Part shown: positions 1 through 64,000 of the stretch, piece after piece
Position numbering within the stretch: the first letter of the stretch is position 1
Layout: each line of letters opens with the position of its first letter
Assembly: GCF_025370875.1 (NCBI RefSeq)
Contig: NZ_JAMXFD010000002.1
Location: 132,218-196,217 of the forward strand
DNA length: 64,000 nucleotides
Origin: Laspinema palackyanum D2c
GTDB lineage: Bacteria; Cyanobacteriota; Cyanobacteriia; Cyanobacteriales; Laspinemataceae
Reading direction: 5' to 3'
Position numbers and translations under genes: made by a program
The notes under the pieces: model-generated
Seen by the model: the letters and a program-made list of their open reading frames with translations, nothing else
Databases searched by the model: none
What the model was told of the DNA's origin: nothing

Positions 1-176
1 AGGGTTTGACCATCCGGGCTAAAACTCACACTCAATACCGGGCCAGAATGCCCTTTGAAGGTGGCCCGTTCGTTCCCTTGTAAATCCCACAGTCGGGCTG
101 TGCGGTCCTCAGAGGCGGTGGCTAGGGTTTGACCATCGGGGCTAAAACTCACACTCAGTACCGGGCCAGAATGCCC
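1..176 (-). repeat. 123-bp WD40-coding tandem repeat
   Basis: The block beginning at position 1 recurs at position 124. The period is 123 bp, exactly one 41-residue WD40 blade. Over the first 53 aligned bases I count two mismatches, so these blades were duplicated or homogenised recently. The array continues beyond the left edge. Confidence 0.85.
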
Positions 177-1760
177 GTCTAAGCGGTTCCGTTCTCGAAT
201 GCGGGCGAGAATTTGCTGCAAGGTGAGCAGGGGACTGGTGGCGGGATAGTCGCTCAGGGGGCGGTTGTCCCCCACCAATGTTTGCAATTGTTGGCCGATC
301 TGTATCGCATCGATTAACAACTCAATTTGTCGCATTCCCGCATCAAACTCTCGCAACACCGACATCGCTGCCCGTTCCAGTTTGATACCTTTTTTGGCTT
401 CGGTTTTGGCTTCGGTGAGCAGGCGGTCTGCTTCGGCTTTGGCTTTGCCTAAAATTGCGTTAGCTTGCCGTTCGGCGTCTAAATTCCACAGTAAACTTGC
501 AGAGATAAACTCTTCATCCTCTCCGCTGAGATTTTTCCCAGCTTTCCAGTCTAAAGCATCGTCCAAGGCTTTTCCCTGGAGCAGTCGAGAGTGATCCTGC
601 CGGTTGGATTTTAACCAGGCGGCGATCGCCTCGGAGTAGGGGCGCAAGTTAGCCAGTTCCCGTTCCACCCACTCCCGATTGAAGACGGTGGCGTAAATCC
701 GGTTATACACCTGTAAGAGTCCCTGGCGGTTCACCACCAAGCCGGAAAGGCGTAATTCCATCTGTTCATCACTGTTATTCCCCTTCACCCCCTCGGCACT
801 GTCCAAAATTTGCTGATAGAGTCCCAACAACCGCCCCGCGCGGTCCTGATGGCGCAAAAGGCGATCGCGAATCGTTTTTAAATGCTCCGGATCGTCCTGA
901 GCTTCCCAATTTTCCAGCACCTTGGTCCGCACCAATTCAGTAATCCATTCGCTTTCCCTCCCGTTACGAGTTATCTCCGCACGCCGCACCCATTCACAGA
1001 GCTTTTGAGTCAGAAACGGTTGCCCTTTAGTCCAGCGTAAAATCTCCCGTAAAACCGCTTGGGGATTTTCTATCGTTTCAGGAAATCCCTTCAGTAACGC
1101 TTGAGCCTCCTCAAGTTCAAATCCACACAAGTCAATTCCCCGACCAATATTAAACGGCGTTCGGCTTTTGTCCCGAATCAAATCCGAAGGGGTAGCCACT
1201 CCAAAGAGGGCAAAAGTCAGGCGATTAAAGGCCGGATTTTGGGAGCGCTGATTCCGAAAAGCTCGAATCAGGGCGAAAAAATCGTCTAGTTCAAAGTTTA
1301 AGGAAATAGTGCTATCAATTTCATCGACCAATACGATAAAGAGACGGTCATCATCGGGTTGGTTTAAAACCACCTCTTCAAAAAACTCAGCTACTCGTTG
1401 AGCAACGGGTATTCCATCTAACTCTTGCCACCAGTCTCGTCGATTAATTTGACTGGAGAAATTGAGTTTTTTAACTAACTCATAGAAAATCCCCTTATAC
1501 CACTCAGCAGCCGTAACGTTTTTATTGCCAATTTTTGTCAGGTCTATAGAAGCACAAATAAACCCTTCCCTTTCTAGCCGTTCCATCGTTCTGACGAGCA
1601 AACTGGATTTACCCATTTGCCGCGAGTTGAGGACATAACAAAATTCCCCAGCTTTTAAGCCTTCATAGAGTTCTGTATCTGCCTGTCTGACCACATAGGT
1701 GGGAGCATTTGCAGGCAGACTGCCGCCAACTTGATAAATGGAGGATTCAAGGGGTTCCAT
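1..1760 (-). CDS. AAA-like ATPase with C-terminal WD40 repeats (3' end outside window)
   Basis: Partial gene: 586 codons from an ATG at 1758-1760 to the window edge. The N-terminal half is an AAA-like ATPase of the AAA_35 type, with Walker [11 protein letters not shown] (about residues 46-54) and Walker [11 protein letters not shown] (D146, E147). A helical region follows, with an alanine/lysine/glutamate-rich coiled-coil stretch around residues 440-480. WD40 repeats start near residue 525 ([15 protein letters not shown] twice). The two visible repeats are 41 residues apart and nearly identical in DNA. In this family the ATPase is thought to act as a signalling switch and the propeller as a sensor or scaffold; the actual ligand is unknown. 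It lies 66 bp downstream of the HTH-AAA gene on the same strand, so co-transcription is likely. The repeat number cannot be seen. Confidence 0.85.
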
Positions 1761-1826
1761 ATTCTTCGATATAAGCTGTTGGATTCATGTAACATCAACA
1801 AGCGCCTAGGCAGTCTGGACTAAATT

Positions 1827-3098
1827 TTAAAGGCGATCGCGAAAATACTGCCGATATAAATCGCAAGTAATTCGACAATCGTTCCCCTCTAAACGAACTA
1901 AACCCAAACTTTCTAACTGATAAGCCAACTTTGACTCTAGTCGGATGGGTTGAGGGGTGGAAACTGCCTCTTTCATTGCTTCAGATAACCGGAGATTTTG
2001 TTGTAAATATCCTAAATGCGTCCGCAAGCGATCGGTATAAATACCGGATTCCGTAGCCGCCGTTTCTAACAGTTTATCAAAGGTGATTTCCTGCCGCTTC
2101 AAGCGAGAAACCGCAATTTGTAATAGAGAGGGATGTCCCCCGATTAGATTGATTAACTTTTTAATCTCCTCACTCTCCAAATTTACTCCTTGCTGTCGCG
2201 CAAATTCTTGCACTTGTGGAGGGGTAAACTCTGGCAATGAAATCGGCTCTCCCACATTGAAGGGCGAATGATGAATATCCAAAGGAATATAAACCTCGGT
2301 AGAATAAGAAATGATTAACCGTACTTTTTTCCAAACTTCTGTCTTTTTTGCTTCTTCATGCCAGCATCGCAACAAACTAAAAAAATCTTCAGCAATATGG
2401 GGATAAGGAAAAAGGCAATCTACTTCATCTAAAGCCAGTACGACTGGGCAATGTAAATTTTCTAACAAATATTCTTCAAAATAGAGATTGCAGTTATAGC
2501 TGCTCCCTAAACCGTCTTCCCAATATTCAGCCAAATTTGCCGAAGGTAACTGTAGCTTACGACTGACGTCTCTGCAAAACAAGTTTAAAAAATAATCGAG
2601 GTCTTGCAACACCTTTCGATTTGCGAATGATCGTAGATTCAAGGTTATAATTTTATACCCATTTGTTTGGACACGAGAAAGAATTTGTGTGATTAAAGTG
2701 GTTTTACCCATCTGCTTTGGGGCTTTAATCCGAATTAGAGATCCGGGCTGTAACACCGTTTGATAACATCGTTCTTCAATGGGAGGGCGTTCCACATAGT
2801 TAGAAACGTTTGATTCAGTTTCATCCGCAGTAGAATCCCCTATATCCGCTACAGAATCATCATTATTACTGTCGTTCTCGAAATCGGCGATTTCCTGGTC
2901 ATCTAAACCCAATTTGCGGCAGATTTCTTGAAAATTTTCATTATCAACCGGCTTGCCATTTAGAAACTTACTGATAGTATCACGACACAAGCCCATATCC
3001 TCGGCTAAATGCCTTTGACTTGCAAAGCGATTGCGCTGGAGAGATTTTTTGGCCTTTTCAATATAGTCTGGGTGAACTCTGAGTGAACGTCCTGCCAT
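1827..3098 (-). CDS. HTH-AAA ATPase (AAA-like domain protein)
   Basis: 423 residues. Residues 1-65 form a helix-turn-helix-like module (RHLAEDMGLCRDTISKFLNG) of the kind found at the N-terminus of many cyanobacterial AAA-like proteins. An acidic linker (about 68-95) leads to an AAA_35-type ATPase with Walker A APKQMGKTTL (126-135) and Walker B VVLALDEVD (D224, E225). The C-terminal 80 residues look like a small winged-helix module. The ATPase core is related to that of the WD40 protein 66 bp downstream, so the two genes are probably a functional pair. The HTH may bind DNA or mediate protein contacts; the function is unproven. Confidence 0.8.
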   Translation of the reverse strand: MAGRSLRVHPDYIEKAKKSLQRNRFASQRHLAEDMGLCRDTISKFLNGKPVDNENFQEICRKLGLDDQEIADFENDSNNDDSVADIGDSTADETESNVSNYVERPPIEERCYQTVLQPGSLIRIKAPKQMGKTTLITQILSRVQTNGYKIITLNLRSFANRKVLQDLDYFLNLFCRDVSRKLQLPSANLAEYWEDGLGSSYNCNLYFEEYLLENLHCPVVLALDEVDCLFPYPHIAEDFFSLLRCWHEEAKKTEVWKKVRLIISYSTEVYIPLDIHHSPFNVGEPISLPEFTPPQVQEFARQQGVNLESEEIKKLINLIGGHPSLLQIAVSRLKRQEITFDKLLETAATESGIYTDRLRTHLGYLQQNLRLSEAMKEAVSTPQPIRLESKLAYQLESLGLVRLEGNDCRITCDLYRQYFRDRL

Positions 3099-3282
3099 AA
3101 CTCCTGATTCAGTAAACCTCCTCTGATTATAGTCCCTTTTCCTCTGCCTGAGATCAACTCGGACAGAACTCCGACATCTGGCAAAAGTCAGTCACTAAAT
3201 CAGACAATCCTCCCGGTTCGACCGACATAAACGCAGACAGGGAGAGGTTTTCATAGGATTATGAACATTCGGAGGCAATCCT

Positions 3283-3522
3283 ATGAAAGACGAAAACCGC
3301 TCTCAAACTGCTAAAGTCCAAACCTTAATCCGCGTGATGGAAGACTTGGATACCACGATCTCCCTCAATCCGCAGATGCCCGTATTGTATCCCATGCAGG
3401 AAGTGAATACCGTTCCCCAGCAACCCCCGTCCCCGGCACCTATTGCCTATGGCACTCGATTAGAAGTGTGGATTGTATTGGTTTTGCATTTCCTAATTTT
3501 ATGGCGCTTAAGAAATCGCTAA
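3283..3522 (+). CDS. small hypothetical protein with C-terminal membrane segment
   Basis: 79 residues. A GGAGG Shine-Dalgarno lies about 8 bases before the ATG. The N-terminal part is polar, a proline-rich stretch lies near residues 45-55, and the last 20 residues form one hydrophobic helix (VWIVLVLHFLILW) ending in positive charges, so it is probably a tail-anchored membrane protein. I recognise no family. It reads divergently from the HTH-AAA gene across a 184-bp gap. Confidence 0.6.
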   Translation: MKDENRSQTAKVQTLIRVMEDLDTTISLNPQMPVLYPMQEVNTVPQQPPSPAPIAYGTRLEVWIVLVLHFLILWRLRNR

Positions 3523-3541
3523 TGGGTCAGGCTATAGGATG

Positions 3542-3594
3542 AAGCTATAAACACCGCCAGAAGATGCTTTAAACCTCTGACGGTGTGATAGCTT
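3542..3594. terminator. long imperfect hairpin between convergent genes
   Basis: The arms AAGCTAT plus CACCGCCAGA (from 3542) pair with TCTGACGGTG plus ATAGCTT (to 3594). It lies between the convergent 79-residue gene and yebC, with a T-run further on at about 3609-3616. It could end transcription from either side, but the T-tract is not adjacent. Confidence 0.4.
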
Positions 3595-3619
3595 ACTGTA
3601 GATTTGGCCTTTTTTTGTC

Positions 3620-4390
3620 TTACACCACGCTCATTTCTACCAATTCATTTGCCATATCAAAATTGGCGGTGACATTTTGGACATCATCCAAATCATCTAA
3701 AGCATCCATCATTTTCAGGAGTGATCGCGCTTGGTCTGGGTCCGTTACTTCCACATTATTGTTAGCAATCCAGCGCAATTCTGCATTTACTATCTCATAC
3801 CCGCGCTCTTTTAAAGCTTGATTGAGGGTTTCTAAATTAGTCGCCTCCGTAAACACCTCATATCCCGATGTATCTTCATCGATTTCCGTGGGTTCATAAA
3901 AATCTGCACCCCCTTCTACCGATGCCTCTAAGAGTTCATCTTCCTCTATCTCACCTTGCAGCGTTACCACCCCTTTGAGTTCAAACATCCAACTCACGCA
4001 TCCTGTCTCACCTAAATTGCCGCCATTCTTGCTAAAAGCGGCCCTCAAATCCGCCGCCGTGCGATTGCGGTTATCCGTCAGCGCTTCCACAATCACCGCG
4101 ATACCACCGGGACCATATCCCTCATAGCGGATTGCTTCATAGTTGCTGCTGGCATCATCCCAGGTTCCAGCACCTTTGGCGATCGCCCGTTGGATGTTCT
4201 CATTGGGAATCCCTGCCGCCTTTGCCTTATCCACCGCCGTCCGTAACTGAAAGTTGCCATCCGGATCTGGAACGCCACTGCGCGCCGCGACGATAATCTC
4301 TCGCGAGATTTTCGTGAAGGTTTTCCCTTTCACTGCATCCACTCTAGCTTTCTGCCGTTTAATATTAGCCCATTTACTATGTCCAGCCAT
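3620..4390 (-). CDS. yebC: YebC/PmpR (TACO1) family protein
   Basis: 256 residues, the normal family length, beginning with the family signature MAGHSKWANIKRQKARVDA. Conserved stretches include GYGPGGIAVIVEALTDNRNR and GCVSWMF. Members bind DNA or the ribosome; recent work on the family links it to relief of ribosome stalling at proline-rich stretches, and older work to transcription control. No operon partner is apparent. Confidence 0.93.
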   Translation of the reverse strand: MAGHSKWANIKRQKARVDAVKGKTFTKISREIIVAARSGVPDPDGNFQLRTAVDKAKAAGIPNENIQRAIAKGAGTWDDASSNYEAIRYEGYGPGGIAVIVEALTDNRNRTAADLRAAFSKNGGNLGETGCVSWMFELKGVVTLQGEIEEDELLEASVEGGADFYEPTEIDEDTSGYEVFTEATNLETLNQALKERGYEIVNAELRWIANNNVEVTDPDQARSLLKMMDALDDLDDVQNVTANFDMANELVEMSVV

Positions 4391-4574
4391 ACCGTTAATT
4401 TCTGCTCGATGTACTCTACAGCTTTAGCATAAAATTATAGAGACAGCGAGGGCAGAATGGGTGCATGGGGAGGGTCGGGAGGGCGATCGCCTGGGTGTAA
4501 TTTGGGCTGAGGTGGGGCTTGGTTGGGTCGGGAAAAGGCGATCGCTTCTTTGTGTGTTGCTGCGATCGCCTCTT

Positions 4575-4610
4575 TCAAACCTCTATATCAGTGATAACTG
4601 CTGCACTCAT
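4575..4610 (-). pseudogene. possible 11-codon stub of the toxin partner of UPF0175
   Basis: An ATG overlaps the stop of the UPF0175 gene in the ATGA arrangement usual for toxin-antitoxin pairs, but the frame closes after MSAAVITDIEV. PIN-type partners of UPF0175 antitoxins usually start at this point with a short strand ending in an acidic residue. It could be a decayed toxin start or chance. Confidence 0.25.
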
Positions 4611-4834
4611 AATCCCCATTCTTCTCGCAATTCTTCATGAGAATAGGCAAAAACGGGTACTTGATATTTCCCTAAAATTTCCATAAAACTTCGTTTGGAA
4701 TATCCCGCTAATTGTGCTGCTTGTCCTAGGGATATTTTGCTAACTTCATAAAGTTTGATGGCTAAAAACAGTTTAGCTTCATCTTCTGACAAGCCCGGAG
4801 GTAAATTCACTTTAAGTTCGGTTACATTCATCAT
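4607..4834 (-). CDS. UPF0175 family antitoxin-like protein
   Basis: 75 residues, full length for UPF0175. The core reads LSEDEAKLFLAIKLYEVSKISLGQAAQLAGYSKRSFMEILG in the sequence; its second half is a helix-turn-helix. Family members are DNA-binding antitoxins usually followed by an overlapping PIN-domain toxin (DUF3368). Here only an 11-codon overlapping frame follows, so this appears to be an orphan. Autoregulation by binding its own promoter would be expected for the family. Confidence 0.8.
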   Translation of the reverse strand: MMNVTELKVNLPPGLSEDEAKLFLAIKLYEVSKISLGQAAQLAGYSKRSFMEILGKYQVPVFAYSHEELREEWGL

Positions 4835-4937
4835 GAATTTGACTCTATCCCTATCTGTTGTGGAATATTTAGGTTGATTATGAATCTAGGCGATCGCAAT
4901 TTCCAGACTCCAGAAATTGCGATCTCTTCAACTGGAT
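4835..4937. other. short intergenic region upstream of UPF0175 gene
   Basis: The roughly 100 bp between the UPF0175 start and the Uma2 stop carries a HIP1-like GCGATCGC core and no gene. It must contain the UPF0175 promoter. Confidence 0.4.
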
Positions 4938-5786
4938 TTATCCTTCCCCAAGAGTATCGGGATCGATTCCTAACTCTCGCATCCGCTGTTGCATCTGCTG
5001 CAATCGCGCTTCTGCTGCATCAGCGCGTTGGCGTTCGGTTTCGGCGCGTTGGCGTTCGGTTTGTGCCTGCTGTTGGGCGATTTGTGCCTGCTGTTGGGCG
5101 ATCGCTTCTTTTTCTTGCGGTATCGGAATCCAGTTACCCCCCGCGTCATACCAGCGCAACCACAGGCGATCGATGCCTTGATAGCTACCTTGCCACAATC
5201 CGATTCCTAATTCCAGGGTGGGAATCCAAATTTTGGGTTCTATGAATTCTACGGGTTGATAGCGAGTGCCGTTTAATATAAAAACTCGCAGTTGATTCGT
5301 ATAGCGATCAAACACTACATAATAAGGAACTTTTAAAATCCGTTCGTAAACTTCCCATTTTGTCGGGGGTTGGTTGGGTTGGCGCGTTGTTTGTCCGAGG
5401 TCCTCGTTTTCTGTTCCCGGAGAAATTAACTCCACCACCACCAATGGACTGATTCCTTCTTGCCATATTACATAACTCAATCGCAAATCCGTACCGTCAT
5501 ACAACCGGGGGACTCCCACCACGGCAAACCAATCCGGGCGTTTGTACCAGTTGGGATGACGCACATCATAATAGAGGTTCATGTCAGTCCCGACAAAGAT
5601 TTCCCCCGGTGGAGAGTTGGGAGGTTGAAACGTTAGACGCAGTAATTCAGGTTGTAAGGCGTGAAATTCATCAGGCAAACCGGGTTCCTCCGGATTTTCA
5701 CTGGGTAAATCGTACATGGTGGGCAGTGTTTCTCTCGGCGATCGCGGCGGATCGGTTTGCTCGATCGGGTATTTCATCGGTGTCAT
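4938..5786 (-). CDS. Uma2 family (DUF820) endonuclease-like protein
   Basis: 282 residues. Residues 30-200 match the Uma2/DUF820 PD-(D/E)XK fold widespread in multiple copies in cyanobacteria: PDWFAVVGV, then SPLVVVELISPGTENED, then YERILKVPYYVVFDRYTNQLRVF. The conserved aspartate (PDW) and the VVELISP glutamate belong to the nuclease-like active site. The last 65 residues are a glutamine/glutamate/arginine-rich coiled coil built from a short repeat (AQQQAQ, ETERQRA), reflected in the DNA as a low-complexity tract around 5025-5100. The biological role of the family is unknown. The ATG at 5777 (third codon on) is an alternative start. Confidence 0.85.
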   Translation of the reverse strand: MTPMKYPIEQTDPPRSPRETLPTMYDLPSENPEEPGLPDEFHALQPELLRLTFQPPNSPPGEIFVGTDMNLYYDVRHPNWYKRPDWFAVVGVPRLYDGTDLRLSYVIWQEGISPLVVVELISPGTENEDLGQTTRQPNQPPTKWEVYERILKVPYYVVFDRYTNQLRVFILNGTRYQPVEFIEPKIWIPTLELGIGLWQGSYQGIDRLWLRWYDAGGNWIPIPQEKEAIAQQQAQIAQQQAQTERQRAETERQRADAAEARLQQMQQRMRELGIDPDTLGEG

Positions 5787-5938
5787 TTATCCGCTCTCCT
5801 GCTTACAATGGGGTGAGGATTCAGGCTGAACCTAAGTCCCTACAGTTTATCAAATTTTAAAGGTTAAAAACCATAGTCCGCAAAGGGGCTGAGAAACCGC
5901 AAGCGTGGGTTATACTGTCATCTTGCAGCATTCTCAAC

Positions 5939-6080
5939 AACCGGCGGGGGATCAAACGATTGGCGGCCTAACAGAATCAAGTCGGTTGAAACCGACTGAA
6001 AGTCTAACTAAAACGGTGGTGTTTTTAGTCGGTTTTAACCGACTTTAGCTATGAGGCGGGGGATTTATCCCCCGCCGGTT
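5939..6080. repeat. family-A palindromic repeat (MITE-like), copy 1
   Basis: 142 bp with terminal inverted repeats AACCGGCGGGGGAT at both ends and two inner palindromes of the type AGTCGGTT-AACCGACT. The same arrangement recurs at 33430-33760 and 59207-59360. It contains no reading frame and is probably a non-autonomous mobile or REP-like element. Confidence 0.7.
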
Positions 6081-6103
6081 ATCACAACTCCCAGCAGTTT
6101 TTT

Positions 6104-7453
<1,350 letters not shown>

Positions 7454-7524
7454 TTAACTTTCTCTCTCTATTTCTATCAATTTAATCTACAATGTAAAAT
7501 CCGGCTTTCAAAAGTCGTTTTTAT

Positions 7525-7585
7525 GGAACAGCCTGCGGAGGCAGGCTTTGTCCCTGTAGCCCCACCCTTGAGGGTGTGGGGTTTA
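7525..7585. repeat. family-F repeat with two hairpins
   Basis: Two hairpins: AGCCTGC/GCAGGCT at about 7528-7545, and CCCCACCCT/AGGGTGTGGGG at about 7560-7581. In reverse complement it matches the unit tandemly repeated at 22207-22410. It sits between the small TauE gene and the GH1 gene and could stop transcription from the former. Confidence 0.6.
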
Positions 7586-7592
7586 ATAAACA

Positions 7593-7976
7593 TTACCGGC
7601 TAAACAAATTTGGAAATAAATATCTAAACCCTAAAAGGAATAAAAAAGCCCCATAGAGTTTTTTCATAAATTCACTACTGATAAAAGGTTGATTGGCAAA
7701 TAATGCTCCAAAATAATTGCCAATGATTAAACCCAAGGCTATGACTGCTGCATATTTAAAGTTTAAATTGCCATTTTTATAATAGACCATTGCGCCTAAT
7801 AATCCAATGGGTAAAATTTGAGCGGCGATAGATGTGCCGGTTGCTATTTTTTGGTCTAATGCCAGGATAAGAACCATCGCAGGGACCATAATTGCACCCC
7901 CACCAATGCCAAACATTCCACCGGCGACACCGGCAACTAATCCAATTATAAGCAGTTGAATTAACAGGGTAGACAT
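7593..7976 (-). CDS. half-length TauE/SafE family membrane protein
   Basis: 127 residues with about four membrane helices and the glycine-rich family motif GVAGGMFGIGGGAIMVPAM near the N-terminus. Full TauE/SafE carriers have two such halves (250-300 residues), so this protein probably works as a dimer or with the full-length paralogue 79 bp upstream on the same strand. The family exports or imports sulfite, sulfoacetate, taurine or similar anions; the substrate cannot be read from the sequence. Confidence 0.85.
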   Translation of the reverse strand: MSTLLIQLLIIGLVAGVAGGMFGIGGGAIMVPAMVLILALDQKIATGTSIAAQILPIGLLGAMVYYKNGNLNFKYAAVIALGLIIGNYFGALFANQPFISSEFMKKLYGAFLFLLGFRYLFPNLFSR

Positions 7977-8054
7977 GGCAATTTATCTGATTAGGTCGTG
8001 ATTATATTATCTCGGTTGGGGGGCGATCGTCAATGGGAAAAATGAGTCTCGGAT

Positions 8055-8855
8055 TTATACGAGTCCCCTGACAAACCCCTGGCGCATCATGTACAAAGAT
8101 AGAACAAATAGGATGAGGCGAAAGAGGGTATTAATTAAGGTGGCGCTGAGGTGAGGGAGGAGGCGGGTTCCCAGTTGCACTCCTAGGATGCCACCGCAAC
8201 CGATACATAAACCGGGAATCCACAAGACATTGCCATTCCAGGCATATTGCGCTAAACCGGAAGCGGCGATCGCCATGACTGCGGCAAGGGTTGTGGGGAC
8301 TGCCGAGGCGATGGACTCTCCCAGGAGCAAGACTTGTAAGGGAACCATGACAATGCCACCGCCAATGCCAAATAATCCGGCGATCGCACCCCCGAGACAA
8401 CCAATTTTGGCAAACTCCCACGGGGAATTGGTCGGTTTTTCGCTAAAGATTTCCGGGGAATTTGAGTCTAGTAAACTGGCAAAACTTTCCGTATTAATTA
8501 GGGTTTTTCGTAATCCCATTAAATAAATAGCCGCTAATAATAAAAGGGAAAAACAGATAGCCAACCAGCTATCGGGAAGATGACGAGCAAGCCATGCTCC
8601 TATTTGAACGGTAAGAACCCCAAATAAAGAAATTTGTAACGCATTTCGACAGTTTAATTGTTTCGTCCAACTATATCGAATTGTGCCAGAAAGTGCGGTT
8701 AAAAACACGCCGACTAAACTGGTGGCAGCGGCAGTCACTACGGGAAATCCCCAGAGGTTTAAGACAGGGACTATTAAAATTCCACCCCCTAATCCAAACA
8801 GTCCCGCCAGCAATCCGGTACAAATTCCCAAACCGAACAGTATCAATAAATTCAT
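8055..8855 (-). CDS. TauE/SafE family sulfite exporter-like membrane protein
   Basis: 266 residues. It contains the family's two repeated glycine-rich motifs, LLAGLFGLGGGILIVPVL (about residue 15) and AIAGLFGIGGGIVMVPLQ (about 155), each starting a set of about four membrane helices. It lies directly upstream of the half-length paralogue, in the same orientation, so they likely form an operon and possibly one transporter. Likely cargo is an organosulfonate or sulfite-like anion, inferred only from the family. Confidence 0.88.
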   Translation of the reverse strand: MNLLILFGLGICTGLLAGLFGLGGGILIVPVLNLWGFPVVTAAATSLVGVFLTALSGTIRYSWTKQLNCRNALQISLFGVLTVQIGAWLARHLPDSWLAICFSLLLLAAIYLMGLRKTLINTESFASLLDSNSPEIFSEKPTNSPWEFAKIGCLGGAIAGLFGIGGGIVMVPLQVLLLGESIASAVPTTLAAVMAIAASGLAQYAWNGNVLWIPGLCIGCGGILGVQLGTRLLPHLSATLINTLFRLILFVLSLYMMRQGFVRGLV

Positions 8856-8951
8856 TTAGGGAAATCCTTTAAACGGTGGGGTTTTACTCTGCCATTGTAA
8901 AAGTCTACAACGATGGATTCACTCTGGGAATAAGCGGAGATAGGTTTAAAT

Positions 8952-8998
8952 AAAAATGCCTGTCATCCCTGCATTGGCATCGAATCCAGGCATTTTTT
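8952..8998 (-). terminator. rho-independent-like terminator after the Rpn gene
   Basis: The arms AAAAATGCCTG and CCAGGCATTTTTT are separated by a 23-base loop. It lies about 35 bp past the stop of the minus-strand Rpn-family gene, with T-runs on both strands. Confidence 0.6.
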
Positions 8999-9031
8999 AC
9001 CCAACTTTGCAACTGAACCGGGTCCAGCGCC

Positions 9032-9817
9032 TTACTCGGGGTCGCGGTTGGTCAATTGCTCAACTCGTTCTCGGGTTAACCCCGTGATATTCATGATTTG
9101 TTCCACGGACATTCCACTGAGGAATAACTTCCTGGCAATTTCGGAGATCGCGTCCTGGCGTCCTTCCTGGAAACCAACTTCTCGACCTTCGGCTAAAATG
9201 TCCTGATAAATGGGTGACTCGCGCATAATGTCCCTCCGGAGAATCCTGTTAATTAACTCTCGATCTAATACTAACCCAGCTAGAACCGAAGAAGCAGCAG
9301 CTAAATTGGCCTGTTGTTGTCGGTCCTCCATGCGTTCAATCAATTGAGCGACTTCATTTAACACCTCCTCGGGATTTTCTGTGCGAGTTAAGGCAGCAAA
9401 AGGAAGTAAACCCGGTGCATTTAAAAACAGTTCGGTGGGTTGCTCCCATAGACGGATAACCTCAAACCGATGGGTCATTTGTGGGAGAATAAATTCAGTT
9501 TGATGGACCAATGGCGAATTGGTTTTTCTGAGGTAAATCACCACCTGGCGCATATCTTTTTCCCGAAAGCGTCGATACCCGCGCAGGCGATAGTCGGCCA
9601 TGCGAAAGGGAATTTCTGGATCCGGGTCGGTTTGGAATTCTGTATGCAATACCGAGTCTTCGGACTGGAAGAGAATCAGAGAATCCGCGCGAATCGGTTC
9701 GACGGAGAGCTCTTTGGGACTCAGAATGGTTAAGTCAATGGGTTTTCCCATGAACAAGGTGGCAAAGTCCCGGCTAAATTCATCAATCAGAAATCGACAT
9801 AAGATATCGTAGGACAT
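9032..9817 (-). CDS. Rpn family PD-(D/E)XK nuclease / putative transposase-like protein
   Basis: 261 residues. The N-terminal 150 residues match the Rpn/YhgA-like group common in cyanobacteria: FSRDFATLFMG near the start, and the core motif ADSLILFQSEDSVLHTEFQT with the conserved acidic residue and E-x-Q of PD-(D/E)XK enzymes, followed by PFRMADYRLRGYRRF. The C-terminus carries a helical tail (GREVGFQEGRQDAI...SVEQIMNITGL) also typical of the group. In E. coli, Rpn proteins promote RecA-independent recombination. Single gene; a terminator follows. Confidence 0.82.
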   Translation of the reverse strand: MSYDILCRFLIDEFSRDFATLFMGKPIDLTILSPKELSVEPIRADSLILFQSEDSVLHTEFQTDPDPEIPFRMADYRLRGYRRFREKDMRQVVIYLRKTNSPLVHQTEFILPQMTHRFEVIRLWEQPTELFLNAPGLLPFAALTRTENPEEVLNEVAQLIERMEDRQQQANLAAASSVLAGLVLDRELINRILRRDIMRESPIYQDILAEGREVGFQEGRQDAISEIARKLFLSGMSVEQIMNITGLTRERVEQLTNRDPE

Positions 9818-9847
9818 GAGTTTAACGAATCGAGGTTGATAGAATTG

Positions 9848-9885
9848 GGTGCATCAGAAACCCAAAATTTAGGCGCTGATGCACC
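9848..9885 (-). terminator. terminator hairpin after argS
   Basis: The arms GGTGCATCAG and CTGATGCACC flank an 18-base loop. The hairpin lies 8 bp beyond the argS stop codon. Confidence 0.55.
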
Positions 9886-9892
9886 AAACGCT

Positions 9893-11650
9893 TTACATTC
9901 GGTCAATCAGTTTAATTCCCAATAATGATAACCCCACTTTTAAGGTTTTTGCTGCTAAATCGCAGAGCAATAAGCGGGAGGTGCGCTGAGGTTCTTCTGC
10001 TTGCAATACTGGACAGTTTTCGTAGAACTGATTGAATTTTTTACTCAGTTGATAGAGGTACTCACAGAGTCGATTCGGCAACAGTTCTTTTTCGACTTCT
10101 TTGAGGACTTCACTCAAACCGAGAATATGTTTGGCTAAAGCTAACTCGGTTTCTTCTCTCAGTTGAATCTGAATATCAGAACTGAGATTGTCCAAATCGA
10201 TATTTCCTTGGCGACTGATTCCCTGAATGCGCACAAAGGCATAGAGCATATAGGGAGCGGTATTGCCTTGCAGGGAGAGCATTTTATCGTAGCTAAAGAT
10301 ATAACTACTGCTCCGATTTTGACTGAGGTCGGCATATTTTACTGCACCAATTCCGACAACTTGGGACACATTTTTGATGAATTCTTCGCTTTCGGACCGG
10401 CCTTCTTCTTGGATAATACTTTCAAGTTGAGTGCGTGCACGGAGGACGGCTTCATCTAATAAATCCCGCAGGCGAACGGTATCGCCTTCGCGGGTTTTGA
10501 GTTTCTTTCCACCTTCTCCTAAAACTAACCCAAAGGGGACATGAACGACTTCAATAGTGTCTGGAATCCACCCGGCGCGTCTAGCAACTTGGAAGAATTG
10601 AGCAAAGTGGGTGGATTGACCGCTATCGGTGACATAGATGATGCGATCGCACCGATCCTCTTCAATCCGATACCGCAATGCCGCTAGGTCAGTGGTGGCA
10701 TAATTATATCCCCCATTGGTCTTCTGGACAATTAATGGTTGCGGTTCCCCTTCTTTGTTGGTAAACCCTTCTAAAAAGACGCATTTTGCTCCCTGGTCTT
10801 CTACTAATAATCCTGATGTTTCTAAATCTTCTACGACTTTAGAAAGCAAAGGATTATAAAAGGATTCCCCTCGTTCAGTTAGCTGAATATCCATCAAATT
10901 ATAAATTTGTTGGAATTCCTGCCGGGATTGTTCGCACAGCAGTTCCCAGGCGCGTTTTGCCTCGCGATCGCCTGCCTGCAATTTGACCACTTGCTGCCGA
11001 GAAACTTCCCGGAATTCCTCATCCTCATCAAAGCGCTTTTTCGCCTTCTTATAAAAGGCCACTAAATCCCCTAAATCTAAAGCATTCGCCGTGGTTAAGG
11101 CATCCGGCGATACTTCTCGCAAATAGGTAATTAACATTCCAAATTGCGTCCCCCAATCTCCCACGTGATTGAGGCGCAAGACATCATGTCCCCAAAACTC
11201 TAAAACTCGGGCGATGCTATCTCCAATAATCGTCGATCGCAAATGTCCCACGTGCATTTCTTTGGCAATGTTGGGACTAGAAAAATCTACTACCACTCGT
11301 TGCGGATGACTCACGGGTTCAATGCCTAATCGTTCATCCCCTTCAATGGCGGCAAGTTGCTGTTGTAAATAGCTCGGTTTTAGGGTAAAATTAATAAATC
11401 CCGGTCCGGCAATTTCTGGCGGTTCACAAAATTCTGATACGTCGATATTGTCGATAATTTTTTGGGCAATATCTCGGGGTTTTTGCTTTAAAGGCTTTGC
11501 CAAAGACATGGCTAAATTGGCTTGATAATCGCCAAATTTAGGATTCGTCGTAGGTACTAAAACCGGGTCAGTCCCGGCCATTTCTTCCCCAAAGGCTGCG
11601 ATTAGGGCTTTTTCTACTTGGTTTCTTAGCAGTTCGTTGGTTGATTTCAT
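9893..11650 (-). CDS. argS: arginyl-tRNA synthetase
   Basis: 585 residues, normal for the class I enzyme that charges tRNA-Arg. An N-terminal ArgRS additional domain spans about 5-90. The HIGH-type motif lies in [20 protein letters not shown] (about 124-143). The KMSKS counterpart appears as the degenerate [11 protein letters not shown], and the DALR anticodon-binding domain occupies the last 120 residues. It is monocistronic, read away from the divergent flavoprotein gene, with a hairpin terminator behind it. Confidence 0.96.
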
Positions 11651-11858
11651 AATAAGCGATAAGATGGCAACTCCAGAAGATTGACGCAGTTTTTTGAGGA
11701 ACTGACTTCTGTCTCATCCTATCATTTCTGTACCTCACTCGTTAATAATTCTGGGGGAAAATGAGATAGAGTAAAATGAATCAGATACAGTCTCCATATC
11801 AGATGCCAGAGTTCATCCGTCATCACCTCGAATCCTCCAACAGCTACCCGAATCCCAA

Positions 11859-13004
11859 ATGAAACACCTTGTTTTAATCGGTGGGGGTCATAGTCATGCG
11901 ATCGCCTTGCGAGAATTTGCCAAGACTCCCCTCCCCGAAATTCGCATCACCTTAATTAGCGATGTGCTTCAAACTCCCTATTCGGGAATGTTACCCGGTT
12001 ATTTGGCGGGGTTTTATACCTTTGAGGAAGCACATATCGATTTGAGACCCTTGGCACATTTAGCGCAGGCAGAATTCTATTGCGATCGCGCGATCGGTCT
12101 GGATTTACACCAAAACCAAGTCCTCTGTGCCAACCGTCCCCCCATCCCCTTCGATGTTCTCTCTATTGATATTGGGAGCACTCCTGCCACTCTCAATGTC
12201 CCCGGTGCCGCCACTTATGCCATTCCCGCCAAACCCGTCCCTAAATTATTAGAATCCTGGAATCAATTCCGAGAACAAGTCTTGCAGTCCCCTCAACAAA
12301 TCCGCAATTTAGCCATTGTAGGTGGGGGTGCTGGAGGGGTTGAATTAACTTTATCGATTCAAGCGCATCTTAACAAAATATTAGAGCAAAAATACCACAA
12401 AAATATAGAATATCATCTCTTTCATCGCAGCAGTCATATTCTCTCCAGTCATAGTCGCTATGCTGCTAGCACCTTAACCCAAATCATGCAGCATCGAGGA
12501 ATTCACCTGCATCTCAATCAAACCGTTACCCGATTAGAAAAGCAGGCTTCAGAACGCCTAAAACTAGACTGTGAGTCCGGATTAACCCTAGACTGTGACC
12601 AAGTATTTTGGGTGACTCAAGCTACGGCACCGGATTGGATATCGGGTTCGGGATTATCCACAGATAATCGCGGATTTATCCAAGTCAATGACCACTTACA
12701 ATCCATTTCTCATTCTAGCATCTTTGCTTCCGGAGATATTGCCACCCTACTCAACAATCCTCGACCTAAAGCGGGAGTCTTTGCCGTGCGTCAGGGAAAA
12801 CCTTTATTTGAAAATCTCTGTAGAAGTTTAGAGAATAAACCTTTAATTTCTTACCATCCCCAACAGCAATTTTTAACCTTAATTGGCACCGGGACTGGAA
12901 AGGCAGTTGCCTCGCGAGGGAAATTTGGGTTAGGTCCGTTGCGGTTAATTTGGACTTGGAAAGATTGGATTGATCGCAGGTTTATGGAGCAGTTTAATCC
13001 GTGA
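11859..13004 (+). CDS. stand-alone NADH-dehydrogenase-like FAD oxidoreductase (SelD N-domain type)
   Basis: 381 residues. An FAD-binding motif stands at the very N-terminus (LVLIGGGHSHAIALREF), and a second dinucleotide motif occurs near residue 155 (AIVGGGAGGVELTLSIQ). The C-terminal FASGDIATL motif binds the flavin. The GGGHSH start and the PYSGMLPGYLAGFY stretch are those of the flavoprotein domain fused in front of selenide-water dikinase (SelD) in many cyanobacteria. Here the protein stops after that domain and no SelD follows. The electron acceptor is unknown. The start ATG overlaps (ATGA) the stop of a possible 28-codon upstream reading frame beginning at 11776. Confidence 0.85.
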   Translation: MKHLVLIGGGHSHAIALREFAKTPLPEIRITLISDVLQTPYSGMLPGYLAGFYTFEEAHIDLRPLAHLAQAEFYCDRAIGLDLHQNQVLCANRPPIPFDVLSIDIGSTPATLNVPGAATYAIPAKPVPKLLESWNQFREQVLQSPQQIRNLAIVGGGAGGVELTLSIQAHLNKILEQKYHKNIEYHLFHRSSHILSSHSRYAASTLTQIMQHRGIHLHLNQTVTRLEKQASERLKLDCESGLTLDCDQVFWVTQATAPDWISGSGLSTDNRGFIQVNDHLQSISHSSIFASGDIATLLNNPRPKAGVFAVRQGKPLFENLCRSLENKPLISYHPQQQFLTLIGTGTGKAVASRGKFGLGPLRLIWTWKDWIDRRFMEQFNP

Positions 13005-13174
13005 CTTGAAACCCCGGCGATCGCACTCAAAAGTTAACCCTATCTCCACAGGACAACCCCGGACCGACTTTAATCTATCTCTCGGTAGAGGTAAGAGCCT
13101 GCAACGGTATCCTAGGATGCTGAATATAACCCAATTTTCGTTTTACAAGTTCCTTAATCAAGAGGTCATTAGAG

Positions 13175-13531
13175 ATGCAACGCATTTTATCTGCTTTAAA
13201 ACAAGTCCGCTTGGGACTGATGGCGATCGCCTGCGCCTTTACCTTCATCAGCGTTTCCGGTGCTTTTGCCTTTGCTCATCCCAGCGTAGCCGCAACCGGC
13301 TTAGATTCGAGATTAGTCAAAGAAGAATATAAAATCGATAACAACAAACGGGACAATCAATTAGAAAGCCGAGAAGAAGCCTACGAAGAAATGCTAAAAG
13401 AAGCTAAAAATATCCACACCGAAGAGGAAGCTTACGAAGAAAATTTGGCTGAATATCGCGAAGAAAATCCGACACCGGGTTTAGCGGAAAAAGCCCAAGG
13501 TTTAATCGAAAAGTTAACCGACACTGAATAA
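13175..13531 (+). CDS. small secreted, charged helical protein
   Basis: 118 residues. Residues 1-40 form a signal peptide (LGLMAIACAFTFISVSGAFAFAHPSVA) with likely cleavage near AHPSVAA. The mature part is short and very rich in glutamate and lysine, with a repeated EEAYEE motif at about residues 68-73 and 87-92, and is predicted helical. I recognise no family; similar short exported proteins occur in cyanobacteria. A strong hairpin terminator follows. Confidence 0.7.
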   Translation: MQRILSALKQVRLGLMAIACAFTFISVSGAFAFAHPSVAATGLDSRLVKEEYKIDNNKRDNQLESREEAYEEMLKEAKNIHTEEEAYEENLAEYREENPTPGLAEKAQGLIEKLTDTE

Positions 13532-13640
13532 TTTTTTAATAAAAAGGAAAAACTATCGGGATAACGGTGGGTTGAACTGATCCTTTTTCTTTCCCTTCCT
13601 ACTAAGACTCCACCCTAACCGGCTCATAAATTTAGGGTTG

Positions 13641-13686
13641 AAAAGAGCTGAAACCTTATTGCTGCAAAGGTTTCAGCTCTTTTATT
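13641..13686 (+). terminator. strong rho-independent terminator
   Basis: The perfect arms AAAAGAGCTGAAACC and GGTTTCAGCTCTTTT are followed by more T residues. It lies about 110 bp past the small secreted protein gene. Confidence 0.85.
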
Positions 13687-13730
13687 TTATACCAAATCTG
13701 GGTATCAAAAGTCGTGTTAATTTCCTCTTT

Positions 13731-14018
13731 GGTCCCCTCCCCTGTGTCTTGGTCCGGGTTAGGGTGGGGTCCCCTTTGAGGTAGCTTCAACCCCAGAATG
13801 AGGAATGGTTGCTTGGAGTGTCTGAGTGACGCTATATCGCCTATTAACCGGGAAAGAGGTTGAGCCCGTCTCCACAAAGGCGCGGTAAGCGGAGCTATCC
13901 CGTAGGGAATCGCCTCCTGTGACTGCGTGACGTGGCGGTAAGCGGAGCTATCCTGTATGGAATCGCCACCTCAGAAGAACCCCACCCTAACCCGGACCAA
14001 GAATCAGGGGAGGGGACC
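13731..14018. mobile_element. MITE-like element with 40-bp terminal inverted repeats
   Basis: The 40 bases at 13731-13770 recur as reverse complement at 13979-14018, with mismatches only in a 2-3-base block. The 288-bp unit has no coding capacity. Inside, a GGCGGTAAGCGGAGCTATCC-type palindromic repeat occurs twice (about 13878-13912 and 13933-13968). I cannot see a convincing target-site duplication. The end sequence resembles a CCACCCTAACCC-type repeat common in cyanobacterial intergenic DNA. Confidence 0.55.
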
Positions 14019-14047
14019 GGAAATGTAGTTGTGAGCTCCACCCCACC

Positions 14048-14075
14048 CAAAAAAAGGGGCGCATTCTCGCACCCC
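14048..14075 (-). terminator. terminator of pdhA
   Basis: Read on the minus strand, a GGGGTGC/GCGCCCC stem is followed directly by seven T residues. It lies 35 bp beyond the pdhA stop. Confidence 0.75.
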
Positions 14076-14109
14076 CTCTGAGAAATAGCCGAAATTGAGT
14101 TACAACCGG

Positions 14110-15141
14110 CTAATCTTCTGCAAACACATAACGATATAACTCCGAGGGGTCCGGTTCGGGACTATTCTCCGCGAACTGCACCGAGTCATCCACAATCGCT
14201 TGAATTTTATTCTCGATTTCCTTGAGTTCCTCGGCCGTTGCCAAATTCTTCTCAGTAAGATAGGCACTCAGACGCTTAATCGGGTCCCGAGACAGCCAAA
14301 ATTCCTTTTCTTCCTTGCTGCGAAGTTCATCCGGGTCCGCCAGGGAGTGACCCCGGAACCGATAGGTCATCGCTTCAATCAAGGTAGGACCCTCTCCAGC
14401 GCGGGCGCGTTCCACCGCTTCTAGGGCCGCAGTCCGCACCGCCAAAACATCCATCCCATCGACTTCAACGCCGACCATGCCAAACGCTGCTGCCTTCTTA
14501 TAAATTTCCGGTTCAGAAGTCGCCCGTTCGTGGGCCATGCCGATCGCCCATTTATTATTTTCTACCACATAAATAATTGGCAACTTCCAGAGTGCCGCCA
14601 TATTCAAACACTCAAAAAACTGCCCATTATTGCAGGCCCCATCGCCAAAGAAACAAGCCGACACACTGTCCGAACTCTCATCTCCCATCGCTTCGCGACG
14701 ATACTTGCTTTGAAACGCGGCCCCAGTTGCCACCGGAATGCCTTCCGCCACAAACGCAAAACCGCCCAACAAATTATGCTCTCCCGAGAACAAGTGCATA
14801 GAACCCCCACGGCCCTTGCTACACCCTGTTGCCTTGCCGAATAACTCCGCCATCACCTCTCTAGCAGGCACCCCCGCACTCAAGGCATGAACGTGATCCC
14901 GATAGGTACTGCAAACGTAGTCCCAATCCCGTCTCATCGCCCGGATCACCCCGGTTGAGACCGCCTCCTGTCCATTGTAGAGGTGGACAAAACCAAACAT
15001 TCGGCCTCGGTAGTACATCTCGGCGCATTTGTCCTCAAAGAAGCGCCCTAAAACCATATCTTCGTACAACATCAAACCGTCTTCTTTCGACAGTTGTACG
15101 GTGCTTACGTCAAATGTTGGTAAAGTCCGTTCCTGAATCAT
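14110..15141 (-). CDS. pdhA: pyruvate dehydrogenase E1 component alpha subunit
   Basis: 343 residues from the ATG at 15139-15141, which has an AGGAG sequence seven bases upstream and gives the usual cyanobacterial length. The frame stays open to 15297, but that extension is proline/phenylalanine-rich and unlike the family, so I reject it. The thiamine-diphosphate motif runs from [12 protein letters not shown] to the ENN after IIYVV. With the beta subunit (not in this window) it decarboxylates pyruvate and acetylates the E2 lipoyl group. A terminator follows. Its promoter region is shared with the divergent ftn2/zipN. Confidence 0.95.
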
Positions 15142-15297
15142 CACAGTCTCCTGGTAGCTTGGAACCCGAGGGTCGAGACCTCGGAAGAAAAGCGAATTGC
15201 CTGGGTTTAACCCCTGAAACATAAGAAACCCAGTTTTTTTGTTAGGAAACCTGGAAAACCAATCCTTTGGCTGGGGAATCCCGGCGGTTGTCGCCAC

Positions 15298-15685
15298 TTA
15301 AAATTGATTTTAATCCCTATTGTTTTATCCCAATCAGGGATTAATCCACCAGCATCGCCACTAGGCCAAACATCATACCATAAAGGTTTGATCGCTTTGT
15401 GAACTCAGGGCAACTGCCCCCAGAAAACCCAACGGAATTGGCCCCCAGTTGACGAAGCTTCCTGGACCTTGTTAAATAAAAGCCAATACCGGGCAAGCCA
15501 CCCAAACCCTCCCAGGCATCGCAGAACCCTTGCTCAACCTTGGAGTACCCCGCAATTCTCCAGATAAGATAACTCTGAAACCTTTTATCATAGAAACTAA
15601 AGGCTATAATTATCGGACTCTTTTAGTCGTTTATATTTGCTGCTATTGGTTTGTCTGGTTGCTCATCAAGCAGGGGAAGTAGATT
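15298..15685. promoter_or_regulatory. divergent promoter region pdhA / ftn2
   Basis: About 390 bp with no gene separates two divergently read genes (545 bp counting from the true pdhA start). It must hold both promoters. An AGGGGA ribosome-binding sequence at about 15672 precedes ftn2. No clear operator palindrome was seen. Confidence 0.45.
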
Positions 15686-17980
15686 GTGCTAGTGCCACTC
15701 GATTATTACCGGATTCTCGGCCTGCCAATTCAGGTACCTGGGGTCGAAACCCCTGGCTATGCTGAACAGCTTAAGCAGGCCCATCGCGATCGCAAAGAGC
15801 AACTCCCAAGGCGGGAATATTCTGAAGTCGCCACAAGTGCTCGCAGACAACTCATTGACGAAGCCTATACCGTTCTGAGCGATCCCGAGGAGCGTCAAAA
15901 ATATGACGCCAGCTTTCTTGCCAAAGCATCTGAATTAGAATCGGTTTCCACCGATTCTCATTCAGGACGAGGGAGCCTAGACTCCAGCGACTCCTATCTC
16001 GATCCCCATACCCCCAATATTGATATCCCCTCCGAAGGGTTCATCGGGTCCTTACTGATTCTCCAAGAACTTGGCGAATATGAACTGGTCTTGAAACTCG
16101 GACTGCCGATCCTCAGCGGTAGCAACAGTAGTTTAAAAAATGGCCGGTTTGGAGACCCCAAATTAGTTGAGGCGGATATTATCCTCACCTTAGCTCTGGC
16201 CTGTTTAGAACTGGGTCGGGAACAATGGCAGGGGGGTAAATATGAAAATGCCGCCCTCTCCCTAGAAAACGGCCAAGAAATGCTCTTGCGCGAAGGACTC
16301 TTTCCCGCAGTGCGCGGGGAAATGCAGGCGGACCTCTACAAACTCCGACCCTACCGGATTTTAGAACTCTTGGCCCTCCCGGAAACCCGAGGCCAAGAAA
16401 GGCAACGCGGGTTGCAACTCTTGCAAGATATGTTGCAGGAACGGGGTGGAATTGATGGCACCGGGGACGATCGCTCGGGGTTATCCGTGGATGATTTTTT
16501 ACGGTTCATTCAGCAACTCAGAAGCCACCTCACGGCTGCTGAACAGCAAGAGTTATTTGAAGCCGAAGCCCGTCGTCCCTCTGCTGTTGCCACCTATCTC
16601 GCCGTTTATGCCCTCGTTGCCCGAGGATTTGCCGCCCGCCAACCGGCCCTGATTCGCCGGGGTCAAATGCTGTTGACCCATTTAGGGCGACGTCAGGATG
16701 TCCACCTAGAACAATCGGTCTGTTCCCTGCTGTTGGGACAAACGGAGGATGCGGCCCAATCCCTGGAACTGACTCAGGAACAGGAAACCCTGACTTTTAT
16801 TCGGGAAAATTCTCGGAATTCACCGGATTTGCTGCCCGGATTGTGCTTGTACGCTGAACGGTGGCTACAATCCGAGGTCTTTCCCCATTTCCGGGATTTG
16901 GCAACCGCCCAGGCATCGTTAAAAGATTATTTTGCCGATGAACAGGTGCAGGCTTATTTAGAGGCCCTACCGGAGACAACTGCCGATGAAGTAAATGAAT
17001 GGATGGTTGTGCCACCGCCACCGAATCCGGTGACCATTGGATTACCGCAACCATCCCCCAGACGGGACTCGGCATTCATGACCACCTTACGATTGGATAG
17101 TAATGGGTCGAGCAATGGGACACCGGGGAAAAATCCGAGTTTGTCTTCCTCTGCCGTATCCCTCGCGACCCTTCCCACGGCGATTCGCACGAGTTCTAAT
17201 CCGGATACCGCTGGATCTGGAAGAATTCGCGATCGCAGCCGTCCCAGTGAGGACCGCAGTGCATCCGGAAATGGGAAACGAGACGATCGCAGTAAATTAC
17301 CCGTCGCCGCCCGAGTTCGAGGATTAGAGCCCATTGAAACCCCTCCATCCCGTCGCAGTGGCGTCGGACGCACCGGCGCTAAAGGCAAAAACCCCAAACT
17401 AGAACGGTGGATTTTGTTAGGCGTCGGGGGGTTACTGGGACTATTGCTGCTGTGGTTACTGATTAACTCCCTGCGCTGGGTGGCTGGATTATTTCAAGGA
17501 GGGCCATCCTTACGGGGAGAACAACTGAGCATTCAGCTAGACCAATCCGCCATTCCGATCGCCACCCAACCCACCCCGGAAGAACTTGGCGCAACGGGAC
17601 CTATTAATGAGGCGATCGCCCAAGGCGTCCTGCAAAAATGGTTCACCATCAAATCCGCAGCCCTCGGCAGCACCCATCAGGTGGAACAATTACCGGAAAT
17701 CTTGATGGATCCGGCCCTCTCCTTGTGGCAACGCCGCGCCGAAGCCGCCCGTCAAGAAAATTGGTATTGGGAATATGACCACAATATCCAAGAAACCGGA
17801 GTTGAAATGAGTCCCACAGACCCCAACCGAGCCACCGTAGAAGCTCAGGTGAGCGAAACTGCCCGGTTATTTGAGAATGGTCAACTCAGCAACACTCGCG
17901 AGGACAATTTACGAGTGCAGTATCAGTTCGTTCGCGAAGCCGGTCAGTGGCGCATTCGCGACTGGATCATCCTACCCTAA
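15686..17980 (+). CDS. ftn2: cell division protein Ftn2/ZipN (ARC6 homologue)
   Basis: 764 residues. Residues 3-75 are a J-like domain (PLDYYRILGLP to DEAYTVLSDPEERQKYD) that lacks HPD. A long helical repeat region follows to about 440, then a serine/proline/arginine-rich linker, one membrane helix (WILLGVGGLLGLLLLWLLI, about 573-592) and a C-terminal IMS/DUF4101 domain (about 640-762, from GVLQKWFTIKSAALG to WRIRDWIILP). The architecture is that of cyanobacterial Ftn2/ZipN, which anchors FtsZ to the membrane and recruits divisome proteins, and of plastid ARC6. The start is GTG at 15686; GTG at 15692 is equally possible. Confidence 0.93.
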   Translation: MLVPLDYYRILGLPIQVPGVETPGYAEQLKQAHRDRKEQLPRREYSEVATSARRQLIDEAYTVLSDPEERQKYDASFLAKASELESVSTDSHSGRGSLDSSDSYLDPHTPNIDIPSEGFIGSLLILQELGEYELVLKLGLPILSGSNSSLKNGRFGDPKLVEADIILTLALACLELGREQWQGGKYENAALSLENGQEMLLREGLFPAVRGEMQADLYKLRPYRILELLALPETRGQERQRGLQLLQDMLQERGGIDGTGDDRSGLSVDDFLRFIQQLRSHLTAAEQQELFEAEARRPSAVATYLAVYALVARGFAARQPALIRRGQMLLTHLGRRQDVHLEQSVCSLLLGQTEDAAQSLELTQEQETLTFIRENSRNSPDLLPGLCLYAERWLQSEVFPHFRDLATAQASLKDYFADEQVQAYLEALPETTADEVNEWMVVPPPPNPVTIGLPQPSPRRDSAFMTTLRLDSNGSSNGTPGKNPSLSSSAVSLATLPTAIRTSSNPDTAGSGRIRDRSRPSEDRSASGNGKRDDRSKLPVAARVRGLEPIETPPSRRSGVGRTGAKGKNPKLERWILLGVGGLLGLLLLWLLINSLRWVAGLFQGGPSLRGEQLSIQLDQSAIPIATQPTPEELGATGPINEAIAQGVLQKWFTIKSAALGSTHQVEQLPEILMDPALSLWQRRAEAARQENWYWEYDHNIQETGVEMSPTDPNRATVEAQVSETARLFENGQLSNTREDNLRVQYQFVREAGQWRIRDWIILP

Positions 17981-18002
17981 ATCCTAATTCAGTCTGGATT
18001 TA

Positions 18003-18038
18003 AACCGATGGGGACCCACCCCATCGGTTATTTTTTCT
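18003..18038 (+). terminator. rho-independent terminator after ftn2
   Basis: An AACCGATGGGG/CCCCATCGGTT stem is followed by ATTTTTTC, 22 bp after the ftn2 stop codon. Confidence 0.9.
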
Positions 18039-18079
18039 TTCTCTTCTCGTGAAAGGGCTATGCCATGACCCGAGCAATG

Positions 18080-18340
18080 GCTGGACTGGAGGACGTCCAA
18101 GATTTCCTGTTCGTAGTAACGACTTCAGTCGTTATATCTGGTGACATGGCGGACGCCATGTCACCAGGGACCGAGGGAGGGACTGGAGGCAGAACGTCCA
18201 AGAGGGCATTATACGGAATTCGGTTGTGATAGGTCTTTAAAAACGAGTAGGGTGGGCATTGCCCACCTGCACAGAAAGGTGGGCAGTGCCCACCCTACTT
18301 TTAACTTTTAACTGGAGGCAGCACGTCCAAGAGGGCATTA
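18080..18340. repeat. cluster of dispersed repeats (families B, C, E and a 31-bp direct repeat)
   Basis: In order: a partial GGAGGACGTCCAAGA unit (about 18088); a family-B hairpin AACGACTTCAGTCGTT (about 18118); a family-E hairpin at 18138-18167 (13-base arms, loop GGAC); a 31-bp unit beginning ACTGGAGGCAG at about 18181; a family-C double palindrome at 18246-18299; and the 31-bp unit again at about 18310. None of this is coding. Confidence 0.8.
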
Positions 18341-19191
18341 CATGGCAGAGTCATATAACGAGGGAACACCAAGGACCAACGACCAAATCTCCCACTCTAT
18401 AAGGCTTAAGCCCGATCACTCCTGCAATTATCATCAAATCCTGACATTACTCCCCGGGACTCGATCCCCGATCCCAGGGTTATATCAAGAATTCATGACA
18501 TTGCGATCCCCGAACTACTTGTAAATCCGTAATAACCCGTAGATTGACCTAGAATCACCTGCTGTACCCCCTTGACCCTATGGAATATTTTCTGCAACAT
18601 AGACATAACCAAGCGATCCCCCACGATCCCAAAAAAAAGCTGTACTCAACAGCCCAGGGACCCCATTGAGAGTTAACCCCATTTTGGATGAAGACCCTCA
18701 ACCTCGGGAAACATGGGTCGGGCCCATGAGGGTAACTGCAAATCCCCGCATTGAGCGAGGAACAGTCAAGGGAAAAGGACTCATCTGGGTTGATTTCTGA
18801 AGCCACTTCCAATCAGAACCTCTGATTGAGATGGGCGGAAGAAAACACAAAGGAAAACCCCATCTCAAGACTGTGTAGCAGGACCGGATCTGTAGGGGCA
18901 AATAAAAACGCGATCGGCGATCGCGCCGCAGCTAATTTTTATGAATTTGGCAAATCGTAAGGCAACCGTTTTATGATCCAGCCTGCAAATTCCATTCACT
19001 TAATTAACTAGGGATTCGTCCCGCCATAAAAACTTAATGATAGGGAAGGAGGATCGCGATCGCTCATTTACAGGCAAGGCTAACTAACATTCCGAACTAA
19101 ATTTCTCGAACCAATTTAACCACAACGAGAAATTTTGACATTGGAACCAACCCACCTGCCGTATAGCCGAAATTAGGAGGCCAAGAGAACA
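18341..19191. other. 850-bp region without a convincing gene
   Basis: Short frames occur on both strands but lack ribosome-binding sites and family resemblance. The stretch contains HIP1-like GCGATCGC sites near 18918 and 19057. It ends with the AGGAGG ribosome-binding site of the DUF4912 gene. A small RNA cannot be excluded. Confidence 0.4.
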
Positions 19192-20439
19192 ATGGCAAAA
19201 GAAAGACCCCCATTAGAAGAGATGACCTTAAGGCAACTCCGCCGAGTTGCAAGTGAATGTGGAATCTCTCGTTATAGCCGGATGAGAAAATCTCAACTTC
19301 TGGCATCAATTCAAGAAAAACAACGCACCAAGATTTCCGTAGAACAAACTCGTACATTGGAGGCACAGGAAGAAGTGGAAGCAGCAAAATTTGAACTGGG
19401 TCAAGAAGATCGCACAGGTGGAACTCTCGCCTCAGTCGATGAAGGACTCGGCGATTTACCGGGTGGTTACGGTGAAAGCCGAATCATGCTGTTACCGCGT
19501 GATCCCCAATGGGCCTATAGCTACTGGGATATTCCCAACACCAACAAAGAAGAAATGCGCCGTCAAGGGGGCCAACAATTAGCCCTGCGCCTGTACGATG
19601 TGACAGACATCAACATCGAAACCCAAAGCCCCCACAGCATTCAAGAATATCCTTGTGATGAACTAGCGCGGGAATGGTACTTACCCATCCCTGTCAGCGA
19701 TCGCGATTACGTCGTGGATATCGGCTACCGTTGTGCCGATGGTCGCTGGTTAGTCCTCTCCCGTTCCGCCCTCGTCCACATTCCCCCGGTTTATCCCTCC
19801 GACTGGATTGAAGACCACTTCCTCACCATCGAATGGGAAGAAGACCTGCGCGGCAAAACCTTCATGCAACTGGTTCCCCCCAGCAAGAAAGCCCCAGTTG
19901 CAACAAGCCCCAACGCCATTTACGACGAAATCTTCGGTATGGCTGAAAGTGCCGAATCTCAGCGCGTTGCCGGTTCCCTGTTCGGGTCCATGCAGCACGT
20001 TCCCGGTTCGATGGCCCCCGAACAGTCCCTCAGTTCCTACGTCTTCCCCTCCGGTGTGGGAATGTGGGCCGTGCCAACGGCTTCCGGTATCGGTATGAAT
20101 ATGTCCGGAGTCGGCATGAATATGTCCGGTGCAGGATTCGCCTCCGCACCCCCGAACCGTCCCCGTAAATTCTGGTTGGTTGCCGATGCTGAATTAATCG
20201 TCTACGGTGCCACCGAACCCGATGCCACCGTCACCATCGGTGGACGTCCCATCAAACTGAATGCAGATGGAACCTTCCGCTTCCAGATGTCCTTCCAAGA
20301 TGGCATCATCGACTACCCGATCGTGGCAGTGGCTTCCGACGGAGAACAAACCCGCGAGATCCACATGAACTTCAATCGGGTCACCCCTGCTCGTCGGACC
20401 AACACCAAAGAAGAAGCCGTCGAAGAATGGTTCGCCTAA
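19192..20439 (+). CDS. DUF4912 domain protein with Rho_N/SAP-like N-terminus
   Basis: 415 residues. The ATG is preceded by TAGGAGG at normal spacing. Residues 8-50 (EEMTLRQLRRVASECGI) resemble the Rho N-terminal/SAP fold that binds nucleic acids. DUF4912 spans about 85-200 (from RIMLLPRDPQWAYSYWDIP to WLVLSRS). A glycine/methionine-rich linker with a short repeat (GIGMNMSGVGMNMSG, about 300-315) leads to a conserved C-terminal beta-rich segment (FWLVADAELIVYGATEPDA). The family is conserved in cyanobacteria but has no known function. The next two genes are co-directional, but hairpins intervene. Confidence 0.85.
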   Translation: MAKERPPLEEMTLRQLRRVASECGISRYSRMRKSQLLASIQEKQRTKISVEQTRTLEAQEEVEAAKFELGQEDRTGGTLASVDEGLGDLPGGYGESRIMLLPRDPQWAYSYWDIPNTNKEEMRRQGGQQLALRLYDVTDINIETQSPHSIQEYPCDELAREWYLPIPVSDRDYVVDIGYRCADGRWLVLSRSALVHIPPVYPSDWIEDHFLTIEWEEDLRGKTFMQLVPPSKKAPVATSPNAIYDEIFGMAESAESQRVAGSLFGSMQHVPGSMAPEQSLSSYVFPSGVGMWAVPTASGIGMNMSGVGMNMSGAGFASAPPNRPRKFWLVADAELIVYGATEPDATVTIGGRPIKLNADGTFRFQMSFQDGIIDYPIVAVASDGEQTREIHMNFNRVTPARRTNTKEEAVEEWFA

Positions 20440-20448
20440 AGGTTAGAA

Positions 20449-20530
20449 ATTGAAGGGGTAAAAATTCTTTTTCAACCCTTCAATTGAATCACCTGTTAAC
20501 TCACCCCTGGCAATTGCTGGGGGTTTATTA
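20449..20530 (+). terminator. two hairpins after the DUF4912 gene
   Basis: TTGAAGGG/CCCTTCAA (about 20451-20484) and an imperfect CCCCTGGCAA/TTGCTGGGGG stem (20504-20523) followed by TTTATTATT. Together they probably end DUF4912 transcription. Confidence 0.6.
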
Positions 20531-20565
20531 TTGTTCTTAAAAGTTGCTGCAATTATCTTGGCTTT

Positions 20566-20964
20566 ATGGACATTATTGAAATTCTCAAACAAGACTATCA
20601 ACAGTTTCCCGAAAATCAGACCTATAGCCTTTATGCCGAAGAGGTTTATTTTAAGGACCCGATGACCGAATTTCGGGGATGCGATCGCTACCGACAGATG
20701 ATTGGCCTCATGTCCACCTGGTTTAAACAAATCAAAATGGACTTACACGACATTAGCCGCATCGAGGATACCATCGAAACCCGCTGGACCCTGAACTGGA
20801 CCACCCCCCTCCCCTGGCAACCCCGGATTGCCATCTCGGGACGGAGTGAATTGCAACTCAACCCTGATGGAAAAATCATCTCCCATATCGATTACTGGGA
20901 TATCTCCCGCCTCGATGTCCTCAAACAGCACTTCAAACCACAGGTTTCCGAAAAAAACCGTTAA
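20566..20964 (+). CDS. DUF2358 domain protein
   Basis: 132 residues. Nearly the whole protein is DUF2358, a cyanobacterial and plastid family with an NTF2/SnoaL-like fold: YSLYAEEVYFKDPMTEFRG near residue 21, and ISHIDYWD near the C-terminus. Function unknown. No strong Shine-Dalgarno is visible before the ATG. It lies 43 bp before the GET3/ArsA gene and is probably co-transcribed with it. Confidence 0.85.
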   Translation: MDIIEILKQDYQQFPENQTYSLYAEEVYFKDPMTEFRGCDRYRQMIGLMSTWFKQIKMDLHDISRIEDTIETRWTLNWTTPLPWQPRIAISGRSELQLNPDGKIISHIDYWDISRLDVLKQHFKPQVSEKNR

Positions 20965-21007
20965 AGTAAAGAGATGTTAACAATTCTCAGGCAGGGGTAA
21001 AAGATCC

Positions 21008-22198
21008 ATGCGATTAATTTTAATGACCGGCAAAGGCGGCGTGGGTAAAACATCCGTTGCCGCTGCCACCGGATTACAATGTGCCGAATTAGGCTATAAA
21101 ACCTTAGTATTGAGTACCGACCCAGCGCATTCCTTGGCCGATAGCTTCGACATGGAATTAGGGCATGAACCTCGCCTAGTTCGCGAGAACCTCTGGGGTG
21201 CAGAACTGGATGCACTCATCGAATTAGAAGCTAACTGGGGCTCGGTCAAACGTTATATTACCCAAGTTTTGCAAGCCAGAGGACTCGAAGGAATTCAAGC
21301 TGAAGAACTCGCCATTTTACCCGGAATGGATGAAATCTTTGGTCTAGTGCGGATGAAACGGCATTATGACGAAGGCTTCTATGATGTCCTAATTATTGAC
21401 TCCGCACCCACCGGAACTGCCCTGCGCTTACTCAGCTTACCCGAAGTCGGTGGCTGGTACATGAGACGATTTTATAAACCCTTCCAAGGCATATCCGTGG
21501 CGTTGCGACCCTTCGTCGAACCCATCTTCCGCCCGATCGCCGGATTTTCCCTCCCCGATAAAGAGGTGATGGATGCGCCGTATGAGTTTTATGAACAAAT
21601 TGAGGCATTAGAAAAGGTCTTAACCGACAATACTAAAACCTCCGTCCGCTTAGTCACCAACCCCGAGAAAATGGTGATTAAAGAATCCTTACGCGCTCAT
21701 GCCTATTTGAGCTTATATAATGTAGCCACAGATTTGATTGTGGCTAACCGAATTATTCCCGAAAGTGTCACCGATCCATTCTTCCAACGCTGGAAAGAAA
21801 ACCAAACCCAGTACCGAGAAGAAATTCACGAAAATTTCCATCCGTTACCCGTGAAAGAGGTTCCCCTTTATTCTGAGGAAATGTGCGGCTTAGAAGCGCT
21901 CGATCGCCTCAAAGAAACTTTGTACGGCAAAGATGAAGACCCCAGCCAGGTTTACTATAAAGAAACCACCGTCCGAGTGGTTCAGAACCAGAATGAATAC
22001 AGTTTAGAACTGTATTTACCGGGTATTCCCAAAGACCAAATTCAACTCAGTAAAAGTGCCGATGAGTTGAATATTACCATCGGCAATCATCGCCGGAATT
22101 TGGTACTACCCCAAGCCTTGGCTGCTTTACAACCTTCGGGAGCCAAAATGGAAGATGATTATTTGAAAATTCGTTTTTCAGAAGTTGCTAAGGTGTAG
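21008..22198 (+). CDS. GET3/ArsA-type ATPase with C-terminal HSP20-like domain
   Basis: 396 residues. The P-loop GKGGVGKTS lies at residues 8-16, the switch motif [13 protein letters not shown] near 38-50, and a second nucleotide contact [12 protein letters not shown] near 140. It is a single ATPase half, as in GET3/TRC40. Residues 315-395 form the ArsA_HSP20-type beta domain ([19 protein letters not shown]). It lacks the cysteine cluster of arsenite-pump ArsA, so tail-anchored-protein targeting or chaperone work is more likely than arsenic export. Cyanobacteria often have two such paralogues. Confidence 0.9.
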
Positions 22199-22206
22199 GA
22201 AAATAT

Positions 22207-22410
22207 AGCCCGCCCGCACCCTGAAGGGTGGGGCTATACAAACAAAGCCCGCCTACGCGGGCTAATCTTTTTCCAGTTTGTAGTAACGACTTCAGTCGTT
22301 ATCTTTGTAACAGCCCGTCCGCACCCTGAAGGGTGGGGCTATACGAACAAAGCCCGCCTGCGCGGGCTCATCTTCTTCAGTTTGTAGTAACGACTTCAGT
22401 CGTTATCTTT
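22207..22410. repeat. 105-bp tandem duplication of composite repeat (families F and B)
   Basis: Two units, starting at 22207 and 22312. Each has an AGGGTGGGGCTATAC segment, a GCCCGCC-GCGGGC hairpin, and a family-B hairpin with AACGACTTCAGTCGTT followed by ATCTTT. The units differ at a handful of positions. It starts 8 bp behind the GET3/ArsA stop codon and probably serves as its terminator. Confidence 0.85.
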
Positions 22411-22560
22411 ATCAGATTAACCAAACCTCCCTAAGCAAGATTTGAACACCAACTAGGGGGATTTCTCCGGAATATTCCTCGCCAAGGGATTTCTCTAAAA
22501 ATAAACTATAATCCTGCTGCTGTGTTCGTTTAAATATTTACTGGAGTTAGCTGAGAAACT

Positions 22561-22929
22561 GTGACGACTATAACCCTCTATCATGGAACAGATGTTTATA
22601 GTGCCTTGGATATTCTCAATAACGGCTTAAATCCCGATCGCCTGGTGAAGTTACCAGTTAACCCGGTTCAATTAGGGCCAGGACTTTATACAGCGTTGGA
22701 TTTAGATGTCGCCTGGTTTTTTGCCAGTTTAGCCCCCAATGCTGAAACGTTAGAATATACGGTCATAGAAATATCGTTATCTGTGGTAGAATTAAAATAT
22801 CTCTTGGATAGAAAAGATGCTCGAATAGAACCCATTGTTAATGTGAAATTTAAAGCGCAACAAGTCTGGTTTTCTCTTACTGCGTTTGATTTTTTAAATC
22901 AAGTTGCTGAGTTCAGACCTATAGGATAG
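22561..22929 (+). CDS. ADP-ribosyltransferase-like protein (DUF3990-like)
   Basis: 122 residues from a GTG start. The pattern LYHGT (H8), DILNNGLNP, and GPGLYTALDLDVAWFFA (Y43) is that of small H-Y-type ADP-ribosyltransferase-fold proteins such as DUF3990. A clear catalytic glutamate at the third position is not evident; a glutamine-containing stretch (KAQQVWF) occupies that end of the protein. It is the first of three closely packed same-strand genes that end with a Fic/Doc protein. I infer a conflict or toxin role; family assignment is by motif only. Confidence 0.5.
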   Translation: MTTITLYHGTDVYSALDILNNGLNPDRLVKLPVNPVQLGPGLYTALDLDVAWFFASLAPNAETLEYTVIEISLSVVELKYLLDRKDARIEPIVNVKFKAQQVWFSLTAFDFLNQVAEFRPIG

Positions 22930-22941
22930 GTGAAAAGAGCT

Positions 22942-23529
22942 ATGAAACCTAAATATACCTTAAACGATTTAAACCGGCGTCGGAGTCAAGGGTCGCGCGA
23001 GGGTTCGGTTCAAACCCACACCCATACGGTAGAGTTTTCTCGAAGTTTGACGGGAGTGGAACAACAAAATTTTATAACCCTGCTCCTAGATTTTCCATCT
23101 AGGGTTAAGCAAGAATTGCCCAATTTAAAGACTCATTTTTTAGATAAAACTGAAGTATGGTTTGACAATCCAGACTGTGCAAAATATACGTTTCATCAAC
23201 TTGAAAGAGGGGGAGAATGGAAAGATTTCTTGTTTAGCCTATTAGCAAAATTTAGTCAAGAAGTGGCTATGATTAGTAAGCACGATGGCAATCCGGTGTT
23301 TGCAAAAGCGCAAACAAGCTCTGTAGAACTAACAGAAATCATTGAGGAGCATAAGGAAGACGGAGGCGATCGCACCGAATCCAGTCCAGAAAGCACTGAT
23401 GCAACTGAACAAGGGCGATCGGCAGACCAACCCTTATTTACATCAGCCTCCAAAGAAGAAGTCTTAGAGGCTTATTTAGCCATCGAACAAGAATGGGAGG
23501 AGGTTTTCCGTCGCCTTGCAGACTCCTAG
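22942..23529 (+). CDS. unknown protein between ART-like and Doc genes, putative antitoxin
   Basis: 195 residues from the ATG at 22942; an in-frame GTG at 22930 starts directly after the previous stop. Not recognised as a known family. The middle (about 30-110) is a compact mixed domain (EFSRSLTGVEQQNF, EVWFDNPDCAKYTFHQLERGGEWKDFL). A polar serine/glutamate-rich linker follows, and the tail reads SKEEVLEAYLAIEQEWEEVFRRLADS with the last 14 bases overlapping doc. Small proteins ahead of doc genes in cyanobacteria often end in a similar EVFRRLADS tail (from memory), which suggests the C-terminus neutralises Doc while the upstream part may pair with the ART-like protein. Confidence 0.5.
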   Translation: MKPKYTLNDLNRRRSQGSREGSVQTHTHTVEFSRSLTGVEQQNFITLLLDFPSRVKQELPNLKTHFLDKTEVWFDNPDCAKYTFHQLERGGEWKDFLFSLLAKFSQEVAMISKHDGNPVFAKAQTSSVELTEIIEEHKEDGGDRTESSPESTDATEQGRSADQPLFTSASKEEVLEAYLAIEQEWEEVFRRLADS

Positions 23530-23905
23530 ATTGATTGAAATGTCAGAAGTTCTGGATATCCACAACCGTCAAATCAAAAAATTTGGCGGCACTTCTGGGA
23601 TTAGAGACGAAGGGTTACTCGATTCCGCACTCGCTCAACCTCAAGCTACCTTTAGCGGACAGTTGCTGCATCCCACTTTACCAGAACAAGCCGCAGCGTA
23701 TCTTTACCATCTGGCAAAGAATCATCCCTTTGTCGATGGCAACAAGCGCACTGCCTTAGCGGTAATGTTGACGTTCCTCAGAATCAACGGATACCGCCTC
23801 AACTTGTCACCGGATGCGACATACCAGATGGTCCTGGATGTGGTGGAAGACAAAATGAGTAAAGAAGCATTAGGCGAATTCTTAGGAAAACATATCAATG
23901 GGTAG
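23516..23905 (+). CDS. doc: Fic/Doc family death-on-curing toxin
   Basis: 129 residues, starting at TTG 23516 and overlapping the previous gene by 14 bp. Homologues begin with this PR...EVLDIHNRQI stretch, and GGAGGAGG lies upstream, so the TTG is preferred over the in-frame ATG nine codons on. FGGTSGIRDEGLLDSALAQP is the Doc signature. The Fic motif HPFVDGNKRTA (H70 to R78) is intact: the histidine, phenylalanine, glycine-asparagine and arginine needed for nucleotide transfer are all present. Its 3' end is the left part of a 160-bp duplication whose second copy precedes purL. Confidence 0.85.
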   Translation: MQTPRLIEMSEVLDIHNRQIKKFGGTSGIRDEGLLDSALAQPQATFSGQLLHPTLPEQAAAYLYHLAKNHPFVDGNKRTALAVMLTFLRINGYRLNLSPDATYQMVLDVVEDKMSKEALGEFLGKHING

Positions 23906-24027
23906 GAATGGCCCAAGTCCAGATAAAATAGGGTTACTGTACTCTGGTGCGATCGGCCTAATCCATCTCTGCAATCTCAAACGCCCCCTTTTCTCCGAAA
24001 GAAATCGCTGCCGAAAGTCTGAAACCG
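23867..24027 (+). repeat. left 161-bp direct repeat: doc 3' end plus dead purL promoter and 5' end
   Basis: It aligns with 27734-27893 over its full length with about a dozen differences. This copy has the intact doc end (stop TAG at 23903-23905). Its purL start codon is ATC (23965-23967) and the following 24 codons, which read [20 protein letters not shown], end at TGA 24037. It is therefore a purL 5' pseudogene and one border of the accessory insertion. Confidence 0.9.
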
Positions 24028-24136
24028 TCAACCGGCTGAACTTTGGCAGATCAGTAATCCGTTGCAGGTAGGCTTGCGCCTCTTCTCGTTTCAAAATAAA
24101 CGCATCGTCAGATTTATTCGGATTCAAGTAATTCAT
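24028..24136 (-). pseudogene. N-terminal fragment of an unidentified gene, cut at the insertion border
   Basis: From the ATG at 24136 about 36 codons (MNYLNPNKSDDAFILKREEA and on to LPKFSR) read like genuine protein. Then the frame enters the duplicated purL/doc DNA in antisense and loses meaning. The cut coincides with the repeat border at 24027, so the gene lost its 3' part in the event that created the insertion. Family not recognised. Confidence 0.5.
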
Positions 24137-24216
24137 TTAACTATCTTACTTCCTGAGCTATAATATGCTATAACTTCAGCTACCTTTCCATTGTTACCTC
24201 TGGCAGATCATAATTA

Positions 24217-24423
24217 TCATGCTTCAACATATTCACAAATAGAGACAGGTTCGGGAATAGTAAAACCATCCTCTTGTAACCCTTCGAGATGAAATGCGAT
24301 CGCCTCTTTAATTAAACTCCTGACCTCTGCTAAACTTTCAGCTACAGCTACGCATCCAGGTAAATCGGGAACATAAGCGCCGTAGCTAGTTTCACCTTTT
24401 TCAATTACAACCGCATAACGCAT
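24217..24423 (-). CDS. hicB: HicB family antitoxin
   Basis: 68 residues, the short one-domain HicB form. MRYAVVIEKGETSYGAYVPDLPG and the CVAVAESLAEVRSLIKEAI stretch are the partially degraded RNase-H-like HicB fold. It overlaps the hicA stop by one base and follows it on the same strand. It should bind and neutralise HicA. Confidence 0.9.
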   Translation of the reverse strand: MRYAVVIEKGETSYGAYVPDLPGCVAVAESLAEVRSLIKEAIAFHLEGLQEDGFTIPEPVSICEYVEA

Positions 24424-24620
24424 TACTCTTCCTCCTCTTCTAGTTGAGCTTGCCGCAAAACATTTTTTAGCGTACCAATTGGCATATCAACCCCTAAATT
24501 ACCTGATACTGTAACAGTTCCAGCTTTTTCTGGGTGTTTAAATTGACGATGACTCCCCTTTGTTCTGGCTAAATACCAACCATCATCTTCTAACATTTTA
24601 ATAACTTCTCTAACTTTCAT
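24423..24620 (-). CDS. hicA: HicA family mRNA interferase toxin
   Basis: 65 residues. It shows the double-stranded-RNA-binding-like HicA fold: MKVREVIKMLEDDGWYLART, then the catalytic-histidine motif GSHRQFKHP, and the VTVSGNLGVDMPIGTLKNVLRQA end. It is intact and followed by hicB. The pair sits inside the 3.7-kb insertion, directly behind an hsdM remnant. Confidence 0.92.
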   Translation of the reverse strand: MKVREVIKMLEDDGWYLARTKGSHRQFKHPEKAGTVTVSGNLGVDMPIGTLKNVLRQAQLEEEEE

Positions 24621-24639
24621 TTTTCATCGATAAAACTCA

Positions 24640-24859
24640 TCAACTCCCGTACTTCCATCTCCATTCTGGTTTAATTTGCGGGGTAAATTCTTTTTTACGC
24701 AGCTTTGCTTGTTTCTCCCGCTGGTTCTCTGCATCATCCAGGCATTTGAAAAAGAGAAAAGAATTGTTCGCTCGGGTCCATCGAGTTAGACAGTCCCGAC
24801 GACCCTAATCTATCCCAAATGGTATCAAATTTCGATTTCAGTTCCGGATCCGTTAGCAT
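24640..24859 (-). pseudogene. hsdM (type I DNA methylase) N-terminal remnant, frameshifted
   Basis: From the ATG at 24859 the frame reads MLTDPELKSKFDTIWDRLGS, then SGLSNSMDPSEQFF, and stops at 24734. In a second frame homology resumes with LDDAENQREKQAKLRKKEF and TPQIKPEWRW, ending at a stop near 24640. This is the start of the HsdM N-terminal helical domain. The catalytic methylase domain is missing, so the gene is dead. Confidence 0.7.
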
Positions 24860-24862
24860 TTT

Positions 24863-25261
24863 TTAACTGACTTGCTTTTGTGACTGTTTCTGCTGTAAAA
24901 ATTCGGCAAAGTCGCAAACTTCATCAACTAAATCATCCGATAAATTATCTAAAACTGTTCTTAAATGTTCGCGAACTCCCATCGCTTCACGAGCAGGGAT
25001 TGTTAAAACGAATTGATGAGGATAAACAGTTTCTACCCCGATTGTCTCCATAAACGAATCCGCTTCATCCTGAGTCGCTGACACAAAATTACCAGTTTCA
25101 TCGTACTTAACCCAATCCCCAAACAATTCGACAAGATAAGCCTTTCCCTCTCCCAGAACTTCCACAATTGTGCCAACGGTATCCACCTGCGCCACTCCCC
25201 CATCAGTCAAGGGAATGGCTTCAGTGAGTTTAACCCCATCAAATAGCTGAAATCGAGCCAT
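24863..25261 (-). CDS. DUF4926-like small protein with DUF2281-like tail
   Basis: 132 residues. The N-terminal 65 residues (FDGVKLTEAIPL, GTIVEVLGEGKAYLVELFGDWV) resemble the SH3-like DUF4926 found next to restriction or toxin genes in cyanobacteria. The C-terminal end (DDLVDEVCDFAEFLQQKQ) resembles the DUF2281 helix of antitoxins. The frame appears intact and sits between two hsdM remnants. Function unknown; an antitoxin-like role is inference. Confidence 0.6.
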   Translation of the reverse strand: MARFQLFDGVKLTEAIPLTDGGVAQVDTVGTIVEVLGEGKAYLVELFGDWVKYDETGNFVSATQDEADSFMETIGVETVYPHQFVLTIPAREAMGVREHLRTVLDNLSDDLVDEVCDFAEFLQQKQSQKQVS

Positions 25262-25299
25262 TATAACCCTCCTAATCTATCCGGTACTGCTGTTACAAG

Positions 25300-25406
25300 C
25301 CTAGCAACATCTTCATCAAATAGGACAATCGAAACCGTTCTAATGCGTTGAGAGATCCCAGAAGTGTATTATCAACTTTCGATTTGATTTCCGGGTCAGT
25401 TAGCAC
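25300..25406 (-). pseudogene. second hsdM 5' remnant
   Basis: From GTG 25406 the frame reads LTDPEIKSKVDNTLLG, then SLNALERFRLSYLMKM, a diverged second copy of the HsdM start also found at 24859. It decays within about 35 codons. Two copies of the same N-terminus 550 bp apart imply duplication followed by decay. Confidence 0.5.
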
Positions 25407-25467
25407 GATTGAAGAAATCCAGTGTCTATAGTTATTTTGTCAGTTTATAAAAATTGGCCTTTAAATA

Positions 25468-26844
25468 TTAAGCGTTATCACTTTGGACTTTAATGGTACT
25501 AAATTCCTGGAAAATGTATTTGTCCGCTCCCGTGCCGTCTCGTTGAACATATATACCTCCTACAATAAAGCCTAACTTATCAGCAAACTCAAGATCTTGT
25601 ATGATTTTTTTAACTGCAACTAACCACATTGAACTATCATTTTCAATCTGATCAGTTGCTATAACTATATATCCAAAATCTAAACTTTCCCTCGAAATTG
25701 TAAGTTGCATTTTTATGATAGATTCGCGGAGCGTCGTGAGATTAATTACTTTACCTTTTCTGTATTTTACTGTATATCCAACTTTAGAACCATTGGAATC
25801 ACGCAATATATCGATATATGAATCCCTTATTCTTTCATTATGGGTGATTAATTCATCAGGATACTCACCTATTAACCACTCAAAAACCGCTCGCTCAACT
25901 TTTAGACCAATTAAAGCTGCAGGTAAATATTTATTTAAGTCGGCAATCTCTTCTATTTCCTGTTTTGAATAGTCTGAAATTTTAGTACCTAAATGTTCTT
26001 CTGCAAACCGAATAAAGCCTTTTGAGTTATACATATAGAATAGAGAAACCCCTGCTTCATCCATTTCTTGAATTAACTCTAGGCGTGGGCCAATAGTTTT
26101 ACCTGAGTTTATATTCCACCAATCTTCTTTTTCATCATCAGTAATAAAAATTATGTGCTTCCAATTACGAGATTCGACTTCTTTTAAAAGCTCTTTCCAA
26201 AGAATTAGATCCCCATACTCTCTTTTGAACTCCATTTCTTTATATAGATAAGGAGGGTATTTTGATTTTTCTTTTTTATAATGATCGCAAAATCCTGGAG
26301 GATATTTTATTTTATATCTTTCTTGCCCATCTTTATATATATCCATTAATGTTCCCTTGGCCGGAATTTCTCCAATTTTACCATGAAAGAGCTCATCTAC
26401 TATGTCTCTTATTGCATCATGTTTAGTTAATTCTAATTTCTCGTATATCAAAGAATTCTTAGTGTTCAAGTATTCCAATAATTCCTTGTCAAGTCTTCCA
26501 ATTAAACTCTTTGGGTTTACACTGTAGAATTTACGAATATCCCCCAAAAATGCAGTTTTATGCTTCTCCCATTTACTTTTAATTGTGTCAATTTGTGTTT
26601 GTTGAGATTCAATTAGCGTAAGACGCTTCTCTTGAAACTCAAGGGCAACTTGATGAGGAATCCATAACCGTTCTTCAATTTTACGAAGGATATTATTGGT
26701 AAAATCATTGCGAGTATTTTTACTATATCGATAAAGGTTCAATAGTATATTTGTATCAAATACAAATATGCAGTTTTCCCAAAGTTCTTTAAACTGCTCT
26801 TGATTTAATGAATAATATCCGGGAAATAATTTTTTCATGTCCAT
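25468..26844 (-). CDS. PIN-like domain protein (PIN_8 type)
   Basis: 458 residues from the ATG at 26844; a TTG at 26874 would add ten residues, and ATG 26838 is also possible. The N-terminus carries a PIN-like nuclease core: CIFVFDTNILLNLYRYS holds the first aspartate, VALEFQEKR the conserved glutamate, and IIFITDDEKEDWW the later acidic cluster. The C-terminal 170 residues form a separate domain of unknown type. The gene is markedly richer in A+T than the flanking housekeeping genes, which fits horizontal transfer. PIN_8 proteins are often found beside restriction-modification genes; an RNase or DNase role is inference. Confidence 0.75.
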   Translation of the reverse strand: MDMKKLFPGYYSLNQEQFKELWENCIFVFDTNILLNLYRYSKNTRNDFTNNILRKIEERLWIPHQVALEFQEKRLTLIESQQTQIDTIKSKWEKHKTAFLGDIRKFYSVNPKSLIGRLDKELLEYLNTKNSLIYEKLELTKHDAIRDIVDELFHGKIGEIPAKGTLMDIYKDGQERYKIKYPPGFCDHYKKEKSKYPPYLYKEMEFKREYGDLILWKELLKEVESRNWKHIIFITDDEKEDWWNINSGKTIGPRLELIQEMDEAGVSLFYMYNSKGFIRFAEEHLGTKISDYSKQEIEEIADLNKYLPAALIGLKVERAVFEWLIGEYPDELITHNERIRDSYIDILRDSNGSKVGYTVKYRKGKVINLTTLRESIIKMQLTISRESLDFGYIVIATDQIENDSSMWLVAVKKIIQDLEFADKLGFIVGGIYVQRDGTGADKYIFQEFSTIKVQSDNA

Positions 26845-26890
26845 GACAAATTTTGTGAACAAACCCCAATACAATCCTAGTTAGATAATT

Positions 26891-27531
26891 CTAATCTGCC
26901 AAATTTTCTGTAAACTCAATCAAATCCTCCAATTCCTCTTCACTAAACCACCTCTCCACAGCATCCTCACTAAACCGATCAAGCGGTTCCTCATACAAAA
27001 TTTCTCAATATAAACCTGTTCTCCCCCTTCTCCTAAAGTAATATACCCGCTAACGGCAATGTGATCGGCTAAATCAATCTCCATCCACAAACGAAATCAA
27101 TCTCAATCCACAAACGAAATCAATCTCAATCCACAAACGAAATCAATCTCCACAAACGAACTCGGACGCGATCGCCGATTCTTCATCTGACTCGCCAAAT
27201 CTGCGATAATGCGGTTTAACTGTTCCGGTGTCGCCGTTCTTAGCTTAGAGGAAAAACAGCTCTGGCGCTTCTCAATCTCCGTAACGTAACGCCTTACTTG
27301 CTGTTCTGCTACCCTGGGATCGCGGCTTTGTCGCTTCGCCTCCACAACTGCGATCGCCTCGCCGTTCGGCTGATAGAGACAATAATCCGTAACTCCGTTC
27401 CAAGGTTCTGCATCGTAGCCATCCACCGGAATCTCTATCCCCACCTGGTTGGGATCTTCGAGATTCCATCCCGCTGTCTGTAGGGCTTTATCGATTAATT
27501 CTTTTCGGGTGTTCGCTTCGTTACGAGACAT
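26891..27531 (-). pseudogene. hsdR-like (type I restriction R subunit) remnant with large internal deletion
   Basis: From the ATG at 27531, about 90 residues match the nuclease N-terminus of HsdR-like proteins (NTRKELIDKALQTAGWNLED, DYCLYQPNGEAIAVVEAKRQ with the D...ExK motif). The frame then jumps to a distal part (TPEQLNRIIADLASQMKNRR, PSSFVEID). A 23-bp tandem repeat interrupts it. Homology resumes as EIDLADHIAVSGYITLGEGG and, after another frameshift near 27000, as SEDAVERWFSEEELEDLIEF to the stop at 26891. The helicase core is gone. Confidence 0.7.
27073..27160. repeat. 23-bp tandem repeat inside the hsdR remnant
   Basis: Three full units, ATCAATCTC(C/A)ATCCACAAAC plus GAA, at 27073, 27096 and 27119, and a shortened fourth ending at 27160. 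A period of 23 is not a multiple of three, so the expansion shifts the reading frame. The unit includes the original EIDL-coding segment, so it arose by slippage inside the gene. Confidence 0.85.
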
Positions 27532-27730
27532 TACGATATGATTTGCTGGCCCAATTTAGAGATATTGCGCGATCGCTCCACTCCTCTACTTTACCCGACA
27601 ACAGGTCGTAAACTTGATCCAACGGATGTCCTGGGCTCACCCACCCCAAAGTTGGGTCATCTTTGAGCAATTCTCGATCGCAAGCAATCCGTGCCCATTC
27701 TGCCATAGCTGAGGCGATCGCTAGAGCCAC
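27521..27730 (-). pseudogene. fragment of a helicase-like gene, 5' end cut at the insertion border
   Basis: The frame (EWARIACDRELLKDD, then PTLGWVSPGHPLDQVYDLLS) resembles an internal segment of large SNF2-type helicases of restriction or defence loci; from memory, these carry a W-V-x-P-G-H-P-L motif. It begins 4 bp from the right direct repeat and ends by overlapping the hsdR remnant. It is therefore truncated at both ends. Confidence 0.45.
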
Positions 27731-27733
27731 TCC

Positions 27734-27893
27734 GCATCAGGGGAATTCTTACGAAAACATATCAAAACGGAGGAATGGCCCAAATCCAGATAAAATAGGG
27801 GTACTGTACTCTGGTGCAACGCCCTAATCCATGTCTGCAATCTCAAACGCCCCCTTTTCTCCGGAAGAAATCGCTGCCGAAAGTCTGAAACCG
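27734..27893 (+). repeat. right 160-bp direct repeat: dead doc tail plus working purL promoter and start
   Basis: Counterpart of 23867-24027. Here the doc tail reads ASGEFLRKHIKTEEW with no stop codon, so it is dead, while purL starts at ATG 27831 and is intact. Outside the two repeats the sequences are unrelated. Confidence 0.9.
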
Positions 27894-30800
27894 GCAGAAT
27901 ATGAAGAAATCGTCAAACGCCTAGGACGTCATCCCAATAAAGCAGAATTGGGAATGTTTGGCGTGATGTGGTCCGAACACTGTTGTTATAAGAACTCCCG
28001 TCCCCTGCTGAAACAGTTTCCCACCACCGGCGATCGCATCCTAGTCGGTCCTGGAGAAAATGCCGGGGTGATAGACTGCGGAGACGGTTTGCGCCTCGCC
28101 TTCAAAATCGAATCCCATAACCACCCCTCGGCGATCGAACCCTTCCAAGGTGCAGCCACCGGCGTTGGCGGTATCCTCCGAGATATCTTTACAATGGGTG
28201 CACGCCCGATCGCCCTTCTCAACTCCCTCCGCTTCGGAAATATCGAAGACCCCCGCACTCGCCGCATCTTCACCGGCGTTGTAGAAGGGATCAGCCATTA
28301 CGGAAACTGCTTGATCAAGAGCGAAACCCTAATCTGGCGGGATAAAAATGGCGTTCATTTCGATACCATCGGCAACTTTGTCGAATCCCATTTACCCCCA
28401 AATCAAACCACCGCAGAACTTGATCCCAGCGCTGGCATTGAAACCCTCTCTCTGGAACCTAATACCCAGCAGAGTTGCTGGCAACCCGTTCGCCGCGTCT
28501 TCAAACGATGCGCCACCAACTTAATTACCATCCGCACAGCATTGGGTCGGACCCTAACCATGACCCCGGATCATCCGATGTGCATTTTAGAAGAGGGAAT
28601 CTGGCAGACTCGCAATGCCGACAGCTTAAAGCAGGGGGATCTTCTTCCCATCCTGATCAATATGCCCTCCCCCCAGACAGAATCCACTGGGGAAGTTCCC
28701 GCCTTGGATCTGCTGGATGCCTTAGACGATCGCTACCTCGGAAATCAAGACGTTTACGTTGCTCTCCCTCCAAAGTGGCAGATTTCCACCGAAATCCGTG
28801 ATGCCTTGTGTTCCATCGAACCTTCCCCCGTTAATCGGCATCGATACCTCAGCAAAGGCATATTACCCCTGCCCTATTTTCTCAAATTAGAACCCCTCCT
28901 CGACGTATCGCGCAGTAGCATCCGCCTCTATCGGCGCAGCGGCAAAGCTAACTACATGAATGCCATCATTCAGCCGGATGAAACATTTGCACGCTTACTC
29001 GGCTACTACCTCTCGGAAGGCTGCGTTTCTGAAAATGGCAAGACCTATAAAATAATTTTCACCTTTGGTCTCCATGAAAGCGAATATGTTCATGATGTCA
29101 TGGATGGACTCAAAACCCTCGGACTGCGCCCCTGCGTCGAAACCCGGGAGTCTACGATCGCCGTTTATGCCACATCCTGGCTATTAGGTTATCTCTTAAA
29201 AGAAGTATGGCAATGTGGCAGTGACGCCAGTCATAAAGCCTTACCCGATTTTATCTTCCAATGGCCTCGTTCTTTACAGCGTGAGGCACTCAAAGGCTTG
29301 TTACGCGGCGATGGTTCTTTAACCACCAAAACTCATGGCAATCATGCCAAAATTAGCTTTGCCACGACCAGCCATAAACTGTTTGAGCAAGTAACTTTGC
29401 TGATGCAGAGCTTCGGCGCTATTCCGCTAATCTATCAGCAACCCGCCAAAGAAACCAATATTCAAGGCCGCATCTATCAGCGTAAAGCCTTATGGCAAAT
29501 GGAAGTTTGCAATGTCTACGGACTCACCGCATTAGCTGATGTTTTTGGAGAAGAACGCAACGCCGAATTAGCTACAGCGTTGGAACGTTATAACGGGACA
29601 AAATATTCATTCCCCCGTTATTCCATCTCCAATGAACTCGCATTTGTCCAAATTAAGAGCATTGAAACGAATGCGGTTGAAGAATGCGATGTCTACGATA
29701 TTGAAGTGGACAACACTCATCTGTTTGTGACCACCTCCGGCATTGTCACCCATAACTGTGTTGGGGTGCCCACAGTTGGGGGCGAAGTGTACTTCGATCG
29801 CGCCTATACCGGCAATCCCCTCGTCAATGTCATGGCATTAGGGATTATGGAAACCCCGGAAATTGTCAAATCCGGTGCTTCCGGTGTCGGTAATCCCGTC
29901 CTCTATGTCGGTTCTACCACCGGCAGAGATGGCATGGGAGGGGCAAGTTTCGCCAGTGCAGAACTCACCGATAAATCCGCAGACGATCGCCCTGCCGTCC
30001 AAGTCGGTGACCCCTTCCTAGAAAAATCCCTCATCGAAGCCTGTTTAGAAGCCTTCAACACGGGCGCAGTGGTTGCCGCGCAGGATATGGGTGCTGCGGG
30101 AATTACTTGTTCCACCTCAGAAATGGCAGCGAAAGGTAATCTCGGCATTGAACTGGATTTAGACTTAATTCCCGTCCGAGAAACCGGCATGGTTCCCTAC
30201 GAGTTCCTCCTCTCCGAATCCCAGGAACGGATGCTGTTTGTGGCACACAAGGGACGGGAACAAGAACTGATTGAGATTTTCCATCGTTGGGGACTGCAAG
30301 CAGTAATTGCCGGGACGGTGATTGCTGAACCGATTGTGCGGATTCTCCATCAAGGAGGAGTTGCCGCAGAAATCCCCTGTCGCGCTTTAGCGGAAGATAC
30401 CCCCATTTACGATCGCCAGTTAATGGCAGAACCTCCAGAATATGCCCAAAAAGCATGGCAATGGACTCCCGCTACCCTTCCCCCTTGCACCGCAGAAGGC
30501 ATCGAAATCCAAGGCAAGTCCCAGACTTGGACTGAGATTTTACTGCAATTGTTAGATACTCCCACCATTGCCTCAAAGCGGTGGGTATATCGGCAATACG
30601 ATCATCAGGTGCAGAATAATACCGTCTTGTTGCCTGGAGGGGGAGATGCAGCAGTCGTTCGGTTACGTCCCCAAGAACCCCTCTCCTCCACTCCTGCAAC
30701 TCATCGCGGGGTTGCCGCTACCGTCGATTGCAATTCCCGGTATGTGTATCTGGACCCCTACGAAGGGGCAAAGGCAGTGGTGGCAGAAGCTGCCCGCAAT

Positions 30801-31649
30801 TTAAGCTGTGTCGGTGCCGAACCCATTGCGGTGACGGATAATCTCAATTTCGGCAGTCCCGAAAAACCTGTCGGCTATTGGCAGTTAGCATCCGCTTGTA
30901 AAGGCATTTCTGAAGCTTGTACCGAGTTTTCTACTCCCGTAACTGGGGGGAATGTCTCTCTGTACAATGAAACCCTCGATGCCAAGGGAGAACCGACGCC
31001 GATTTATCCCACCCCAGTGATTGGCATGGTGGGGTTGATTCCCGATATTAGCCAAGTTTGTGGACAAGGGTGGCGCAATCCCGGGGATGTGATTTATCTA
31101 TTAGGATTACCTATTGCTGCGATTACCCCGAATGTTTCTTTAGGCGGTTCGGAATATTTAGCCGCTATTCACGAGATAGTTGCTGGTAAACCGCCCGTGG
31201 TGGATTATCAGGTGGAACGACAAGTCCAAGCCACCTGTCGGGAAGGGATTCGCCAAGGGTGGATACAATCAGCCCACGATTCAGCGGAAGGGGGCTTAGT
31301 GGTGGCTTTGGCTGAATCCTGTATTGGCGGGAATTTAGGGGCGAAAATTACCCTGAATGTTGATGCAGCAGGCGTCTCGCGCTGGGATGAAATTTTATTT
31401 GCCGAAGGCGGTGCTCGAATTGTAGTCTCCGTGTCTCTAGAACAGGTGGAAAACTGGGAATCTTATTTACAACAGCACTTGGCAGGAAATTGGCAGAAAA
31501 TTGGGGAAGTATCGGAAATCCAGACAGGTTTAATCGTTAATTCCGATGTTAACCTTCCCTTAATTGACGTTAGTATGGCAGATATGCGCGATCGCTGGTC
31601 CAATGCCATCGAACGTCGCCTATCTGCATCCCCAAACCTTCCCGGTTGA
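27831..31649 (+). CDS. purL: phosphoribosylformylglycinamidine synthase subunit PurL, intein-containing precursor
   Basis: 1272-residue precursor. Residues 1-159 and 643-1272 form a normal-sized PurL (789 residues) that makes FGAM from FGAR, ATP and glutamine-derived ammonia in step four of purine synthesis. Conserved blocks: [37 protein letters not shown], and the C-terminal [12 protein letters not shown]. The intein is inserted between N159 and C643, in the motif that reads [16 protein letters not shown] once spliced. purF follows after 33 bp, so the two form an operon. The promoter lies in the duplicated segment at 27734-27830. Confidence 0.95.
28308..29756 (+). other. 483-residue PurL intein with LAGLIDADG homing endonuclease
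   Basis: Precursor residues 160-642. Block A starts with Cys1 ([10 protein letters not shown]). Block B holds the T-x-x-H motif ([12 protein letters not shown]). Two dodecapeptide-type endonuclease motifs follow, [11 protein letters not shown] and [10 protein letters not shown], both with their acidic residue. Block F is [19 protein letters not shown], and block G is IVTHN followed by Cys+1 of the extein. Every residue needed for class 1 splicing (Cys1, TxxH, penultimate His, terminal Asn, Cys+1) is present and the frame is open, so it should splice and may still home. Base composition is similar to purL. Confidence 0.93.
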
Positions 31650-31682
31650 TCTACTACCCCAAACAGGAGCGAAGCCGTAAGC

Positions 31683-33221
31683 ATGATCCCCAATCATCCC
31701 TTGTCCTCTGACGAGCATTATCCTGCATCCGCAGAGTCTTTGAGCGAACCCACTGAGGTTAACCCTGCTGTGTCCAACCGCCCGGATAAACCGGAAGAAG
31801 CCTGTGGCGTGTTTGGAGTTTATGCTCCCGGTGAAGATGTGGCAAAAATGACCTATTTTGGCCTTTATGCCCTTCAGCATCGGGGTCAAGAATCCGCTGG
31901 AATTGCGACGTTTGATAGTAATGCCCAAGTTCATTTGCATAAAGGCATGGGGCTAGTCTCTCAAGTCTTTAATGAGACGATTCTGGGGGAATTACCCGGA
32001 CATTTGGCGGTGGGACATACCCGGTATTCGACGACGGGAACCAGTCGGGTGGTAAATGCTCAACCGGCGATCGTCCAGACTCGGTTAGGTCCTTTGGCCT
32101 TAGCACATAATGGTAATCTTGTCAATACGGCAAGTCTGGGTCAAGAGTTGATCGACCAAAAGTGCAACCTGATCACGACAACGGATTCTGAAATGATTGC
32201 TTGGGCGATCGGGTTGGAAGTGGACAAGGGTAAAGATTGGTTAGATGCTGCTATCAGTGCCTTTCATCGCTGTAAGGGAGCCTATAGCTTGGCGATCGCC
32301 ACCCCCACAGGCATCATGGGAGCCCGGGACCCCAACGGCATTCGTCCCCTGGTGATTGGTACCTTAGAGGGTACTCCTACCCGCTATGTTCTGGCATCGG
32401 AAACCTGTGGATTAGACATCATTGGTGCAGAATACCTGCGCGATGTAGAACCCGGAGAGTTAGTCTGGATTGGGGAAGAAGGATTAGCCTCTTTCCATTG
32501 GAGTCAAGAATCCCAGCGCAAACTTTGTATCTTTGAGATGATATACTTTGCGCGACCCGATAGCATCATGTGCAATGAATCCTTGTATAGCTATCGCCTG
32601 CAACTGGGACGACAACTGGCGAAAGAATCTCCCGCTGATGTGGATATCGTCATCGGCGTTCCCGACTCCGGCATTCCGGCGGCGATCGGTTTTTCCCAGA
32701 CATCGGGCATTCCCTACGCTGAGGGACTGATTAAAAACCGTTATGTTGGGCGCACCTTCATCCAACCCACTCAACACATGAGGGAGTCCGGGATTAAGAT
32801 GAAGCTCAACCCCCTCAAAGATGTCCTCGTCGGCAAAAAAGTCTTAATGGTGGATGATTCCATCGTGCGGGGTACTACCAGCCGCAAAATCGTCAAAGCC
32901 TTGCGGGATGCCGGTGCAACGGAAGTGCACATGAGGATTTCCTCCCCACCTGTGACGCATCCCTGCTTCTATGGCATTGATACCGACAGTCAGGATCAAC
33001 TGATTGCCGCGACAAAATCCGTAGCAGAGATTGAAGCACAAATCGAAGTAGACTCCCTCGCTTATTTGAGTTGGGAAGGAATGCTGATTGCTACGGGAGA
33101 AGACCCCAGTCGTTTCTGTTCCGCCTGTTTCACGGGAGATTATCCGATTCAAATCCCTGATCCGGTGAAACGTTCTAAGCTGATTATGGAGAAGGCTCTT
33201 TCTTCTACCCCCGCAGGCTAA
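31683..33221 (+). CDS. purF: amidophosphoribosyltransferase (glutamine PRPP amidotransferase)
   Basis: 512 residues. A short propeptide (about 40 residues) ends before the Ntn nucleophile cysteine in EEACGVFGVYAP. The glutaminase domain shows LQHRGQESAGIATFD and GHTRYSTTG; the PRPP motif is VLMVDDSIVRGTTS. Cysteines in CSACFTGDYP fit the Fe-S-bearing Bacillus-type enzyme. It makes phosphoribosylamine, the first committed step of purine synthesis, and sits 33 bp behind purL. The stop codon (33219-33221) lies in the loop of a family-F palindrome. Confidence 0.96.
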   Translation: MIPNHPLSSDEHYPASAESLSEPTEVNPAVSNRPDKPEEACGVFGVYAPGEDVAKMTYFGLYALQHRGQESAGIATFDSNAQVHLHKGMGLVSQVFNETILGELPGHLAVGHTRYSTTGTSRVVNAQPAIVQTRLGPLALAHNGNLVNTASLGQELIDQKCNLITTTDSEMIAWAIGLEVDKGKDWLDAAISAFHRCKGAYSLAIATPTGIMGARDPNGIRPLVIGTLEGTPTRYVLASETCGLDIIGAEYLRDVEPGELVWIGEEGLASFHWSQESQRKLCIFEMIYFARPDSIMCNESLYSYRLQLGRQLAKESPADVDIVIGVPDSGIPAAIGFSQTSGIPYAEGLIKNRYVGRTFIQPTQHMRESGIKMKLNPLKDVLVGKKVLMVDDSIVRGTTSRKIVKALRDAGATEVHMRISSPPVTHPCFYGIDTDSQDQLIAATKSVAEIEAQIEVDSLAYLSWEGMLIATGEDPSRFCSACFTGDYPIQIPDPVKRSKLIMEKALSSTPAG

Positions 33222-33760
33222 AGCCTGGGGCTATACGGACGAAGCCCGTGGTTCGACCCTTCGACGGACTCAGGGCTCACCAGAGCCCTGCGCGGGCTAA
33301 GAATTGTTCCCCCGTTTGTAGTAACGACTTCAGTCGTTTCCCCGTCCCCCGTTTGTAGTAACGACTTCAGTCGTTTCCGGCGTGACTTGGCCCCAGCCAA
33401 GTCACGCCCTGTTGCAAGTAGACTTAAGCAACATCAGGCCGCCAATCGTTTAAACGTTGGGGGCCTGTAGTGGCGCTTCGCGAAGCGCCACTACGGCGGG
33501 GGTTCAAACCCCCGCCTAATAGCTAAAGTCGGTTGAAACCGACTAGAAGTCTTATCCGGTGGTTTTTTTAGCCGTCTTAAGACAAATGCCAGCTATTATC
33601 AGCGGGTTCTAACCCCTATAGGTGTTGCAACGGGTGTAAGATGTCGGGTGAACCCGACTGAAAGTCTTAGGGGATGGTGTTTTTAGTCGGTTTTAACCGA
33701 CTTTAGCTATTAGGCCGCCAATCGATTTATCCCCCGCCGGTTGTTGCTGTTGCAACCTTT
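33213..33760. repeat. dense repeat block between purF and dnaJ
   Basis: In order: a family-F segment overlapping the purF stop; GCCC/GGGC hairpins; two family-B hairpins (about 33318 and 33355); a family-E hairpin at 33379-33408; a TAGTGGCGCTTCG/CGAAGCGCCACTA palindrome at about 33468-33493; then family-A units to 33760 with GCGGGGGTTC/GAACCCCCGC-type arms and AGTCGG/CCGACT stems. The whole 540-bp gap is made of repeats and has no gene. Confidence 0.85.
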
Positions 33761-33775
33761 ACCTCCTTTTCTCAG

Positions 33776-33812
33776 GCAGTCATTTACAATTGGACCGACT
33801 GTAAATGACTGC
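33776..33812 (-). terminator. hairpin overlapping the dnaJ stop codon
   Basis: The perfect 13-base arms GCAGTCATTTACA and TGTAAATGACTGC are separated by 11 bases. The dnaJ stop codon (33784-33786) lies inside one arm, so the stem covers the last codons of the gene. Confidence 0.7.
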
Positions 33813-34818
33813 GGGGGTTGTAGTGACGGGCATTGCGAATCTTTTCGTAGAGGTCCTTTTCTGTGGAATTAAGGTCCTTGGGAGGGGCGATCGCAATTCT
33901 GACCAACTGATCCGTGCGATCGCCCTTAGCCGTTTTCCATCCTTTACCTTTGAGTCGCAAAGTTTGTCCCGACCGAATTCCTGCCGGAACATTCATTTTC
34001 ACCGTCCCATCCGGAGTAGGAATCTCAATAGTTGCTCCCAACACCGCCTCATCCGGGGCCACGGGGACCTCGCAAACGAGATTATCGCCCTCAAACTGGA
34101 AAAATGAGTGAGGTTGGATTTCCACCTTCAGGTACAAATCCCCCCGTTGTTGGTTGTGGGAATTGACCAGACCCTTGCCACGGACTCGAATCCGGGTCCC
34201 CGGTTTGGCCCCTGCGGGAATCCGGACCTCGATCGCCTCCGTCCCCAAATTTAAGCGCTTTTGGGTCCCCTGAAACGCCTCAGAAAAGGTCAAAGTAATA
34301 CTACTTTCCCGGTCCGCAGAGGTCCCACCAGCAGGGGTGCGATCGCCTCCAAACCCCGACGCAAAATCCTCAAACCCGCCAAACCCACTGGTAGAAGTCG
34401 AACGAGCATTGCGATAATTATAATTGCCTCCTCCCGGACGAGCGCGACCCGCCCCAGGTCCCCCGGCGCGACCGAGCAACGCATTTATAAAATCATCAAA
34501 GCTGGAGAATTGGCTAAAATCGAACCCGCCAAAATCCACATTCCCACCACCGGGGGGCCATCCCGCCCCTGCGGCACCATCCGCTTGTCGCCAATATTGT
34601 CCGAACTGGTCGTATTTTTTGCGCTTGTCTGTATCACCGAGCACTTCATACGCTTCCGAAACTTCCTTAAACTTAGCCTCAGCCTGAGCATTTCCCGGAT
34701 TCATATCCGGATGATATTTGCGAGCAAGTTTACGAAAAGCCTTCTTAATTTCATCAACACTTGCGGTTTTACTGACTCCTAGAATTGCATAGTAGTCCTT
34801 GAAGTCGGTCGCAGCCAT
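33784..34818 (-). CDS. DnaJ/CbpA-type J-domain protein
   Basis: 344 residues. The J domain spans 6-75 ([16 protein letters not shown] in [20 protein letters not shown]). A glycine/phenylalanine-rich stretch covers about 85-170, and then the substrate-binding C-terminal domains. The cysteine zinc-finger region is absent, so it is a type B (CbpA-like) co-chaperone that stimulates DnaK and delivers substrates. Single gene, with a repeat-rich region on each side. Confidence 0.93.
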
Positions 34819-34994
34819 TAAAATTCCTCCTATACCGATTAAAGATTTAGTCTATAGTTTTTTTTCGGGAAACAGCCGAGGCGATCGGTGCTCCTAATCT
34901 AGGGTATCTAAATTTAAGCACCCCTTCAGTTCGGTTCTTACTCTGGGGTCCTAACGCAATTTCCGTACTGTCTTCCCTATCACGCCTTCAGACG

Positions 34995-35340
34995 TTATCC
35001 CTCTTAGTTCGTAGTAACGCCTTCAGGCGTTCCCCCTCATAAGTTCAACGTCACGACTTTAGTCGTTCTTAATGTTTAATATCTCAACTGGGGTCTTTTT
35101 TCCCCTAGACACAGGATTTGCTTTAGACCCCTAGCGCATCGGTACATTACCGGCGTCCTAGTGGTGCCGGTTGTTGTTATGATTAGCCCGGAAACGCCTG
35201 AAGGCGTTACTACGAACGAAGAAAGATAACGCCTGAAGGCGTTACTACGAACGAAGAGAGATAACGCCTGAAGTCGTGACGTTGAACTTAAGAGAAGATA
35301 ACGACTGAAGGCGTGACGTTGAACTTTTTAAAAGATAACT
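34995..35340. repeat. inverted cluster of family-B repeats
   Basis: Left arm 34995-35072: GTAGTAACGCCTTCAGGCGTT, then AAGTTCAACGTCACGAC and ACTTTAGTCGTT. Right arm 35186-35330: ACGCCTGAAGGCGTTACTAC three times with decay, ending GTGACGTTGAACTT. The arms are inverted relative to each other around about 35130. No gene is present. Confidence 0.8.
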
Positions 35341-35397
35341 TGTTTGACTTGAGCAGGAATCGTGGGTTATTAGGCCCTTCCTGCTCAAATCAAACAA
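35340..35397. terminator. long hairpin downstream of glgC
   Basis: 20-base arms, TTGTTTGACTTGAGCAGGAA and TTCCTGCTCAAATCAAACAA, differ from perfect pairing at one position and have an 18-base loop. It lies 17 bp beyond the glgC stop codon and most likely ends glgC transcription. Confidence 0.75.
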
Positions 35398-35414
35398 GGG
35401 AGAATTCAACCCCT

Positions 35415-36707
35415 TTAAATCACGGTTCCATCCGTAATGATGGCATTTTTCAAAACCACCACAATTCCATTGCGGATATAGAACCCATCACTTTCGCGAT
35501 TGGCCTCTTCCACATGGTCTTTATTGATAATTTGTACGTTGCGACCGATGCGAGCATTTTTATCAACGATCGCGCGACGAATTGTCGTATCCGAGCCAAT
35601 TCCCAAGGGAACCCCACCTTTTTGTAAACCGGATTGGCGTTCGGCAAAGGGTTCGTAGAAGTCAGAACCCATAATCAGGCTATCTTGAATTAAACAGCCC
35701 GCTTCAATGCGTGATCGCACCCCTAAAACCGAATGTTCAATCCGACATTCCTTCAGAATACAGCCTTCCCCAATAATAGATTCTGTGACATGAGAATCTA
35801 ATAACTTAGTCGGCGGTAAATACCGGGGACGAGTGTAAATTGGCGCTTTTTCATCATAGAAGCTAAACGGTGGGTGAGGTTGCTTCGTTAAGGCCAAATT
35901 AGCATCATAGAACGATTCCATCGTTCCGATATCTTCCCAGTACCCTTTAAACAAGTACGCCTGAACGTTATACTCGCTTGAGCAAGCGGGAATAATTTCC
36001 TTCCCAAAATCCGTGCGATCGGGAGCTTCCCGCAGGAGCGTCGCCATTACATCTTTATTAAAGACATAAATCCCCATTGAGGCAATGTAAGGCGTTTTTT
36101 GAGCTTCTTCTGGGGTTAAACCCAACGTTGTTGTATCTACCGCCATTTGGCGCAAAGCATCTCCTTTTGGCTTTTCGCTAAAGGAAACCACCCGGCCATT
36201 GTCGTCTATTTTCATCAGACCAAAATCTGAAGCCCGTTTCTCATCAATCGGTAATACCGAGAGAGTAATATCGGCATTAGTTTCGCGATGGCGTTGCAAA
36301 AACTCGCGATAGTCCATCCGATAAAGATGGTCCCCGGACAAAATCAAATATTGATCAATATCCCATTCTTCAAACAGCCATAGATATTTGCGAACCGCAT
36401 CAGCAGTACCCTGGAACCAACTGGTCGGATTTTCCGCTGTTTGCTGGGCCGCGAGGACCTCTACAAATCCCTCGCTAAAGCCAGAGAAATTGTAGGCACG
36501 AGCAAGGTGGCGGTTTAAAGAAGCCGAGTTGAATTGAGTTAGAACGTAGATTTTGAGAATGTCAGAGTTAATACAATTACTCACGGGAATATCGATCAGG
36601 CGATATTTCCCGGCCAGTGGCACGGCTGGTTTGGCCCGCATCTTGGTTAATGGGTAGAGACGGGTGCCAGCGCCTCCTCCAAGAATAATGGCTAAGACTT
36701 TTTTCAC
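35415..36707 (-). CDS. glgC: glucose-1-phosphate adenylyltransferase (ADP-glucose pyrophosphorylase)
   Basis: 430 residues from a GTG start at 36707, preceded by GAGAGG. N-terminal nucleotidyltransferase signature [32 protein letters not shown] (in the sequence at residues 4-35). [11 protein letters not shown] follows, and a C-terminal left-handed beta-helix ([20 protein letters not shown]) ends in the regulatory [14 protein letters not shown] typical of cyanobacterial and plant enzymes activated by 3-phosphoglycerate. It makes ADP-glucose for glycogen. Confidence 0.97.
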
Positions 36708-37461
36708 GAAAAACCTCTCAACAGCGTCACGCGGTCAGCCGTGAGCACTCAGCCGGTCGCCTCCGAGTCGTTCGCCTTGAATAGCTCGGCCAGTCTTAAC
36801 AGAAAGCGGAGCTCTCAAAAGCAAAACCCGGGGACTCGGTACTTGCACGCAGGTGCAAGCATAGCCGATCGCTGATGGCTGACGGCTGCTCTTTTACAAG
36901 TTAAGTGTCTGATTGTGTGGAACCATTGACAAGGGGGGGAGGGGGTGAGTTTGCCAGGAAATCCCGAGTGCCACGGCAAAACCAGAGAGAGCAATCGGTC
37001 TCCAAACCCTTGCCGACGCTGGTTTTAACCTTCGAGAATCAGGCTTTCCCTCGGCGAAAAACCGTCTGGGAGAGAAAACATCAGCCGATGGAGAGATTTG
37101 CAATCCACCTTCAAGCCATCATAAGTACAAATCAGGCACAGGGATGGGAGCATGGGAATTTGGGTCAAACAGAACCCCCCTCCCCTGACCTAAACCGGAG
37201 TCGGTATGGGATTAAAAAGGGGATAACCCTTAACGGGCAAGTTTTTCAGGTTTCGGAGTTTAAGAACTCTCCCCCACAAACCGGAAAGGGACCAAAGATA
37301 GCTTCTTCGGTCCCCTTTCCCGCACCTGTTCTCTCATAATGGAAGAAAGGGCAGCTCAATTCAAATTCCGCTCTCATCATGGGAGAGGGATTCTGAATGA
37401 GGATTACACCCTTTCTGTATTCACCCCATTTCACGCATAACTATTGAGCGGAGGATAAATC
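36708..37461. other. 754-bp divergent region glgC / gshA without a gene
   Basis: The longest frame (144 codons from 36905) has no family look and no convincing ribosome-binding site. The glgC-proximal 170 bp is the leader. GCACGCAGGTGC-type short palindromes occur near 36845, and an AAACCGG...CCGGTT-like stretch occurs at about 37190-37290. The gshA side ends with GCGGAGG, 8 bases before its ATG. No repeat of the other families is present. Confidence 0.4.
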
Positions 37462-38613
37462 ATGCTGCTATCGAAAGGCTTTGAGGTGGAAATTTATACC
37501 GGCACGCCCCAGGGAGATATTGTCGGACTCTCGGATAAAATTGTGGAGGCTCTCCCGCGCTTTATGCGGGAGCCCGATAACCGGAATGTGGAATATACGA
37601 CTCCGCCCCTGTTTCGGTATGAGCAGTTGTTATGTGAATTGGTGCGCCCTCGGCAGGTCCTGCGGCAGTATCTCCAGACGGTGGGGAATTACACGTTAAT
37701 TCCGGGTAGTAGCCTCTCTTTGGGTAGGACCGACCAGTTTTATCGTTCTGACCCTCATAACCCCTATCACGGGTTTATCGAGAACACTTATGGCACGAAA
37801 GTGGTAACGGCGAGTGTTCACATTAATGTAGGAATCGACAATCCGGATTTGCTGATGCGCGCTTGTCGGTTGATTCACCTGGAGGCCCCGTTGTATTTGG
37901 CTTTGAGTGCGGCCTCGCCGTTCCTGGATGGGGAAGTAACGGGCTATCACTCCACCCGGTGGCATCTGTTCCCGCAAGTCCCGGCAACGGCCCCGTTGTT
38001 TGAAAATCACGCTCATTTTATTCGGTGGACGGAGCAACAGTTAGAGACTGGGGTGTTTCAAAATGTCCGGCATTTCTGGAGTTCGGTCCGTCCCAATGGC
38101 GATCGCCGTCCTTACACCCTCAATCGCCTGGAATTGCGAATCTGTGAATTAGTCTCTGACCCGATCGCCTTACTTGCTATTTCCGCGTTCCTAGAGGCCC
38201 GTCTGTGGCAGTTGATTGAAAATCCCCACCTCGACCCCCTAGAACTGAGCTTGTTACCGGCACAAACTCGCGCTGATGACCTAATTGCCCTGACCGATGC
38301 CAATGAATCTGCTGTGGCTCACCGCAGTTTAGACGCGCAATTGCGCCACTGGCAAGATGGGAGAACGATTTTGGCCCGAGATTGGATTGAGGAACTCTAT
38401 GAAGAAGTCTTGCCGACGGCGAAGAGACATGGATTTAGCTGTTTTCTCTCTCCCCTGAAAAAAATTCTGCGGTTCGGGAATGAAGCGCAACGGTGGTTAA
38501 AGTCGGTGGATCAGGGGCTGGACCCTCGCCAAGTGATTCAAGGGGCGATCGCCTCCATGAGCGACCAAGAGGCGGAATTGGAAGATAAAATCTGTCAGCC
38601 TTGGGTTGCCTGA
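37462..38613 (+). CDS. gshA: glutamate-cysteine ligase, cyanobacterial type
   Basis: 383 residues. The start MLLSKGFEVEIYTGTPQGDI and the internal SVHINVGIDNPDLLMRACRL and YTLNRLELRICELVSDP blocks are those of the cyanobacterial GshA group (GCS2-related fold). It joins glutamate and cysteine with ATP, the first step of glutathione synthesis. ATG with GGAGG upstream. Followed by trmL after 170 bp. Confidence 0.9.
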   Translation: MLLSKGFEVEIYTGTPQGDIVGLSDKIVEALPRFMREPDNRNVEYTTPPLFRYEQLLCELVRPRQVLRQYLQTVGNYTLIPGSSLSLGRTDQFYRSDPHNPYHGFIENTYGTKVVTASVHINVGIDNPDLLMRACRLIHLEAPLYLALSAASPFLDGEVTGYHSTRWHLFPQVPATAPLFENHAHFIRWTEQQLETGVFQNVRHFWSSVRPNGDRRPYTLNRLELRICELVSDPIALLAISAFLEARLWQLIENPHLDPLELSLLPAQTRADDLIALTDANESAVAHRSLDAQLRHWQDGRTILARDWIEELYEEVLPTAKRHGFSCFLSPLKKILRFGNEAQRWLKSVDQGLDPRQVIQGAIASMSDQEAELEDKICQPWVA

Positions 38614-38783
38614 TCAACTCCTTGGAGTCAATCAGAATATCTAATCAATGGGGTTCAAGGTCGGATGATTAAAAATTTCTATCATTGAACCCGGTTTCTG
38701 GTTAAATAATAGCCGGATAGCCTCGGATCGGGAACCCCGATCGCCTTGGATACCGAGTTGGATAGAGAAACGGTACGCGCTCC

Positions 38784-39245
38784 ATGCCTCAAGTTGTTTT
38801 AGTTCATCCCCAAATTCCTCCCAATACGGGCAATATTGCCCGCACCTGTGCGGCGACGGGGACGCCGCTGCATTTAGTCGGTCCCTTGGGGTTTGAGACG
38901 AGCGATCGCTATCTCAAACGGGCGGGACTGGATTATTGGCCCTATGTCGATGTTCACTTCCATGAGGATTTAGCGGCGTTTCGGGCGTTTCACCGCCAGG
39001 GTGGAGGTCGTCAACTGGGGTTTAGCGCCCGAGGGGCGGATAATTACATTGAGTTTGAGTTTCAACCCAATGACTGGTTATTGTTTGGGTCAGAAACTAC
39101 GGGGTTATCGCCAGAACTCCTGGAAGAGTGCGATCGCACCCTTTATATTCCCATGACTCATCCCAAGGTCCGCAGTCTGAATCTATCCGTCAGTGCCGCG
39201 TTAGGGCTATTTGAAGCGCTGCGCCAATTGGGTCAACTCCACTAA
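38784..39245 (+). CDS. trmL: tRNA (cytidine/uridine-34 2'-O)-methyltransferase
   Basis: 153 residues, the single-domain SPOUT form. Motifs: VHPQIPPNTGNIARTCAATG, LLFGSETTGLS and the knot-forming IPMTHPKVRSLNLSVSAALG. It should methylate the wobble ribose of tRNA-Leu species using S-adenosylmethionine, acting as a dimer. The spacing suggests it is transcribed independently of gshA. Confidence 0.94.
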   Translation: MPQVVLVHPQIPPNTGNIARTCAATGTPLHLVGPLGFETSDRYLKRAGLDYWPYVDVHFHEDLAAFRAFHRQGGGRQLGFSARGADNYIEFEFQPNDWLLFGSETTGLSPELLEECDRTLYIPMTHPKVRSLNLSVSAALGLFEALRQLGQLH

Positions 39246-40283
39246 CAAAAGACTGCCTAGACTAGGACTGCGATCGAGTATTCACTCGAACAAAGGGACA
39301 AGACACCGGGTTTCATCGCCGGGATTTGCTGCTAATTGTGACAAAATTTCTCCAGGAACCCGGTTTGTCTCCCCAGTCCTGTACCTCAAGACTGATTTTC
39401 TGTTGGAGAAGGACTGAAGAAACCGCAACGGAAACCGGGGAGAATGCCTGATCCCATCCGAGATTTAATTTCCGCAACGCATAAGAAATTCATATCGAAC
39501 TCTCCACCGGGCGATCGCCGTGCCTCCATAGAATTTCATCATTCAATTTTAGGGGGCAATTCCCTCCAAACCCTTGGCAGGTGGGCTTACATCCCCAAAC
39601 TCTTGGCAAGACAGAGGGGGCAGGGGGGAGAGAATTAAGACAGGGATCATTCCAGGGATACGGTTGTGTTTTAGAGTTAAATCTGCTTAAAGTCTCATCT
39701 GAAGGATTGAGGTAAAACACCTCAAATCCAAACTTGGTACATCTACTGAAATTGGGAGTCGGGTCAATTCCAGTCTGGGTCAAGTTCTGTTAAATCAGGA
39801 AACAACCCGGACGGTGGCAAGAGTTTCGGTATCTGTAAAGCGACCCGAGAGCGAGTTTTTCTCCTGATCCCCGGTTAGAATTAAGGGGCCTAAAAGGGCG
39901 CTAAACGGAGCTACAGGGTCATTCAACCAGATTCGTAGCGATTGAAACAGGGATTGCCGTCTGAATGCCTTATAATCACCAAACAGCAGCTTATTTCTGA
40001 ATCAGGGGGCTTGTCTCCTCCCATTCAGGGCAGAACGGAACGCGAAAGCGAAGAAGTGAATTTAGCCTGAAAGAAGCGCTGGATAAAGGAATATAAATTG
40101 CCCGTTAACATTTTGTGAACAATACCAACTTGTCGAAAACAGAAAATCAGGGTAATCTTGCCTAAGTAACATTCTGTTGTCAGTGACTTCGGTCTCTGCT
40201 GTGATGTGATCTGCATCATAGACTAGTGGTAAATTCATTGACTCAAAAGACAGTTAAGCACTGGTCGTTAGGAGGTCGTTTTT
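39246..40283. other. 1.04-kb region without a convincing gene
   Basis: Short frames only. It contains an imperfect AAACCCTTGGCAGGTGGG / CCCCAAACTCTTGGCAAG repetition near 39570-39610. The last 100 bp precede the envelope endopeptidase and should hold its promoter. The ribosome-binding site GGAGG lies at 40271-40275. Confidence 0.4.
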
Positions 40284-42881
40284 TTGAAACGAGCATTTCC
40301 GCAGAAGGTAAAACCTGTTCCATCCTGTGCCGCCGATAGCAATCGGACGGTGGGAGAGATTAGACAGGTACTCGCTGGCCCCCGTAAGGTTCGCACCTCG
40401 GCAGCCATGATTGGACTTGCAATTTCGATGGGGGCGTCTAGCATATTGCTGCCTCAACAAGGCGAAGGTGCTGGAGCATCAGAGCCACCGATCGCCGCAG
40501 ATACAACTGCGACGGATCCCGGTTCTTGGTCCACACTGGAGGCAGAAACAGCCTCAACAGAGGAGGCCGGAACCCAGATAGCAGAACAAACCCTAGAGGA
40601 CTCTGCTGTAGAACCCCAAGTTCAGGAAGAAGCAACTCCCTGGACCCTCACTGAACAGGGTCCGGTACCCTCACAGGTCGCCTCTAATCCAGGCGATCGC
40701 GGCGAAGCCGAAGGAACCGGGGAAGTCAACTCAACCCTTCCATACCCACAGGAATTGGCTCGCGAAGGGAACCCTGCTGGCGCAAGTTTTAGCTGGCAAA
40801 TAGCAGACGAAATCCGGCCTGAGTCCGGGATGTCCCTGGAAGAAGGGGTTCAGTCCGGTGAAAACGGTCTGTATCCAAGTCAGGCGGAGTTGTGGGGTGA
40901 GGAGTCGGTTAATTCAGTTGTGGAATCATCCTTGGGAATGTCTCAGGAGTCCGACGGCCCCGGGCCGGAAATGGCTCCTTATGGATTAGTTCCCCAGGTC
41001 GAAGGTCAAGAGTCCCAGGAAGGGACCGTTGTTGACTCCCTCTCCTTAGAGGAGAGAGCAAACGAACCCTTACTCGGGGACATAAGGCCCGAGGGGGAAG
41101 CTAGACCGTCCGAGGTCAATTCCGAACGAACTTCCCCCGGTTGGCAATCCTATTTGGAAGAAAATGCCACCGGGAACGCCTGGGAAAATTCCCAACCGGC
41201 TACAACGGAAGTGAACTCCGGTGAAACGTCTGGATTGGTCCCCTTAGTGACCCCCGAATTGGAGAACTCTCAGGAATCAGTACAGCCTGAGTTATCCAGC
41301 CTCCAGGAAGCCGAGAAGGACGATCGCACGGCGTTAGACCTGGCTGAACCCGATATGAATGGGGCGATCGCGATTCCTGCCGTAGAAAGTGCAACAGCAT
41401 CGCGCATCTACCAAGTCAGTTTCGGAGATACCCTGGATGCGATCGCACTGCGTAATGGCGTCTCCGCAGAAAAAATCGTTGAAGCTAATAACCTCAACGA
41501 TCCAGACTTACTCGAAGTCAATCAGACGATTAAAATTCCGTTGAGTCCAACGGAACCGGGACTTAACCCCATCGCGGGGGACCTTAGTTCCCTCACCCGC
41601 GCTCAAGCAAGGGGTCTGTCTGCATCAGAAAAAAGTGATGTCGTTGCTTTACCTAAACCAATCACAACGGACACCACCTTTTCACTGGCTGCCCCAAGTA
41701 AACCATCAGAAGCGATCGCCTCGATTCCGGAAACCGCCGTTTCAGTGATGGCTCGATCTCCAGAAAGCTCATCAGACTCGATGACTCGCGATCGCTCAGT
41801 CAGCGAAGAGATGCTCCCGGGGACCACAACCCCAGCCCTAGTTGCTCAAGCGGCTCCCTCCGTGGAAACAGAAGCCGATGAAAGTGACCATATTGATGGG
41901 TTAAGGGCTGACATTCTCAAACTGCGGCAAAAGTATCGGGAACAAGAAGCCCTCGGTCAACACTCCCAAATTGAGGCAGTAGAGACCACTTCTCAACCGG
42001 AAAACGAGACTTCTATCGCCGAAAACTCTTTGAGAGTCCAACCGCAACTTTCCGCTCAAGCGGATGACAGCAGCGCGTTCTCTGAGTCCCTACAGGCTCA
42101 TGCGATCGAACCCGAGCTGCTCGAAAACCGTTACGTGGATAGTTTACGAGTGGAAATCGAAAAACTTCGCGAAAAATACAAAACTGAAAACCTCAGTTTA
42201 GAAGCGACAGGGGAATCCGTCCCAGCGACCCTCCCCAATACCCAGGCCGTTCGGACCACTTCCACTGCCCCTTCTGGGCCATCAGAACGAATCAATCCCC
42301 AGTTCAACCCTAAGCCGAACGAAACCTTAGAAAACGCCCCCAGAGCACAGGAACGCCAAAGAGAACAGCTCGTCGCCGTAGCGCCGGTGGGATCTGAAAC
42401 ATACGCACCCCTGATGCAGCCTGCTGTGGGACAGATAGTCTCTCCAGAGTTACCCCCGTTAAAAACTCCGGATACCTACCTACCCGACAGTCCGCCTACC
42501 TTTAATGGCTATATTTGGCCTGCTCATGGCGTGTTTACTTCTGGTTATGGCTGGCGCTGGGGTCGGATGCACCGAGGTATCGATATCGCCGGACCCACCG
42601 GCACCCCGATTTATGCCGCCGCCACTGGTGTAGTTATCACTGCGGGGTGGAACTCCGGTGGTTATGGAAATCTGGTTGAGATCGAGCATCCTGATGGCAG
42701 TGTTACCCTCTACGCCCACAATCACCGGATTATGGTGCAAGAAGGACAGCAAGTCGAACAAGGTCAACAAGTTGCTGAAATGGGAAGCACCGGCTTCAGC
42801 ACTGGACCCCACCTGCACTTTGAAATCCATACCGCTGGACAAGGTGCAGTCAATCCAATGGCACTGCTGCCACCCGAATAA
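40284..42881 (+). CDS. LysM and M23 peptidoglycan endopeptidase (envelope protein)
   Basis: 865 residues from a TTG start placed 8 bases after GGAGG; no upstream ATG fits. A hydrophobic segment at about 38-57 (AAMIGLAISMGASSILL) behind a basic N-terminus acts as signal or anchor. A long acidic low-complexity region (60-370) follows, then one LysM (about 372-420, YQVSFGDTLDAIALRNGVS). Two copies of an (I/V)DxLRxxIxKLRxKY helix lie near 540 and 620. The M23 domain at about 745-860 has the zinc ligands in HRGID and HLHFE. It probably binds and trims peptidoglycan or activates amidases. A hairpin terminator follows. Confidence 0.9.
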   Translation: MKRAFPQKVKPVPSCAADSNRTVGEIRQVLAGPRKVRTSAAMIGLAISMGASSILLPQQGEGAGASEPPIAADTTATDPGSWSTLEAETASTEEAGTQIAEQTLEDSAVEPQVQEEATPWTLTEQGPVPSQVASNPGDRGEAEGTGEVNSTLPYPQELAREGNPAGASFSWQIADEIRPESGMSLEEGVQSGENGLYPSQAELWGEESVNSVVESSLGMSQESDGPGPEMAPYGLVPQVEGQESQEGTVVDSLSLEERANEPLLGDIRPEGEARPSEVNSERTSPGWQSYLEENATGNAWENSQPATTEVNSGETSGLVPLVTPELENSQESVQPELSSLQEAEKDDRTALDLAEPDMNGAIAIPAVESATASRIYQVSFGDTLDAIALRNGVSAEKIVEANNLNDPDLLEVNQTIKIPLSPTEPGLNPIAGDLSSLTRAQARGLSASEKSDVVALPKPITTDTTFSLAAPSKPSEAIASIPETAVSVMARSPESSSDSMTRDRSVSEEMLPGTTTPALVAQAAPSVETEADESDHIDGLRADILKLRQKYREQEALGQHSQIEAVETTSQPENETSIAENSLRVQPQLSAQADDSSAFSESLQAHAIEPELLENRYVDSLRVEIEKLREKYKTENLSLEATGESVPATLPNTQAVRTTSTAPSGPSERINPQFNPKPNETLENAPRAQERQREQLVAVAPVGSETYAPLMQPAVGQIVSPELPPLKTPDTYLPDSPPTFNGYIWPAHGVFTSGYGWRWGRMHRGIDIAGPTGTPIYAAATGVVITAGWNSGGYGNLVEIEHPDGSVTLYAHNHRIMVQEGQQVEQGQQVAEMGSTGFSTGPHLHFEIHTAGQGAVNPMALLPPE

Positions 42882-42942
42882 ATCACCCATTTATTCTTCT
42901 CGGGGGGTTTTCGGAATCAGATCCGACTTCCCCCTCTTGATT

Positions 42943-42968
42943 TAGCCCGTATGATTGCGGGCTTTTTT
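42943..42968 (+). terminator. rho-independent terminator
   Basis: AGCCCG/CGGGCT stem with a short loop followed by six T residues, about 60 bp after the M23 gene. Confidence 0.85.
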
Positions 42969-43004
42969 ATTGGAAGATGGGGGAGATGGGGAGGATGGGG
43001 AGGA

Positions 43005-43217
43005 TGTTCGTAGTAACGACTTCAGTCGTTGCTCTCGTGTTATGGCTAATGCCATAACACGAGCAATTTCAGCGTCTACCGCCTTGCCTGCTTGGAAACT
43101 AGGAGACAGAGCCTGACATTGGGGCGTTACTTGGCTGAAGCCAAGTAACGCGGAAACGACTAAAGTCGTTACTACAAACTAAGAAAGATAACGACTAAAG
43201 TCGTTACTACGAACATG
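43005..43217. repeat. repeat cluster: three family-B and two family-E hairpins
   Basis: Family B at about 43012-43030, 43153-43175 and 43191-43213 (AACGACTTCAGTCGTT and AACGACTAAAGTCGTT forms). Family E at 43034-43063 (13-base arms, loop TAAT) and 43124-43151 (12-base arms, loop TGAA). It lies between convergent genes. Confidence 0.85.
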
Positions 43218-43245
43218 GACCCCATCCTCCCCATCTCCCCGATCT

Positions 43246-43539
43246 TCACCCCTCCTCACCCGATCGCCCAAGTGCTTGCCGGAATCCCAACACGATTAAA
43301 ATGTTAGAGAGGGTCAAAAACACCTCCGCCCCTCCATGTAACAAATCCACATTGGCTAAGGACTGGTGATAGACTTTGAGGGCATAAATCCCCGTGGGAA
43401 TGGTTACCGCAACAAAGACTAAAGTGCCGTAAAACCCAATCAATGCTAACCGGGGCATTTTCCCCGAACGAGTCATAAACCATAAAAATCCCAGATAGGG
43501 AAATAGGGAAACCGCAAACAAAGTATCTTTAGAAATCAT
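43246..43539 (-). CDS. DUF3593 membrane protein
   Basis: 97 residues with three predicted membrane helices (LFAVSLFPYLGFLWFM, LALIGFYGTLVFVAVTIPTGIYAL, GGAEVFLTLSNILIVLGF). Conserved in cyanobacteria and plastid-bearing eukaryotes; function unknown. It follows the DUF2499 gene by 79 bp on the same strand; this pairing is usual. Confidence 0.87.
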   Translation of the reverse strand: MISKDTLFAVSLFPYLGFLWFMTRSGKMPRLALIGFYGTLVFVAVTIPTGIYALKVYHQSLANVDLLHGGAEVFLTLSNILIVLGFRQALGRSGEEG

Positions 43540-43618
43540 CGGTTTATCTTAAAAAGTTGTTGATTTTATCTACAAAATTCCGAGGAGTTAGTTAACGGAT
43601 TCCCCCGGGTTGATTGTA

Positions 43619-43981
43619 TTATTTCTGAGGACCGATCGCCGGTTCCTGACTCTCCTCTATTAACGTAGAATCCTGAGATTTGTCCTGAAGTTTTGCCGAT
43701 CGCCAAATCCACCAAGCAGCTAGACAGAGGGTACAGTTTCCCACTACCGTCATCGTCGCTTGTAGGGTTACCAACCAATCTAAGGAGGTGGGATTATCAA
43801 AATAGTGCCAGGTACAAGCACACATCGCCCCCACCAATGCTGGAAGCATGGCAAAGGATAATCCTCGCCAATAGCGATCGCCCGTGAATTCGCCATAGCG
43901 CCAAATCAGCCAAATGGCGGCGATCCACTCAATGACGCTGGAAATGTGAATCATCCAGGTGGGAATAGAGAGGGCGTGCAT
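43619..43981 (-). CDS. DUF2499 membrane protein
   Basis: 120 residues with four hydrophobic segments. The signature HALSIPTWMIHISSVIEWI is followed by the central ALVGAMCACTWHYFDN motif with conserved cysteine and histidine. The C-terminal tail is polar. A cyanobacterial/plastid family of unknown function, probably thylakoid or inner-membrane. It leads the DUF2499-DUF3593 operon. Confidence 0.87.
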   Translation of the reverse strand: MHALSIPTWMIHISSVIEWIAAIWLIWRYGEFTGDRYWRGLSFAMLPALVGAMCACTWHYFDNPTSLDWLVTLQATMTVVGNCTLCLAAWWIWRSAKLQDKSQDSTLIEESQEPAIGPQK

Positions 43982-44152
43982 GAATTTAATCGGTAAAAAA
44001 TAGACAACACAATAGGCATTAGCCCTTGTTGTGTTTTATTTTAACCCGATTGGGCAGGACTCCAACCTCTTGACAAGAGTGATGGGTTAATCCTGTTATT
44101 GAGGTAAGCGCAGAAAATTTAATCCATTGCCGAGTTTGACAGGAGGAAGATT

Positions 44153-45217
44153 GTGGGGCCAATTCGGGCAGTCTGTTGTGGATATTATGGAAAAGGGAAT
44201 GCCGGGGATGAGGCACTATTAGCCTCGTTATTGCAGATGCTGCCGGAAGGGGTCACCCCAGTGGTGCTATCGGGTAATCCCCCCCAGACTCGCGATCGCT
44301 ACCAAGTCGCTGCCTACAATCGGATGTCTGCCTTTTCTGTCTGGCAAGTGCTGCGGCAGTCGGATGTGTTTATTTGGGGGGGAGGTAGCTTGATCCAAGA
44401 TGTCACCAGCGCAGTGAGCCCCTTATATTATGCCGGGTTGATGGGATTGGCGCAGGGACTGGGATTGAAAACCATCGCCTGGGGACAAGGGGTCGGTCCT
44501 TTAAAACGCCCCTTCACCCGCCAGATTGCGAAACAGACTTTTTCTCGATGCACTCGGGTGAGTGTGCGCGATCGCGGTTCTGCTGCTTTACTCGCCGAAT
44601 GGCAGATTCCCTTTACAATGGCACCGGATCCGGTTTGGGCGTTAGAAGGGAAACCCGTTCCCGGGTTGTGGGATTTACCCGCCCCTCGGGTTGCGGTAAA
44701 CTTGCGATCGCATCCCCTGTTAACTCCCGCCCGATTAGACACTCTCACTCGTGCCTTAATTTCCTTTCAAAAAGCCACAAATACCTGTCTGTTATTGGTC
44801 CCGTTTCAAGCGTCTCAAGATTTGGCGATCGCTCAATCCATTCAAGCTCAACTTCCCGGTCCCAATCATCTATTTATGCTCGAAGACCCCCGGGAACTCA
44901 AAGGACTGTTTCGCGGGGTAGAAATGACCATCGGAATGCGATTACATAGTTTAATTATGGCTGCTGCGGAAGGATGTCGCTGTTTTGCCATTAGTTATGA
45001 TCCGAAAGTGACTCAACTCATGGCTGAATTAGAACTCCCCGGTTGGGAATTAGCTGATATCCCCGAAGACCCCAATATTATTAGTAAACTTTGGATAGAA
45101 CACTATGCCAATGGTGAACCCCTTTCTGATATCTCCATTCAAGCCATTGTCGATCGCGCCTTGATTCATGAAGAACTCTTGCATACTTTCTTTGCCAATT
45201 TTTTCAGCAGTTTCTAG
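44153..45217 (+). CDS. csaB: polysaccharide pyruvyl transferase CsaB
   Basis: 354 residues from a GTG preceded by AGGAGGA. N-terminal motif CCGYYGKGNAGDEALLASLLQML and the internal IWGGGSLIQDVTS and GMRLHSLIMAAAEG are those of CsaB/WcaK pyruvyltransferases. In bacteria with S-layers, CsaB adds ketal-pyruvate to the secondary cell-wall polymer that anchors SLH-domain proteins; cyanobacterial outer-membrane porins with SLH domains make the same role plausible. Confidence 0.9.
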   Translation: MGPIRAVCCGYYGKGNAGDEALLASLLQMLPEGVTPVVLSGNPPQTRDRYQVAAYNRMSAFSVWQVLRQSDVFIWGGGSLIQDVTSAVSPLYYAGLMGLAQGLGLKTIAWGQGVGPLKRPFTRQIAKQTFSRCTRVSVRDRGSAALLAEWQIPFTMAPDPVWALEGKPVPGLWDLPAPRVAVNLRSHPLLTPARLDTLTRALISFQKATNTCLLLVPFQASQDLAIAQSIQAQLPGPNHLFMLEDPRELKGLFRGVEMTIGMRLHSLIMAAAEGCRCFAISYDPKVTQLMAELELPGWELADIPEDPNIISKLWIEHYANGEPLSDISIQAIVDRALIHEELLHTFFANFFSSF

Positions 45218-45253
45218 GGGATTTGTATCCGCTGAAATTCCCAAAAAAAGTAG

Positions 45254-45316
45254 AAATTGTAGGGTGGGCACTGCCCACCGTAAGGAGTAAGGTGGGCAGT
45301 GCCCACCCTACAATTT
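45254..45316. repeat. family-C double palindrome
   Basis: 63 bp. An outer inverted repeat AAATTGTAGGGTGGGCA/TGCCCACCCTACAATTT encloses inner GGTGGGCA/TGCCCACC pairs. The same unit lies at 18246-18299 and 57082-57131. Here it is about 35 bp behind csaB and may serve as its terminator. Confidence 0.8.
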
Positions 45317-45464
45317 GATGGCAGATTACTCCAGATTTTTTCTATAAACTTGGGTTTTTATCCCGATTTCCCCGGTCCTGAAAAGATTGCACCACTTGGC
45401 AAACTGAACCCAAATGCGATAAAATTATACTCCCCATTGCCTAATTTTCTAGGAGGTCTTTAGA

Positions 45465-46115
45465 TTGGTTCGAGTACGAGTCCGACAGCACGTTAATCCC
45501 CTCAGTTATGCCTATCAAACCCCGATTGTACCCCCAACGTGGTCACAAATTTATACCAATCCCGCCCAACCTTTGCATTTAGATATTGGCTGTGCTTGGG
45601 GACGGTTTTTATTACAGATGGCGGCGAAAGAACCGGATTGTAATTTTCTGGGAGTTGAAATCCGCGAGCCTTTAGTAGAAACGGCACTGGCGGAACGGGA
45701 TGAACAGAAATTAAGCAATTTACACTTTATTTTTTGCAATATCAATCATGCCTTTGCTCCCTTGATTGAGAGCTTACCTCCGGGGATTTTGCACCGGGTT
45801 TCGATTCAATTTCCCGACCCTTGGTTTAAAAAGCGCCATCAAAAACGGCGAGTGGTTCAACCGGAATTAGTGGAAAATGTGGCCAAGTATCTTGTCCCGG
45901 GGGGGATGGTTTTTCTGCAATCGGATGTTCATGAGGTGGCGGTAGAAATGCGCGATCGCTTTGCAGAACATCCCGGCTTTGAACGGCAAGGGGACGCGGA
46001 TTGGTTGCCGGAAAATCCGCTGCCAGTAGCAACAGAACGAGAACAGTCAACCCTAGATAAAAATGAGCCGGTTTACCGGGTTGTCTTTCTTAAAAAAGGG
46101 GAAATTCCGGGATAA
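45465..46115 (+). CDS. trmB: tRNA (guanine-46-N7)-methyltransferase
   Basis: 216 residues from a TTG with AGGAGG 8-9 bases before it. SAM-binding motif LHLDIGCAWGRFLLQMA, then FLGVEIREPLVE; the catalytic/tRNA-binding stretch is VSIQFPDPWFKKRHQKRRVV. It methylates G46 in the tRNA variable loop. Single-gene unit between csaB and the NCS2 permease. Confidence 0.95.
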   Translation: MVRVRVRQHVNPLSYAYQTPIVPPTWSQIYTNPAQPLHLDIGCAWGRFLLQMAAKEPDCNFLGVEIREPLVETALAERDEQKLSNLHFIFCNINHAFAPLIESLPPGILHRVSIQFPDPWFKKRHQKRRVVQPELVENVAKYLVPGGMVFLQSDVHEVAVEMRDRFAEHPGFERQGDADWLPENPLPVATEREQSTLDKNEPVYRVVFLKKGEIPG

Positions 46116-46206
46116 AAATGGGGAAAGTATGGGGAGTTGCAGTATCGGATGGGGCGGTCCTTTAGACTGGAGGCTGATTTTCTTTTTTTGAGGGAGACTA
46201 AAGAAG

Positions 46207-47628
46207 ATGAATCCAGACGATCGCCCCAATGCGATTCCCCCTAACCCAAATCAGAATTTCCAACTGGCGATTGCCCGATTTTTCAAATTTCGAGAAAATC
46301 ACACGAACTTTCGCACGGAAATCATTGCTGGAGTGACTACGTTTATGACGATGGCTTATATTTTAGCCGTGAATCCAGCAATTTTATCCAATGGGATATT
46401 TTTAGAGAGTTCCGGGGATTTATTTGGGGAGTTAGTCATTGCCACCGCACTCTCGTCAGCGATCGCCACGTTAGTGATGGCAGTAACATCAAACTATCCC
46501 TTTGCCCTTGCGCCCGGGATGGGATTAAATGCTTTTTTTGCTTTTTCTGTTGTCATTGGTTTAGGCATTGAGTGGCGGGTTGCCCTATCTGCCATTTTTA
46601 TCGAAGGGATTTTGTTTATTCTTCTCACTCTTTCCAAGGTGCGAAACCAAATTATTCAAGCGATTCCGGAATGCCTGAAACACGCAACTGCTGCGGGAAT
46701 TGGATTCTTTTTAGCTTATACTGCCCTGTCTGGAGATCCGGCAACGGGAGGGGCGGGAATTATTGTAGCGAACCCGGTGACGATTACGGGGTTGGGTAAT
46801 TTGCGGGAACCGGCAACGTTAGTGGCGATCGCCGGAATTGTGATTACCAGTGCAGCAGTGGCGCGTCGCATCACCGGGGCGCTGTTGTGGGGGATTCTGG
46901 CAACTGCCATCCTAGGCTGGATTTTGGGCGTTGCACCGCCTCCCCAGGGAATTGTGGCATTTCCTGCGTTTCCCGCACATTTGTTCGGACAGGCGATCGC
47001 CGGTTTGGCAGGGATTAGGGCGACCAATTTCTGGGATTTTATCGCCGTTACGTTTGTTTTTTTGTTTGTGGATTTGTTTGATACCATTGGTACTTTGGCG
47101 GGGGTGGGTATCCAGGCAGGATACATTCGGGAAAATGGAGAACTACCTCGGGCGACGGAAGCTTTGATGGCGGATGCGATCGGCACAACTGCCGGGGCGA
47201 TTCTGGGAACTTCTACGGTGACGACTTATATCGAGTCGGCAGCAGGAGTGGCGGAAGGGGGTCGCACCGGGTTTACCGGGGTGACTACTGCCTTGTTATT
47301 TGTGTTATCTATCTTTTTTATTCCGTTGTTCCAATCTGTCCCGGGGTTTGCTACGGCACCGGCTTTAGTAATTGTGGGGGTGTTGATGGCGGGGAATGTG
47401 AGGCGAATTCGCTGGGATGATCCGGCAGAGTCCATTCCCTCATTTTTAACGATTTTGGTGATGCCGTTGAGCTTTTCGATCGCGGAAGGGTTAGCGGTGG
47501 GGGCGATCGCTTATCCCTTGATCAAGTCGTTTCAAGGCAAAGCCCGAGAAACCACTCTCACCCAATGGATTTTAGCCGCTATTTTTGTCTTGCGGTTTGT
47601 TTACATGGCAGTGACTCCTTCTCTGTAA
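46207..47628 (+). CDS. NCS2 family purine permease (AzgA/PbuG type)
   Basis: 473 residues with about 12-14 membrane helices. Signatures: TEIIAGVTTFMTMAYILAVNP, APGMGLNAFFAFSVV, LFVDLFDTIGTLAGVG and the STVTTYIESAAGVAEGGRTG loop. This is the adenine/guanine/hypoxanthine proton symporter subgroup. Its proximity to purL/purF is not close enough to call functional linkage. Confidence 0.93.
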   Translation: MNPDDRPNAIPPNPNQNFQLAIARFFKFRENHTNFRTEIIAGVTTFMTMAYILAVNPAILSNGIFLESSGDLFGELVIATALSSAIATLVMAVTSNYPFALAPGMGLNAFFAFSVVIGLGIEWRVALSAIFIEGILFILLTLSKVRNQIIQAIPECLKHATAAGIGFFLAYTALSGDPATGGAGIIVANPVTITGLGNLREPATLVAIAGIVITSAAVARRITGALLWGILATAILGWILGVAPPPQGIVAFPAFPAHLFGQAIAGLAGIRATNFWDFIAVTFVFLFVDLFDTIGTLAGVGIQAGYIRENGELPRATEALMADAIGTTAGAILGTSTVTTYIESAAGVAEGGRTGFTGVTTALLFVLSIFFIPLFQSVPGFATAPALVIVGVLMAGNVRRIRWDDPAESIPSFLTILVMPLSFSIAEGLAVGAIAYPLIKSFQGKARETTLTQWILAAIFVLRFVYMAVTPSL

Positions 47629-48042
47629 AAATGCCCTTCCCCAGGAGGGGTATGGTATGTTCGTGGATTCAGAACCCGATATAAGGGTGAGCGAGAAACT
47701 CACCCTGAGTAACTCCCCTTACTTTGTGTTGATGTCCTAAGAGAGAGAAAATATTTGATAAATGTCTCTAAAAATACCTCATCGGATAGATGCAATAGAA
47801 CCCGGAATTACCCTTTGTTGTACCGCTGAATCCGGGCTAATCAATGATCGCCCGGGAAAGAGGTTAAATCTTGACTTTAGCTAAGTAAATTAACTCAACA
47901 GTGGTTTTTTTATTCTTGGTTAAAATTCACTCTTAAATCGTTCAGAAGTTGAAGGAATAGATCTCCCCGGAGGTAGAGGTATCTTTGGAACAATTTTACT
48001 TAGAATAAAAGCGTAAACACGAATGCAGGATACATTTTTATC
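47629..48042. other. 414-bp intergenic region
   Basis: No gene-like frame beyond about 30 codons. It holds the promoter of the PRC-barrel gene. I saw no member of the dispersed repeat families. Confidence 0.4.
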
Positions 48043-48918
48043 ATGGCTTTAGTGAAAATTCACGATTTTTATCCCAACTATCGAGACGAAATTTTTGGCG
48101 GTACAGATATTAAAGGAATGGATATCTATGCCGGTACAACCGATGAAAAAATCGGAACGGTTCACGACATTCTATTAGATGACACGGGACGTTTCCGCTA
48201 TCTGGTTGTTGATACAGGGTTCTGGATCTTCGGTAAAAAAGTGCTGCTTCCCATCGGATCAGCTCGGATTGATTATGATGCCGGACGGATTTATGCGATC
48301 GGCTTAGTGGACAAAAATCAAGCCGAACAGTTGCCCGAATATGACGAACTGCAACCGGTCGATTACGAGTATGAAGAGCGTGTGCGCGATGTCTACCGCG
48401 ATCGCACTGCGGTAACCGGCGCAGCAGCAACCCCCGCAGCATCCACGGCTGCTACCCGCACTCCCGATAGCTACCACTACGATCAAGAACCTCATCTTTA
48501 CGATCGCAACGATACCGACCACCGCAACATCAAACTCTATGAAGAACGTTTGATTGCTAACAAGAACCGTTACAAAGCCGGAGAAGTTACGGTTGGTAAG
48601 CGGGTAGAAACTGAAGTCGCTCGCGCTGCTGTTCCCGTAGAGAAAGAGCGGGTTGTGATTGAACGCACCAGTGCTGGCATGAGCGATGCCCAATCTGTGG
48701 CTCCCGGAACTGCGACTTTCCAAGAAGGCGAAATCGCACGCGCCGAAGTGTACGAAGAAACCGCTGACATCCATAAAGAAGCCTTTGTCCGCGAAAATGT
48801 CGAAATCCATAAGGAAGTCGAACGCGACATGGTAGAAGGTCAAGAAACCCTTCGTCGGGAAGAATTACAAGTGGATACCGAAGGTAAACCCGTGGTGGAA
48901 CGACGCCCCCGCAAGTAA
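48043..48918 (+). CDS. PRC-barrel and DUF2382 stress-type protein
   Basis: 291 residues. The PRC barrel covers about 15-105 (GMDIYAGTTDEKIGTVHDIL, FRYLVVDTGFWIFGKKVLLP). An alanine-rich linker at about 125-145 leads to DUF2382 (about 165-280, LYEERLIANKNRYKAGEVTVGKR), rich in alternating charges. Such proteins are general-stress or desiccation-associated in cyanobacteria and deinococci; the molecular role is unknown. The next gene is a paralogue. Confidence 0.87.
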   Translation: MALVKIHDFYPNYRDEIFGGTDIKGMDIYAGTTDEKIGTVHDILLDDTGRFRYLVVDTGFWIFGKKVLLPIGSARIDYDAGRIYAIGLVDKNQAEQLPEYDELQPVDYEYEERVRDVYRDRTAVTGAAATPAASTAATRTPDSYHYDQEPHLYDRNDTDHRNIKLYEERLIANKNRYKAGEVTVGKRVETEVARAAVPVEKERVVIERTSAGMSDAQSVAPGTATFQEGEIARAEVYEETADIHKEAFVRENVEIHKEVERDMVEGQETLRREELQVDTEGKPVVERRPRK

Positions 48919-48965
48919 GAGCCGGTTTTCCCTTCTCACTACAGACGGGCATGGGTAAACATCTC

Positions 48966-49002
48966 GGCCCGACCCCCTAAACCGGGGAATCGGGCCGGTT
49001 TC
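48966..49002 (+). terminator. terminator after the first PRC/DUF2382 gene
   Basis: GGCCCGA/TCGGGCC stem with an inner CCCC/GGGG pair, followed by GGTTTCTT, about 50 bp after the stop codon. Confidence 0.7.
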
Positions 49003-49061
49003 TTATCTGAACAGACCTTGGTGGTAGGAAACCGAACCCCATCACCAGGGTTCCTCATCTA

Positions 49062-49104
49062 ACCTGAGTCAAAAGCCAAGTATAACAAGGCTTTTGGCTC
49101 AGGT
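49062..49104. promoter_or_regulatory. 16-bp inverted repeat upstream of the second PRC/DUF2382 gene
   Basis: ACCTGAGTCAAAAGCC and GGCTTTTGGCTCAGGT are separated by 11 bases, with one mismatch. It lies 70 bp before the ATG at 49174. It may be a regulator-binding site or a second terminator; no T-run follows. Confidence 0.45.
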
Positions 49105-49173
49105 AGATTGACTAAAAATGGTTTTAAAATTTCGTCAAAATTTTTCAAATAACACTAAAGGAACAGTCACGCT

Positions 49174-50106
49174 ATGAATGATCAAGTAAGAGGGAGAGGG
49201 GATAACCTGGGGTATGCTCAAAGTGAGGGCGAACTGACCGATCGATTGGATAACCTAAAAAGTCAACTCCTCAATTTTACAGTTCGCGATTCCGAAGGGC
49301 AACCCCTGGGCCAAGTCATGGATTTAACCGTAGAATCGGAGAACCAACTCAACTTAATTGTATCTCTGGTAGACGATCGCCCCGGTCGGTTGGTGAAAGT
49401 GAGTAGCGATTTGATTGAAAAAATAGAATATGCTACGAATACCGTTTTTGTCTTACTCACGAGACAACACTTTGCCGCCCTCCCGGAATATCAAACCCCG
49501 GTCTACAATGGCGAAATTGACCCCTCAGAATTACCCGGAGAGTGGGTAGAGTCTGTTCCCTCTCCCGGGAGTCCAGGGACGATCGCCATTGAGGCGCGAT
49601 CGCATCAAATCGACTCCCAGAGTTCCTTAGCGGACTTTAAGCAGACCCGCAAAGAAGTAATTGCCAGTAACATTCCCTTACACGAAGAACGATTAGTGGT
49701 GAATCGCCAGAAGCGGAAAGTCGGTGAGGTGGTTGTCCGGAAAGAAATTGAAACCCGGATGATTGAAATCCCTGTCCGTCGGGAAAAGTTAATTGTTGAG
49801 CAAGTCAGTCCCGAATATAAAAAACTCACCGAAATTATTTTAAGTGAGAGCGAAGGATATCGCATGGTATCCGATGAAGCGCCCGAAGTCACTTCTACCG
49901 CGTCGGTCCTCCCACAAGGGCAAGGAATGAACCGAGTCAGCGGAGAATTTCACTCCCCGGAAATTGCTGCCCGAATTTTAGAAGAAATTTCCAAGCGACA
50001 ACCGAACGGTTGTGCAAAAGTGCGGATTGAACTGGTGGTGGAAGAGGAACGGTTTCGCAATACCTATCAGTCTTGGTTTGATCGCTATTCCACGCCGCAA
50101 TCTTAA
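49174..50106 (+). CDS. PRC-barrel and DUF2382 protein, paralogue
   Basis: 310 residues. The PRC-barrel-like domain spans about 28-110 (LLNFTVRDSEGQPLGQVMDL, FVLLTRQHFAALPEYQ). DUF2382 lies at about 165-225 (LHEERLVVNRQKRKVGEVVV, PVRREKLIVEQVSPEY). The C-terminal 70 residues are unlike the first paralogue. Tandem arrangement indicates an old duplication with divergence; a hairpin pair separates the two, so they need not be co-transcribed. Role as for the family. Confidence 0.83.
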   Translation: MNDQVRGRGDNLGYAQSEGELTDRLDNLKSQLLNFTVRDSEGQPLGQVMDLTVESENQLNLIVSLVDDRPGRLVKVSSDLIEKIEYATNTVFVLLTRQHFAALPEYQTPVYNGEIDPSELPGEWVESVPSPGSPGTIAIEARSHQIDSQSSLADFKQTRKEVIASNIPLHEERLVVNRQKRKVGEVVVRKEIETRMIEIPVRREKLIVEQVSPEYKKLTEIILSESEGYRMVSDEAPEVTSTASVLPQGQGMNRVSGEFHSPEIAARILEEISKRQPNGCAKVRIELVVEEERFRNTYQSWFDRYSTPQS

Positions 50107-50190
50107 ATTTTGGGGAGTGACTGATACAGCTAAAGAACTGGCGGGGGGTTAAACCTCCGCCGTTTTTTTCGGCTGCCATCAGGGGCGGTA

Positions 50191-53001
50191 TCAACTCGCT
50201 TCGGTAGAATCCGCCATTTGTTCCCCTTCATGATGATAGGCGATGATGCGATCGCGACCGGCAGTTTTGGCTTGATAGAGCGCTTGATCCGCACAGCGAT
50301 ACAAGGTATCCACCGTTGTCCCATCTTCGGGATACTGAGCCACCCCCCCACTAAAGGTGAGGTATAGACGCTCCTCCCCAATCACCAAAGGTTCCGCATG
50401 GAGGACTTGGAGTAACTCACTTAGGCGTTTGGCCCCGGACTCCTTGTTCATGCCATACATTCCCACCACAAATTCTTCTCCGCCCCAACGAGCGACGATA
50501 TCCTCACTGCGAAAGGTGCGAAGTAAGAGCTTGCCAACTTGCCGGAGCACCGCATCTCCCATTGCATGACCGTGGAGATCGTTGACTTGCTTAAAGCGAT
50601 CGAGGTCTACCATCGCCAAACACATCGGTTGTCCATGCAGGTGGCACAGGTGCAGGAACTTGTCGAATTCGGTGATGGATTTGCGCCGGTTCGCCACCCC
50701 GGTCAGGGGGTCAGTTTCGGCCATGTTTCGCAGTAAGTGAATGCGTTCAAGACGGTTGAGGAGACGGGTGACCAGTTCCGGGCCGACAATGGGTTTACTA
50801 ATATAATCATCAGCACCGGCAGCAAACACTTGATGCACGATATCCGGACCTGTGTGAGCGGTCAAAAATAAGACCGGCAGACTGTTCCATCGCGGGTCAT
50901 TGCGAACGACTTGACAGAGTTCAATGCCGTTGAGATGGGGTAATTCAATGTCGAGAATCAGCAGATCCGGGGATGATACTTCTAGGGTTTCCCAGAAGAG
51001 ATCGGAGTCTGAGAGGGTGACCGTTTTCATGCCCCAAGGTTCGAGGAAATGTTTAACCAGGGAGAGGATTTGGGGGTCATCATCCACGACCATGATTTTA
51101 GCTTCCGTGGTCTGGACTCCCTGCAAAACCTGGAACACCGCTTCCATGATTTGAGCGGGTCTCACAGGTTTTTGTAAAAAAGCACGGCCTCCTAGTCGAG
51201 CGACTTCTAAGCGGTCTTCTACCCGACTTTGGTCTGTGACGACGAGAACGGGGAGGGGAGGGAACCCATTGGCGAGTTCCGAGAGTAAGGTGAGTCCTTC
51301 TTCTTTATTGTTGGGGTTGATGGTGAGGGTGTCTTCGGCCGATAAATCTAATAAGACGGCATCGGGACGGCGATCGGCGATCGCCGTTCTAGCGGAGGCG
51401 ATCGAGTCACTGTTGACCACCTTGATTCCCCACCCTTTGACCTCCACTCCAATCTGTTGGGACAGTTCTTGGTCACTCTCAATCATCAGGAGCACGGGCA
51501 AATCATTGAGGGGACTTGCCCCCCGGCGATCGCTCTCGATGGGCGCATGGTCAATCTGCGATCGCAGGGCCTGTACTAATGCCGTGAGATCCGTCGATTG
51601 GGTGGAATTCAGGGTGGGACTGTGCAACAACTCCTCCACTTGCCGCGCAATCACGGAACCTTGAGTCAACCCAAAGGTCCCTAAAGACCCCGCCAATTTG
51701 TGCGCCTCCTGTTTGGCCTTAGCGTGCAATTCTTGCGGCAGTTCGCCATCTTCCAGGGCCCGGGTTGCCTGCTCGATCGCCGTTACTCGGTCCGCAATCC
51801 GGTCTTTGAACCGTTCCCAGACTTTGCCAATGGCCGCGACAATGGTTGGATCCTGTTTCGCCGGGGTTTGGGGGTTTGATAAGTTCAGATTCAGGAGTTT
51901 AGCGACTTCCCGAGCGAGTCCCTCCCCATCCAAGGGGTGATAGAGAAAGGAAGTAACTCGTTCTAGGGTGTCCGACTGCTGTTGTGTGGTTGAGCTATTC
52001 CGGGGTTCTTTCGGTTTTTTCCCTTTGCCTGAGGGTGCTAAGAGGTAGCTTTCTACCCCTTTTACTCCACAGTAAATCACCGGAATGGGGGGGGCGGAAG
52101 GCACTTTGTTGCTGATCTGTTTGAGCAGTTCTGCCGGGGAGGGATGGCGCAACTGTTGATCTAAAATGACCAAGGACCATTGGCGATCGCTCAGTTCCGT
52201 TCGGGTATCTTCTCCCGTATGGGTCACCCGGACCACCGCATTTCCCAGGCGCTGTTGCAACCAAAACCCCAACTCGTCCGGGAACCCCGCCATCAGGATG
52301 CGAGGCGTTTGCACCAATTTCTCCTCACTCTGGGGTTTGAGTCGATACCCCAACCCATAGACCGTTTCGATCGCATCTGCCGGAGCACCGCTGGATTTAA
52401 GTTTTTGCCGCAACCCTTTGATATGGGCGCGAATGGTATCTTCCGAGGGGGGTTCATCAAAGGACCATAAATGATCCAGAATCGCACTGCGACTATAAAC
52501 CCGGGTGCTGTTTCTCATAAACAGTTCCAATAGGCGATATTCCGTCGGGGTCAAAGTGACGGGTTGGTTGTGATAGGTAACGTCACAGTTACTCGGATTA
52601 AGTTGTAAAGGTCCCCACTCTAACACCGGGGGTAAAGGCGCGGTTCCCCGGCGTAATAAGGCCCGAATTCGGGCGGTGAGTTCGGGTAAATCAAAGGGTT
52701 TGACGAGATAATCATCCGCCCCGGCATCGAGGCCTTTAACTTTATCTTCTGTGCTGTCTTTCGCCGTCAGCAATAGGATGGGCATTTGATAGCCTAAGCT
52801 GCGTAACTTCCGGCATAAACTAATTCCATCTAGTTTCGGTAGCATGACATCCAGCAACAGCAGGTCATAGTCACAGGCTTCGGCTAATTCTAAGCCTAGT
52901 AAGCCATCCGTCGCTACATCTACAACATGGTTTTGGTGTTTTAATGTAGTTACAAGTGCTTGGGCGATGGGTTCGTCATCCTCCACCAGTAAAATTCTCA
53001 T
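50191..53001 (-). CDS. multi-output response regulator: REC-wHTH-REC-like-HPt-REC-REC-GGDEF
   Basis: 936 residues. REC1 at 1-120 (phosphoacceptor in DLLLLDVMLPKLDG). An OmpR-type winged helix at about 128-225 (LTPTEYRLLELFMRNSTRVYSR, TVYGLGYRL). A degenerate REC-like segment at 235-375. HPt at about 385-485 with the histidine in AHKLAGSLGTFG. REC2 (about 505-635, DAVLLDLSAEDTL). REC3 (about 645-765, DLLILDIELPHLNG). GGDEF at 775-925 with active GGEEF (840-844) and an RxxD five residues before it, the c-di-GMP inhibition site. It combines DNA binding, phosphotransfer and c-di-GMP synthesis in one chain. No kinase gene is adjacent, so the partner is elsewhere. Confidence 0.9.
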   Translation of the reverse strand: MRILLVEDDEPIAQALVTTLKHQNHVVDVATDGLLGLELAEACDYDLLLLDVMLPKLDGISLCRKLRSLGYQMPILLLTAKDSTEDKVKGLDAGADDYLVKPFDLPELTARIRALLRRGTAPLPPVLEWGPLQLNPSNCDVTYHNQPVTLTPTEYRLLELFMRNSTRVYSRSAILDHLWSFDEPPSEDTIRAHIKGLRQKLKSSGAPADAIETVYGLGYRLKPQSEEKLVQTPRILMAGFPDELGFWLQQRLGNAVVRVTHTGEDTRTELSDRQWSLVILDQQLRHPSPAELLKQISNKVPSAPPIPVIYCGVKGVESYLLAPSGKGKKPKEPRNSSTTQQQSDTLERVTSFLYHPLDGEGLAREVAKLLNLNLSNPQTPAKQDPTIVAAIGKVWERFKDRIADRVTAIEQATRALEDGELPQELHAKAKQEAHKLAGSLGTFGLTQGSVIARQVEELLHSPTLNSTQSTDLTALVQALRSQIDHAPIESDRRGASPLNDLPVLLMIESDQELSQQIGVEVKGWGIKVVNSDSIASARTAIADRRPDAVLLDLSAEDTLTINPNNKEEGLTLLSELANGFPPLPVLVVTDQSRVEDRLEVARLGGRAFLQKPVRPAQIMEAVFQVLQGVQTTEAKIMVVDDDPQILSLVKHFLEPWGMKTVTLSDSDLFWETLEVSSPDLLILDIELPHLNGIELCQVVRNDPRWNSLPVLFLTAHTGPDIVHQVFAAGADDYISKPIVGPELVTRLLNRLERIHLLRNMAETDPLTGVANRRKSITEFDKFLHLCHLHGQPMCLAMVDLDRFKQVNDLHGHAMGDAVLRQVGKLLLRTFRSEDIVARWGGEEFVVGMYGMNKESGAKRLSELLQVLHAEPLVIGEERLYLTFSGGVAQYPEDGTTVDTLYRCADQALYQAKTAGRDRIIAYHHEGEQMADSTEAS

Positions 53002-54244
53002 AGCAGTTTATTGTAAGGGTATGAATGGGACTCATGATGAGTCAGCTAACTAATAAAGCATCTATCTATTGTTAATCTAGGGGTTCCTTCCGGCAATTTT
53101 AAGTAAAAATTTGCGTTCAATCACCCCACTTCCCAAAGAGGTCTCAGAATAAAATATCTTGACTGTTCGAGCTTCGCTCAAACGGGATCGCACCGTTAAG
53201 TTGAGAGCTTACTATTCTCCCAGACGGTTCAAGCCTGGGGCTATTCTCAAGATTTACCTGAGAGTGTCTACTCCATTCCCGTCAGTCCTCCAGAAAGATA
53301 GCCTATGCTTCAATTGTAAACTAAATTCGCATAGTTTTAGTCAATTAACGGGATAAAATCTATCTAAAGTATCAGTAGAGTTTTGACCCGCCAAAAGATG
53401 AAAGCACCAATTTCAAGAGTAATTACGGAGAGATTTTAAGGAATTACTAAGGGCAAATTTGCCCTTAGTAATCCCTCCGCCTGGGGTTATTCCTGATGAT
53501 CCGAGGGCACTTGCCCCCTTTCTTTGCCCGGTTGACTTCAACCCTTGAGATGAACTGACTCCGTATTAATGAGGACTCTTCATAATTATTAACACTGACT
53601 CTAGTCTTTCAAGGGTTGACTTTCAATTCAAAATAGAGAATGAGTCAAATGAGCCACATTTAGACTAAATCGGTAAATCCAGCAGCGGTGACCCAGGCAG
53701 ACATTATTTCCTTAATTGAAAGGTGCTCTGTGGGATTTTATGGGGAAACAATCCAGGGGTTGCCGTTAAAATTTTTAACAACCTTCACCCCAGAACTGAG
53801 GGGGAAACCAGCCTCGATGGATAGTGCGATAAGAGTTTATATTCTATCCTATCAGATCACCAGGAAGCTACTCAGACGGGTCCGGGCATCTTTTCCAGCA
53901 TTCCCGTCAACTTGATGAGGCAACATTTCGAGTCATCTCACCTTTAGCCCAGGCTGGATCCCCTCCATCCCCGGCAGCCGGGGTGGTCCGGGTCGGGGGG
54001 TCCTGAGTTGGAGGGGGGATAATTAAACCGAAGTTGAGACATCCAGGTTGAGTGGGATCCGGTGGAGTGTCTGGATCCGCCTCGATGGATCCCACGAGGC
54101 GATCGCCACTCTGTCCAGAGAGAGTAGACATTTTCGGGCCAGACTGAATTCCCCGGCCCACACAGAAAAACGTTATAATATCGCCGTTGACACCCGAGAA
54201 CGTTGAAATCATCTGCTCATCAATATAATACCCCTCCAACTCCT
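53002..54244. other. 1.24-kb region without a convincing gene
   Basis: It contains the response-regulator promoter, a short family-F-like GTTCAAGCCTGGGGCTATTC segment near 53228, a perfect 30-bp palindrome at 53443-53472, and two weak frames (53688-53915 plus, 53907-54239 minus) lacking ribosome-binding sites and family resemblance. Probably decayed DNA. Confidence 0.4.
53443..53472. repeat. perfect 30-bp palindrome
   Basis: ATTACTAAGGGCAAA directly abuts its own reverse complement, with no loop. It is unlike all the repeat families in the window. It lies 440 bp upstream of the response-regulator start; it could be an operator, an RNA hairpin or a recombination remnant. Confidence 0.7.
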
Positions 54245-54727
54245 ATGATTTTGAACGTTTATGTCATCACTCCCTCAAAAACAGTCTGGAATGCTCCCAG
54301 TTCCGAGGTGATTTTGCCCACAAGTACGGGTCAAGTCGGCATTTTATGTGGTCATGTGGCAATGGTTACTTTTATTAAAGTCGGAGTCATGAAAATCCGC
54401 TACCAAAAGACTTGGATTCCGATTTTTGTGAAGGCAGGATTTGCCGAAATTGAAGGGGATATTGTGACCGTTTTAGTCAATGATGCCGAACGAGGCGATC
54501 GCATTGACCCCGAAATAGCTCATGCCGAGTTAAAAAAAGCCGAGGAACAGTTAACTCAGGCCACAAATTCCCTAGAAAAAATCCGCGCCCAACTCTTTCT
54601 TAAACAAGCTCGCGCCCGGGATACTGCCGCCCGAGAGTTCCCTCATTCATTACAACTAGAACTCCCGGATCCGATTGCTTCAAAAAAGGCAGCAGTTTCC
54701 GCTTTGACGATGGTTGAAAAGTTATAA
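54245..54727 (+). CDS. orphan ATP synthase epsilon-subunit-like protein
   Basis: 160 residues from the ATG at 54245; the frame opens at 54203, but homology begins at MILNVYVITPSKTVW. The N-terminal beta-barrel (SSEVILPTSTGQVGILCGHV, AGFAEIEGDIVTVLVNDAERGD) and C-terminal two-helix part match AtpC. It differs from canonical cyanobacterial epsilon in the GILCGHVAMVTFIKVGVMKIR loop and carries about 20 extra C-terminal residues. No atpB or other ATP-synthase gene is adjacent, whereas cyanobacterial atpC normally follows atpB. I think it is a divergent second copy; whether it enters an F1 complex is unknown. Confidence 0.7.
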   Translation: MILNVYVITPSKTVWNAPSSEVILPTSTGQVGILCGHVAMVTFIKVGVMKIRYQKTWIPIFVKAGFAEIEGDIVTVLVNDAERGDRIDPEIAHAELKKAEEQLTQATNSLEKIRAQLFLKQARARDTAAREFPHSLQLELPDPIASKKAAVSALTMVEKL

Positions 54728-54980
54728 AGGCTTTCCAAAATACAGGTCTTCCAGACCTGTAGAAGCCCACAGCCTGACAAGTATTGTCCTCCTGGACTAT
54801 CAGGATAGATTCAGTAAGTGGAGTTGATAATTATAGCAATATTCTATCACAACTCACTTCAAATGGTAAATGTCAATTTCAAAGGGCATTTAACCCCACT
54901 CAATTGAGTTGGGGAGTCTATGTATCCCGACGCTAAGTCAAAGATTATAGCGCGGGACTTATGACTCCCCAAACCCCACA
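54728..54980. other. intergenic, short palindromes
   Basis: A CAGGTCTTCCAGACCTG hairpin follows the epsilon-like gene at about 54746-54762 and is a weak terminator candidate. The rest shows nothing recognisable. Confidence 0.4.
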
Positions 54981-55322
54981 TCAGTTAAAAAAATTACGGA
55001 AAGCATACACCCCGTGAGGTGATTTGATGAAGCAAGATCCCGGGAGGCCCCCAGGGTAGTGGCGTTCAAAGTCCTGGGGATCAGCGTATTCCCCGGCATA
55101 GGAGTTTTCAAAAGAGTTCAGCGCTCCCTTAGAGTCTTCAAAAAGTGCAAGGTAGGCGCAGAAGGGTTCACCCCATTGGCGGATCGCTTCTTCTACTGGG
55201 AATTGAATAGGGCCCTTTTCGGTCTCCTGAGATCCAATCCCTGTCCCTAAATTCCTCTTCAAACGGGCGAGTGGCCCTCCAAAACTGAACCTCAGTCGCT
55301 TAAGAAACGCTATATTGTCCAT
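54981..55322 (-). CDS. ArdA-like (antirestriction) small protein
   Basis: 113 residues. The pattern GEPFCAYLALFEDSKGALNS, then FENSYAGEYADPQDFERHYP, closely follows the ArdA motif order (GE-F-AY, FE-xx-Y-x-GEY-xxx-DF), which in ArdA lies in a central/C-terminal domain. The N-terminal 45 residues are basic and not ArdA-like, and the protein lacks the rest of the acidic DNA-mimic body, so it may be a single-domain relative or remnant. Upstream AGGAC precedes the ATG. Family call by motif only. Confidence 0.45.
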   Translation of the reverse strand: MDNIAFLKRLRFSFGGPLARLKRNLGTGIGSQETEKGPIQFPVEEAIRQWGEPFCAYLALFEDSKGALNSFENSYAGEYADPQDFERHYPGGLPGSCFIKSPHGVYAFRNFFN

Positions 55323-55592
55323 TTTTTTTGTCCTAAATTTATTTGATTTTGTCCATAAGGGCGTTATTTCGATTTCGTCAGCCCTGCAGAAAAACTCTAG
55401 TCCCGAGTCAGTAACTCAGTCACAAACATTAATACCTCACTGGCAAGGCTGGAGGATGTTACCCAGGCAACAATGGTTATGGACGGGTCTAGGGGCCAAC
55501 TAAGGGGATTGCAAAATGTAAATCATATAAACTTTCGTAGTGACTCCTTGATTGAGTCATCTCTAAAGAAACCCCTGAAGGGGGGACGTTGA

Positions 55593-55931
55593 ACGTTTTG
55601 CGGGTTATTTGCGGTTGGAATACCACTGTGGCGGCTTCGGCAGTACAGGAAAGAACAGAACCAGGGCGAAAGTGCGGCTGTGGTACAGATTCTGCGCGAG
55701 TTTTTTGAGGGTTCCCAGAAAAATCCCGAACTCGAATCGCTCAAATCCGAACGGGTCCAGTTGCAGCAGGGGATGGCTGTGGTGGAGGCGGTGTTGAGTT
55801 CGGGAGGTGGCGGCACAGGGCGCAACTCCATGCCGGTGATGAGCCAATCTATCAAGCCGAAAGCGTTGACCACTTTGGAATTGACGGAACGATTGAAGGT
55901 GAAGCCCGGTGCGGGCTATGCTGAAAATTAG
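55593..55931 (+). pseudogene. C-terminal remnant of an unidentified gene behind a repeat
   Basis: The frame is open from 55593 to the stop at 55931 without a plausible start before GTG 55680. It reads as real protein: a hydrophobic stretch (FAVGIPLW), a charged helix (RQYRKEQNQGESAAVVQILR), NPELESLKSERVQLQQGM, then a glycine-rich tail. Immediately upstream is a degenerate family-B segment (CCTGAAGGGGGGACGTTGAAC, in the sequence at about 55574-55594), so a repeat seems to have replaced the 5' part. Confidence 0.4.
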
Positions 55932-55955
55932 GGCTTTTAAAAACCTGATGGGGTA

Positions 55956-56966
55956 TCATCCAGATTTTTGCGAGAATTGGCCCGGTTTTCTAGGGGAATG
56001 AGGGCGTTTTCCCAAGGCGATCGCCACTGACCCAGTGACCACTAACATGGCACCAATTACCGCTAAAACCGTTAACTGTTCCGGGGCGATCGGCAGGGGA
56101 ATTCCCAGAGAAATTACCCAGACGGAAACCAAGGTCACAATGGGAGTGGTTGCCATGACGGCACTGAGTTTAGAGGCATCCCAATGGGCTAAAGATTCGG
56201 CAAAAGCGCCGTAAGCTACGACGGTATTTAACCCACAAAAAATCAACATTCCCCACTCTAACGGAGTCAGGCTTAATAGGTTGCTGGGGCTAGAAAAAGG
56301 CAGGAATAATAAGGCGCAGATTCCATATAACAACAGCATGATATTAGAAGAGGGCAACTGTTGTAAGAGTTGTTTTTGGGCTAGGGCATAAACCGCCCAA
56401 GCTGCTGCGGCAATCACCAGAATGATATTGCCGATTAAATAAGTGCGAGGGGAGGCTAGGACCGTTTGTAATTGTTCATGAAAGAAGACTACAAAACCGA
56501 GGGTTAAAATGCCCAATCCGGCCCATTGGCGCAGGGTATAGCGTTCTTTGAAAATGGTGATCGCCCCTAATCCCATTAACACCGGCGCTAACTGAATAAA
56601 CACTTGAGCATTGGCGGGAGAAGTTTGGGCCAATCCTTGTAAGTAGAGGGCATAATTAGCCGATAAAAAGCCCGTGGCGACTGCCAGTAATTTCCAGGAA
56701 GTTCTTCGCAGTTTTTCTAGGGAAGGAAGTTGCTGGCGCAGCCCTAAAACGCAGAATAATATCCCAAATGACAAGGAAAACCGAAACCAAGTCACGGTGT
56801 AAATATCAAGGGCCTGAAGGGTTATTTTAAGGGTGATCGGTAGCACTCCCCATAAGATAACCGTCACCAGGGACAGACCCAACCCCAACCGCCAACGCCC
56901 AGAACTCTCATGGAGTTTCATCGGTTGTTTAGTCGGCACAGGAGTGGGTTGATTTTCTAAACTCAT
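55956..56966 (-). CDS. DMT superfamily transporter (EamA domains)
   Basis: 336 residues with ten predicted membrane helices in two EamA repeats (about 25-165 and 180-320). Typical features are WFRFSLSFGILF, the ANYALYLQGLAQTSPANAQVF segment, and the second-repeat ALAQKQLL and TPLEWGMLIFCGLNTVVAYGAF. It is probably an exporter of small metabolites; the cargo cannot be deduced. Single gene. Confidence 0.9.
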   Translation of the reverse strand: MSLENQPTPVPTKQPMKLHESSGRWRLGLGLSLVTVILWGVLPITLKITLQALDIYTVTWFRFSLSFGILFCVLGLRQQLPSLEKLRRTSWKLLAVATGFLSANYALYLQGLAQTSPANAQVFIQLAPVLMGLGAITIFKERYTLRQWAGLGILTLGFVVFFHEQLQTVLASPRTYLIGNIILVIAAAAWAVYALAQKQLLQQLPSSNIMLLLYGICALLFLPFSSPSNLLSLTPLEWGMLIFCGLNTVVAYGAFAESLAHWDASKLSAVMATTPIVTLVSVWVISLGIPLPIAPEQLTVLAVIGAMLVVTGSVAIALGKRPHSPRKPGQFSQKSG

Positions 56967-57081
56967 TACGTTGATTTAAACAGGGTAAAAAGATGTCACT
57001 CTTCTATTATGCCACATTTTCCCTAATACTAAATCCCATAGTGATAGGTTTGCAAAAACCTTCAGGATTCCTAAAGTAATG

Positions 57082-57131
57082 GTAGGGTGGGCAATGCCCA
57101 CCTTAAAGTAGGTGGGCATTGCCCACCCTAC
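57082..57131. repeat. family-C double palindrome behind ligA
   Basis: GTAGGGTGGGCA/TGCCCACCCTAC outer arms with inner GGTGGGCA pairs. It starts 6 bp beyond the ligA stop codon, so it probably acts as the ligA terminator. Confidence 0.8.
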
Positions 57132-57136
57132 TACTA

Positions 57137-59360
<2,224 letters not shown>

Positions 59361-59367
59361 TAAGAAA

Positions 59368-59429
59368 GAGAACGACTGAAGTCGTTACTACGAACATGGA
59401 TAATAACGACTGAAGTCGTTACTACGAAC
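59368..59429. repeat. two family-B hairpins, one supplying the ABC ATPase stop codon
   Basis: AACGACTGAAGTCGTTACTACGAAC occurs twice (about 59371-59395 and 59405-59429; 25-bp unit). The second copy contains the TAG stop (59422-59424) and the last serine codon of the minus-strand ABC ATPase. Confidence 0.85.
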
Positions 59430-60120
59430 CATTGGTTTTTGGGGTTAGATGTCCATCTTCCATTTTAAGGATGCGATCGGCATAGTGTTCGATGCGGGGG
59501 TCGTGGGTGACGACTGCCACCGCTTTTTGATGGGTTTTGGCAACGTTGCTTAATAGCTGGATCACCGATTGTCCCGTTTGATAGTCTAGGCTGCCGGTGG
59601 GTTCGTCGGCTAAGAGTAGCGGGGGGTCATTGGCGAGGGCACGGGCGATCGCAACCCGTTGTTTTTCCCCGCCACTTAAGGCGGGGGGAAAGAAATTGGC
59701 GCGATGGTCGATGTTTAACTCCTCTAATAAAAATTTAGCCCGTTGATGGGCGGATATTCCCGATTTCCCGGCTAAATTTAAAATCAGTTTGACATTTTCT
59801 AGGACGGTTAGAAAATTGAGGAGGCGGAAGGTTTGAAAGATAAATCCAATGTTTTTTAATCTAAAGTCTGTAAGTTCGGTTTGCTTCAAACAAGTGACTT
59901 CGCAATCCAGAATTTTTATCGTGCCTTCTGTGGGTTTTCCCATACAGCCTAACAAGGAGAGGAGAGTGGTTTTGCCACTGCCATTGGGTCCGCTAATCAT
60001 GACAAGTTCCCCGGCTTTTAAGTCTAGGCTAACATTGTCAACCGCTTGCACTAGATTCAGATTTTTTTGTCCATACATTTTGTACAGATGTTCGGCTTTT
60101 AAGATAGAATAATTAGGCAT
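59422..60120 (-). CDS. ABC transporter ATP-binding protein (LolD/MacB/DevA type)
   Basis: 232 residues. Walker A is [12 protein letters not shown] (about 43-54), Q-loop in [10 protein letters not shown], signature [16 protein letters not shown] and Walker [13 protein letters not shown]. This belongs to the LolD/MacB-like group that partners FtsX-type permeases for lipid, peptide or lipoprotein export. It lies 2 bp after the permease stop, so they form one operon. The final two codons come from a family-B repeat. Confidence 0.93.
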
Positions 60121-60122
60121 AA

Positions 60123-61223
60123 TTAAGCTCTAAATACTTCAGCAGGATAGATATTTTTCAAGGTTCTAATCGGGGCTAAGGTGCCAATTGCTCCCAGGAT
60201 TAAGCAGGCGATTAATACTCCAGCCGCATCCTGCCAGGTAAAAACCACTAATAAGGAAGGAATAACTTCAGCGAGTAAGGGAGCAAAGGTAATATCTACA
60301 ATTAATCCCAGGGAAAAGCCCAATAATGCGGCTAACATAGATTGTTTTAAAACAAGAATTCCTAGAAATTTTTGGGATGCACCGACGGCTTTTAACATGG
60401 CATAGTCTTCCCGTTTTTCCAGAACCGAAGTGTACATCATTAGGACAATCACGGTTCCGCCGGTAATGGCTCCAAATAAGACAATAGTCCAGAGAATAGG
60501 CAGAACGCCAATTTCCATTTCTTCAACATTATTGGCTGCAAATTCCGCTTGAGGAATAAAGACTAAATCCGGGAATTGTTCTTCTAATCGGGAGATGATT
60601 TCTGGTGAATCAGAGTCCAGATTGAGCAGGAAAAAGCTGCGGACATTTCGCAATCCGAGTAAGCGAGGAACATCATCCAGGCGAGTAAAGGCAAATTGAC
60701 CGACAATTAAGTTCGTGCCTCGGCTAATTCCAACTATTTTAAAGGGATAGCCTTGCAGCGAAAGAGAATCACCCAGTTTTAGATTATGGGTAGCAGTAAA
60801 AGCGCGGTCTAAAATAATTTCTTGGGGTTGAAGATTGGAGGTTCCGGAACTGATTTCCGGTGCGCCGATTTGACTTTCTGTGTCAAATCCAAAAATATAT
60901 AAGGTAACCGTTTTATCGGGGAATTCGGCGGGGGCAATGGTGCGGAGGAGACTATCGACGCTTTTGACTCCCTCTACTTGAAGCAGGGAATTACCGAGGG
61001 TTTCGGGTAAAAATGAAGAGGTTTTAATTAAGTTTCGGGTATTGCGTTGACTGACCCAAACTGATGCTTGGGTATGTAAAACATAACTTTTTGACCCAAA
61101 TTTTACCCCTTGGTAAACCCCGAGTAAAAAGAGCATGAGCATGACGCTAAAGGCAATCCCCAGAACGGCGATCGCAAAGCGTCCTTTCGCTTCCCAAATC
61201 ATTCGCAGGGCAACGGGAACCAT
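60123..61223 (-). CDS. ABC transporter permease (FtsX/MacB fold)
   Basis: 366 residues. One N-terminal membrane helix (GRFAIAVLGIAFSVMLMLFLLGVY), a large extracytoplasmic domain (about 45-240) and three C-terminal helices (IGVLPILWTIVLFGAITGGTVIVLMMYTSV, LGILVLKQSMLAALLGFSLGLI, AAGVLIACLILGAIGTLAPI), the standard FtsX layout. It is the first gene of a two-gene operon with the ATPase. No membrane-fusion partner lies next to it, unlike the devBCA arrangement. Confidence 0.92.
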   Translation of the reverse strand: MVPVALRMIWEAKGRFAIAVLGIAFSVMLMLFLLGVYQGVKFGSKSYVLHTQASVWVSQRNTRNLIKTSSFLPETLGNSLLQVEGVKSVDSLLRTIAPAEFPDKTVTLYIFGFDTESQIGAPEISSGTSNLQPQEIILDRAFTATHNLKLGDSLSLQGYPFKIVGISRGTNLIVGQFAFTRLDDVPRLLGLRNVRSFFLLNLDSDSPEIISRLEEQFPDLVFIPQAEFAANNVEEMEIGVLPILWTIVLFGAITGGTVIVLMMYTSVLEKREDYAMLKAVGASQKFLGILVLKQSMLAALLGFSLGLIVDITFAPLLAEVIPSLLVVFTWQDAAGVLIACLILGAIGTLAPIRTLKNIYPAEVFRA

Positions 61224-61555
61224 AAGCTAGTATCCTATCCAATCGATGAAGTATTCATAACTCACCCGTGAAGGCTATCATAACGCGATCGCCCCGAAAA
61301 ACCGACTCCCTCCCCCTTCAACCTCCCCTGCCCTCATTTCAACCCAGGAGAGTCAGTCTGATCCGACCCTAACTCTGTGCGATCGCCTCGAAATTGAGGG
61401 ATTGACAGAACTCCAAAATCATGCTCTGACCAGAAATCGGCCCAAACCATTCCGGTCTAATCCAAATCCGTGCAAAATTTCCGGTCGGGAAACGGGCTAC
61501 AATAAACTTAGCTTGCCTAAATCAAAACATTACATTTACGCGAAAGATTTTATCT
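61224..61555. promoter_or_regulatory. divergent control region, ABC operon / ribBA
   Basis: 332 bp without a gene between divergent transcription units. I looked for an FMN riboswitch ahead of ribBA and saw no AGGGGC...CCGGCGG pattern. HIP1-like GCGATCGC sites occur at about 61285 and 61380. Confidence 0.4.
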
Positions 61556-63253
61556 GTGGAATTGCCAGAAAACGCCGCAAAACAATCGTTTGAGTTTGAC
61601 TCGATAGAGGAGGCCCTCGCTGAAATTGCAGCAGGCCGGTCCATTGTTGTGGTCGATGATGAAAACCGGGAAAATGAAGGGGATCTGATCTGTGCGGCTC
61701 AGTTTGTAACACCGGAAATCGTCAATTTCATGGCGGTGCATGGTCGTGGGTTGATTTGTCTGGCGATGACCGGCGATCGCCTCGATCAGCTCGACCTCCC
61801 CTTAATGGTAACCACCAACACCGACACCAACCAAACCGCCTTCACCGTCAGTATCGATGCCTCTCCGCAGCAAGGAGTCACTACAGGCATTTCTGCCGAG
61901 GACCGCGCCCGCACCATTCAAATTGCCATTAATCCCAACACCAAACCCAAGGATTTGCGCCGTCCCGGTCATATTTTTCCCCTGCGGGCCACAGCTGGGG
62001 GGGTCCTGAAACGGGCGGGCCATACGGAAGCGGCAGTGGACTTGAGTCAACTCGCTGGACTCTATCCTGCCGGGGTGATCTGCGAAATTCAGAATCCCGA
62101 TGGCTCAATGGCGCGATTGCCGGAATTGATTGAATATGCGACCAAATATAACCTAAAAATGATCAGCATCGCTGATTTAATCGCCTATCGCCTCCAACAT
62201 GAGCGATTTGTGATTCGGGAAACCGTGGCGGCATTACCCACGGAATTCGGCCAGTTCCAAATCTACGGCTATCGCAATACCCTGGACAACAAAGACCATG
62301 TGGCGATCGTCAAGGGAGACCCGGCCAATTTTACCGATAAAGCGGTGATGGTGCGGGTCCATTCCGAATGCTTGACCGGGGATGCCCTCGGGTCCCTGCG
62401 CTGTGACTGCCGAATGCAACTCCAAGCCGCCCTGAAAATGATTGAAAATGCTGGGGAGGGTGTGGTGGTGTATCTGCGCCAAGAAGGGCGGGGAATTGGC
62501 CTAATTAATAAACTCAAAGCCTATTCTCTGCAAGATATGGGACTGGACACCGTAGAAGCCAATGAGCGCTTAGGCTTTCCTGCGGACTTGCGAAACTATG
62601 GTGTAGGGGCGCAAATTCTCAATGATTTGGGGGTGAGCAAAATCCGCCTAATTACCAATAATCCGCGTAAAATCGCGGGATTAAAGGGATATGGCTTAGA
62701 AATGGTCGATCGCGTTCCCCTGCTGATTGAGTCCAATCCGTTTAACTGCATCTATTTGGCAACCAAGGCGGAAAAATTAGGGCATATGCTCTTACAAACC
62801 TATTTGGTCACCGTGGCAATCCACTGGCAAGAACCGGACCTGGAGGAGGGACCTCCGGCCCAGGTCCAAGCCTGGTATGAGCATTTAGAAAAAATCCGCG
62901 AACTCGCCGATGAACATCATCTGGTGCTCCAAGAGGAAAAACGCCCCGTCACCGTGGCCTTATTTGGTAAACCCCAGTTAACCTTTCACCTGGGATTTGA
63001 CCAAGCGCATTTAGCGACAACAGATTGGTTTACCCATGCGGAACATCCATACATCCAGGCGACCTTTCGGATTCTCGATCGCCTGATTCTGTGGGCCGAT
63101 ATTGAGCAACTCCAGTTCCTGGTTTCCACCGGCGTCGATCCTCTGACCAATCTCGGGGTGCAACTTCAACGCCAGTCTTTCCCCTTGAGCAAAATGCCTT
63201 CGCAACTGTGCGATAGCTTACATTCCCAAGTGATCTATTGCTTTAAGGGATAA
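61556..63253 (+). CDS. ribBA: bifunctional DHBP synthase / GTP cyclohydrolase II
   Basis: 565 residues from a GTG start. The RibB domain (about 15-210) shows [18 protein letters not shown] and [15 protein letters not shown]. The RibA domain (about 215-415) shows [18 protein letters not shown] with the zinc cysteines and [15 protein letters not shown]. The last 145 residues are an extension common in cyanobacterial RibBA and of unknown role. It makes both riboflavin precursors, from ribulose-5-phosphate and GTP. No other rib gene is near. Confidence 0.95.
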
Positions 63254-63588
63254 GCGCAAAAGGATTCGGAATTACCGCCGAGAAATGGAGTCGGAAATGA
63301 TCAGGGTTTCATCTCTCAAATTGAGCCGGGAAATCAAAGGGAGCGGATCTCGGGTAGCCGTCGCTACAATTAGGGGAATAATTCTTCCCGAATTTTTGGG
63401 GTTGATTAAACTCGGTTCAAAATTCTCATCCTCTCCCATCATCGGGAGAGTCGGAGAATGTCTGGAGATTTCAGCCAGCAGCCGATTAAGGATTGGGAAA
63501 GATTTGGGTAAAAATGCAGGCTTTTCTTGTTACTTTAAAACTATAAGTTTGTGAGCAAGCTTCCTTTATCCAAATGTAAAGAGTCTCA
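63254..63588. other. 335-bp intergenic region
   Basis: An 89-codon frame at 63285 has no family resemblance and begins with only a weak upstream purine run. A CTCCCATCATCGGGAG hairpin occurs at about 63434-63449. Probably the leader of the sensor gene. Confidence 0.4.
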
Positions 63589-64000
63589 ATGGTGCGACCT
63601 ATACCCCGATCGCCGGTTTTCTCCTATAGCGCGGCTGTCTTAACGGTTGTCATTGCCTTACTCCTGACCCTCGCCTTCAAACCCCTCCTGGCTTCAACCC
63701 TGTTTCTGTTCTTTTTTGTAGCGGTAACGGGGATGACTTGGTATGGGGGAGTTGGTCCAGGACTGGTGACAACGGTCCTGTCTGTTTTAGCCCTCGACTA
63801 TTTTTTACTCGTTCCCACCCAGAGCTTAACGGTGTTCAGTGGCAGCAACCTGTTACGAACGGGGTTGTTTATCTTAGTTACCCTGGCGATCGCCAAGCTG
63901 AACGCTAAACTCCATCAGACAAAACGGCAGTTAGAAATCAGCTTGACTCAGCTACAAGAGAGTGAGGAACGCTATCGGCGGATTGTCGAAACTGCTTCAG
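63589..64000 (+). CDS. DUF4118 membrane sensor with PAS domain (3' end outside window)
   Basis: Partial: 137 codons from ATG 63589 to the edge. Three to four membrane helices (AAVLTVVIALLLTLAF, LFLFFFVAVTGMTWYG, GLVTTVLSVLALDYFLLVP, TGLFILVTLAIAKL) form the KdpD-type DUF4118 domain. The YFLLVPTQSL loop is characteristic. A coiled coil (KRQLEISLTQLQESEERYRR) leads into the start of a PAS domain. It is probably a histidine kinase or a diguanylate cyclase; the output domain is not visible. Confidence 0.85.
   Translation, partial: MVRPIPRSPVFSYSAAVLTVVIALLLTLAFKPLLASTLFLFFFVAVTGMTWYGGVGPGLVTTVLSVLALDYFLLVPTQSLTVFSGSNLLRTGLFILVTLAIAKLNAKLHQTKRQLEISLTQLQESEERYRRIVETAS

Follow-up and report, generated by a model that had tools for sequence, protein, structure and literature searches.

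A LAGLIDADG-containing intein at a conserved PurL site in Laspinema palackyanum and other cyanobacteria, and a related lineage whose endonuclease seems conserved after loss of its catalytic acids

The window analyzed here, a stretch of 64,000 nucleotides from Laspinema palackyanum D2c, carries on its forward strand an intein-containing purL gene (27831-31649), which encodes a precursor of 1272 amino acids and is open throughout; no second purL was found in the genome. Translation and comparison with congeners divide it into an N-extein (PurL residues 1-159, ending in GISHYGN; 27831-28307, +), an insert of 483 amino acids (precursor residues 160-642; 28308-29756, +), and a C-extein (PurL residues 160-789; 29757-31646, +) that opens with the +1 Cys. 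The insert begins with Cys, as the translated ten-residue N-terminal start shows, ends in VTHN before the +1 Cys, and splits a conserved 12-residue motif of PurL. In profile searches, the 789 extein residues scored above cut-off against the PurL models NF002290 (1029 bits) and TIGR01736 (875 bits). The insert matched Intein_splicing (PF14890, 2.4e-16) and LAGLIDADG_3 (1.3e-12) in Pfam above the gathering scores, as well as the N- and C-terminal intein models TIGR01445 and TIGR01443 above cut-off, which places it far beyond chance. A previous sequence-only reading had placed a 483-residue insert at 28308-29756 in a purL of 1272 codons, which is correct to the base, and its account of the Cys start, the TxxH motif, the two endonuclease motifs, and VTHN followed by Cys holds in every part, as does the relation to inteins, which it had offered for checking by database search. 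The intein-free alleles that it proposed to seek in sister strains were also found: three of the eight congeners have an uninterrupted PurL of 789 amino acids, which reads through the site (compared over 17 residues) at the same codon, and thus the boundaries of the insert are exact. No intein-containing PurL model was among the NCBIfam matches, though models for other intein-containing hosts matched, and a search of 27300-33500 for RNA elements around purL gave no Rfam match. Adjoining purL on the opposite strand is a 142-amino-acid open reading frame (27103-27531, -) that resembles a portion of the R subunit of type I restriction enzymes (HSDR_N, 7e-9; PADLOC REase_I, 1.2e-14). Farther along (25468-26874, -) lies a 468-amino-acid protein with PIN_8 (3.4e-59) at residues 36-267 and additional sequence at the C-terminus; it had no PADLOC match.

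The residues of the splicing domain are arranged at both ends of the intein; blocks are lettered, and class 1 is assigned, according to the usage of the intein literature. At the N-terminal side are Cys1, the N-terminal splicing nucleophile of block A (28308-28310, +), and TPDH of block B at residues 86-89 (28563-28574, +). At the C-terminal side are the block at residues 462-477 (29691-29738, +), within the span of TIGR01443 (461-483), and GIVTHN of block G with His482 and Asn483 (29739-29756, +). In all 33 aligned full-length homologues, C1, T86, H89, D464, H482, and N483 are invariant, and the three mini-inteins described below all have C1, the block B motif, and the terminal HN. All 36 occupied alleles have Cys at +1; at 51 loci with an empty site, where some genomes are counted twice, this residue is Cys in 43 and Ser in eight. 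By sequence, the intein belongs to class 1, as it has Cys1 with TxxH, HN followed by Cys, matches to the splicing profiles, and intein-free alleles at the same codon. That the element is functional in splicing, as had been supposed, is supported by the invariant residues and by the open frame in the only purL found.

Between the splicing parts lies the endonuclease domain. Residues 126-226 (28683-28985, +), from block B to the first LAGLIDADG motif, are aligned in the homologues and are presumed to be the DNA-recognition part. Motif 1 is LLGYYLSEG (residues 230-238; 28995-29021, +) with the acid E237 (29016-29018), and motif 2 is LKGLLRGDG (residues 328-336; 29289-29315, +) with the acid D335 (29310-29312); a linker (residues 404-439; 29517-29624, +), which decays in the genus g172 discussed below, is C-terminal of the endonuclease body. 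Both acids were found in 25 of the 33 aligned members and also in the translation of G403, which is outside the alignment and brings the count to 26 of 34. The remaining eight full-length members, namely the seven aligned members of g172 and G418, lack both. G445 retains both acids and lacks the residues just after the second. Among the four full congener alleles (six pairs), dN/dS of the endonuclease part was 0.08-0.18. Two AlphaFold models (mean pLDDT 45.1 and 33.2) were too poor for use. The suggestion that the endonuclease may be active is supported by E237 and D335, by the low dN/dS, and by the signs of recent homing in related lineages described below. In the proposed mechanism, the 1272-amino-acid precursor would be translated whole, Cys1 and the +1 Cys of PurL would drive the acyl shifts, and cyclization of Asn483 would release a normal PurL of 789 amino acids and a free intein of 483 amino acids. 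Homing would follow: the LAGLIDADG endonuclease would cut at GN/CVGVP in purL alleles without the intein, and repair of the cut allele would copy the intein into it.

In the eight genomes of the window genus, four sites are full, one holds a mini-intein, and three are empty. The 483-amino-acid intein is in the window genome, G388, G390, and G392, and the empty site in G386, G389, and G391. The mini-intein of L. olomoucense (G387; 217 amino acids, L035:5001-5651) still matches the splicing profile and gives no match to LAGLIDADG. Its center is not a clean deletion: about 70 residues there do not resemble the full alleles, which might reflect conversion from another mini-intein or rapid divergence. 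In a draw of 386 genomes across the phylum, the intein query matched 37 and the PurL C-extein 231; nine of the 37, including the window genome, have full-length homologues in open reading frames of 1254-1347 amino acids, and the other matches are weak, many of them to inteins of other proteins. An overlapping draw from the order gave matches at E 1e-20 or better in 39 of 388 genomes, 38 at the PurL site and one (G393) in a nucleotide-sugar dehydrogenase. Together with G286 of the phylum draw, PurL-site inteins were verified in 39 genomes of this survey within Cyanobacteria, which span 14 family codes: 34 are full, three are mini-inteins, and two (G454 and G527) are truncated at contig ends; the latter two were excluded from alignments, except that G454 was used in the pair and motif comparison of g172. 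The mini-inteins (G387, 217; G567, 261; G476, 200 amino acids) are from three families and differ in their breakpoints. A scan for near-exact peptides found four loci, all in the window genus, although relatives of 55-72% exist in the genomes of the later searches. Eleven long PurL open reading frames chosen by eye as further mini-intein candidates were rejected, since all are empty sites.

Inteins were also observed in other proteins of these organisms. A short contiguous intein in DnaE of the window genome (L126, contig C3, about 44672-44851; open reading frame of 1401 amino acids) resembles the cyanobacterial split DnaE intein and is at what we take to be the split-intein site; in four family members (G393-G396), DnaE is split over two open reading frames (894-918 and 453-454 amino acids). 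Two further inteins of the window genome (L121, contig C47; L125, contig C58) are, by eye, in DnaB (open reading frame of 884 amino acids) and a ribonucleotide reductase (open reading frame of 1192 amino acids). Three others (L019, L085, and L024) are in cyanobacterial enzymes that appear by eye to be a sugar-nucleotide epimerase or decarboxylase and a PEP synthase.

The age of the intein relative to the surrounding gene was estimated with a simple Nei-Gojobori count. The inteins of G103 and G245 have three mismatches in 1446 nt while their exteins differ by 6.3% and 5.4%, with the nearest extein mismatches 106 nt upstream and at the sixth base downstream. For seven chosen pairs in which both acids are intact, dS of the intein divided by that of the exteins was 0.01, 0.57, 0.21, 0.25, 0.23, 0.52, and 0.67, whereas in nine pairs of g172, in which the acids are lost, this ratio was 1.29-2.21; it was thus below 1 in 7/7 and 0/9, respectively, with one interval of the g172 pairs extending down to 0.92. 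For the three g172 pairs that share no branch (1.44, 1.43, and 2.21), Fisher's exact test by hand (7/7 versus 0/3) gives 1/120, or 1/84 if the window-genus pairs are counted once because they may share a branch, as the two trees disagree there. The same division holds for all printed pairs whose extein dS is below 0.9 (15 of 15 intact below 1, 11 of 11 dead above 1), these pairs being not independent; in four intact pairs whose extein dS exceeds 1.0, the intein is not younger. In close pairs, then, the inteins with intact acids are younger than the surrounding PurL by this count, which we regard as the footprint of homing. Within the window genus, recent transfer is likely, although the evidence is only suggestive: the pair ratios are 0.52 (interval 0.34-0.74) and 0.67 (0.43-1.01), a sharp boundary is absent, and against the three other full alleles the window intein has a dS of 0.14-0.16, compared with 0.14-0.18 for the N-extein, 0.30-0.33 for the C-extein, and 0.19-0.45 for genes neighboring purL in the congeners listed. 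A pattern of recent homing at this PurL site is seen in relatives (G103-G245 and other pairs). Very probably, the window holds a class 1, endonuclease-containing intein that splices out and homes, at a PurL site shared by cyanobacteria under at least 14 family codes. Our confidence in splicing alone would be higher; that in the whole explanation is held back by the active endonuclease, evidence for which is only suggestive in the window genus.

One alternative is that the window intein splices but has an endonuclease that is already inactive, as an intermediate toward a mini-intein like the one in L. olomoucense, a congener that has lost the domain. Inactive or deleted forms are common in the family of inteins, as the eight full-length members without both acids and the three mini-inteins indicate, and the window genus lacks the sharp homing footprint. 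However, both motifs and both acids of the window endonuclease are intact, and the domain is constrained among the congeners, so that we consider this alternative unlikely. Somewhat less likely still is that the intein was inherited vertically and lost repeatedly, and that its low dS reflects ordinary recombination of purL or codon constraint instead of homing. The tree of the splicing domain and that of PurL are mostly concordant at the family level, from which it seems that transfer has been mainly local and which would also fit vertical inheritance. The low-divergence tract of G484-G451 extends about 500 bases into the C-extein, the edge of the G562-G550 tract is blurred on the C side, and the four older intact pairs are without the effect. 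On the other hand, the G103-G245 tract ends within six bases downstream and 106 bases upstream, the G562-G550 tract has a sharp edge at the N-side junction, and the reversed ratio in the dead-endonuclease lineage argues against a general codon effect. Moreover, on a PurL tree of 45 exteins, a non-random sample composed of the occupied exteins then known and fetched empty ones, occupancy requires eight changes, of which starred branches force five. A switch in which conditional splicing limits PurL, for example under redox stress, is very improbable: conditional splicing is reported for other inteins (PMC6195587) and the insertion is within a conserved enzyme motif, but three of the eight congeners live without the intein.

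The lineage that departs from the pattern of homing is genus g172. In its nine genomes, eight sites are readable (in G475, PurL runs off the contig end) and all eight are occupied, while the two genomes from the other genus of its family are empty. Both acids are lost in all eight readable genomes, the G454 fragment included, the motifs being LLGY(F/Y)(V/I/L)A(A/T)G and L(I/V)R(N/T)NPTIPNP. In LAGLIDADG enzymes, the loss of both acids is expected to abolish cutting. In three pairs, the endonuclease body (residues 126-403) nevertheless has a pN/pS of 0.13 with no gap in 844 codons, against 0.66 with gaps in 11 of 114 codons for the linker (404-439); in intact lineages, the linker has a pN/pS of 0.19 and no gap in 254 codons. 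The g172 splicing parts have pN/pS of 0.20 and 0.18, and the endonuclease body in seven intact pairs 0.17. Because the body is conserved and ungapped next to a decaying linker, it seems that selection has maintained an endonuclease body presumably unable to cut. The intein of this lineage looks immobile and inherited vertically, and it occupies every readable site. From the three mini-inteins elsewhere in the family of inteins, it appears that splicing does not simply depend on the domain. The dead endonuclease may have been taken over for another task, such as a folding helper or a regulator of PurL splicing, a proposal to which we give slightly less than an even chance; if true, the domain would be the protein-level counterpart of LAGLIDADG intron maturases. 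The body may instead be kept for purely structural reasons or hold an atypical active site, and all of the cases are from one genus.

A phage carrier as the origin of the PurL intein was not supported. PurL-like matches were found in 25 of 50,697 phage records, 13 of them in two pieces (23-61% of the 1272-amino-acid query) and 12 in a single piece within the C-extein, and in none does the intein appear as an additional piece; among the two-piece matches is a phage of Microcystis that carries purL and purF. Searching with the intein gave 12 phage records and one plasmid record, all distant, and two scans of viral contigs gave one and two weak partial matches. According to PMC7765530, inteins favor DNA metabolism and conserved functional sites, and metabolic enzymes are among their hosts. 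No earlier report of a PurL intein was found in the literature searched, which was covered by title and the start of the abstract, with subscription journals and intein databases outside its scope. Within that literature PurL appears new as a host, while this kind of intein is already known. The sequence-only reading concerned the window intein; the same PurL site in other families, the empty and mini alleles of congeners, and the dead-endonuclease lineage go beyond it. The surprising part is the g172 lineage, in which the dead but conserved endonuclease is the most novel feature. These results extend the hosts of inteins to an enzyme of de novo purine synthesis in many cyanobacterial families and amount to a natural experiment at a single site, where intact lineages look recently invaded, a dead lineage seems vertical and full, and three lineages are trimmed; the homing cycle and the reason for conserving a dead endonuclease thereby become directly testable.

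The best solved relative of the window intein is PI-PkoII (PDB 2cw7), an archaeal DOD homing-endonuclease intein, which aligns over both motifs with a profile E of 5.8e-17. Like the window intein, it has splicing blocks flanking a LAGLIDADG domain, but the overall similarity is only weak, and it is inserted in another host protein and at another site. The closest non-PurL relatives found are two inteins in the window's family (L083 and L086), which are 33-34% identical over residues 42-483, begin with CLVG, and have a +1 Cys. Unlike the PurL intein, they are inserted at GGH/C of another enzyme, named by eye as a nucleotide-sugar dehydrogenase, where the site is probably the catalytic Cys. The PurL site resembles the homing cycle of inteins as set out in PMC7765530, in that empty, full, inactive, and trimmed alleles coexist. 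It differs from that account in g172, where the inactive endonuclease body appears to be under purifying selection and does not decay.
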